DNA from: Halomicronema sp. CCY15110
Lineage (GTDB): Bacteria > Cyanobacteriota > Cyanobacteriia > Phormidesmidales > Phormidesmidaceae
Assembly: GCF_016888165.1 (NCBI RefSeq)
Contig: NZ_JACSWC010000328.1
Location: 1-34,656, forward strand
Direction of reading: 5' to 3'
DNA length: 34,656 nt
The position numbers were made by a program, and so were the translations under genes. Below, piece after piece: positions 1 through 34,656 of this stretch (position 1 is the first letter of the stretch; each line of letters opens with the position of its first letter). The notes below the pieces were generated by a model that did not search any database, had not been told where the DNA came from, and saw only the letters and a list, made by a program, of their open reading frames with translations.

Positions 1-73
1 ACTCTCGATACTGGTAGGTTGAGCGAAGTCGAAACCGGATTGAACGGGTACTTTATTTAGTTGCAGATCCCTA
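1..73. repeat. Left copy of terminal inverted repeat (73 bp)
   Basis: These 73 bases are identical to the reverse complement of 34582-34654. The match ends abruptly at base 74 (G here, A on the other side). The core, around bases 17-36, contains GGTTGAGCGAAGTCGAAACC, which is itself an imperfect palindrome. The repeat runs off the left edge of the window, and the right copy extends two bases further, so the true element is probably longer than what is visible. No open reading frame is seen in it. It is most likely one copy of a dispersed intergenic repeat that broke the assembly. Confidence 0.9.
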
Positions 74-199
74 GGCGCGGGATTCTCCGCCGTGTGAGCA
101 TTGCCGTGGTACAGCAGTTGACGTGATGTGGCCTGGCCGTTGTGATCTGTAGTGCGGTGATCAATCAGAATTGCCAGTGAAGGAAGCGAGGAAAACACT

Positions 200-1063
200 A
201 TGAAAGTTGGCATCATCGGGACTGGACTCATGGGCGCACCCATGGCGCTGACGCTACAGGCAGCGGGGCATACCGTCATGGCCTACAATCGCTCGGCGGA
301 TAAGGTGCAGCCCTTGACTGCCCAGGGGGTGGAAAGTGCGGCTACCCCGACTGCCGTACTCGCGGCCTGCGACTGCACCATTTTGATGCTGGCGGATGCC
401 ACGGCGATCGCGGCCACCCTCTTCACCCCAGATACCCAGGCGGCGCTAGCAAACCACACGATCATACAAATGGGCACCATTGCGCCGGAACAGAGTCGCG
501 ATCTCCACGCCCAGGTCACAGCCGCCCAGGGACAGTACCTCGAAGCACCGGTGCTGGGCAGCATTCCCCAAGCCCAGGACGGTAGCTTGATCGTGATGGT
601 GGGCAGTACGTTGGCGGAATTTGATCAGTGGCAGCCCGTCTTTCATGCCCTCGGTGAACAGGTGTTGCACATTGGCCCGGTGGGCGCAGGGGCGGCGGTG
701 AAGCTAGCGATGAACCAACTGATTGGCTCCCTCACCACGGCCTTTGCCCTGAGCCTGGCCCTCGTGCAGCGCGAACAGATTCCGGTGGAAACCTTTATGG
801 ACATTGTGCGGAAGAGTGCCCTGTATGCCCCGACCTTTGATAAAAAGTTGAGCCGGATGTGCGATCGCGACTTCAGTAATCCCAACTTCCCGACCAAACA
901 TTTGCTCAAAGACATGCGCCTGTTTGCCCAGGCGGCTGAGTCAGCAGGGCTGGAACCGGCCCTGGCCGATACGGTCGCGACGGTGGTGCAGCAAGCGATC
1001 GCCCAAGGACTCGCCGACGCCGACTACTCCGCCCTTTATGCTGCGGTCAATCCAGAGCGTTAA
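200..1063 (+). CDS. NAD(P)-dependent oxidoreductase, 3-hydroxyisobutyrate dehydrogenase / GLYR1-like family
   Basis: A 287-residue beta-hydroxyacid dehydrogenase, the usual length for the family. The N-terminus has the Rossmann dinucleotide motif GIIGTGLMG (residues 4-12). The substrate-binding region EAPVLGS starts near residue 115 and replaces the commoner APVSGS. The catalytic segment GAGAAVKLAMN supplies Lys168 and Asn172, and the helical C-terminal domain carries the conserved KDMRLF near 237. Family members reduce or oxidise small beta-hydroxyacids or semialdehydes (3-hydroxyisobutyrate, tartronate semialdehyde, succinic semialdehyde, glyoxylate); the sequence does not tell which. The ATG at 200 is preceded by purine-rich GGAAGCGAGG. 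It stands alone, with the terminal repeat upstream and 0.2 kb of non-coding DNA downstream. Confidence 0.9.
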   Translation: MKVGIIGTGLMGAPMALTLQAAGHTVMAYNRSADKVQPLTAQGVESAATPTAVLAACDCTILMLADATAIAATLFTPDTQAALANHTIIQMGTIAPEQSRDLHAQVTAAQGQYLEAPVLGSIPQAQDGSLIVMVGSTLAEFDQWQPVFHALGEQVLHIGPVGAGAAVKLAMNQLIGSLTTAFALSLALVQREQIPVETFMDIVRKSALYAPTFDKKLSRMCDRDFSNPNFPTKHLLKDMRLFAQAAESAGLEPALADTVATVVQQAIAQGLADADYSALYAAVNPER

Positions 1064-1276
1064 CCCAGCTGTGGTGAGGTGCCAGGTGGCCCCCATCTGT
1101 GGGTGCCTCTGCGCCCCCTTTCCCCAGGGGCCTCCCGTGACTCAGCAAAACCTGAGGGCACCGAACTTTTTCACCCCAGGCACGTCTACACCTTTATAAA
1201 ACTTGGGGATCTGTCGGAAAACTTCCGCGCTAAACTGCAAACCCCATAACGATGATCAGGCGATCAGGAGGTTGTG

Positions 1277-1846
1277 ATGCTGACTCGGACAATGAGTGTA
1301 CTCCCACTGTTGGTGACCCCGTTACTCCCCTTGGCCCTGCCACTCACAGCGCGGGCGCAAACGTCCACCGTGCAGACGATGAATCAACTGCGGGTGGTGA
1401 CACAAACCGATGAAACGCTGTATTTCAATCCTGATACGGCCTATGAATTGCCCTTGGTCGTCGAGTCCGCGACCACCCTCAACGGTCGTCAACTGCCAGC
1501 GGGTACGGTAATTGAGGGTCGGCTCGACCCAGTTTCCGGGGGGTTGCAGTACACCGCCACGGGCATTGCTGCCGGGGGCTTGGTAGAGTCCTTTGCTGCC
1601 GTGTCGGAGTTGTTGCCTGATGTGAAGGATCCGCGGGAAACGTCGGGGGGCTCGATCGCCACTGATGCCGCGATTGGGGCCGCTGGTGGAGCCGTTCTCG
1701 GAGCGGTCATCGGGGATGGCGTGAGCTGGTGGGAAATTTTGGGCGGGGCCGCCGCCGGAGTGGCCGTCGGCAATGTCACTGCCCAGCGCGTGGTCATTGT
1801 GGAACCCGACGTTCCCATTGTGCTGACCGTGCCCTCCCCGCGTTAA
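1277..1846 (+). CDS. Exported glycine-zipper-like protein of unknown function
   Basis: A 189-residue protein not recognised by name. A strong AGGAGG at 1266-1271 sits five bases before ATG 1277; a GTG at 1274 is too close to it. Residues 1-27 form a typical Sec signal peptide (short basic start, Leu/Pro-rich hydrophobic core, ARA cleavage site before Gln28). The mature part is a beta-rich segment (about 30-110), then a Gly/Ala-rich stretch (about 127-165, with AAIGAAGGAVLGAVIGDG and GGAAAGVAVGN) that resembles a glycine zipper, then a short hydrophobic tail. This suggests a periplasmic or outer-membrane-associated protein. A strong terminator follows at 1884-1928, so it is probably transcribed alone. 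Confidence 0.75.
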   Translation: MLTRTMSVLPLLVTPLLPLALPLTARAQTSTVQTMNQLRVVTQTDETLYFNPDTAYELPLVVESATTLNGRQLPAGTVIEGRLDPVSGGLQYTATGIAAGGLVESFAAVSELLPDVKDPRETSGGSIATDAAIGAAGGAVLGAVIGDGVSWWEILGGAAAGVAVGNVTAQRVVIVEPDVPIVLTVPSPR

Positions 1847-1883
1847 CCCGCCGCTTCGGCCCCTCCTACTCCATCGATACTTC

Positions 1884-1928
1884 AAGCCGCTTGCCGGGGC
1901 GCTCCGTAGCGACCCGGCAAGCGGTTTT
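1884..1928 (+). terminator. Strong rho-independent terminator
   Basis: A perfect 12-bp stem pairs CCGCTTGCCGGG (1887-1898) with CCCGGCAAGCGG (1913-1924). It extends by three more pairs (A-T, A-T and a G-T wobble) and is followed by TTTT (1925-1928). It ends the glycine-rich protein gene and separates it from the ftsL-like/ftsI pair. Confidence 0.85.
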
Positions 1929-2182
1929 AGGGTGAGATGCCGATGGCGTTGAGCCAGGGGGGGCGAGCCCGATCGCGATCGGAACAAAATTTTTGCGTAA
2001 AAGCGTTGCAGATGCTCACCCTTGAGCTATTTTATGGAAGCCAGTGGCAACATCTTGGCCAGTCGGTGACAAAATAACTTGCTGACTGCGGTTGAGAGCG
2101 TTACTATGTCGCTGAATCTAGGGTAAACGGGCAAGCTGCTTCCCCTAACGGTAGTGTGCATGTTCGATGTGAGAGTGAATCT
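1929..2182. other. Intergenic region upstream of the ftsL-like/ftsI pair
   Basis: No gene is seen in this 0.25-kb stretch. It must carry the promoter and leader of the downstream division genes. No convincing paired -35/-10 boxes were found, only AT-rich segments around 2024-2036 and 2070-2080. Confidence 0.5.
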
Positions 2183-2698
2183 ATGTCTGCGGCCTTAAAA
2201 ACTGAACCGTTAGAACTGCGGCCCCGAGCCGCCCATCCGACCGCGGCTCGACCGCGCGAGCGCCGCCTCACCGTCGTCCCGACGACGCCAGCCTCGCCCC
2301 TGGTCTTTCCCCCTGCTGATCGCGCCCATCGGCCCCTGTGGCTCAAGCTCCTGTCCGTCGGGCAACGGACTTCCTTAGTGATGGCAGGCATGACCGTCGC
2401 GGCTGCTCTGTCCGCCTATGCGGTTACCGTCGATACGAACCGTCGCCTATCGGTGGCGACGACGGCTTTGGGGCAGTTGCAGGATCAGCAGCAACAGTTG
2501 GTTACCGCCAATGCGGTGTTTAAGAACCATCTGGCTCAGACCGCGCTGGCGGCGATGGATGACGGCACCCTGCATCCCAAAGATGTCATTTTTCTCAAAA
2601 CGACAGAGCCGCTGCCCGCTGCGGCCCCAGCGGCCCCGATCGCCCCGGCCACCGCCGCGATCGCCCCAGATCGGCGCTTTTTCCCCAAGGGCTACTAG
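2183..2698 (+). CDS. FtsL-like bitopic membrane protein (putative)
   Basis: A 171-residue protein ending 25 bp before ftsI. Its layout is that of an FtsL/DivIC-type septal protein: a Pro/Arg-rich cytoplasmic tail (about 1-60), one membrane segment (about 64-81), then a Gln-rich stretch that could form a coiled coil (about 87-118), and a Pro/Ala-rich C-terminal tail. FtsL is too divergent to recognise by motif, so the call rests on topology and on the position immediately upstream of ftsI, where ftsL sits in many bacteria. The ATG at 2183 was chosen; a GTG at 2156 would add nine residues. It would act at the septum with FtsI/FtsW. Confidence 0.6.
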   Translation: MSAALKTEPLELRPRAAHPTAARPRERRLTVVPTTPASPLVFPPADRAHRPLWLKLLSVGQRTSLVMAGMTVAAALSAYAVTVDTNRRLSVATTALGQLQDQQQQLVTANAVFKNHLAQTALAAMDDGTLHPKDVIFLKTTEPLPAAAPAAPIAPATAAIAPDRRFFPKGY

Positions 2699-2723
2699 CC
2701 GCCCCTGCGCTTGAGGTTTGTCC

Positions 2724-4544
2724 ATGGGCTCTTCCCGTACCGCTAGACGTCATCGTCGCCCGCCGCCGCGAACTGGACGACGGCCGTCATCTCAGTCACC
2801 AGTGCCCTTGTCGCGATCGCGACAAGGGCGCAAACAGGCCATGCGTCGGATTGTCTTAGTTTGGGGCTGTTTGCTGGTGGCTGTGCTGGCGTTAGCGGTA
2901 CGCCTCGGCTATCTGCAATTGGTCCAGGGCGACGTTCTCAGCGACATGGCCCGGACCCAACAGGCCCGGCAGATCGACGTGAACGTGACCCGTCGCCCCA
3001 TTGTCGATACCCAGGGCACCCCCCTGGCGGTCGATCGCCTGGTTTATACGCTGTACTGCCATCCAGCCTTGTTTCGGCAACCCATTGGCGTGGTGGCCCA
3101 AACCCTCTCACCCGTTTTGGATTTACCAGCCGCCGCTCTTGTTGAAGAGCTGAAGAGCCAGCAAACCGGCGTCCGCCTGGTGGATGATCTATCGGAGGAT
3201 ACGGCTCGCCGCATTCAACAGCTCCGTCTCGATGGTCTAGAGCTGATCCCCGCGCAGCAGCGCTTCTATCCCCAACAAGATCTGTTTTCGCAAATTGTCG
3301 GCTTCATTAACTTAGATGGTGAAGCCCAGACGGGATTAGAGGCCGAGTATCGCGATCGCCTTAAACTACCTGCTCCCAAGCTACCCACCGTCGTGGGACC
3401 CACCTTGCCGGTGTCGAGCTTGCCGACGGAATCGGCCCCGCAGCAAATGCAACTCACCCTGGATAGCCGACTGCAACGGGTCGCCCAAGAGGGACTCCGC
3501 CAAACCCTGCGGCAGTTTGCGGCCAAACGGGGTACGGTCATGGTGATGGATGTGCACACGGGAGCGCTGCGGGCGCTGGCGGTGGAACCGACGTTTGACC
3601 CTAATCGTTACTTTGATGCGGATTTGGCCTGGCTTAAAAACTGGGCCATCACCGACCTGTACGAACCGGGCTCGACCTTTAAGCCGATCAATATTGCGAT
3701 CGCGCTGGAAGCGGGGGCGATCGCTCCTGACGACACCATTTATGACGAAGGGCAAATTGAAATTGGTGAATGGACCATTCAAAACTCCGACTATGAAGCG
3801 TCCGGTCGTAGCGGCACCTTGAGTATTACCGAAGTGTTGAAATATTCCAGCAACTTGGGCATGGTGCACATCATGGAGCAGATGCCAGCGGCGGACTTTT
3901 ATCGCTGGTTCGAAAAGCTGGAACTCGATCAGCCCACGGGCATTGGGCTACCGGCTGAAAATGCCGGCCCCCTGAAAGATCGCAATCAGTTCGTCAATAG
4001 TTATGTGGATGCCGCCACGGCGGCCTTTGGACAAGGCATCGTGCTCACACCGATCAAACTGCTGCAACTGCAAGCCGCCCTGGCCAATGGCGGCTATTTG
4101 GTGACGCCCACCGTCGTTGAAGGCATGATTGATGATCAGGGCAACCGCACCTGGCAGCCCACCCCGCAAACGCCCAAGCGCGTGTTTTCGGCGGAGACGA
4201 CTGCAACGGTGCTCAAGATGATGGAAGCGGTGGTGGCCGATGGGACGGGCAAACCGGCCCAGATTCCGGGTTATCGCATTGCGGGAAAAACCGGGACAGC
4301 GCAAAAGGTGAATGAGTTTGGGGAGTATGGGGCTGGCCGCATCACGAGCTTTGTGAGTTTGTTGCCAGTTGAGCAACCGCGATTCGTCGTCTTAGCCGTG
4401 ATTGATGAGCCCGCTGGGGATGATGCCTATGGCTCCACCGTGGCCGCCCCCCTGGTGAAAACGGTGATGGAATCGCTGGTGGTGTTGGAAGGGGTGCCGC
4501 CTTCGGCTCCGCAGGCACTGAACGGCGTGCTGTCCCCGGATTAA
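2724..4544 (+). CDS. ftsI: Class B penicillin-binding protein, peptidoglycan D,D-transpeptidase FtsI/PBP2
   Basis: A 606-residue protein that cross-links peptidoglycan at the division septum. It has a basic Arg-rich cytoplasmic tail (1-40), a single membrane anchor (about 42-62), and a PBP dimerisation/pedestal domain (about 75-220). The transpeptidase domain carries all three active-site motifs: STFK (Ser317, Lys320), SSN (375-377) and KTGT (from Lys522). The ATG at 2724 has GAGG seven bases upstream; a TTG at 2718 is less likely. It follows the FtsL-like gene by 25 bp, so the two are probably co-transcribed. It converges on the cysteine lyase gene, with a GC-rich hairpin between them. Confidence 0.95.
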   Translation: MGSSRTARRHRRPPPRTGRRPSSQSPVPLSRSRQGRKQAMRRIVLVWGCLLVAVLALAVRLGYLQLVQGDVLSDMARTQQARQIDVNVTRRPIVDTQGTPLAVDRLVYTLYCHPALFRQPIGVVAQTLSPVLDLPAAALVEELKSQQTGVRLVDDLSEDTARRIQQLRLDGLELIPAQQRFYPQQDLFSQIVGFINLDGEAQTGLEAEYRDRLKLPAPKLPTVVGPTLPVSSLPTESAPQQMQLTLDSRLQRVAQEGLRQTLRQFAAKRGTVMVMDVHTGALRALAVEPTFDPNRYFDADLAWLKNWAITDLYEPGSTFKPINIAIALEAGAIAPDDTIYDEGQIEIGEWTIQNSDYEASGRSGTLSITEVLKYSSNLGMVHIMEQMPAADFYRWFEKLELDQPTGIGLPAENAGPLKDRNQFVNSYVDAATAAFGQGIVLTPIKLLQLQAALANGGYLVTPTVVEGMIDDQGNRTWQPTPQTPKRVFSAETTATVLKMMEAVVADGTGKPAQIPGYRIAGKTGTAQKVNEFGEYGAGRITSFVSLLPVEQPRFVVLAVIDEPAGDDAYGSTVAAPLVKTVMESLVVLEGVPPSAPQALNGVLSPD

Positions 4545-4579
4545 GGCCCTGGTACCCGGTGGCTGATTGCAACACGTCC

Positions 4580-4607
4580 GTAGGGGCGTACGGCCGTGCG
4601 CCCCTAC
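4580..4607. repeat. GC-rich hairpin between convergent genes
   Basis: GTAGGGGCG (4580-4588) pairs perfectly with CGCCCCTAC (4599-4607), and the loop contains the palindrome ACGGCCGT. It lies between the stops of ftsI (+) and the cysteine lyase (-). There is no T-run on either side, so it is either an unusual bidirectional terminator or, more likely, a copy of a small dispersed hairpin repeat. Confidence 0.6.
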
Positions 4608-4738
4608 ACCCTCTCAAGGTTGCGAGATTGCTTCAGACGACGATGAACCGTACTGGAGACTAGTGCTGGGCGGTAAGTGATCGGCGGCGTCGCCTGTCCA
4701 GGGGGCGAAGGGGGAAGCCTCGGCGGCACGGGCTCAGT

Positions 4739-5959
4739 TCACAGTGCATCGACCCATTGGCAAATGCGATCGCCCAACGCTTCCACCTCGGTTTCCAAGG
4801 TGAAATAGTGGACGCAGGCCCGCACACAGTGGGGATGCAGCAGGATGCGCAGCAGGGTATGTTCCGCTTCCAGGTCTTTGACGAGCTGGGTGTGGGCGGC
4901 GGGATGCGGCTGACCGTCCGCCCACAAAATTTCAAATGAGATCAGGCCCGACTCCGGCGTCGTCGCCATTACCGGACGGATTTTGGGGTGAGCTTGCAAT
5001 CGTTCCCACAGAGTGCGGCTGAGCGCGCCAATCCGCTGCCAGCGATCGCTAGTCGTCCCCCACTGCTGATGTAAGTCCAGAGCCGCTTGTAAGCCCGCCA
5101 TCAGCGGATAGTCCGATGTCGCGACTTCGTAGCGCTGGCCGGTGGGCTGCCAGCCCGTGGGATTCGCCTGGGCGTCGGTAGTGATGCTGCGCCAGCCAAT
5201 AAAGGTGGGGGCGATCGCCTCCCTAACTTCTGGTCGCACATACAGTCCCCCCAGGCCCGCTGGCCCACAGCACCATTTGTGCCCCGTAAAGGCGTAAAAA
5301 TCGACCTCAGTGGCGGTGAGGTCGAGGGGCATCATGCCCACCGACTGAGCCGCATCCACCAAGATCCATACCGGATTGGGGGTGTGGGCGTGGCACAAGC
5401 GGACAATTTCGGTCAGCGGCAACAGTTGCCCCGTATTCCACAAAATATGGCTGACCACGAGCATCCGGGTGCGAGGTTGGAGCGCCGCCTCAATCACCGC
5501 TACGGGATCACCGCCCTGGGCCGTCGCCAAGATTGGACACACATCCACCGCCACCTGAAAGCGCCGACTGACTTCCTGCACGGCGGCAATCACGCCGGGA
5601 TGTTCGCAATCGGTCAGCAGAATGCGATCGCCCGGCTGCCAACCCACCCCCCAGAGCGGGATATTGCAGCCCACCGTCACATCTTCCGTCAGGGTCATGG
5701 CCTCCACGGGCACCGTCAACAAGTCTGCTAACGTTTGCCGCATCGCCATCGCCGACTGCTGAATCCACTGGTTAATGCGCCCTGAAAACGGCCCTTCAGT
5801 TTGTAGCGTCAGGTGCGCGTCTGTGATGGCGGTGAGGGCGCGTTGCGGCATCGGCCCCTGCCCCCCAAAGTTGAAATAGTGCTTGTTGGCCAGGGCCGGA
5901 AACTCGGCGCGGAGGGTCGGCAAGCGGGCGGTCAGGTCGGAGGAGGCGCTCAACACCAT
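4739..5959 (-). CDS. L-cysteine/cystine C-S lyase-like PLP enzyme (aminotransferase class V)
   Basis: A 406-residue fold-type I PLP enzyme. It matches the Synechocystis C-DES cysteine/cystine lyase type from remembered features: FNFGGQGP near the N-terminus, TDCEHPG, SHILWNTGQ, the PLP-binding Asp202 (VDAAQS) and the Schiff-base Lys228 in FTGHKWCCGPAG. C-DES cleaves cystine or cysteine to pyruvate, ammonia and (per)sulfide, and can feed sulfur to Fe-S cluster assembly. The related SufS/NifS desulfurases and isopenicillin N epimerases are the alternatives. ATG 5959 was chosen, just before the conserved domain; 21 further codons are open upstream but carry no family signal. No suf genes are adjacent. 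Confidence 0.82.
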   Translation of the reverse strand: MVLSASSDLTARLPTLRAEFPALANKHYFNFGGQGPMPQRALTAITDAHLTLQTEGPFSGRINQWIQQSAMAMRQTLADLLTVPVEAMTLTEDVTVGCNIPLWGVGWQPGDRILLTDCEHPGVIAAVQEVSRRFQVAVDVCPILATAQGGDPVAVIEAALQPRTRMLVVSHILWNTGQLLPLTEIVRLCHAHTPNPVWILVDAAQSVGMMPLDLTATEVDFYAFTGHKWCCGPAGLGGLYVRPEVREAIAPTFIGWRSITTDAQANPTGWQPTGQRYEVATSDYPLMAGLQAALDLHQQWGTTSDRWQRIGALSRTLWERLQAHPKIRPVMATTPESGLISFEILWADGQPHPAAHTQLVKDLEAEHTLLRILLHPHCVRACVHYFTLETEVEALGDRICQWVDAL

Positions 5960-6392
5960 GATGCTCAGAAGAATCGACCTGTTTACTCTACCAGGCGAAT
6001 TTGTCTCCCTTCGGGACGGCAATCGCTCCCGTCCTGCTGCCCCCTGGTGTATCTGCTCAAGTCACCGAGGAAACAAAAATCGCAGTTGGGTAGCTGAAGT
6101 AAGTCTGATCCCCCCTTGGCGATTCCCGGAATCGGCGCGCCCATGGGTTGGGTGGGCTGCCCACCCCCACCGACCGGGCCACACAGGGAGGACTGGGTGA
6201 CGGTACCGCTGAGAGTGTCGAGAATCCGTCCAGCCGCCGCCGGAAAATTTTGTCCGCTTTGAAACCGGGGCGATCGCCCGCAGCAAACCCATAATGCGGT
6301 ATAACTGTCAATAGGCTACATTCAGCATTTTTCGTAAAGCGAAACGCTGAAATCTGGCCATTTATTTAGTTCTGCGCAGTTCCGGTGTTGTG
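5960..6392. other. Intergenic region, no supported gene
   Basis: About 0.43 kb between the divergently transcribed lyase gene and the genes starting at 6393. Short frames open on the minus strand (for example 6057-6311) but they are Pro/Arg/Ser-rich and look non-coding. The region should hold divergent promoters; no clear paired boxes were found. Confidence 0.5.
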
Positions 6393-6554
6393 ATGGTGGT
6401 GTTGGAACGATTTGATCGCCAAACCGTTGATCTGCGGCCTTGTCAGGTCGTGATGATGGTGTGCGGGCAATCGAGTCGTTGGTGGCGTCTCCCTGAGCCC
6501 CGGCTGCAGTGCTTGCAACCGTCTACCCCTAATCGTTTCCACTTTGTCAGCTAG
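6393..6554 (+). CDS. Candidate microprotein upstream of the RecB-like nuclease
   Basis: A 53-codon frame from ATG 6393 (or GTG 6390) to TAG at 6552. Its third codon positions are mostly G or C, like neighbouring genes. The product has a patterned core (FDRQTVDLRP, then CGQSSRWWRLPEPRLQCLQ). The stop lies 19 bases before ATG 6574 of the nuclease gene, consistent with co-transcription. No good ribosome-binding site is seen, and the family is not recognised. It may be chance coding, but the composition and spacing make it worth keeping. Confidence 0.4.
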   Translation: MVVLERFDRQTVDLRPCQVVMMVCGQSSRWWRLPEPRLQCLQPSTPNRFHFVS

Positions 6555-6573
6555 TGACCCCTTGCTACACCAC

Positions 6574-8166
6574 ATGATGGCGGGGGGTGGCACCTTAAAC
6601 CTCCCAGCCGAGTCACGTCGCTTGTCTGCTCATGAGTTGCCGGTGCTCTCCGAGCCCAAAACCTATTGGGTGACGGACTTTTTGCTGCTGCAATATCAGC
6701 GCTGTTCGCGGCGGGCCTATCTCGATACCCATCGCGATCGCGCCGAGGCCGATTCCCCCAGCGATTATTTGCAAAAAATTAAGCAAGACAGCGCTGAACA
6801 TCGTCTGGCCGTGCTGGAGGACTACACTGGCTTTCAGCGCCCTGACTATGCCCAGGGTGATTGGCGCACCGGAGCCCAAGCCACCGCCGCTCTGATGGCC
6901 GCCGGAGCGGAGTATATCGTCGGTGGGGTGCTGATTGAGGCGACCGCGCCCGATGTTTATCTGGTGAGCCGTCCCGATATTTTGGTGAAGCAAGGGGGGT
7001 GGTCGCTGTGGGGCGATTGGCAGTACGCCCCGGTGGACATCAAGCTGGGCAAAAAGCCGAAGCTCGACTATCAGATCGTGGCGACTTACCATGCCTATGT
7101 GCTGGCTCATATCCAGGGGAACTGGCCCCACGAAAGCTGGCTCGCCCTGCGGGATGGGCGTTATCACTCGGTGGATCTGGATCAGCAGTTGCCTAAGTTT
7201 GGCGCGATGCTGCATGCCTGTTTAAGTGATTTGCGCAGTCCCGTTGCGCCGGAAGTCTTTATCGCCCACAGTCGCTGTGATTTATGCCATTGGTTTAGCC
7301 AGTGTTATCAAGCTGCCAGTGAGACGGCCCATCTCTCGCTGCTGCCGGGGGTGACCCCCGCCCGCTATACCCACCTCAAGGCGCAAAATCTCACCACGCT
7401 GCCGGATCTGGCCCAGGCGAGTCCGAAGCAGCTGGCTTATTTGCCAGGTTTTGGGGATACCGTCGCGGAAAAGTTGATTCACCAAGCCCAGGCCACGCTG
7501 TACGACCAAGCGATCGCTCGCACGCCACGCGGAGCCGACGCGACCTTCATGCTCTCGCCCCAAGATCTGCCCAGTGCCGAGGTGGAATTGTACTTTGACA
7601 TTGAAGCGGCCCCGGATGTGGATGCCATTTACCTGCACGGCGTTCTGGTGGTTGATCATCGCCAGCAAACGGAACAGTTTCATGCCCTGTTGGCAGAGTC
7701 GCCGGAGCACGAGCAGGATGCCTGGGAGCAGTTTTTAGACTTGGTGCTGCAATATCCTCAAGCGCCGATTTATCACTTTTGTCCCTATGAAGCGCAGACG
7801 GCTCGTAAGCTCACGCAGCATTACCACTGCTTAGGGCCAGCGGACTTGCAAAGATTACTGCGGCGGTTTGTCGATATTCACTGGTGTGTGACGGAGGCGG
7901 TCACCCTGCCCGTCGAAAGTTACGCGCTGAAGCATATTGCTCGCTGGATGGGCTTTGAATGGCGGGATAGCGAGGCGAATGGGGCGCAGTCGATTTGCTG
8001 GTATAACGACTGGCTGACGACGGGCGATCGCACCCATCTGGACGCGATTCTGCGCTACAACGAGGACGACTGTCGCGCGACTTATCACGTCAAACAGTGG
8101 CTGACGGAGTTCGCTCAGTCTCACTGGCAAGCCACGCCGATGTCAGATCTGACGGTGTCGGCCTAG
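6574..8166 (+). CDS. TM0106-family RecB-like nuclease with RNase H-like C-terminal domain
   Basis: A 530-residue two-domain nuclease. The N-terminal half has PD-(D/E)XK features: Asp135 (RPDIL) and Asp155-x-Lys157 (PVDIKLGK). It also has four cysteines arranged as in Cas4/AddB-type Fe-S nucleases: Cys44 (QRCSRRAYL), then Cys235, Cys238 and Cys244 (CDLCHWFSQC). A helix-hairpin-helix-like segment follows (about 276-300). The C-terminal half looks like a YprB-type DEDD exonuclease, with YFDIEA (Asp342, Glu344) and the final YNEDDC (Asp498/499). ATG 6574 was chosen over an in-frame TTG at 6544; the conserved region begins near residue 30. The cellular role of the family is not established. No CRISPR array or cas gene is nearby. 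Confidence 0.85.
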   Translation: MMAGGGTLNLPAESRRLSAHELPVLSEPKTYWVTDFLLLQYQRCSRRAYLDTHRDRAEADSPSDYLQKIKQDSAEHRLAVLEDYTGFQRPDYAQGDWRTGAQATAALMAAGAEYIVGGVLIEATAPDVYLVSRPDILVKQGGWSLWGDWQYAPVDIKLGKKPKLDYQIVATYHAYVLAHIQGNWPHESWLALRDGRYHSVDLDQQLPKFGAMLHACLSDLRSPVAPEVFIAHSRCDLCHWFSQCYQAASETAHLSLLPGVTPARYTHLKAQNLTTLPDLAQASPKQLAYLPGFGDTVAEKLIHQAQATLYDQAIARTPRGADATFMLSPQDLPSAEVELYFDIEAAPDVDAIYLHGVLVVDHRQQTEQFHALLAESPEHEQDAWEQFLDLVLQYPQAPIYHFCPYEAQTARKLTQHYHCLGPADLQRLLRRFVDIHWCVTEAVTLPVESYALKHIARWMGFEWRDSEANGAQSICWYNDWLTTGDRTHLDAILRYNEDDCRATYHVKQWLTEFAQSHWQATPMSDLTVSA

Positions 8167-8191
8167 GCGCAAATAATCTTTGGCAAAACGT

Positions 8192-8220
8192 TTGACAAAG
8201 TGTCCATTCAAGGACAAGAT
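8192..8220 (+). promoter_or_regulatory. Probable sigma-70-type promoter of tRNA-Asp
   Basis: A perfect -35 box TTGACA (8192-8197) lies 17 bases before CAAGAT (8215-8220), a weak -10. An alternative -10, TATAGA at 8220-8225, has too long a spacer. The tRNA begins 19 bases downstream. Confidence 0.45.
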
Positions 8221-8238
8221 ATAGATCGCCCAATTCAA

Positions 8239-8312
8239 GGGCCTGTAGTTCAATTGGTTAGAGCACCGCCCTGTCACGGCGGAAGTTGCGGGTTCGAATC
8301 CCGTCAGGCCCG
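8239..8312 (+). tRNA. tRNA-Asp (anticodon GTC)
   Basis: A 74-nt cloverleaf. The acceptor stem GGGCCTG pairs with CAGGCCC, and the discriminator base is G8312. The anticodon stem is CCGCC/GGCGG (8266-8270 and 8278-8282), with loop CTGTCAC and anticodon GTC at 8273-8275. The T loop is GGTTCGAAT. The CCA end is not encoded. The accessory island begins about 0.5 kb downstream, and tRNA 3' ends are common integration sites. Confidence 0.97.
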
Positions 8313-8423
8313 TTTGAAAATTTGAAACTTTAGATTGCCTCTGTCGCTGCAATTGCTGACAGGGAGTTGCGCAAGTCCTACTTCATGCGGTAGTACAGAC
8401 TGAGTATTTCTTGCAGCGATCGC

Positions 8424-8819
8424 ATGACTCCCAAGATCCTCACCAAGCGACTGCACAAAGCGCTGCTGGAAAACGGTGACATGGCTGAGGCCTTGTATGA
8501 GTATGAGATGCAGGAAAATCTCGACTATTGGTACAAGGGACTCATACGCGACAAAGACGATTATATGTTCGTCGTCACGGAAAATTCGGGTGATGTGGCT
8601 ATGGTGCTCATTACGACGGATAAAACGGTGTACGTGAATGAGCGGGCTAGAGAGAGGCTGATGGAATTATGGCCCGCCTACTACGCACAAAATATGGAAC
8701 AACTCATTCCTGGCATGGTGGAAGACTTACTAAGCGGTCATTTCTTTGAAATGGGCGTCAAAACGGTCGACACAACGAAGCAAAAAGGCCCCAGAAAGTC
8801 AGGTCGCTGGAAAAAATGA
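8424..8819 (+). CDS. Conserved-looking hypothetical protein
   Basis: A 131-residue soluble protein that I do not recognise. It starts with a basic segment (TPKILTKRLHKALLEN), continues with an acidic, aromatic-rich middle (EALYEYEMQENLDYWYKG, then VVTENSGDVAMVLITTD), and ends in a strongly basic tail (KQKGPRKSGRWKK). There are no membrane segments, signal peptide or clear motifs. ATG 8424 lies directly after a HIP1 octamer and has no evident Shine-Dalgarno sequence. It sits between tRNA-Asp and the HIP1-free island; it could belong to either the chromosome or the island. Confidence 0.65.
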   Translation: MTPKILTKRLHKALLENGDMAEALYEYEMQENLDYWYKGLIRDKDDYMFVVTENSGDVAMVLITTDKTVYVNERARERLMELWPAYYAQNMEQLIPGMVEDLLSGHFFEMGVKTVDTTKQKGPRKSGRWKK

Positions 8820-8835
8820 CGCTTTCAAATACCCC

Positions 8836-8873
8836 GCTTTGACGATTTCACTGTACGAGAAGCGAGTCAAAGC
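8836..8873 (+). terminator. Possible terminator hairpin after the 131-residue gene
   Basis: GCTTTGAC (8836-8843) pairs perfectly with GTCAAAGC (8866-8873) around a 22-base loop, 16 bases after the stop codon. There is no T-run, so termination is uncertain. Confidence 0.3.
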
Positions 8874-8913
8874 AAGCATCAATTTCTGAAGTTTGATGGT
8901 TTGAGATCGCTCC

Positions 8914-8944
8914 CAGGTCCCCCAGGTCCACACAGGTCAACCTG
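8914..8944. repeat. Three CAGGTC iterons
   Basis: The hexamer CAGGTC occurs at 8914, 8923 and 8933, at 9- and 10-base spacing. The last copy continues into a palindrome, CAGGTCAACCTG (8933-8944). Helically phased repeats upstream of a small gene could be a regulator binding site; this is inference. Confidence 0.5.
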
Positions 8945-9016
8945 CTAGGCGAACCCGTAGATCCGCTGTATCGCTCTCTGGGTAAAGCTTTCAGCGATCG
9001 CTTGTGGTTGTTTCAA

Positions 9017-9046
9017 AGGGGCAACCCGGGATCCCGAGAAGCCCCT
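9017..9046 (+). promoter_or_regulatory. Structured leader in front of the 66-residue gene
   Basis: AGGGGC (9017-9022) pairs with GCCCCT (9041-9046), and the interior carries the palindrome CGGGATCCCG (9027-9036). The nested hairpin ends 14 bases before the ribosome-binding site AAAGGA of the gene starting at 9071. It could act as an attenuator, a translation-control element or an RNA-stabilising structure. Confidence 0.45.
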
Positions 9047-9070
9047 AACCACTAACCCAAAGGAATAACC

Positions 9071-9271
9071 ATGACCGCTATCACTATCGCTTCCTATGAC
9101 CCCGCTACCGCTGTCCTAGACCTAACCCTAGATGTTGCCGGGGAAGTCTACCAAGATGAGATCCGGGCTAGCCTAGATGCCATCCTAGATGCCCCTCCTG
9201 AGGACTGCGTAGAGATCACCTGGGACCTAGTGGGAGCCTCCCTAGTCTGCACCGTAGACACCGGGCTGTAG
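9071..9271 (+). CDS. Small, highly acidic hypothetical protein
   Basis: A 66-residue protein behind a good ribosome-binding site (AAAGGA, 6 bases before ATG). It has 13 Asp/Glu and a single basic residue (one Arg, no Lys), one Trp and two Cys, and no membrane segment. Seven of its eight leucines use CTA, a codon that is rare in the surrounding chromosomal genes, so CTAG-containing words recur through the gene. That points to recent transfer from a genome with different codon habits, such as a phage or plasmid. Such acidity is seen in antitoxins, DNA-mimic proteins and small phage proteins, but nothing here identifies it as one. It points towards the two membrane-protein genes on the opposite strand. 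Confidence 0.7.
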   Translation: MTAITIASYDPATAVLDLTLDVAGEVYQDEIRASLDAILDAPPEDCVEITWDLVGASLVCTVDTGL

Positions 9272-9325
9272 GACTGGCTACCGTGCTACTTATAGCTTTG
9301 AAGCTTTTGGGGAATAGGCTCAGTG

Positions 9326-9353
9326 GCCGGTTAACCTAAGCCGGTTAACCTAA
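9326..9353. repeat. Tandem 14-bp repeat with GGTTAACC palindromes
   Basis: GCCGGTTAACCTAA is repeated exactly twice (9326-9339 and 9340-9353). Each copy contains the 8-bp palindrome GGTTAACC. The second copy overlaps the stop codon of the minus-strand gene 9345-9902. It lies between two convergent genes and could be a protein-binding site, a termination structure or a recombination scar. Confidence 0.7.
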
Positions 9354-9902
9354 AGGGTCTTTCAGATCTTCGAGAGATCTCAGCAAGTCCGACATCCACT
9401 TTGTAACTTTATCGAGGTTCTTAAAGTCCTTTTGCTGAAAAGTTTCGTAGTGGTGTTTAGCGGTCCTAAAGCAACCGTAAACCTCGAGAACTTTTCTCGT
9501 TTGCTCTAGGTTCAGTGTCTCCGGCAGTTTGGGCAAGAAAACTTCATATGCTTGGGTCTGTAAACCCAGTGCTGGAAACATAACACCAACTCTATGTTTT
9601 GGAGAATACGCCTCTAGTGTTCCTGATATCTCATCTAGCATCTTTGTGACTTCTTTTATGCGGTCATAGTTATGGTCTATCTCTAACCTCAGTAGTGTCC
9701 TAACGGCCTCTGCCTCCTTCTTAGCCTTAGCTTTCTCCCTCTTGTCTACAGCACTTTGATTAACGAAAGCACCTGTCACGGCACCTAAAAGGGCTGTCAT
9801 TGCTGGGAATACAGGGTTAGCTGCAAAAGTTACAAGTCCACCCCAGAGCATCTCCCGGGCTTCAATGAGTATGGTCGCTATTGCTTCTGAGGTTTCTATC
9901 AT
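9345..9902 (-). CDS. Membrane-anchored hypothetical protein with H-N motif (paralogue A)
   Basis: A 185-residue protein of unknown function. A hydrophobic segment near the N-terminus (about 19-47) is followed by a very basic Lys/Ala linker (DKREKAKAKKEAEA, 53-66) and then AVRTLLRLEIDHN, with His77-Asn78. The rest is helical and charged, with an aromatic-rich stretch (GLQTQAYEVFLPKL, 113-126) and a helical C-terminus. The neighbour at 9920-10798 has the same order of elements, including NPV, AFV, the basic linker and AVRT...E-HN, so the two are probably paralogues. It is 17 bp downstream of that gene, in one operon. The DNA is AT-richer than its surroundings and lacks HIP1. No Shine-Dalgarno sequence is seen, so translation may be coupled. 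Confidence 0.75.
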   Translation of the reverse strand: MIETSEAIATILIEAREMLWGGLVTFAANPVFPAMTALLGAVTGAFVNQSAVDKREKAKAKKEAEAVRTLLRLEIDHNYDRIKEVTKMLDEISGTLEAYSPKHRVGVMFPALGLQTQAYEVFLPKLPETLNLEQTRKVLEVYGCFRTAKHHYETFQQKDFKNLDKVTKWMSDLLRSLEDLKDPLG

Positions 9903-9919
9903 TAGGAGTCTTGAGAAAA

Positions 9920-10798
9920 CTAATATAAATTTTTGGTGTTCTGTCTTAAGATTTTTGATATTTTCTTGTTGTCTTCAATAGCTATGTCAAGGAAAATAAA
10001 TATCTGATCGGCCTTTCTCTTGAGGGTTTGAGAATACTGTTTCTCTTTTGTCTCTAGTTCCTCTTCTAAAGTCTGATCGTTATTCTGTAGCTGCATTAGC
10101 CTTTCTCTGCGGAGGAGTGAGTCAAGATCATCCTTTTCTTTCGTTGACCGTATTTCCATCATCTCTTTTAGTAGCGCGTTTCTCTTCTTTCTTTCTTCTA
10201 TTGTGGTTATCTCATCAAGAACATCCTTCTCTATATCCATTAAAGTCATGTCCCTAAAATAAACATTTGATAACAGGGGATATATTCTTTCATAGAGTCC
10301 GAAAAGATCTGTAAGTTCTTGTGTGTCAAAAGCTTCATAAAGTAGCTCAGAACCTATTGACAAAAAGCTCTTTCTCACATGATGGGACTGAGAAAAAAGC
10401 TCAAGTGAAGTTTTTAGTCCAAACGGGTAGTGCTCATCCCCCGTCGCGTCATCTATCGACTTGCTTAGAAGCTCTCTATCTCTTTTAAGCATCTTTTCAT
10501 TGTGTTCAAGCTCTATGGTTATCATTGTTCGAACGGCTGCTAGGGTTTTTCTGCGCTCCTCTCTCTCTTTTTCTCTTGTTTGCTTTTCTTCTCTCCTAAA
10601 AGCCCATTGAGAAAGGACAAAAGCTAGTGTAGGGCCTAAGGAAAACTTGCTTAAGTCTCCCAGTAGACTTAGCGCCTTAACAGGATTCGACACGGAAGCC
10701 CATAAGCTTAAAGTCATTCTATCTAGATAGATAAAAAGGCTATTGAGGGTGGACCAGATCCAGATAGCTAAAGGAAATAAAAACTCTTCAGGCGTCAT
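9920..10798 (-). CDS. Membrane-anchored coiled-coil hypothetical protein with H-N motif (paralogue B)
   Basis: A 292-residue protein of unknown function. It has two hydrophobic N-terminal segments (about 5-24 and 42-64) and a dense basic/acidic linker (RREEKQTREKEREERRK, 68-84). AVRTMITIELEHN (His99-Asn100) matches paralogue A. A middle domain (about 120-185) ends in LFGLYERIYPLLSNVY, and a long charged helix likely to form a coiled coil runs from about 188 to 270. The gene is markedly A/T-rich, with many AGA/AAA codons (TCT and TTT on the + strand), and lacks HIP1. It is the first gene of the pair. A transfer origin is likely. Membrane-plus-coiled-coil pairs occur in defence and stress islands, but nothing enzymatic is visible. 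Confidence 0.78.
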   Translation of the reverse strand: MTPEEFLFPLAIWIWSTLNSLFIYLDRMTLSLWASVSNPVKALSLLGDLSKFSLGPTLAFVLSQWAFRREEKQTREKEREERRKTLAAVRTMITIELEHNEKMLKRDRELLSKSIDDATGDEHYPFGLKTSLELFSQSHHVRKSFLSIGSELLYEAFDTQELTDLFGLYERIYPLLSNVYFRDMTLMDIEKDVLDEITTIEERKKRNALLKEMMEIRSTKEKDDLDSLLRRERLMQLQNNDQTLEEELETKEKQYSQTLKRKADQIFIFLDIAIEDNKKISKILRQNTKNLY

Positions 10799-11106
10799 GG
10801 GGCTAACTGAGGAAAACTCCCAATATTTTGGCCTAACCCATCTAGGACCCGCTAGTAGAAAATCTTCCCGGTTTCCCTAGGAGGGGGCTAATGCGCGATC
10901 GCGATCGCTGGGAACTTGTCTCACATTGAACGCTCCAGCGCCCTGATTTGTTACGTCTGTGCCAGCGGGCAGGGCACTCAGGAATGTCGCCGACGTCAAG
11001 GTGACAGCGAGGCGGATGACGAAGCCGACGGTATGCCGCCCCATATTTTGCCAAAGCCGGTTTCTGTATCTTGTACGCTTATTGAGGAACTACGGCGGAA
11101 CGCGGA
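10799..11106. other. Right border of the island, no supported gene
   Basis: Sequence composition changes from AT-rich to GC-rich around 10830-10890. Two overlapping HIP1 octamers at 10895-10908 mark the return of chromosomal sequence. A short plus-strand frame (10916-11131) overlaps the next gene and looks non-coding. No copy of the tRNA-Asp 3' end was found here by eye. Confidence 0.55.
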
Positions 11107-12345
11107 ATGGCCAGGCGGGTACTTTTTTTAAGTAATGGACATGGCGAAGACCTGAACGCCAGCCTGGTGCTCAAGGCATTGGAGGCGATCGCGCCAGAGC
11201 TGGAAGTCGCGGCCATGCCGATTGTGGGTGAGGGCAGTGCTTACCGCAAGCTCGGCGTTGAGATTATTGGGCCGACGCAGCAGCTTCCGTCTGGGGGATT
11301 TAACTACATTAATTTTGCGCGGTTCTTAAATCCGGTGAACTGGTGGCGCGATACCAACCCCGTCAGTTTAGTCAAAGATGTCTTCTCAGGGTTGATTGGG
11401 CTGACCATCGGCCAAATTCGGGCTGTGCAACGCTACAGTCCCACCTGCGATTTGCTGTTTGCCTGCGGCGACATCGTGCCGATTTTGTTTGCGCGGCTGA
11501 CGGGTCGCCCCTTCTTCGTCTTTTTGGTCAGCACCTCTAGCTACTACGAGGGCAAGGTCAAACTGCCGTGGCTGGCCCAGTGGGGCCTGCGATCGCCCCA
11601 GTGTGTCGCAATTTTGACCCGCGATCGCTACACCGCTGAAGATTTATTGGCGCGGGGCTTTGGGCGCACGCAGTTCCTCGGCTACCCGATCATGGATGTG
11701 TTGACCCCCAGTGGACAAGCGCTCACGGTGCCCCAGGTGCCGCTCATTGCCTTGTTGCCGGGGAGCCGCCTGCCCGAAGCGCAAATCAATTTGGGGCTCA
11801 TGCTGGAACTGTGTGAGGCGATCGCCCCCTTGCGCCCCGCCCAGTTTCACACCGCGCTGGTGCCCAGCTTTACCCAAGACTACCTGGCGACATTAGCCGC
11901 CGACCATGGCTGGACGTTGCACCCCGGCTACTTGCAGAAAGCCGCCGTCACGATGCATTATCACTACGACGCCTTTGCCGATATTTTGTACCAGTGTGAT
12001 CTGGTCGTGGGCATGGCGGGCACCGCTGTGGAGCAAGCCGTGGGATTAGGCAAACCCATCGTGCAAATCCCCGGCCCGGGCCCTCAATTTACGTATCTGT
12101 TTGCCGAAGCGCAGATGCGCCTGCTGGGCGAGTCGGTCACCACCATTGGCACGCGCCCCGCGACCGCCAAAACCCTGATGGCCGCCGCTGCCAAAATTGA
12201 CCAGATTCTCAACGATGGGCCGTACCTAGAGCAGTGTCGGGCGAACGGTCACGAGCGGGTGGGTGGCCCAGGGGGGGCGGAGGCGATCGCCCACAAAATT
12301 GTGGAGGCGCTGCATCAGCTCACCAAAGAAACCTCAATGGTTTGA
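11107..12345 (+). CDS. Lipid-A-disaccharide synthase-related glycosyltransferase-like protein
   Basis: A 412-residue protein of the cyanobacterial LpxB-related family. It starts MARRVLFLSNGHGEDLNA, characteristic of that family, and shows a GT-B-type two-lobe layout. The N-lobe contains LLFACGDIVP and VFLVSTSSYY. The C-lobe contains LLPGSRLPEA near 220 and the nucleotide-sugar-binding segment VVGMAGTAVEQAVGLGKPIVQIPG. True LpxB transfers UDP-diacylglucosamine onto lipid X in lipid A synthesis. This related family occurs where canonical lipid A genes are often missing, and its substrate is unknown. The next gene follows after 46 bp, so they may be co-transcribed. Confidence 0.85.
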   Translation: MARRVLFLSNGHGEDLNASLVLKALEAIAPELEVAAMPIVGEGSAYRKLGVEIIGPTQQLPSGGFNYINFARFLNPVNWWRDTNPVSLVKDVFSGLIGLTIGQIRAVQRYSPTCDLLFACGDIVPILFARLTGRPFFVFLVSTSSYYEGKVKLPWLAQWGLRSPQCVAILTRDRYTAEDLLARGFGRTQFLGYPIMDVLTPSGQALTVPQVPLIALLPGSRLPEAQINLGLMLELCEAIAPLRPAQFHTALVPSFTQDYLATLAADHGWTLHPGYLQKAAVTMHYHYDAFADILYQCDLVVGMAGTAVEQAVGLGKPIVQIPGPGPQFTYLFAEAQMRLLGESVTTIGTRPATAKTLMAAAAKIDQILNDGPYLEQCRANGHERVGGPGGAEAIAHKIVEALHQLTKETSMV

Positions 12346-12391
12346 TCTAAACTTCGTTAGCATCAAAATACTCCCCCCCTTTGGAGGCTCA

Positions 12392-14035
12392 ATGCTTGCA
12401 TCGTCGCGAATGTCCCGTCAGGGCGAAATTGTTGAAGTCGTTTTCCGCAACGGTTGGGATTATATGCGGCGACTCCTCAGCGGTGGCAAAGCTGCTGAAC
12501 CGGACATTCCTACGCCCGAGGTCTTGCGCAACATTTTGACCGAGCTGGGGCCGGTGTATGTGAAATTTGGGCAACTGCTCAGCACCCGACCCGACCTGTT
12601 GCCCGCCCGCTACATCGAAGCCCTTAGTAGCCTGCAATCAACGGTGCAGCCGGTGCCCGCCAGCCAAATGGAGCCGTTCATTCGGCAAAATTTACCCGGC
12701 CCGGTGGAAGACTTCTTTCAAACGATTGAATATTCCGCGATCGCGGCGGGCTCCATCGGCCAAACCCATCGGGCCGTGCTCCACGATGGTCGCCAAGTTG
12801 CCATCAAAGTGCAGCGCCCCGGCATTGAAAAGCTGGTTGAACATGATATGGCCCTGATCCGTGACGTGGCCCGCCTGGTGTCGGCTACCCAGTTTGGCCA
12901 GCGCTACAATGTGGTGGATCTGGCCTACGAATTCAGTGAAGCCATTCGCGCCGAGCTCGATTTCACTACCGAAGCGGAATACACCGACCTGCTGCGCCGC
13001 AACCTGCAAGATAGCCCCTGGTATGACCCCAAACAACTGGTCGTGCCCGAAATCTTTTGGGACCTGACCAACTCCAAACTCATGGTGATGGAATGGTTGG
13101 ATGGAGCCCCCATTCTCACTACCCCCGTGGCGCAAGACGACAGCGAAAAAGCGGCGCGCAAACGCGAACAAATCACCACCCTCTTATTTCGCGCTTTCTT
13201 CAAACAGTATTTTGTGGATGGCTTTTTTCACGCTGATCCCCATCCCGGCAATATCTTTTTTCTCAAAGATGGGCGCGTCGCTCTGCTGGACTGCGGCATG
13301 ATGGGGCGACTCGACCCGCGCACTCGGGCGACGATGACCGAAATGGTGCTGGCGATCGCCAGCTCTGATGCCCAACGCTGCACCCAAATCGCGCTGAAGC
13401 TCACGGAGCCGCTGCAACCCACCGACATCGCCAAACTCGAAAGTGACTTTGCGCGGTTGATGGGCCGCTATTACGGCCTCAGCCTCGAAAAGGTCAATAC
13501 CGCTGAAGTCTTTGGCGAAATTCTGGAAGCGGGCACGCAAAATGACTTGCGCTGGCCCGCCAATGTGGGCTTATTCACCAAATCCCTCGCGAACCTGGAG
13601 GGGGCAGCCCGCCAGTTCAATCCCCATGTCAACCTCATCTCTGAGGTGCGGCCCCTGATGGCCGATCTGTTTCGCTATCAGCTCACCGGCGAAGATTTGG
13701 TGCAAACTTTGCTGCGCACCGGGCTGGAATTTCGCAACCTCTCCCTCGAATCACCGCGGCAATTTGCCTTTTTGCTCGATCGCCTCAGCGCTGAGACGCT
13801 GCGCTGGAATGTCCGGCTCAGCGGCTTAGAAGGGATGCGTCGCAGCATTGATGATGCTGCCAACCGACGGGCCTACAGCACCGTGGTCGCCGCTTTGATT
13901 ATTGGTGCGGCGATCGTTTCCACCAATCAGCAAAGCTCCCAGGGCATCATTCTCAGCAATATCTTATTTGCCGCTGCGACCTTTTTAGGCCTGTGGTTGG
14001 TGGTCAGCATTTTGAGATCGGGGCGACTGCGTTAA
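12392..14035 (+). CDS. ABC1/AarF/UbiB family atypical kinase
   Basis: A 547-residue ABC1-family protein. It shows the family KxGQ motif (KFGQ, Lys58-Gln61), an Ala-rich loop AAGS (118-121), VAIKV with Lys139, the HADPHPGN catalytic segment (300-307), and the metal-binding DCG at Asp320. Two membrane segments lie at the C-terminus. In bacteria the family supports quinone synthesis; in cyanobacteria and plastids, members bind membranes and affect prenyl-lipid and tocopherol/plastoquinone metabolism. ATG 12392 is fixed by a GGAGG four bases upstream. An in-frame extension back to 12263 overlaps the previous gene and is not used. Confidence 0.92.
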   Translation: MLASSRMSRQGEIVEVVFRNGWDYMRRLLSGGKAAEPDIPTPEVLRNILTELGPVYVKFGQLLSTRPDLLPARYIEALSSLQSTVQPVPASQMEPFIRQNLPGPVEDFFQTIEYSAIAAGSIGQTHRAVLHDGRQVAIKVQRPGIEKLVEHDMALIRDVARLVSATQFGQRYNVVDLAYEFSEAIRAELDFTTEAEYTDLLRRNLQDSPWYDPKQLVVPEIFWDLTNSKLMVMEWLDGAPILTTPVAQDDSEKAARKREQITTLLFRAFFKQYFVDGFFHADPHPGNIFFLKDGRVALLDCGMMGRLDPRTRATMTEMVLAIASSDAQRCTQIALKLTEPLQPTDIAKLESDFARLMGRYYGLSLEKVNTAEVFGEILEAGTQNDLRWPANVGLFTKSLANLEGAARQFNPHVNLISEVRPLMADLFRYQLTGEDLVQTLLRTGLEFRNLSLESPRQFAFLLDRLSAETLRWNVRLSGLEGMRRSIDDAANRRAYSTVVAALIIGAAIVSTNQQSSQGIILSNILFAAATFLGLWLVVSILRSGRLR

Positions 14036-14063
14036 TCCGGATCAGTCCGAATAGTTCCGGATC
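14036..14063. repeat. Direct repeat TCCGGATC directly after the ABC1 gene
   Basis: TCCGGATC occurs at 14036-14043 and 14056-14063, a period of 20 bases, starting at the base after the TAA stop. Each copy holds the palindrome TCCGGA. Function unknown. Confidence 0.4.
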
Positions 14064-14077
14064 GGCTGGTCGAAGCC

Positions 14078-14135
14078 CCCGACGGCCCAAGCATTCCATC
14101 ATGGCGACGAGGCTCAGGGCTCGGGCGTCGGGTTT
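14078..14135 (+). terminator. Possible terminator of the ABC1 kinase gene
   Basis: CCCGACG (14078-14084) can pair with CGTCGGG (14126-14132), followed by TTT. Additional GCCC/GGGC pairing is possible inside the long loop. The loop length makes it weak. Confidence 0.3.
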
Positions 14136-14317
14136 AACCTGCCTAGCCCCTCGGCTTCTCTAGTCACAATCTGGTATCCCGTAGACTCGCTAGCGCCGAT
14201 ATGGGGATGCTGCGGCCAACCCCTTCCTGTGTAAATGCTTGTGCGATCGCCTTGCGCAACCGGGAAAACTTATGGAAAATAGCTATAGTTTATTTGTACT
14301 ATTTTGAGGTTGAGCCG

Positions 14318-14560
14318 ATGACCCCTCCCTCAGCGACCTTTCACGTCGATGTCGTCGATGGCTTTCGTCTGGGCTGCTTGCACGTCCCTTTGGCCGAAGT
14401 TGCCGATTGGCTGAACTTTTTGGTGACGCCTCACTATCGCGCGGACATTATCTCAGCGGAGCACGTGAGCGATCGCCTGCACATCTACTTTGAAGCCAGC
14501 GACGGCCTCTATGCCTACCTGGAAAACCGTCTCATGGGTGCCCTAGAACTTGCTGCTTAG
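14318..14560 (+). CDS. Small hypothetical protein
   Basis: An 80-residue soluble protein I do not recognise. ATG 14318 has GAGG 9 bases upstream, which decides the start over in-frame extensions to 14201. The sequence looks like a compact alpha/beta fold (ATFHVDVVDGFRLGCLHVPL, then DIISAEHVSDRLHIYFEA, then YAYLENRLMGALELAA). There are no Cys-pair or catalytic motifs. The upstream AT-rich stretch 14278-14306 (around CTATAGTTTATTTGTACT) probably contains its promoter. It converges on rsmB across the minisatellite. Confidence 0.6.
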   Translation: MTPPSATFHVDVVDGFRLGCLHVPLAEVADWLNFLVTPHYRADIISAEHVSDRLHIYFEASDGLYAYLENRLMGALELAA

Positions 14561-14594
14561 GGATGGTGAAAACAGTGCCGCCCGGTCTATGGTC

Positions 14595-14700
14595 GTGGGT
14601 GGATAAGTAGGTGGGTGGGTGGATAAGTAGGTGGGTGGGTGGATAAGTAGGTGGGTGGGTGAGTGGATGAGTAGGTGGGTGGGTGAGTGGATGGATGAGT
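14595..14700. repeat. G-rich minisatellite with 20-bp unit
   Basis: Three perfect tandem copies of GGATAAGTAGGTGGGTGGGT (14601-14620, 14621-14640, 14641-14660) are preceded by GTGGGT. They are followed by degenerate copies with GAGTGGATGAGTAGG (14661-14684) and GAGTGGATGGATGAG (14685-14699). Each unit contains GGTGGGTGGGTGG, a potential two-tetrad G-quadruplex. It lies in the gap between two convergent genes. Copy number probably varies between strains by slippage. Confidence 0.93.
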
Positions 14701-14810
14701 TGCGGTTCCGACGTCGGGACTTTTATTGTGAGCGCCGCTTTCAACCGTTGACAGCGATGGGGGCAAGAGCACAAATCGCTTCACCCTCACACCCTGCTAC
14801 CCAGCCACCC

Positions 14811-16178
14811 TCACCCCCTGCGCCCCAACCGCACCATAAAGAACCCATCCATATCCGCTTGATGAGGCCAGACCTTGACCCAGCCCTCGGGCCTGGCAAA
14901 GGCGGCGGCAGGTTCATTCGGGAGGGGTGGCATAATGCGCCAGTCGGGATGGGAAGCAAGAAACTGCTCGACCACCGCTTCATTTTCCGCCGGATGGAGC
15001 GTGCAGGTGGCGTAAACCAGGGTGCCCGTGGGCTTCACCCAGGTGGCCGTGCGTTCTAACAGGCGTGATTGCAGCTGAGCCAGCTCTTGGACTGACTCTG
15101 GGGACTGTCGCCAGCGGGCATCGGCATGACGATGGAGGGTGCCGAGGCCCGAACAGGGGGCATCCACCACCACGCGATCGCCCTCCCCCTCAAACTTCGT
15201 GATCTCGGTGCTGTCGCCCTGACAAGTTTGAATGCAGTTCAATTGCAAGCGGCGGACATTTTGCGTGATTTTTTTCAGCCGTGAAGGGGTGCGATCGCAG
15301 GCCCAAATCAGCCCTTGATCCCCCATGAGTTCCGCCAAATGGGTGGTTTTGCCACCGGGCGCGGCACAGGCGTCGATCACCAGTTCCCCAGGTTGAGGCG
15401 CGACCAGGGTACTGACTAATTGGGCGCTGGCATCTTGCACCGTCCACCCGCCCTCGGCATACCCCGGTAGGGCCTTAATCGCCCCGACCGATGGCGGCAA
15501 CCGCAGGGCGTGGGGCAAGTGGGGCAAGGGTTTTACCACCATGCCCGCCGCTGCAAAAGTTTGCTGCAACGCCTCCCGCGATTGTTGGAGAGCATTGACC
15601 CGGAGGTCAATGGCAGGCGGCTGATTGAACCATTCGCAGAGGGCGATCGTGTCGGGTTCGCCCAGTTGGCCCAGCCATAGCTCCACCAGCCAATCGGGAA
15701 AGCTGTGCTGGATGCCCAAAGCAGTCACGCGATCGCTCGGCAACGTCAGGGGATCATCCCCCTTTTCCCGCCGACGGATATATTGCCGCAAAATACCATT
15801 CACCACCCCGGACAATTTGCCCTTGCCCAAGGCCTTAGTCAACTCCACGCTGGTGTTGACCGCTGCCGACTCGGGCACTTGGGTCAAAAACCGCAGTTGA
15901 TAAAAGCCCAAATGCAAAATCACGCGCAGCTCGGGCAGTTGCTGGTGGGCGGGCTTTTTGCCGAGCTGATCAATCAGGGCATCCAGAGTGCGCTGCCGCC
16001 GCACCGTGCCGTAGACCAATTCCGTGGCAAAGGCACGATCCACAGCGCTCAAGGAGGTGCGGGCTAACCAGCGGTGTAGCACCACATCGGCATAGCCACC
16101 GCGATAAATTTCCTTTAAAGCATCAAACGCCAACCGGCGGGCTGGCGATTGCGCATTGGCTGGCGATGGCGTGGTCAC
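14811..16178 (-). CDS. rsmB: 16S rRNA (cytosine-967-C5)-methyltransferase RsmB
   Basis: A 455-residue RsmB (Sun/Fmu). The NusB-like RNA-binding domain (about 10-130) begins SPARRLAFDALKEIYRGGYA. The SAM-dependent Rossmann domain carries DACAAPGGKTTHLAEL and both catalytic cysteines of m5C methyltransferases: Cys342 in DAPCSG and Cys392 in YATCTL. It methylates C967 of 16S rRNA in the cytoplasm. The start is uncertain: GTG 16178 is used here, and an in-frame TTG at 16196 would add six residues. The stop of the small membrane protein lies within 25 bases upstream, so the genes are likely co-transcribed with petN. Confidence 0.95.
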   Translation of the reverse strand: MTTPSPANAQSPARRLAFDALKEIYRGGYADVVLHRWLARTSLSAVDRAFATELVYGTVRRQRTLDALIDQLGKKPAHQQLPELRVILHLGFYQLRFLTQVPESAAVNTSVELTKALGKGKLSGVVNGILRQYIRRREKGDDPLTLPSDRVTALGIQHSFPDWLVELWLGQLGEPDTIALCEWFNQPPAIDLRVNALQQSREALQQTFAAAGMVVKPLPHLPHALRLPPSVGAIKALPGYAEGGWTVQDASAQLVSTLVAPQPGELVIDACAAPGGKTTHLAELMGDQGLIWACDRTPSRLKKITQNVRRLQLNCIQTCQGDSTEITKFEGEGDRVVVDAPCSGLGTLHRHADARWRQSPESVQELAQLQSRLLERTATWVKPTGTLVYATCTLHPAENEAVVEQFLASHPDWRIMPPLPNEPAAAFARPEGWVKVWPHQADMDGFFMVRLGRRG

Positions 16179-16202
16179 AAACTCAGCTGGCCCCAAGGCG
16201 AT

Positions 16203-16391
16203 CTACTTCTTCTTTTTGCGTTTGGTCTTTTTTACGGTGGGGGCGATCGCCTCTTGGTCGCGCTTACGACGACGGCGATCGCGCCACTCAGCAGCGGTCA
16301 AATAAACCACGCCCCCGGTCACGACCACCATCAGCGCGGCGGCGAGTACCGCCAAAATGACAAAAGTCTGGTTTGTAAGAGCAGTCTCCAT
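16203..16391 (-). CDS. Small single-pass membrane protein with basic tail
   Basis: A 62-residue protein: a short N-terminus, one membrane helix (about 9-33), then LTAAEWRDRRRRKRDQ and a Lys-rich end (VKKTKRKKKK). By the positive-inside rule the tail should be cytoplasmic. ATG 16391 was chosen; an adjacent GTG at 16394 is the alternative. It lies 39 bp after petN and about 25 bp before rsmB on the same strand. The family is not recognised by name; the position next to petN invites a thylakoid role, but that is inference. Confidence 0.65.
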   Translation of the reverse strand: METALTNQTFVILAVLAAALMVVVTGGVVYLTAAEWRDRRRRKRDQEAIAPTVKKTKRKKKK

Positions 16392-16430
16392 CACACAACA
16401 TTAGTGACAAAACAAATTCGACATGACAGC

Positions 16431-16520
16431 TTAGAAGCCGTTGCGGCCCCAAACCACCATTGACATCGAGAAGGTGAAAATCACCAGCAATGAAACCCAA
16501 CCCAGCGTCAAAATATCCAT
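16431..16520 (-). CDS. petN: Cytochrome b6f complex subunit VIII, PetN
   Basis: A complete 29-codon gene. The product begins [15 protein letters not shown] and ends [12 protein letters not shown], matching the highly conserved PetN sequence and length. It is a single transmembrane helix in the cytochrome b6f complex, which passes electrons from plastoquinol to plastocyanin or cytochrome c6 in the thylakoid membrane. A putative -10 box TATGAT lies 38 bases upstream of the ATG. It is followed by the 62-residue membrane protein and rsmB on the same strand. Confidence 0.95.
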
Positions 16521-16557
16521 AATTGTCTTTCAAGCAAGAATTCACAGTGCATCCACC

Positions 16558-16563
16558 ATCATA
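16558..16563 (-). promoter_or_regulatory. Putative -10 box of petN
   Basis: TATGAT on the minus strand would place the transcript start about 30 bases before the petN ATG. No good -35 box is seen at 17 bases. The 79-bp gap to the divergent gene at 16600 must hold promoters for both directions. Confidence 0.35.
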
Positions 16564-16599
16564 GGACAAAGCCCCTACGGAAACATCGCAATTTGCACA

Positions 16600-17064
16600 A
16601 TGCCACATCCTTCACCCTTTACCCCCGCCGAGCGTATCGAGTCAGCCAAAGTGGCGATCGCGGGCGGCCTTGTCGCTGGCTTCATTGGCCTCGCCTGGCT
16701 GCTGCTGAGTCGTTATGCCCAGGCTGAAGTGAGTTGGGCTGGGCTCCGGGGCGGGTGGAGTCTGGCAAATTTGACCCTGTTGGTGAATGGCGAGATCGCG
16801 GCCCTCTCCGGTAGCTTATTTGCCTTGACCTATCGCTACGCGATTCGCCAAGATGACAACCCGCAGCTCCGGAGCGGTGTGGTGCTGGCCTTTACCCTGG
16901 TTCGCGGTCTCGCTGAAGTGGATGCGAGCTCGGCCATTGCCCAACACTTTTGGCCGTTTTTCACCGCTGGTGGCGAAAGCTTTTTACTGTTTGGCGGCTG
17001 CGCGATCGCCCTCAATTTCGCCTTCGCCCAGCAGTGGCTGAAACTCTTTGGAACAGATGCCTGA
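16600..17064 (+). CDS. Conserved-looking multi-pass membrane protein
   Basis: A 154-residue protein with hydrophobic segments at about 17-37, 56-80 and 118-143, and perhaps a fourth around 92-103. Polar turns carry TYRYAIRQDDNPQLRSG and VRGLAEVDASS. No enzymatic motif is visible and I do not recognise the family by name. ATG 16600 was chosen because the upstream in-frame extension runs antisense through petN. It diverges from petN and converges on uvrA, with only 27 bp between the stops. Confidence 0.7.
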   Translation: MPHPSPFTPAERIESAKVAIAGGLVAGFIGLAWLLLSRYAQAEVSWAGLRGGWSLANLTLLVNGEIAALSGSLFALTYRYAIRQDDNPQLRSGVVLAFTLVRGLAEVDASSAIAQHFWPFFTAGGESFLLFGGCAIALNFAFAQQWLKLFGTDA

Positions 17065-17091
17065 CGGGGCCAGTTGCCGCTCCGCCATCAC

Positions 17092-20000
17092 CTACTTTGC
17101 ATGGTGTTCCAGAACTCGCGACAGATACTTGCCCGTATAGGAATTGGGGGTTTGGGCCACCTGTTCTGGCGTCCCGGCCACAATCACTTCGCCGCCGCGA
17201 TCGCCCCCCTCTGGCCCCAAATCAATGATCCAATCCGAGCAGCGAATGACATCCAAATTGTGCTCAATCATCAGCACCGAATTCCCTTTATCAACCAACC
17301 GCTGCACTACATCCAACAGCTTATGCACGTCGTAGAACGAGAGCCCGGTGGTGGGTTCATCAATGAGATACAGGGTTTTGCCCGTGGCCCGGCGCGCGAG
17401 CTCAGAGGCGAGTTTCATCCGTTGGGCCTCGCCCCCAGACAGGGTGGGGGCGGTTTGTCCTAGTCGGACGTAGCCCAGGCCCACATCCACCATCGTTTGC
17501 AACCGCGTCGCCGCCTTCGGAATATTCTCAAAGAATGCCAACGCTTCTTCCGCCGTCATGTGCAACACATCGGCGATCGTTTTGCCTTTGTATTTCACCT
17601 GCAACGTTTCGCGGTTGTAGCGCGCCCCCTTGCACACCTCACACTGCACATACACATCCGGCAAAAAGTTCATTTCAATCACGTTGACGCCCTGGCCGCC
17701 ACAAGCTTCGCAGCGCCCCCCCTTCACATTGAAGGAGAATTGCCCCGCCTTGTAGCCCCGCGCTTTCGCCTCAACGGTGGTGGCAAAGAGATCGCGCACA
17801 ACATCAAAGATGCCAGTGTAAGTGGCCGGATTCGATCGCGGCGTGCGACCAATCGGCGACTGATCAATCACGATCGCCTTATCAATGGATTTCAGGCCGA
17901 CAATTTTCTCCAGCTGGTTGGGAAAGGGGATTTTGCTGCCGAAGTTGTGCATCAGCGCTTTGTGCAGCAGGTCATTCACCAACGTGGATTTGCCCGAACC
18001 CGATACCCCCGTCACACATACCAGCTTGCCGAGGGGAATCTCAACGTCAATATTTTTCAGGTTATTGCGATGGGCGTTGATCAGCTTCAGCGATCGCTTG
18101 TTGCCTTGACGCCGTTCCGGCGGCGTTTGAATGGTGCGACGGCCTGACAAATAGGCTCCGGTGAGGGATTCTTCCGCCGCTAACAACGTCGCCAAATCGC
18201 CCTCGGCCACAATGCGGCCGCCATGAACGCCAGCGCCCGGTCCAATATCCACTAAATGATCCGCCGCGCGAATCGTGTCTTCATCGTGCTCGACCACGAT
18301 GAGCGTATTACCGATATCACGCAGGTGGCGCAGAGTATTGAGTAGGCGATCGTTGTCGCGCTGGTGCAAGCCAATGCTCGGCTCATCCAACACGTACAGC
18401 ACTCCCGTCAGTCCCGAGCCGATTTGCGTCGCCAGGCGAATGCGCTGGGCCTCGCCCCCTGAGAGGGTCATGGCGGTGCGGTGCAGCGTCAAATAGTCCA
18501 GCCCTACATCCAGCATGAACTGCAGCCGCGCCCGAATTTCTTTCAGCACCAATTCGCCAATTTGCCGCTGACGCGATGACAATAACGGCGTCCCATCCGC
18601 TTCTCCGACCAATTTTTTGATGCGCTCTAAGCACTCCCGCACGGAGACATCGGTGAGGTCGTCAATGCCATAAGGCCCCATGCGTACCGCCAAGGACTCA
18701 GGCTTGAGCCGCGCCCCGTGGCACACTTCACAGGGCTGATCAATCAGATATTTTTCTAACTTTTGCTTGTAGGTTTCGGACGAGGCTTCCCGATATTGCC
18801 GCTCCAGCATGGGCAGCACCCCTTCAAAAGTGCGGTGATAGCCTTTCTTCTCCCGATAGCGCGAGTCCGTTTCGATGTAAATCTTTTCTTGGGAACCGTG
18901 CAGAATGATGTCTTGCTGCTCCGGGGTCAGGGTTTCCCAGCGGTCTTGAATCTCAAAGCCAAAGGCTTGGCCGACGCTGTAGAGCAGAGAAAAATAATAG
19001 GTATTATCTTTTTCCGACCAGGGGGCGATCGCGGCGTAGACCGGCAAGGTGGGATCTGGCACCACCAGTTCGGGGGTAAAGGTGCGCAAGCTACCCAGGC
19101 CGTGACAGTGGGGACAGGCCCCGTAGGGCGAGTTGAAGGAAAACAGCCGGGGCGACAGCTCTTCCATCACGGCCCCGTGCTCAGGACAGGCAAAATTTTC
19201 GGAAAAAACGAGTTCCTTTGGCGGGGCTGTTGGCTCCGGCTCTTGAACGCCGTAGCTGCCGCCTTTTTCCGCCGCCGTGGGCAGGCGATCGGACAGGTTT
19301 TTACTGGCCCCAATGGGCACTACTTTGTTGTCCGCCTCGGCCTTGCGCTCTGGCAACACGTCAATGACGGCAATGCCGCCAGACCGCTTGAGGCAAGTGA
19401 TCAGGGAGTCGGCTAAGCGTTCTTGGAGATCGCCTTTGATCACCAACCGATCAACGACCACTTCAATGGTGTGGGCGTGGTTTTTGTTCAGCTCGATATT
19501 GTCGTTGAGGTCGCGAATGTCGCCGTCAATGCGCACCCGCACAAAGCCTTCGGCAGCTAGGGCCGATAACAGCTTTTGGTGCGTCCCCTTTTTGCCGCGC
19601 ACCACCGGAGCCAAAATCTGGAAGCGCGTGCGCTCCGGCAACTCCATCACCAAATCCAGCATTTGGTCGAGGGTTTGGGGAGAAATGGAGCGATCGCAGT
19701 GGGGACAGTGTGGTTCCCCCGCTCGCCCAAACAGCAGCCGCAGGTAGTCGTAAATTTCGGTGACCGTGCCCACGGTGGAGCGTGGGTTGTGGGACGTTGA
19801 TTTTTGATCAATGGAAATGGCGGGGCTCAAGCCCTCGATCGCATCTACATCTGGCTTATCCACCTGCCCCAAAAATTGGCGGGCATAGGCGCTCAACGAC
19901 TCCACATAGCGCCGCTGTCCCTCTGCAAAGATCGTGTCAAAGGCTAGCGAAGACTTGCCGGAACCGGAGACTCCGGTAAACACAATGAGCTGATTGCGCG

Positions 20001-20151
20001 GCAGTTCTAGGTCAATGTCCTTGAGGTTGTGCTGGCGGGCTCCCCGCACCCGAATCAGATCATCGTCGATCGCCGCATCCGCGTGATGACCATTGTGGCT
20101 ATTCACATCTGCTTGAGAATCAGCTTCAGTAGAGGAGGAAGACCGAGGCAT
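17092..20151 (-). CDS. uvrA: UvrABC system protein A (excinuclease ATPase)
   Basis: A 1019-residue UvrA, which scans DNA for bulky lesions in nucleotide excision repair. There are two ABC ATPase cassettes, each with a GVSGSGKS Walker A (first at about 60-67) and an LSGGEAQR signature. The C-terminal zinc module (CEACGGQG ... CEVCKGARY) is complete. The insertion-domain zinc site reads CPEH ... CPHC (Cys322, His325, Cys346, Cys349), with one Cys replaced by His. It is longer than typical UvrA because of an acidic 29-residue N-terminal tail and an Ala/Pro-rich insert at about 270-312. A palindrome lies just upstream of the start. Confidence 0.97.
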   Translation of the reverse strand: MPRSSSSTEADSQADVNSHNGHHADAAIDDDLIRVRGARQHNLKDIDLELPRNQLIVFTGVSGSGKSSLAFDTIFAEGQRRYVESLSAYARQFLGQVDKPDVDAIEGLSPAISIDQKSTSHNPRSTVGTVTEIYDYLRLLFGRAGEPHCPHCDRSISPQTLDQMLDLVMELPERTRFQILAPVVRGKKGTHQKLLSALAAEGFVRVRIDGDIRDLNDNIELNKNHAHTIEVVVDRLVIKGDLQERLADSLITCLKRSGGIAVIDVLPERKAEADNKVVPIGASKNLSDRLPTAAEKGGSYGVQEPEPTAPPKELVFSENFACPEHGAVMEELSPRLFSFNSPYGACPHCHGLGSLRTFTPELVVPDPTLPVYAAIAPWSEKDNTYYFSLLYSVGQAFGFEIQDRWETLTPEQQDIILHGSQEKIYIETDSRYREKKGYHRTFEGVLPMLERQYREASSETYKQKLEKYLIDQPCEVCHGARLKPESLAVRMGPYGIDDLTDVSVRECLERIKKLVGEADGTPLLSSRQRQIGELVLKEIRARLQFMLDVGLDYLTLHRTAMTLSGGEAQRIRLATQIGSGLTGVLYVLDEPSIGLHQRDNDRLLNTLRHLRDIGNTLIVVEHDEDTIRAADHLVDIGPGAGVHGGRIVAEGDLATLLAAEESLTGAYLSGRRTIQTPPERRQGNKRSLKLINAHRNNLKNIDVEIPLGKLVCVTGVSGSGKSTLVNDLLHKALMHNFGSKIPFPNQLEKIVGLKSIDKAIVIDQSPIGRTPRSNPATYTGIFDVVRDLFATTVEAKARGYKAGQFSFNVKGGRCEACGGQGVNVIEMNFLPDVYVQCEVCKGARYNRETLQVKYKGKTIADVLHMTAEEALAFFENIPKAATRLQTMVDVGLGYVRLGQTAPTLSGGEAQRMKLASELARRATGKTLYLIDEPTTGLSFYDVHKLLDVVQRLVDKGNSVLMIEHNLDVIRCSDWIIDLGPEGGDRGGEVIVAGTPEQVAQTPNSYTGKYLSRVLEHHAK

Positions 20152-20175
20152 AGTGAAAAACCCAGCACGTCAAAC

Positions 20176-20205
20176 ACTGTTGTAGCAACAGTTCTTAACA
20201 CTATA
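20176..20205 (-). promoter_or_regulatory. Putative uvrA promoter and overlapping palindrome
   Basis: On the minus strand, a TATAGT box (20205-20200) is followed by a perfect 7-bp inverted repeat with a 3-base centre, ACTGTTG/CAACAGT (20176-20192). The palindrome would span roughly +1 to +17 of the transcript and ends 24 bases before the uvrA ATG. It could be an operator or an RNA hairpin. It does not look like the known cyanobacterial LexA box. Confidence 0.4.
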
Positions 20206-20230
20206 ACCCGCAGGCTTTCTTCCTGTGGGT
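20206..20230. other. Hairpin between the lipoprotein gene and uvrA
   Basis: ACCCGCAGG (20206-20214) pairs with CCTGTGGGT (20222-20230) with one G-T wobble and a 7-base loop. Read on the minus strand it is downstream of the lipoprotein gene and directly upstream of the putative uvrA -10 box. It could be a weak terminator; it lacks a clear T-run. Confidence 0.4.
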
Positions 20231-20317
20231 CAGGTGAGCGGAATGTCTATGAGCAGGATTGACCTGTGGCTCACGATGTCACCCTCGTTGAGAGCCGTTC
20301 TTTCTAGCACAACGGGT

Positions 20318-21274
20318 TTAACGGACCACTAAAACAGACTTAATCGGTCGCTCAATCGGTTCCCCCGCTGAGTCGAGTCTGCCCCAGTAGGTTTGACCGT
20401 TGAAATACAAGCCCGTGGAACTGCCGCCATCAAGATTCAGCGCTTTTTGTACTCCTAAACTCGCTAAAAAGTCGGCCATCTGCGCCAGGGTGAGTCCGGT
20501 AGGCTGGTCGGTCTCAGGCCGTTGGGTGGCGCTCGCCAACACCACCGTGCCATCGGCCTTGAGTCCCACGGCGGAACGTGCATTAGGCCACTGACTCCCC
20601 AGGGCATCCCGTACCGTTTCGCCCGCATCGTTATCGGCCAAAAAGCCCTCTTCATAGCCTGTGAGGGTGGGCAGCAGTTGCGGCCCCGCGCCCACCGCAC
20701 CAGCCAGCGTGCAACGGTCTGGCACGGGTGCGGCGTGTGTGGCAATGTCGTACTGCACGCCGTCCTCACAGTCATAAATCCGCAATTCCGAGCGATTGAG
20801 GATCGCGGGCAATACCTCCTGCAAATCGGGATTTTCCATCAACCGAGGATTCTGTCGCGGATCTGCCACGATCGCCCCGTCCACCATGACGTACGAAGTC
20901 GTCAATCCATTTTGCGGATCAAAAAAGCCCGCGTTAATGGCCGCGATCGCTCCAGCCGTCTGCGATTGCTGCGATAGCGTGGCGAGCTCACCCGACCACG
21001 CCACCGCCACTTCGTGACCACTCTGTGGTGGCACCATCACCACCTGCACCACACTGCCTGGCAGCGCGTAGGTGTGATGTTCCACCGGGGCAGGAAGCAC
21101 TGCCGCCTCGTCCATTACCGATGCGCTGGGCACCGCCGCCGCGATCGAGGATGACGACGGCGGTGACGTCGTCCTTTCAGCACAAGCCGTCAGGCCCACC
21201 AGGCCCGCCGCTAGGAAAGTGAGTTGACTCGCGATGGCCCAACCCCGAGATCGCCCACCCTGAGTACAGTTCAT
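20318..21274 (-). CDS. Phosphodiester glycosidase (NAGPA/DUF2233) family lipoprotein
   Basis: A 318-residue lipoprotein. The signal peptide ends in the lipobox LTAC with Cys31, so the protein is probably anchored in a membrane and faces the periplasm. A Ser/Pro-rich spacer leads into a phosphodiester glycosidase domain, with INAGFFDPQNG, AVGAGPQLLP and NARSAVGLKADG. Its conserved LNLDGGSSTGLYFNG lies near the C-terminus. NAGPA enzymes remove GlcNAc from a phosphodiester; bacterial members are thought to act on envelope or exopolysaccharide phosphodiesters. ATG 21274 is chosen because AGGAG lies 7 bases upstream; the in-frame TTG at 21289 would put that site inside the gene. It follows the 124-residue gene by 16 bp, so they form an operon. 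Confidence 0.87.
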   Translation of the reverse strand: MNCTQGGRSRGWAIASQLTFLAAGLVGLTACAERTTSPPSSSSIAAAVPSASVMDEAAVLPAPVEHHTYALPGSVVQVVMVPPQSGHEVAVAWSGELATLSQQSQTAGAIAAINAGFFDPQNGLTTSYVMVDGAIVADPRQNPRLMENPDLQEVLPAILNRSELRIYDCEDGVQYDIATHAAPVPDRCTLAGAVGAGPQLLPTLTGYEEGFLADNDAGETVRDALGSQWPNARSAVGLKADGTVVLASATQRPETDQPTGLTLAQMADFLASLGVQKALNLDGGSSTGLYFNGQTYWGRLDSAGEPIERPIKSVLVVR

Positions 21275-21290
21275 CCGGTCACTCCTCAAA

Positions 21291-21665
21291 TTAGACCCTC
21301 AGCTGTTGGGACTGGCATTGATGCGACCATTGCCAGAGGCTCAGCAACCGCTGTTCTAGCCGTATATCTAACTCAGTGAGAAAGATCCCGGTCTCAGCCG
21401 CCGGGTCTTCCGTCAGCCATAGGCCGGATAAGGTCACCTCAAACCAGTCGCGATCGCAGCGGGTCAGCTCAAAGTCTTGTAGCTGTGCCCACGCTAACGT
21501 CTGCACCAGCGTCGCCGCCAGCGGGATGTTGGCCGCGATCGGCTGCATGGTCAGCGGGCGTTGTGCCCGAGCATAGGTATACATTCGATCACTGAGCACC
21601 TGACTCAACGGTTCAGGACGATATTCCAAATGCAATCCAGTGTCGGTGTAAGTCACTTTCAACAT
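21291..21665 (-). CDS. Hypothetical protein, operon partner of the phosphodiester glycosidase
   Basis: A 124-residue soluble protein I do not recognise. It begins MLKVTYTDTGLHLEYRPEPL and shows a mixed alpha/beta pattern with ELTRCDRDWFEVTLSGLWL in the middle. The C-terminus is Trp/Gln-rich. There is no signal peptide. It is upstream of the lipoprotein gene on the same strand with 16 bp between them. ATG 21665 is used; an in-frame TTG four codons earlier is less likely. Confidence 0.68.
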   Translation of the reverse strand: MLKVTYTDTGLHLEYRPEPLSQVLSDRMYTYARAQRPLTMQPIAANIPLAATLVQTLAWAQLQDFELTRCDRDWFEVTLSGLWLTEDPAAETGIFLTELDIRLEQRLLSLWQWSHQCQSQQLRV

Positions 21666-21970
21666 GGAGACACCCAAAGTATAAAGAAATAAAAATCGAC
21701 AAAATCTCTTCGGTCAACCCCATCCGGTATGACTGCGCCCGGTCCACTCGCGGCGCTCGCCTCAAGGCTGAGAGCGCGGCGTCCATGGCAACAACGCTTC
21801 TCCGCAATGGGAAAAACTGCTGGTGGCGATCGCGCTGAACCTGATGCAAAATCACCAGTTTCCCCAGCAGCGATCGCTGGGAGCCATATACCGTGCGACT
21901 GTAGATAAACCTCTTCCGACGGAACGCGAACGGAAGAAGCGTCAGCAGCCGCTGATTGAAATGAGAGGAG

Positions 21971-22237
21971 TTATCCTTGCAACCAAAGCTCGCCAGTTCG
22001 TGGCAAATAACCGCCTTGGAGGCGCAGTAATAGACCTTGGCGACCCAGCCGCCAGATCCGCTCGCTAGTGCCACGACCCAATCGCGGTTGTTCAAGCGGC
22101 AGATACCGATTAATCGGCTGTGGGGTATGCCCTAAGAGGCCGTTTACCACATCAACCAGTCCGTCAATCAGGCATCCGATGGCAGCATGGCCAACGTTGC
22201 GAATTTGGATGCGAATCTGAATGAACTGATTATGCAT
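21971..22237 (-). CDS. Possible small hypothetical protein in the gene-poor region
   Basis: An 88-codon frame from ATG 22237 with GGAG nine bases upstream. The product starts MHNQFIQIRIQIRNVGHAAI, has a helical, partly hydrophobic N-terminal half (CLIDGLVDVVNGLLGH) and an Arg/Leu-rich C-terminal half. Codon use is not biased as in neighbouring genes, and a plus-strand frame overlaps it. It may be real, a remnant, or chance. Confidence 0.3.
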   Translation of the reverse strand: MHNQFIQIRIQIRNVGHAAIGCLIDGLVDVVNGLLGHTPQPINRYLPLEQPRLGRGTSERIWRLGRQGLLLRLQGGYLPRTGELWLQG

Positions 22238-22566
22238 GGTATCAGTCTCCACATGAAGCATTCTCGCGGGAATGCACCTACACAATTGCGTATCTGGGTC
22301 AATACTACACGCGTAATACAGCCCTGTCCAGAAAACTTTAAATTTGTAATTCTCGCAATTGAGCAGACGACACAATTCGACTGAGCAATCGCCTTACGCC
22401 ACTCGCTGGCTGGGCCTTAAAACCGAGACTAGGACGCTGATGTCCAATCTGATTGCTCAATACGAAATAGGTTTTAATTGCTCCGTTTTGCCAGCTAGGG
22501 ATGACTGGTGATCGTGGGCCGTTGATGAGGCCAGCGACAGCCGTAAACAGAGCGGTTATGAAGATC

Positions 22567-22615
22567 AATCGTGACGGGTGGCGTGGGCAGGAAGATCGCG
22601 CCACCCGTCACGATT
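22567..22615. repeat. Perfect 17-bp inverted repeat (hairpin)
   Basis: AATCGTGACGGGTGGCG (22567-22583) pairs without mismatch with CGCCACCCGTCACGATT (22599-22615) around a 15-base loop. Neither strand has a T-run after the stem. It may be a dispersed palindromic repeat or a structured RNA element. Confidence 0.8.
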
Positions 22616-22812
22616 AGGTATTGGAGCGGACAGAGTTTTTATTTTGTATGAATGCTCTGTTAGGGGCTGCAATCCCACCCAAGGTGTTTAATACTGTTGA
22701 GGTGACGGTTTAACGCTTTTGCCAAGTCAGACGTTAGACTGAGCACCGTGCTTGCAGTTCGACCGTTTTATCCCGTGTATCCGCCGTGGCCCAGCGATTT
22801 TCTGACCCGCCA

Positions 22813-23619
22813 ATGTTTGCGTCTGTAAAACCTTTGAGTCAACAGCTCGGTGCAGTGCCGATCGCCCTCTATCAGCAAAATAGTGCGACCTTTAATCGCT
22901 ATGGTCGCTGGTTTTTGGTGGCTTGGTTAGGGGCGATGGCCGACAGCAAGATTTTTTTAGCGATCGCCACCAGCACGCTCACGTATCAGTTCCTGGCGTC
23001 GGGCGATCGCCTGCCTTGGGAAAAAGTGGAACCGCTGTATCAGCAGGTCTGTACCCGGGTCTCTCGACTGGGCCAGACGCCCCTACTTGCAAGCACCTTG
23101 GCCTTTGTGACGACCTACGGATTTGCCGCTGCTTGGTCACAGCTCGGGGGCAGTTGGGCGGCGATCACGTTATTAGGATTGGGGGCGGGCAATCTGCTCT
23201 TTTTCCTCAAAGAAGTCAATGGGCTGTCCACGACGACGCCAACCTCCTCTTCCCAGCCACCATCAACGGCGGATCGTCTGGGGTCAACCTGGGATGAGCT
23301 GTCGGCGGCGGATCCGGTGCAACGGCTACGAGCTGTGCGATCGCTGCTGCACTGGTGCTTGAGTTCTGATGCGAGCGCTGCCCCTTACTTGCCGGGCACG
23401 GACGTGACGGTGCGATCGCACTTGGTGGATTGTTTTCGCGTCATGCTGACTCACGAGTCGGAGCCCATTGTGCGCGTGGCCCTGGTGGAAGGGCTAAAAG
23501 CGCTGCAGCCGAAACCACAACTGCCCGCCGGACAACCGGCGATCACGCCCCTCAAAGCCAAACCGCAAGCCATCCAAACGCCTGTGCGATCGCGATCGGT
23601 AGAGTATGTTGAGCCTTAA
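22813..23619 (+). CDS. Membrane protein with C-terminal HEAT-like helical repeats
   Basis: A 268-residue protein not recognised by name. An amphipathic N-terminal part (1-80) precedes two hydrophobic segments (about 91-109 and 114-132). A Ser/Thr/Pro linker (139-152) joins these to a helical domain with RLRAVRSLLHWC and, later, VRVALVEGLKAL (about 168-232), typical of HEAT/ARM-type repeats. The end is Pro/Lys-rich. ATG 22813 is used, and GTG 22786 is possible; neither has a good ribosome-binding site. A small hairpin terminator follows before thyX. Confidence 0.68.
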   Translation: MFASVKPLSQQLGAVPIALYQQNSATFNRYGRWFLVAWLGAMADSKIFLAIATSTLTYQFLASGDRLPWEKVEPLYQQVCTRVSRLGQTPLLASTLAFVTTYGFAAAWSQLGGSWAAITLLGLGAGNLLFFLKEVNGLSTTTPTSSSQPPSTADRLGSTWDELSAADPVQRLRAVRSLLHWCLSSDASAAPYLPGTDVTVRSHLVDCFRVMLTHESEPIVRVALVEGLKALQPKPQLPAGQPAITPLKAKPQAIQTPVRSRSVEYVEP

Positions 23620-23683
23620 AACAAACTGGGAAACGATCTCAAAATGAACCGGATCAGGGTAGCCTAACGAAGCACTTAGGGAT

Positions 23684-23703
23684 GTCTGTCTCGACAGACT
23701 TTC
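23684..23703 (+). terminator. Short terminator-like hairpin
   Basis: GTCTGT (23684-23689), loop CTCG, ACAGAC (23694-23699), then TTTCT. It separates the membrane-protein gene from thyX; being short, it may allow read-through. Confidence 0.5.
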
Positions 23704-23737
23704 TACTGCTTTGTCGTTGTTCATCCCCCGAACGCCC

Positions 23738-24460
23738 ATGGATCGCTTTACCGTTGAGGTCATTTCGCAAACCCCTAATCCTCAGCAAACCATCTACGCT
23801 GCCATGCATCAGGACTACGCCGAGGGTTTTGTGGCTCACGAGCGCGACACCTGGCCCAGCGAAGCCAAGGCGGGTGAACTCGTCATCAGAAATCTCCTGA
23901 AAGGGGGACGGGGACACTACGGGCCGCTGGAACATCCCCAAATTGTGCTGAACGTGGGCTGGTTTCCCCACAGCACGATGCAGCAAATTCGGACTCACCG
24001 AGTCGGCGTGAGTTTCGATGTGCAGAGCTTTCGCTACACGGGCAGCCGAATTTTAGATGTCGTTGAGGGCAAACGCGAGATTGACGAGGTGTTTTATCTG
24101 CGGCCAGTGGGGGCTTACAGCGATCGCCAGGGCAAAAAATATGAATACACCGCTGAGGAGCGTCAGCAAGATCTCGATTGGTGTCTGAAAGCGTGCCACC
24201 GCTACAAGGCCAAGATTGATGCCGGGTTTGCCGAAGAACACGCACGGGGGCTGATTCCCTTTGACGTGCGGCAGCATTGGGTGATGTCGGCTAACCCGCG
24301 ATCGCTGATGCACCTGCTCGATCTCCGCTGGAAGGCCGACGCCCAACTGGAAGCCCAAAAAATGTGCGAGGAAATTTGGCCCCACTTTCAAGCCTGGGTG
24401 CCCGCGATCGCCACCTGGTACGAAGACAACCGCCTCAAAAAAGCCCGCCTTGCGCCCTAA
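23738..24460 (+). CDS. thyX: FAD-dependent thymidylate synthase ThyX
   Basis: A 240-residue ThyX, which makes dTMP from dUMP using methylene-tetrahydrofolate and reduced FAD. The ThyX motif region reads RTHRVGVSFDVQSFRY (85-100). It keeps the HR (87-88), the Ser at 97 and the RY end, with Thr86 where the classical RHRx(7-8)S motif has its first Arg. Further family features are EHPQIVLNVGWFP before the motif and ANPRSLMHLLDLR (residues 185-197) near the C-terminus. ATG 23738 is used; nine in-frame codons upstream carry no family signal. It converges on rimO with a 49-bp gap. Confidence 0.93.
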   Translation: MDRFTVEVISQTPNPQQTIYAAMHQDYAEGFVAHERDTWPSEAKAGELVIRNLLKGGRGHYGPLEHPQIVLNVGWFPHSTMQQIRTHRVGVSFDVQSFRYTGSRILDVVEGKREIDEVFYLRPVGAYSDRQGKKYEYTAEERQQDLDWCLKACHRYKAKIDAGFAEEHARGLIPFDVRQHWVMSANPRSLMHLLDLRWKADAQLEAQKMCEEIWPHFQAWVPAIATWYEDNRLKKARLAP

Positions 24461-24509
24461 GCGCATTTCTCTTGTCACCAAACTTGAATTCTTGAGTGAC
24501 CAAAGCTGA

Positions 24510-25832
24510 TCAAAGAACTGTGCCAAAGAGATCGTAGACGTCAGCCGCGTCGATGCGAACTTTGGCGAGTTGGCCGAGGGCGGCCTCGCCTTTAACGTAA
24601 ACCAGACCATCCACATCGGGCGCACACCGGGGCGATCGCCCAATCATCTCGCCAGTGCCTGGATTCATCTGCTCGATGAGCACGTCAACCACTTTGCCAA
24701 CTTCCGCCTCATTGCGCTTGAGAGAAATTGGTTGCTGGACTTGCATGAGCCGATCGCGGCGGGCATCCATCACAGCCTGGGGAATTTGGTTGGGCATGGT
24801 CGCTCCCGGAGTCCCTTCCTCAGCGGAATAGGTGAACACGCCCACATGATCAAACTCATGGCGCTGCACAAACTCGACGAGATGTTCAAACTGCTCGTCC
24901 GTTTCGCCGGGGAAACCGACGATGAAGGTGGTGCGCATGACAGCTTCCGGCAGGGCGTCTTTGATTTGGTGGATGATGTCATCGTTGACGCGACCCTGCC
25001 AGGGCCGATTCATCGCTCGCAACACTTCGGGATGGGAATGTTGCAGCGGCAAATCCAAATAAGGCAATACGTTGGGCACGTCTTTGATCGCCTGGATGAC
25101 TTTCGGCGTTAGCCCGGTCGGATAGGCATAATGCATCCGAATCCAGGGAATATTCACTTCACCTAGAGCATCGAGCAGCTCCGCTAGCTGGGGTTGACCG
25201 TATAGATCGACGCCGTAGTTGGTCGTGATTTGGGAAATCAGGACTAACTCTTGCACCCCTTCCGCCGCGAGTTGTTTGGCCTCGGCTACGATGGATTCAA
25301 TGGGCCGCGATCGCTGATCGCCCCGCAGATGGGGAATGATGCAAAACGCACAGCGATAGTTACAGCCTTCGGCCACGCGCAGATAGGCCGTGCCCTCAGC
25401 GGTGGTGCGATAACGCGGCACCGTCTCATCAGCAATGTAAGTTGGCTCTGCCGAAACTTCCTTCACGCGCTCGCCCGCTTCCGCCCGCTGGATGACATCC
25501 ACAATTTTGTTGTAGTCGCCCGTACCCACGAGCGCCACCGCTTCCGGAATCTCGTCCAGCAGCTCATCTTTGAAGTGCTGCGCCAGACAGCCCGTGATGA
25601 CAATTTTTTTCTTGGCTTCGGCCAACTCTACCAGCGTCCGCACCGACTCGGCCCGCGCTTCTTCGATAAAGCTACAGGTGTTGACGATGACGTAATCGGC
25701 TAATTCTTCATTGGCATCAACGCCATAGCCAGCCTGCACCAGCAACCCCAGCATGTGCTCGGTATCGACCCGATTTTTTTCACAGCCGAGGTGCGTGACA
25801 GCGATCGTGGGTTGGGCAGTGGCAGCAGTCAT
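24510..25832 (-). CDS. rimO: Ribosomal protein S12 (Asp88) methylthiotransferase RimO
   Basis: A 440-residue radical-SAM methylthiotransferase. The N-terminal UPF0004 domain binds one 4Fe-4S cluster with Cys17 (HLGCEKN), Cys53 (NTCSF) and Cys82 (TGCLAQ). The radical-SAM motif is CNYRCAFC with Cys147, Cys151 and Cys154. [10 protein letters not shown] is conserved in the barrel, and a TRAM-like domain closes the C-terminus. The GCEKN start distinguishes RimO from MiaB (GCQMN). It adds a methylthio group to an Asp of ribosomal protein S12. Confidence 0.95.
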
Positions 25833-26126
25833 AGGGCAGTGACAACACTCATGTATACAGTCAAAATTTTGGCTAAAGACAACTGTCGCGACATCGTGTG
25901 CATCTGCTTGCAGCCGAGTTGTCGCATTAGTCCATGCAAACCTTCATCATAAGACCTTGATCAAAATTTGTGAAAATATCCTAAGACAAAGTCCGGCCAC
26001 TGCCAAAATGGTCGCCCAAGAATGAGAGCGCTTAGGGTAAATTGGGGAAGGCACAAGGTGTAAGGTGGTGGTTGCGCCATCTTGGCTGTTTAGCGACTTT
26101 GTTTTCGCATTCGAGATCAATTTCAC
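25833..26126. other. Divergent intergenic region rimO/btpA
   Basis: About 0.29 kb between two divergent starts, so it should hold two promoters. AT-rich segments occur at 25856-25875 and 25950-25985. No riboswitch or recognisable operator was seen. Confidence 0.5.
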
Positions 26127-26975
26127 GTGAGCTTAACGACAATTTTTAAGACCGCAACGCCAGTCATTGGGGTTGTCCATTTGCTGCCCTTACCCACGTC
26201 TCCTCAGTGGGGGGGCGACTTGCAACAGGTAATGGCGCGGGCTGAGCAAGAGGCCACTGCGTTAGCCTCTGGCGGGGTGCATGGCATCATCGTGGAAAAT
26301 TTTTTTGATGCCCCATTTACTAAGGGGCAGGTAGATCCGGCGGTGGTGAGTGCCATGAGCCTGATCGTGCAGCGCCTACAGCAGCTCGTGGCGGTGCCAA
26401 TCGGCATTAACGTCTTGCGCAATGACGCCCGCAGCGCGTTAGCGATCGCGACCTGCGGCAATGCTCAGTTTATTCGGGTCAATGTGTTGACTGGCGTCAT
26501 GGCCACCGATCAGGGTCTGATTGAAGGCTGTGCCTATGAGCTGCTGCGCTATCGACGGGAGCTCGGCAGTGATGTCAAGATTCTGGCCGACGTGTTAGTA
26601 AAACATGCGCGTCCCCTCGGATCGCCTAATCTCACCACGGCAGTGCAAGAGACGATTGATCGCGGTTTGGCCGATGGCATTATTCTCTCGGGCTGGGCCA
26701 CGGGCAGCCCCCCCAGTTTGGAAGATTTGGAACTCGCCAAAGCCGCAGCTAAGGATATTCCAGTGTTCATCGGTAGTGGCGCAAGTTGGGAAAACATTGG
26801 CAGGCTGATGCAATCAGCCGATGGGGTCATTGTGGCCAGCTCGTTAAAGCGCAAGGGTGACATTCAGCAGCCCATTGATCCGATCCGCGTCCGACATTTT
26901 GTGGAAGCTCTAGAAGCGGGGGCGGCAACGCAGCAGGTAGCACCGGATTATCCGTCGATCGTCTCGGCTAAATAA
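26127..26975 (+). CDS. btpA: BtpA family protein (photosystem I biogenesis)
   Basis: A 282-residue TIM-barrel-like protein of the BtpA/SgcQ family. Family features are GVVHLLPLPTSPQW near the N-terminus, GVHGIIVENFFDAPF, PIGINVLRNDARSAL, FIRVNVLTGVMATDQG, ILADVLVKHARPL and GSGASWENI. In Synechocystis BtpA is a thylakoid-associated protein needed to stabilise the photosystem I reaction-centre proteins, especially in the cold. The start is GTG 26127, with MSLTTIF leading directly into the domain; no ATG is available upstream in frame, and no good Shine-Dalgarno sequence is present. Confidence 0.9.
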   Translation: MSLTTIFKTATPVIGVVHLLPLPTSPQWGGDLQQVMARAEQEATALASGGVHGIIVENFFDAPFTKGQVDPAVVSAMSLIVQRLQQLVAVPIGINVLRNDARSALAIATCGNAQFIRVNVLTGVMATDQGLIEGCAYELLRYRRELGSDVKILADVLVKHARPLGSPNLTTAVQETIDRGLADGIILSGWATGSPPSLEDLELAKAAAKDIPVFIGSGASWENIGRLMQSADGVIVASSLKRKGDIQQPIDPIRVRHFVEALEAGAATQQVAPDYPSIVSAK

Positions 26976-27198
26976 TCACTGGAGCAGAGTCCCGCAAGGC
27001 AATGCGCCCTGACCACCCAGGCTGATTAGGCTATAGGGTTGATTTTCAGCGATGAGGTGTTTGCGGCTGTCCTCAGCCTGAAAGTGCCGCAGGTATAGCA
27101 AAAATGAAAGGTGAAACCCTCTTAGCATAAGGGGGCTTGGCATTTTAGGGCGATCGCAACCTAAGCAGTGACTCCAGGTTTCACGCTGAGAACAAGAA

Positions 27199-27227
27199 CC
27201 CAGCTCGGCAATGGCTGCTGAGCTGGG
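27199..27227 (-). terminator. Terminator of murA
   Basis: CCCAGCTCGGCA (27199-27210) pairs with TGCTGAGCTGGG (27216-27227), 12 bp with one G-T wobble and a 5-base loop. Read on the minus strand, it is followed by TTCTTGTTCT. It sits 32 bases beyond the murA stop codon. Confidence 0.75.
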
Positions 27228-27258
27228 CGAGAACGAGGCTTGCTAGTCACCGTGGAGC

Positions 27259-28608
27259 TTACCGCGATCGACGCGATGCAGTGATTTCTTCACTGGTTTC
27301 GGCTACCTGACCAGTCGTGCCGTCGATGCGGGTGATCCGGGCTCCTAGCTTCGTCAGTTTCCGTTCGAGCTGTTCGTAGCCGCGGTCTAAGTGTTGCAAG
27401 CCACTCATGACGGTTTTGCCTTGAGCACCGAGTCCCGCCAGCACTAGGGCCGCCGACGCCCGCAGGTCAGTGGCCATCACTGGCGCACCGGAAAGCATGG
27501 GCACCCCCTGAATGATGGCGCAGTTGCCATTCACCCGGACATTAGCCCCCATCCGGCTGAATTCAGCCACGTGACGGAGTCGATTTTCAAAAACGGTCTC
27601 AGTGACCATGCTGCTACCGTTGCTCAGGGTCATCAAGGCCATAAACTGGGCTTGCATGTCAGTCGGAAAGCCCGGATAAGGCAAGGTTTGAATGTCAGTC
27701 GCTTGAATTTCATCCCCTGGGATTAAGGAGATGCGGTTCGGCGATTCCACAACGATTTGCGAACCCGCTTCCTGCAATTTAGCGATGACGGCTCCCAATT
27801 GTTCGGGAACGATGGGCGATACACTGATTTTCGATCGCGTAATCGCGCCAGCAATTAGAAAGGTGCCTGCTTCAATGCGATCGGGCACGATCGCATAATC
27901 GGTACTGTGGAGGCTGGGCACCCCAGAAATTGTCAAGGTCTTAGTGCCGACACCCCGAATGCGAGCCCCCATGGCCCGACAAAAATTTGCGAGATCAGCA
28001 ACTTCAGGTTCTTGAGCGGCATTGTCGATGACGGTATCCCCTTCCGCTAGGGTCGCGGCCATCATCAGCGTCTCGGTGGCCCCCACACTGGGGTAATCCA
28101 AATAAATATTGGCCCCTTGCAGCCGTTTGCGAATGCCAGGAATGCAGGCATGTACGGTGCCATGCTCGATTTGCACATTGGCTCCCATCGCTTGCAAGCC
28201 CCGGACATGCAGTTCCACAGGCCGTGCGCCAATGGCGCATCCCCCCGGTAGGGGAATGCGGGCGACGCCCATACGCGCTAGCAATGGCCCGATGACGAAG
28301 AAGCTTGCCCGCAATTTGCTCACGATCTCGTAAGGAGCGCGAGTGTGGCTGATATCACTGGGATCGAGCTCCCAACAGTCGTCTTCCTGCTTGATTTTGA
28401 CGCCGAGGGCGGTCAACACTGCCGCCATGCGGTGGACATCAACGAGGTTGGGGATGTTGCGCAGACGGCAGGGTTGAGAACAGAGCAGAATCCCAGCCAT
28501 GACGACCAAGGCGGAATTTTTGGCTCCACTAATCGAAACGTGACCGGCTAGCGGGTGTTGCCCCCAGATCTCTAAAACCGAGTTGTCTGCTTCAGGGGAA
28601 TTGGACAT
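27259..28608 (-). CDS. murA: UDP-N-acetylglucosamine 1-carboxyvinyltransferase MurA
   Basis: A 449-residue EPSP-synthase-fold enzyme that transfers enolpyruvate from PEP to UDP-GlcNAc, the first committed step of peptidoglycan synthesis. The N-terminal SGAKNSAL has the Lys30-Asn31 pair. The catalytic loop [14 protein letters not shown] contains the PEP-reacting Cys124 (the fosfomycin target). [15 protein letters not shown] carries the conserved Asp of the active site. The start is uncertain: ATG 28608 gives the usual cyanobacterial N-terminus but lacks a ribosome-binding site, while GGAGG at 28648-28644 points to an in-frame ATC at 28635 (see findings). Confidence 0.96.
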
Positions 28609-28878
28609 CTGTGTAATACCAGTGGCTGTAACGATGGGCTTATCCTCCAAAACCTGAGCGGAACAACTCAGATGTAAATTTTCGTCTAAATTCTACTTGA
28701 TTCAACCATTTTTCTGGAAATTTTGCGCTGACCAAATCGATAATCCTTGCGGTGGGTCAATTGCGAGGAGGATTGATTTTTGGCCAGGGTAGTTGACGAA
28801 GCGCCTCCTCTTAGGGCACTGTATAAGACTGCGGTAGGTAGCGGGTTGAAAAGCTGCTAAATGCTGCAATTCCAGTTA

Positions 28879-28962
28879 GCGGAACTGGCGGAATTGGTAG
28901 ACGCGCTAGATTCAGGTTCTAGTGTTCGCAAGAACTTCCGGGTTCAAGTCCCGGGTTCCGCA
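28879..28962 (+). tRNA. tRNA-Leu (anticodon CAG)
   Basis: An 84-nt class II tRNA. The acceptor stem GCGGAAC pairs with GTTCCGC and the discriminator is A28962. The anticodon stem CTAGA/TCTAG (28906-28910 and 28918-28922) encloses TTCAGGT, with anticodon CAG at 28913-28915. A long variable arm follows (TGTTCGCAAGAACT), then the T arm with GGTTCAAGT. CCA is not encoded. Confidence 0.96.
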
Positions 28963-29117
28963 TATTTCAATTAAAAAGTTTCTATGACTCTGGTTAGCAC
29001 TGCAAATGAGTCATTTAGCTCGTTTGGCGCGATGTTCACAGATTTGTAATATTTGATGAATGCACGCTGGAGTGATTAGTTTTTTGTAAGCTATTGGCAA
29101 TTGCGGATGGAGCCGTT

Positions 29118-29903
29118 GTGCTGACAAGTCTGAAGAATCCTTGGGTGAAAACCTTGCGCAAGCTGCATCAAGCCAAGTATCGGCGGCAGCAACAGCAGTT
29201 TTTGTTGGAAGGAACGCATTTAGTACAGGCGGCGATCGCGACCCAATATCCGTTGCAGGCGGTGTGTGCGACTGCTGTATGGCAAGCGCGACATCCGGCC
29301 TTATGGGAGCAGTTGAGTCAAGGCACTGACCGCCAGGAAACGGTGAGCCCGGAGGTGCTGGGGGCGATCGCCACTACGCAGACTCCGGATGGTGTGGTCG
29401 CGATCGCATCCAGTGACACCGTGACTGCGACCATTCATCACCCCACCTTGGGCTTAGCCCTGGAAGACATTCAAGACCCCGGCAATGTGGGGACGCTAAT
29501 GCGGACGGCAGCGGCAGCGGGCGGTGACGGCATCTGGCTCAGCCCAAATAGTGTGGATCTAACTCACCCGAAAGTCTTGCGAGCTTCAGCGGGGCAATGG
29601 TTTCGGCTGCGTAAGCAAGTCGGCCATGACCTGTTAACCCAAGTGTCTGCATGGCGGGAGCAGGGGTGTCAGATTCTCGCGACGGCGGCCACCGGAGCCG
29701 TACCCTACTGGCAGGTTGACCTCACGTGCCCGACGGTGCTGGTGGTCGGCAATGAAGGCGCAGGGTTGTCGCCTGAGGCGATCGCCGCCGCCGATCATGC
29801 GATCGCCATTCCGATGATGAATGATGTCGAATCCTTAAATGTGGGCGTGGCGGCCGCCGTCATTTTGTTTGAAGCGGTGCGTCAGCGTCAGCACCTGGGG
29901 TGA
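29118..29903 (+). CDS. SpoU/TrmH family RNA 2'-O-methyltransferase
   Basis: A 261-residue SPOUT methyltransferase. The N-terminal substrate-binding domain starts LTSLKNPWVKTLRKLHQAKYRR with FLLEGTHLVQ, as in RlmB/TsnR-type enzymes. The three SPOUT knot motifs are present: DIQDPGNVGTLMRTA (117-131), VVGNEGAGLS and IPMMNDVESLNVGVAAA. It methylates a ribose 2'-OH in rRNA or tRNA with SAM; the exact nucleotide cannot be read from the sequence. GTG 29118 has GGAG five bases upstream; an earlier in-frame TTG at 29094 is less likely. Confidence 0.9.
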   Translation: MLTSLKNPWVKTLRKLHQAKYRRQQQQFLLEGTHLVQAAIATQYPLQAVCATAVWQARHPALWEQLSQGTDRQETVSPEVLGAIATTQTPDGVVAIASSDTVTATIHHPTLGLALEDIQDPGNVGTLMRTAAAAGGDGIWLSPNSVDLTHPKVLRASAGQWFRLRKQVGHDLLTQVSAWREQGCQILATAATGAVPYWQVDLTCPTVLVVGNEGAGLSPEAIAAADHAIAIPMMNDVESLNVGVAAAVILFEAVRQRQHLG

Positions 29904-29928
29904 CGCAATTAAGACACATCCCGGCGCT

Positions 29929-30201
29929 TCAGATATTGTCCTGTGAGGGGTCGGCTTCGGTCATGAAGTGTTCAATATCCTGCACCGCCTCGTCGAGCAG
30001 TTGGCCTAAGTCTTCAGAGTCATGGGGAGTTGTTTTAGAGGCCGGGCTAGACTCCGGTGGGGATGGTGCGTGATCAAGGCTGGACGGTTCGTTGTTTCCC
30101 GATTCTGAAGCGTTGGAGCTCAGTACGGTCTCTAACTCATCCAGGGCATTGACGAAGTTTCGGGCGGCCTGACGACGACTGTCTTGTGGCTGATGATTCA
30201 T
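29929..30201 (-). CDS. Small acidic hypothetical protein
   Basis: A 90-residue protein. The N-terminal 28 residues (MNHQPQDSRRQAARNFVNAL, then DELETVL) look like a conserved amphipathic helix. The middle is Ser/Pro-rich and probably disordered, and the end is an acidic helix (DLGQLLDEAVQDIEHFMTEADP). No catalytic motif and no membrane segment. It converges on the methyltransferase gene (25 bp between stops) and diverges from lpd. ATG 30201 is chosen; ten more codons are open upstream. Confidence 0.65.
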   Translation of the reverse strand: MNHQPQDSRRQAARNFVNALDELETVLSSNASESGNNEPSSLDHAPSPPESSPASKTTPHDSEDLGQLLDEAVQDIEHFMTEADPSQDNI

Positions 30202-30487
30202 GGCTGTAAGCCCCAGCTGGAAGTCAAACAATGCGGGTTCAGAATTGATGGCAAGGCGATCGCACTTGTACCCATGAGCGGCAACGAGTTGATGTCAAGC
30301 ACCAAGCTAGAGCATTGCCGCTGGAGACTATTCTCAGGTTACCCAGATGTGGAAATTTCTAGGAGCTTGTCTTAACTGCCCTCCTTCGTCAAGATAGGTA
30401 AGGGCCGTTTTGCGCGAGGGCGAATCTCCCACAGAGAGTCCGCAAAACGATACCTTAGAGTTCGCTACGATTGCTGAGGAGAAAGCT

Positions 30488-31921
30488 GTGAGTCAAGCCT
30501 TTGACTACGATTTGGTCATTATTGGTGCGGGGGTCGGGGGCCATGGGGCGGCTATTCACGCCGTGCGTCGGGGGCTCAAAACCGCCATCATTGAAGCCGC
30601 TGATATGGGCGGTACCTGTGTCAATCGCGGCTGCATTCCCTCTAAAGCCTTGCTCGCCGCGTCCGGTCGCGTCCGCGAGATGCAAGACACCCATCATTTA
30701 GAAGCACTCGGCATTCAAGTCGGTGGCGTCTCGTTTGATCGGGCCGCGATCGCGGGCCATGCCAACAATCTGGTCAGTAAGATCCAAGGTGACTTAACCA
30801 ATAGTTTGACCCGTCTAGGTGTGGATACGATTCGCGGTTGGGGCCGCGTCGCGGGCGAACAAAAGGTGGTCGTCACGACCGAAGCGGGCGATCAAACCAT
30901 CACGGCCAAAGACATCATGCTATCGCCCGGTTCCATCCCATTTGTGCCACCGGGGATTGAAATTGATCATAAAACGGTGTTCACCAGTGACGCTGCCGTC
31001 AAATTGGAATGGTTGCCAGAATGGATTGCCATCATTGGCAGTGGTTACATCGGCCTAGAATTTTGCGACGTTTACACGGCTTTGGGCTCTGAGGTCACCA
31101 TTATCGAAGCCATTGATCAGATCATGCCGACCTTTGATCCCGACATTGCCAAAATTGCCCAGCGCGTGCTCATTAATTCGCGTCCCGTGGAAACGCGGGC
31201 GGGGGTGTTGGCGATGAAAGTCACCCCAGGGTCGCCAGTGGTGATCGAATTGGCCGATCGCGAAACCAAAGAAGTGGTGGATGTACTGGAAGTGGATGCT
31301 TGCCTGGTGGCAACGGGCCGCATTCCGGCCACGAAGGATTTGGGCCTAGAGCGCGTGGGGGTGGAAACCGATCGCCGGGGCTTTATCAGCGTTGATGATG
31401 AGCTCCGGGTCGTGCGCGACGGCAAGCCCGTGCCGCACTTATGGGCAATTGGGGATGCCACCGGCAAGATGATGTTGGCCCATACCGCGTCAGCCCAAGG
31501 CGTGGTGGCCGTCGACAATATTTGTGGCGAGTCGCGTACCGTGAACTACCGCAGCATTCCGGCGGCGGCGTTTACCCACCCCGAAGTCAGCTTTGTCGGC
31601 ATGACTGAGCCCCAAGCCAAAGCCTATGCCGATGAGCAAGGGTTTGCCATTGCGACGGTAAAAACCTATTTCAAGGGCAACTCCAAAGCACTGGCCGAGG
31701 GCGAATCCGATGGTTTAGCCAAGGTCATTTATCGCCAGGATACGGGTGAAATTTTGGGCACTCACATCATCGGCCTCCATGCTTCTGACCTGATTCAAGA
31801 AGCGGCAAATGCGATCGCTCAGGGGCAAACCGTCACAGCTTTGTCCTATTGTGTTCATACTCATCCCACACTTTCAGAAGTGATGGATGAAGCCTTTAAG
31901 CGGGCTGTCGTTAGTGCATAA
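30488..31921 (+). CDS. lpdA: Dihydrolipoyl dehydrogenase (E3)
   Basis: A 477-residue class I flavin disulfide reductase, the E3 subunit serving pyruvate dehydrogenase and the glycine cleavage system. The FAD-binding [10 protein letters not shown] is followed by the redox-active disulfide [13 protein letters not shown] (Cys44, Cys49), then NAD-binding [13 protein letters not shown] and the second FAD motif [13 protein letters not shown]. The C-terminal [13 protein letters not shown] supplies the catalytic His-Glu pair. GTG 30488 is chosen because GAGGAG lies just upstream; 26 in-frame codons before it have no family signal. trpC follows after 11 bp. Confidence 0.95.
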
Positions 31922-31932
31922 AGCTTGTCTCC

Positions 31933-32814
31933 ATGGAAATTCGCCGCCGGTCTCCGTATCCTGAGGTATCTGTGCAAAGTCTGACTTATCGAATTAAGGC
32001 ACCGGGTGCCGAGCCCCAAAATATTCTGGAAAAAATCGTTTGGCAAAAAGAAAAAGAGGTGACGCGGCTGCGGCAGCAAGTCTCTTTGGCTGACTTGCAG
32101 CGCGAGGTCCTGAGTGCACCACCAGCGCGTGACTTTTTGGCGGCCCTACAGCAGAGCGATCGCTCTCCGGCGCTGATTGCCGAGGTGAAAAAAGCGTCAC
32201 CGAGTCGGGGCGTGATTCGCGCAGACTTTGATCCAGTGGCGATTGCTCAAGCGTATGAAGCCGCTGGGGCTGCCTGTCTTTCCGTGCTGACGGACGAGAC
32301 TTTTTTTCAGGGCAGCTTTGACTATTTAGCAGCGGTGCGGGCGGCGACGGAACTCCCGATTCTCTGCAAAGAGTTTATCGTTTATCCATATCAGATGTAT
32401 TTAGCCCGCGTGAAAGGGGCCGATGCGGTGCTGCTCATCGCCGCCATTTTGAGTGACAAAGATTTACGTTACTTCACCAAAATTGCCCAGGCTCTGGGAA
32501 TGCGCGCTTTGGTAGAAGTACATACCTTAGAAGAATTAGACCGAGTACTGGCAATGGATGCTGTTCATCTAGTTGGCATCAACAACCGGAACTTGGAAAC
32601 TTTTGTCACTACCTTAGAGACCACCGAGCAGCTCTTAGAGCAGCGTCGTGATCAGTTTAAGGCGAAAGAGCTGTTTGTGATTAGTGAGTCCGGTATTCAA
32701 CGGCCAGAGGACATTGCCACTGTTCGGCAGGCGGGAGCCCAAGGCGTTTTGGTGGGTGAGTCGCTGATGCGACAGGCTGATGTTACCCAGGCGATCGCGG
32801 CCCTCTACGCCTAA
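31933..32814 (+). CDS. trpC: Indole-3-glycerol phosphate synthase
   Basis: A 293-residue (beta/alpha)8 enzyme that closes CdRP to indole-3-glycerol phosphate in tryptophan synthesis. Signature segments are [14 protein letters not shown] (catalytic Lys), [13 protein letters not shown] (second Lys), [18 protein letters not shown] and GVLVGESLM, the phosphate-binding end. The roughly 30-residue N-terminal extension is longer than in E. coli domains. It starts 11 bp after lpdA and is followed after 37 bp by a small protein, so the three are likely one transcript. It is not clustered with other trp genes. Confidence 0.95.
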
Positions 32815-32851
32815 TCCATTCCGATTATTATTTAACAGGCTTTGCTTCTCA

Positions 32852-33097
32852 ATGAATGAGCCGCTTCCATTACCGTCCCATGTTCACTATGAGCTGCTGT
32901 TGCGACTCCTGGAGCAGCAAACCTTTTTTGCCGCTTACGAGCATCCCAGCCTCAAAGGCGACGTCAACGAACTAATCATCACCCTGCGCAAAGCCCTGTC
33001 ACAACAGCGCCAGCTCGAGGAAAATTGCGATCGCTTAGGTTTCAAAATTGACTATCGCTGGTCTCTCAATGGGGCACCAGAGCGACCTAGCTCCTGA
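32852..33097 (+). CDS. Small conserved cyanobacterial protein (DUF5340-like)
   Basis: An 81-residue soluble protein beginning MNEPLPLPSHVHYELLLRLLEQQT, followed by VNELIITLRKALSQQRQLEE. From memory this matches the small cyanobacterial family DUF5340; I could not check that. It should be largely alpha-helical and may form a coiled coil. ATG 32852 is used. It lies 37 bp downstream of trpC. Function unknown. Confidence 0.7.
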   Translation: MNEPLPLPSHVHYELLLRLLEQQTFFAAYEHPSLKGDVNELIITLRKALSQQRQLEENCDRLGFKIDYRWSLNGAPERPSS

Positions 33098-33757
33098 GTC
33101 TGTCGGGCCGAGAGCACTGCTGCTGGGCGACTCTTGATTGAGTGAGCTGAATTGTTGTGCTCGCCAGTGACCCTAAAGCGATGCCGTTACCTCCCTGCAT
33201 GGGCTCCGTAAGGATAGTAGCGTTGTACAGATGGTTTCGTGCGTTCCCACGCTGTGGAATAAACGTCCGTTCGGGTTAAGCCAAACCTGGTTACGTTCCC
33301 CGCCTGGGATGCACGCGATGGGGTGGGTGGGCCGCTGACAGGTCCCTTTGTCCGGCGGACACCCCTTCAATGGCAGGGATTTAGCCTGCGGATGACTCTG
33401 AAAGTTCTTCTGCATCTTGCTCCCGAACTCAGCTTGGAATAAGGAGCTTGACTGCCTTGCCGCGCTGCACCTCACTGCGGGTTGCGGTGGCGGCTCCTTG
33501 CGGCCCAGTGCCGACAAAATCCTCTGAAGAGAAGAATATTGGCTGCCTGAGGGACTTCTTTTCAGAGTGTGAATAAATGACCACGAGTATCTTTGAATTT
33601 GCGACGATACAAGTGTTGAGATTGGTTTTCATCATTTTTTGTAGATCCCCGCTGAGTTCTAAGATAATGCCTATCCTCAGCGTCAAGATTTTCTGGCAGA
33701 AAGTTATCAAAAATCAACTTTGAAGAATGTAAGAAATCACATTTTGAGGTCATTATC
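33098..33757. other. Gene-free 0.66-kb block with strong secondary structure
   Basis: No supported gene. The block is free of HIP1 between 33036 and 33795. The left two thirds (about 33165-33510) are GC-rich with many short self-complementary words (for example GTCCGGCGGAC near 33350). A minus-strand frame (33173-33517) is open, but its Pro/Ser/Cys-rich product does not look like a folded protein. The right third is AT-rich and carries the long hairpin at 33522-33567 and presumably the promoter of the pentapeptide gene. A non-coding RNA or a remnant of a mobile element is possible. Confidence 0.5.
33522..33567. repeat. 13-bp hairpin in the gene-free block
   Basis: CTCTGAAGAGAAG (33522-33534) pairs with CTTCTTTTCAGAG (33555-33567), 13 bp with one G-T wobble and a 20-base loop. 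It lies about 190 bases upstream of the pentapeptide-repeat gene and has no T-run. Confidence 0.65.
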
Positions 33758-34270
33758 ATGAATGTTCGAGAATTTTTACGTGAATACAGTCGCGGCGATC
33801 GCAATTTTGCTGGGGTAATCTTGCATGGCACTGATTTGAGTTACCGCCAGCTCAGTGGCATCGATTTGAGACAGGCTGATTTAAGTGGAGCCAATTTGAA
33901 AGGGGTGGATCTCACCCAGGCCAATCTCCGCTACGCCAATCTCGCTAATGCCGACCTGACGAATGCTGTACTCAGTGGCGCTCAGTTAGAGGAAGTCAAT
34001 CTTGTCGGCGCGATTTTGACCGGAGCCAAGCTCGATGGCAGTAGCCTCATTCGGGCTGATTTGCAATTAGCCGACTGTGCGCAGGCTGACCTGCAAGGGG
34101 CCAACCTATCGGATGCCAAGCTACATCGTGCTAACTTGCACCAAGCCAATTTGGCCGACGCCTGTATCGAGGGCGTCGATGTCGCCGATTTGAGCTTGAA
34201 TGATGCAGCCGCGATCGCGTCAGGCGCAACTCATGCCGCCTTTGCGACGGCGGGTAGTGTCCCGGTTTAA
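33758..34270 (+). CDS. Pentapeptide-repeat protein
   Basis: A 170-residue protein. After an N-terminal helix (MNVREFLREYSRGDRNFAG), residues about 20-150 are built of A(D/N)LxX pentapeptides (for example ADLSGANLKG, ANLRYANLAN, ADLTNAVLSG, ANLSDAKLHR). These stack into a right-handed quadrilateral beta-helix. There is no signal peptide or membrane segment, so it is probably cytoplasmic. Members bind other proteins (some protect DNA gyrase), but most cyanobacterial ones have no known role. It ends in a clear terminator. Confidence 0.92.
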   Translation: MNVREFLREYSRGDRNFAGVILHGTDLSYRQLSGIDLRQADLSGANLKGVDLTQANLRYANLANADLTNAVLSGAQLEEVNLVGAILTGAKLDGSSLIRADLQLADCAQADLQGANLSDAKLHRANLHQANLADACIEGVDVADLSLNDAAAIASGATHAAFATAGSVPV

Positions 34271-34358
34271 TTCCCCCATCAGCTAAGAGTGATGGGTAGA
34301 CGCTGGCAGCCTGATCGGTCTCTTGATGGCTGGGAAATCGCTTTAATACTGCTTGATA

Positions 34359-34399
34359 CTGCCGATGCTGAGCACTCCAGCCAGCATCGGCAGCCTTTT
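34359..34399 (+). terminator. Rho-independent terminator of the pentapeptide gene
   Basis: A perfect 12-bp stem, CTGCCGATGCTG (34359-34370) with CAGCATCGGCAG (34382-34393), has an 11-base loop and is followed by CCTTTT. It lies 88 bases after the stop codon. Confidence 0.85.
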
Positions 34400-34460
34400 G
34401 GCATGTTACAGAGCGCGTTGCCTCTGCTTCCGCAGGATCTAGCTGTCGGAATTGACGCTT

Positions 34461-34598
34461 ATGCGATCGCTCTACTTCTTCCTGGGTATGGTACTCATGG
34501 GGTTGGGCATCTATTTTCTTGCCCACAAAATTCCGTTTACCGCACATCCATATTCGGGGGGACGGGGGATGGCTGCGGACTTAGGGATCTGCAACTAA
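34461..34598 (+). pseudogene. Small membrane-protein gene cut off by the terminal repeat
   Basis: The frame begins at ATG 34461 and reads MRSLYFFLGMVLMGLGIYFL, a clear hydrophobic membrane segment, then AHKIPFTAHPYSGGRGMAAD. It enters the 73-bp repeat at 34582 and meets an in-frame TAA at 34596, giving only 45 residues. From memory the start resembles a multi-pass cyanobacterial membrane protein of over 100 residues, which would mean the repeat removed most of the gene; this could not be checked. The alternative is a genuine 45-residue single-pass protein. The ribosome-binding site is weak. Confidence 0.5.
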
Positions 34599-34654
34599 AT
34601 AAAGTACCCGTTCAATCCGGTTTCGACTTCGCTCAACCTACCAGTATCGAGAGT
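34582..34654. repeat. Right copy of terminal inverted repeat (73 bp)
   Basis: This is identical to the reverse complement of 1-73. The repeat continues at least to the last two bases of the window, where the left copy has already run off the edge. Its inner boundary at 34582 falls inside the open frame of the small membrane-protein gene, so the repeat probably inserted into, or was joined to, that gene. Confidence 0.9.
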
Positions 34655-34656
34655 TG

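Follow-up and report, generated by a model that had tools for sequence, protein, structure and literature searches.

Known elements with variable cargo

The tycheposons of Prochlorococcus are tyrosine-recombinase, tRNA-associated elements that carry variable cargo. The satellite P4 is also tRNA-targeting. In P4-like satellites, defence genes sit between psu and int (PMC9122126).

The DNA analysed here is a stretch of 34,656 nucleotides from Halomicronema sp. CCY15110 (contig NZ_JACSWC010000328.1), which is called the window. The window contains a 2-kb block with two related genes, P185 and P292, and a small acidic gene, ORF66, that faces them. Sequence comparison supports an origin of this block as orphaned cargo of small cyanobacterial tyrosine-recombinase integrative elements. 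Such elements resemble tycheposons in being cyanobacterial, tRNA-associated and variable in cargo, and in having a tyrosine recombinase, but the hosts differ. The hotspot of P4-like satellites (PMC9122126) is similar in that a small variable cargo locus adjoins the integrase of a small element; in contrast, no psu or helper phage is known here, a defence role is presumptive and the window copy is an orphan. The portions of the literature on cyanobacterial satellites, satellite hotspots, tycheposons, integrative elements, HIP1 with horizontal transfer, and islands or integrases of Nodosilinea that were available describe no such cassette, and the P family has no name.

The cassette and its flanks

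The features of the locus are as follows.

8239 to 8312, plus strand: tRNA-Asp(GTC), flanking, with no att-like copy to its right
8424 to 8819, plus strand: ORF131, flanking gene outside the cassette, with an 81% DNA match in the relative G005
8931 to 10915, no strand: putative foreign cassette, its limits taken from homology to loci of the sister genome G001
8931 to 9070, plus strand: conserved leader of ORF66, including a palindrome at 9017 to 9046, from homology to contig C2 of G001
9071 to 9271, plus strand: ORF66, acidic 66-aa protein with a net charge of -12, from its open reading frame and its homologue on C2
9272 to 9344, no strand: convergent intergenic region, 3' flank of ORF66, from a weak match to C2 and from repeats
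9345 to 9902, minus strand: P185, predicted N-terminal hydrophobic helices and four-helix bundle (residues 66 to 185) with R68-x5-E74-x3-N78, from its open reading frame, alignment, profile and model
9920 to 10798, minus strand: P292, same family, with a long predicted C-terminal helical extension, from its open reading frame, alignment and profile, the model being poor
10799 to 10915, minus strand: upstream region of P292, common to the single P gene on contig C1 of G001 and weakly to that of G055

The adjacent minus-strand pair and the facing 66-aa acidic frame described in a sequence-only reading of this DNA are present at these positions. The AT-rich stretch that it noted is also evident, as the GC content is 0.447 in the block and 0.567 in the rest of the window, and none of the 62 1-kb windows taken outside 8501-11000 falls below 0.50. 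CTAG occurs 9.0 times per kb in the block versus 1.5 outside. P185 and P292 have an alien codon usage, with mean log relative codon scores of -0.46 and -0.52. The scores of 13 other genes of the window, 11 of which form the codon reference set, range from +0.06 to +0.22, and those of ORF131 and ORF66 are -0.03 and -0.11, respectively. Codon usage, CTAG and GC point to horizontal acquisition, in agreement with the accessory island proposed earlier. The absence of HIP1 from 9002-10894 was also confirmed, but it is not unusual. Among the 70 HIP1 sites of the 34.7 kb, the gap of 1,901 nt is the second-longest, after one of 2,082 nt at 27150-29232. By our own arithmetic from these 70 sites, about 1.5 gaps of such length are expected by chance; therefore, the gap was dropped as evidence of an island.

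Homology of the left flank stops at 8819 in ORF131 (compared with G005), and that of the right flank restarts at 11034-11053 in four relatives. ORF131 encodes 131 aa and sits between tRNA-Asp and the block; its match in G005 likewise follows this tRNA-Asp block. A tRNA gene is thus near, but the cassette does not adjoin it. Because ORF131 intervenes in both the window and G005 and no repeat was found (none beyond 11 nt to the right of the tRNA), tRNA-Asp was dropped as an attachment site. No direct repeats were found between the two junctions of the block, and tblastn with three integrases gave no match in the whole window. Two integrase matches are present elsewhere in the same genome (G000), on contigs C374 and C360. 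Lacking both an integrase and att repeats, the window copy is read, by homology, as an orphaned remnant of a mobile element and not as a proven element. An empty site was unobtainable because the flanking blocks of the locus lie apart in the relatives, and the neighbours of the P gene on C1 match three contigs of G000. The convergent intergenic region contains a tandem 14-nt repeat with starts at 9326 and 9340, the second copy of which enters the end of P185, and a similar gene end occurs on C1. Scans for sigma-70 promoters and terminators found no more than in shuffles.

The P185 and P292 proteins

P185 (185 aa) and P292 (292 aa) are encoded on the same strand, 17 nt apart. They share 28% identity over 132 aa (E 4e-6, single comparison). 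Scored with a profile of six outside homologues, P185 reaches 74 bits and P292 91 bits, far above the best scores of 5.9 and 7.8 in 300 shuffles of each. The paralogy recognised earlier was upheld: P185 and P292 belong, in diverged form, to a single undescribed family. Both contain the NPV and AFV elements, which are aligned in the alignment of 8 members. G40, R68, E74, N78 and Y142 (P185 numbering) are invariant in all 8. The motif once written as AVRT...E-HN is retained as R-x5-E-x3-N, without its H, which is not conserved among the 8 members. The linker that had been called very basic is instead mixed and highly charged, with 6 K+R and 4 D+E in P185 and 9 and 6 in P292.

The best 19-residue N-terminal hydropathy mean is 1.48 in P185 and 1.55 in P292. 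It lies between 0.90 and 1.55 in 7 of the 8 members and is 2.06 in that of G046. The hydrophobic N-terminus claimed for the pair is likely to be a membrane anchor, but it is not certain, because the hydropathy is moderate in 7 of 8 members. The P proteins would sit at the inner membrane via their N-terminal helices. Charged residues follow the hydrophobic helix, which suggests that a four-helix bundle with the conserved R, E and N may be exposed to the cytoplasm.

The model of P185, computed from 8 sequences, has a pLDDT of 75.2 and a pTM of 0.60. It shows N-terminal helices, which are of low confidence, and, at about residues 66-185, a four-helix bundle. The model of P292 is poor (pLDDT 58.7, pTM 0.30), and its quality limits the structural comparison of the two proteins. 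The coiled coil assigned earlier to one of them corresponds to a long C-terminal helical extension, predicted in P292 alone by this low-confidence model. A Foldseek search of PDB and BFVD with a cut-off of E 0.001 returned no match. With VIA-align, the best match of P185 was 9dwa (FABLE), a designed protein, at Z 11.0, a value within the range that the tool note gives for helical models. Chemoreceptor domains of Tsr (8vl8) and PcaY_PP (6s18) also matched as helical bundles, at Z 8.5-8.6 over 113-116 residues. Chemoreceptor ligand-binding domains are periplasmic, whereas the P bundle looks cytoplasmic; no sequence relation between them and P185 is apparent, and such Z values are common for bundles. 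The fold matches of the P185 model appear to be of the common-bundle kind.

Distribution of the P family

Homologues of P185 were found in 5 of 142 other genomes and those of P292 in 4 of 142, all among the same five. These genomes, with one copy each, are Nodosilinea sp. LEGE 07088 (G050), Leptolyngbya sp. SIO4C5 (G022), filamentous cyanobacterium CCT1 (G055), the sister genome G001 and G046. A P profile, built from the same members that it recovers, matched 6 of the 63 genomes of the order, and only the genome of the window has two copies. Over 386 genomes of the phylum, 5 matched, and G000 and G001 were left after three marginal short matches (8e-4 to 1e-3), all in small genomes of one other family, were dropped as chance. 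A sixth single P gene was found in G086 via its integrase. It is the sole P gene in the 19.5 kb examined and scores 55 bits in a leave-one-out profile, compared with a best of 4.1 in 300 shuffles. Since the single-protein searches missed G086, which was found only through its integrase, these counts understate the family.

The sequence-only reading proposed to check whether homologues are always adjacent; they are not, as the genes found in six other genomes are single. The positions of these genes are scattered and not conserved. Because the six relatives are single genes at scattered places, P185 and P292 are not an obligate system, and the earlier reading of the pair as a system is not supported. 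All six single genes have a GC content below that of their own fetched stretch and lack HIP1. The gene of G055 lies within about 120 nt of a tRNA-Gly, and that of G022 within about 30 nt of a tRNA-Val. The neighbours were scanned at four loci with Pfam only. At the G055 locus they encode lumazine synthase and a cyclase, and at that of G050 an Xre-type regulator and a CAAX-protease-like protein. Those in G001 encode a lipase, a PIN protein and an SNF2 helicase, and those in G046 encode Uma2 proteins.

In a tree with long branches and two open forks, P185 is grouped with the genes of G050 and G055 (97/97), apart from P292. A recent tandem duplication is unsupported, because P185 and P292 are on different branches. 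The P gene of G001 was also considered as a hybrid of P292 and P185; its N-terminal half is clearly P292-like (z 17), and the similarity of its C-terminal part to either goes neither way.

The profile searches once proposed for both proteins gave no significant library match. For seven P members, the best E values were 0.0023 in Pfam (PaREP1, 18.2 bits against a cut-off of 24.4), 0.005 in PHROGs and 0.058 in NCBIfam. In PADLOC-DB 2.0.0, which was scanned with 3 of the 8 P proteins (P185, P292 and the G086 member) and with ORF66, there was no significant match, the best values being 0.021 for P185 and 0.013 for P292, with none for ORF66. The G086 member had no match at 0.01 in either Pfam or PADLOC. 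The best PDB match by sequence, an RNA polymerase II subunit at 0.0099, was taken as chance. Scans of viral contigs, which find mostly close relatives, were negative for P185, P292, the A2 alignment and the G086 member. The G050 and G086 members, the two searched in phages and plasmids, had no relative there.

Link to integrase-bearing elements

The sister genome G001 connects the block to an integrase. On its contig C2, the kin of ORF66 lies opposite a tyrosine recombinase gene at a distance of 49 nt (PF00589, 4.2e-17), and the region also has a VapE-like gene (PF05272, 4.8e-45). In the stretch examined there were no att repeats, and the integrase has no kin in viral contigs. Homology of the window block to this integrase-bearing region covers 8931-9194 (62%, E 9e-17 in that comparison), and 9266-9298 matches at 79%, which is weak alone (E 0.2).

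Contig C1 of the same genome carries one P gene, on whose 3' side lies the ORF66 module in decayed form (165 nt at 70%, E 2.8e-19). The decayed copy has stops in all three frames, while the P gene is still open. The DNA upstream of P292 (10796-10890) is 70% identical over 96 nt to that upstream of the C1 P gene (E 3.4e-5). The score of this upstream region was reached by 0 of 1000 mononucleotide shuffles for G001 and by 2 of 1000 for G055. The decayed module and the P292-type upstream DNA indicate, at the level of sequence, that the window block is related on both sides to C1, on one side via the copy on C2.

A search with the C2 integrase matched 80 of 143 relatives at 1e-15, including G000. 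The P profile was run over C2 and over the six loci that scored best next to the query (L128 to L133, L133 being only 4.5 kb). Of these seven loci, all read at length, only L129 in G086 contains a P gene (E 5.8e-16). This gene lies about 50 bp from an integrase that is related to that of C2. The element of G086 is 6.2 kb long, has 103-nt repeats (99%) at its ends, one of which overlaps tRNA-Ala, and also encodes a NikA-like mobilisation protein. At L128, L130, L131 and L132, repeats of 62-128 nt overlap tRNA genes; therefore, this integrase group does insert at tRNAs. G086 was the only one with a P gene among 30 loci of the integrase search read to about 1.5 kb on each side (L083 to L112). When all 134 loci were scanned with the P profile, only the three weak matches dropped above (best 3.9e-4) appeared beyond the copies of known members. 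No integrase kin was found in the stretches fetched around the P genes of G050, G022, G055, C1 and G046. Enrichment of CTAG is clear in C2 and G086 (9.2 vs 4.0 per kb), slight in L130 to L132 and absent in L128, and the GC content of the G086 element is not below that of its surroundings.

ORF66 and its leader

The homologue of ORF66 on C2 has 65 aa and a net charge of -11 and is located beside the integrase. The two proteins share an LDLTL core, with 38% identity over 32 aa (E 8e-6, single comparison), and the leader at 8953-9035 is 77% identical to that of the acidic frame on C2. The leader described earlier as structured does recur in sequence elsewhere; as a structured RNA it was rejected, because its folding is not above that of shuffles (z -1.25; 25 of 200 shuffles fold as well). 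In Rfam, it gave only a sub-threshold match to R1162 antisense RNA (E 0.28, 24.5 of 55 bits).

Among the P loci, ORF66 is intact in the window and decayed on C1, and its profile has no match at the five others (G050, G022, G055, G046 and G086). Two unrelated acidic frames, with net charges of -8 and -7, lie near the P gene of G050. On C2, the kin of ORF66 adjoins the integrase without a P gene. From this arrangement and from the absence at five P loci, we infer that ORF66 would belong to the element and not to the P genes. The C2 acidic protein had no match in plasmids, and in phages only one Vibrio phage (two records, E 0.5), taken as chance. The acidic profile matched 13 of 388 genomes at 0.05, and 11 of these genomes were dropped as chance, most of the matches lying within large proteins. 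A dropped protein of 494 aa has three repeats with a YDP-TGVLSLTG pattern (1.2e-12 over the repeats); its match may be a beta-repeat resemblance.

Origin and possible role of the cassette

On balance, the best overall explanation, held with moderate confidence, is an orphaned cargo cassette of an integrative element whose membrane P proteins favour the resident element. The moderate hydropathy and the count of one P gene among 30 integrase loci lower this confidence somewhat. The cassette would carry two divergent P members and, facing them, the small acidic gene that has kin beside an integrase. The P proteins may favour the resident element by superinfection exclusion or by phage defence at the membrane, with P185 and P292 as parallel versions of different specificity and not as obligate partners. 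Judged from position only, the role is tentatively taken to be defence or superinfection exclusion, the likeliest of those considered: the probable anchor, the presumed cytoplasmic bundle and the place beside an integrase (in one element) resemble the cargo of P4-like satellites. A fuller version, in which the family comprises new membrane-anchored four-helix-bundle effectors that small cyanobacterial integrative elements carry beside the integrase for superinfection exclusion, the acidic microprotein regulates them or the element and the tandem copies give different phage specificities, is rather unlikely.

The close spacing of P185 and P292 on one strand and their common architecture would also fit an obligate, heteromeric membrane defence system of two proteins, with the extension of P292 as a sensor or spacer. 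This arrangement is highly improbable, as the six other P genes are single (that of G086 within 19.5 kb), the two proteins fall on different branches of the tree and there was no significant match to defence profiles. A toxin-antitoxin-like module, in which the P proteins are membrane toxins that ORF66 neutralises via the charged linker, was given equally little credence. It draws on the acidity of ORF66 and on its convergent position, both in the window, where it is intact, and next to the C1 P gene, where its copy is decayed. However, the C1 P gene is open despite that decay, the ORF66 profile matches nothing at five other P loci (the acidic frames of G050 being unrelated), the kin of ORF66 adjoins an integrase without a P gene and the linkers are not strongly basic. 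The linkage between P genes and ORF66 is not conserved.

The P proteins could instead serve the element itself, through entry exclusion or control of excision and transfer, and not act against phages. The G086 element, in which a P gene adjoins the integrase and a NikA-like mobilisation protein is encoded, is consistent with such element maintenance, but no integrase kin turned up in the window or in the stretches fetched around five other P genes, so the P genes persist without the element. This function is considered doubtful. Ordinary chromosomal accessory genes for stress or envelope functions, with no link to mobile elements, would agree with the mostly plain chromosomal neighbours at four other P loci (by Pfam) and their lack of integrase kin. 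Against this, the P gene of G086 lies inside an element with att repeats, a module is common to the window block and the integrase region of G001, and the composition of the block is foreign; an ordinary chromosomal origin is thus very unlikely.

These findings connect a protein family that has no significant match in the libraries searched with small elements of filamentous cyanobacteria that bear an integrase. The place beside the integrase offers a concrete site to look for more cargo. To our knowledge, few defence types of filamentous cyanobacterial hosts are known by experiment. Should phage exclusion be what the P genes do, they would represent a defence type in these hosts.

Integrative elements at tRNA genes

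Five small integrative elements, fetched by the integrase search, are sited at tRNA genes:

L128 10388-17250, integrative element
L129 4249-10471, integrative element (genome G086)
L130 6251-15319, integrative element
L131 2131-11000, integrative element
L132 7982-14785, integrative element

Their integrases are related, and their cargo differs and is mostly without annotation in the present analysis. HIP1 density is 0-0.11 per kb inside and 0.79-1.97 outside in four of the five (L128, L130, L131, and L132); the L129 element is the exception, as HIP1 is not near-absent there. This element contains a strongly acidic 92-aa ORF (net -17; L129 6021-6296, minus strand), which was not matched by the profile of ORF66, the acidic 66-aa protein of the window. 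A cargo protein of L132 (12140-12823, minus strand) is weakly similar to ZorA models (best E 5e-5), which is perhaps a coiled-coil resemblance.

In the window, the longest gap without HIP1 (27150-29232; 2,082 nt) includes a tRNA-Leu gene (28879-28962), a 463-aa ORF, and, at 28001-29000, five CTAG sites.

Neighboring genes in related genomes

In G048, an 816-aa protein with TIR, NB-ARC, and TPR domains (L065 6421-8868, plus strand) is encoded close to the homologue of ORF131, the window gene that flanks the cassette with the P genes. In G055, an 82-aa ORF (L030 8929-9174, minus strand), whose DNA contains several CTAG sites, faces the P gene and occupies the position relative to it that ORF66 has in the window. 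Judging from its sequence, the product of this ORF seems to span the membrane.
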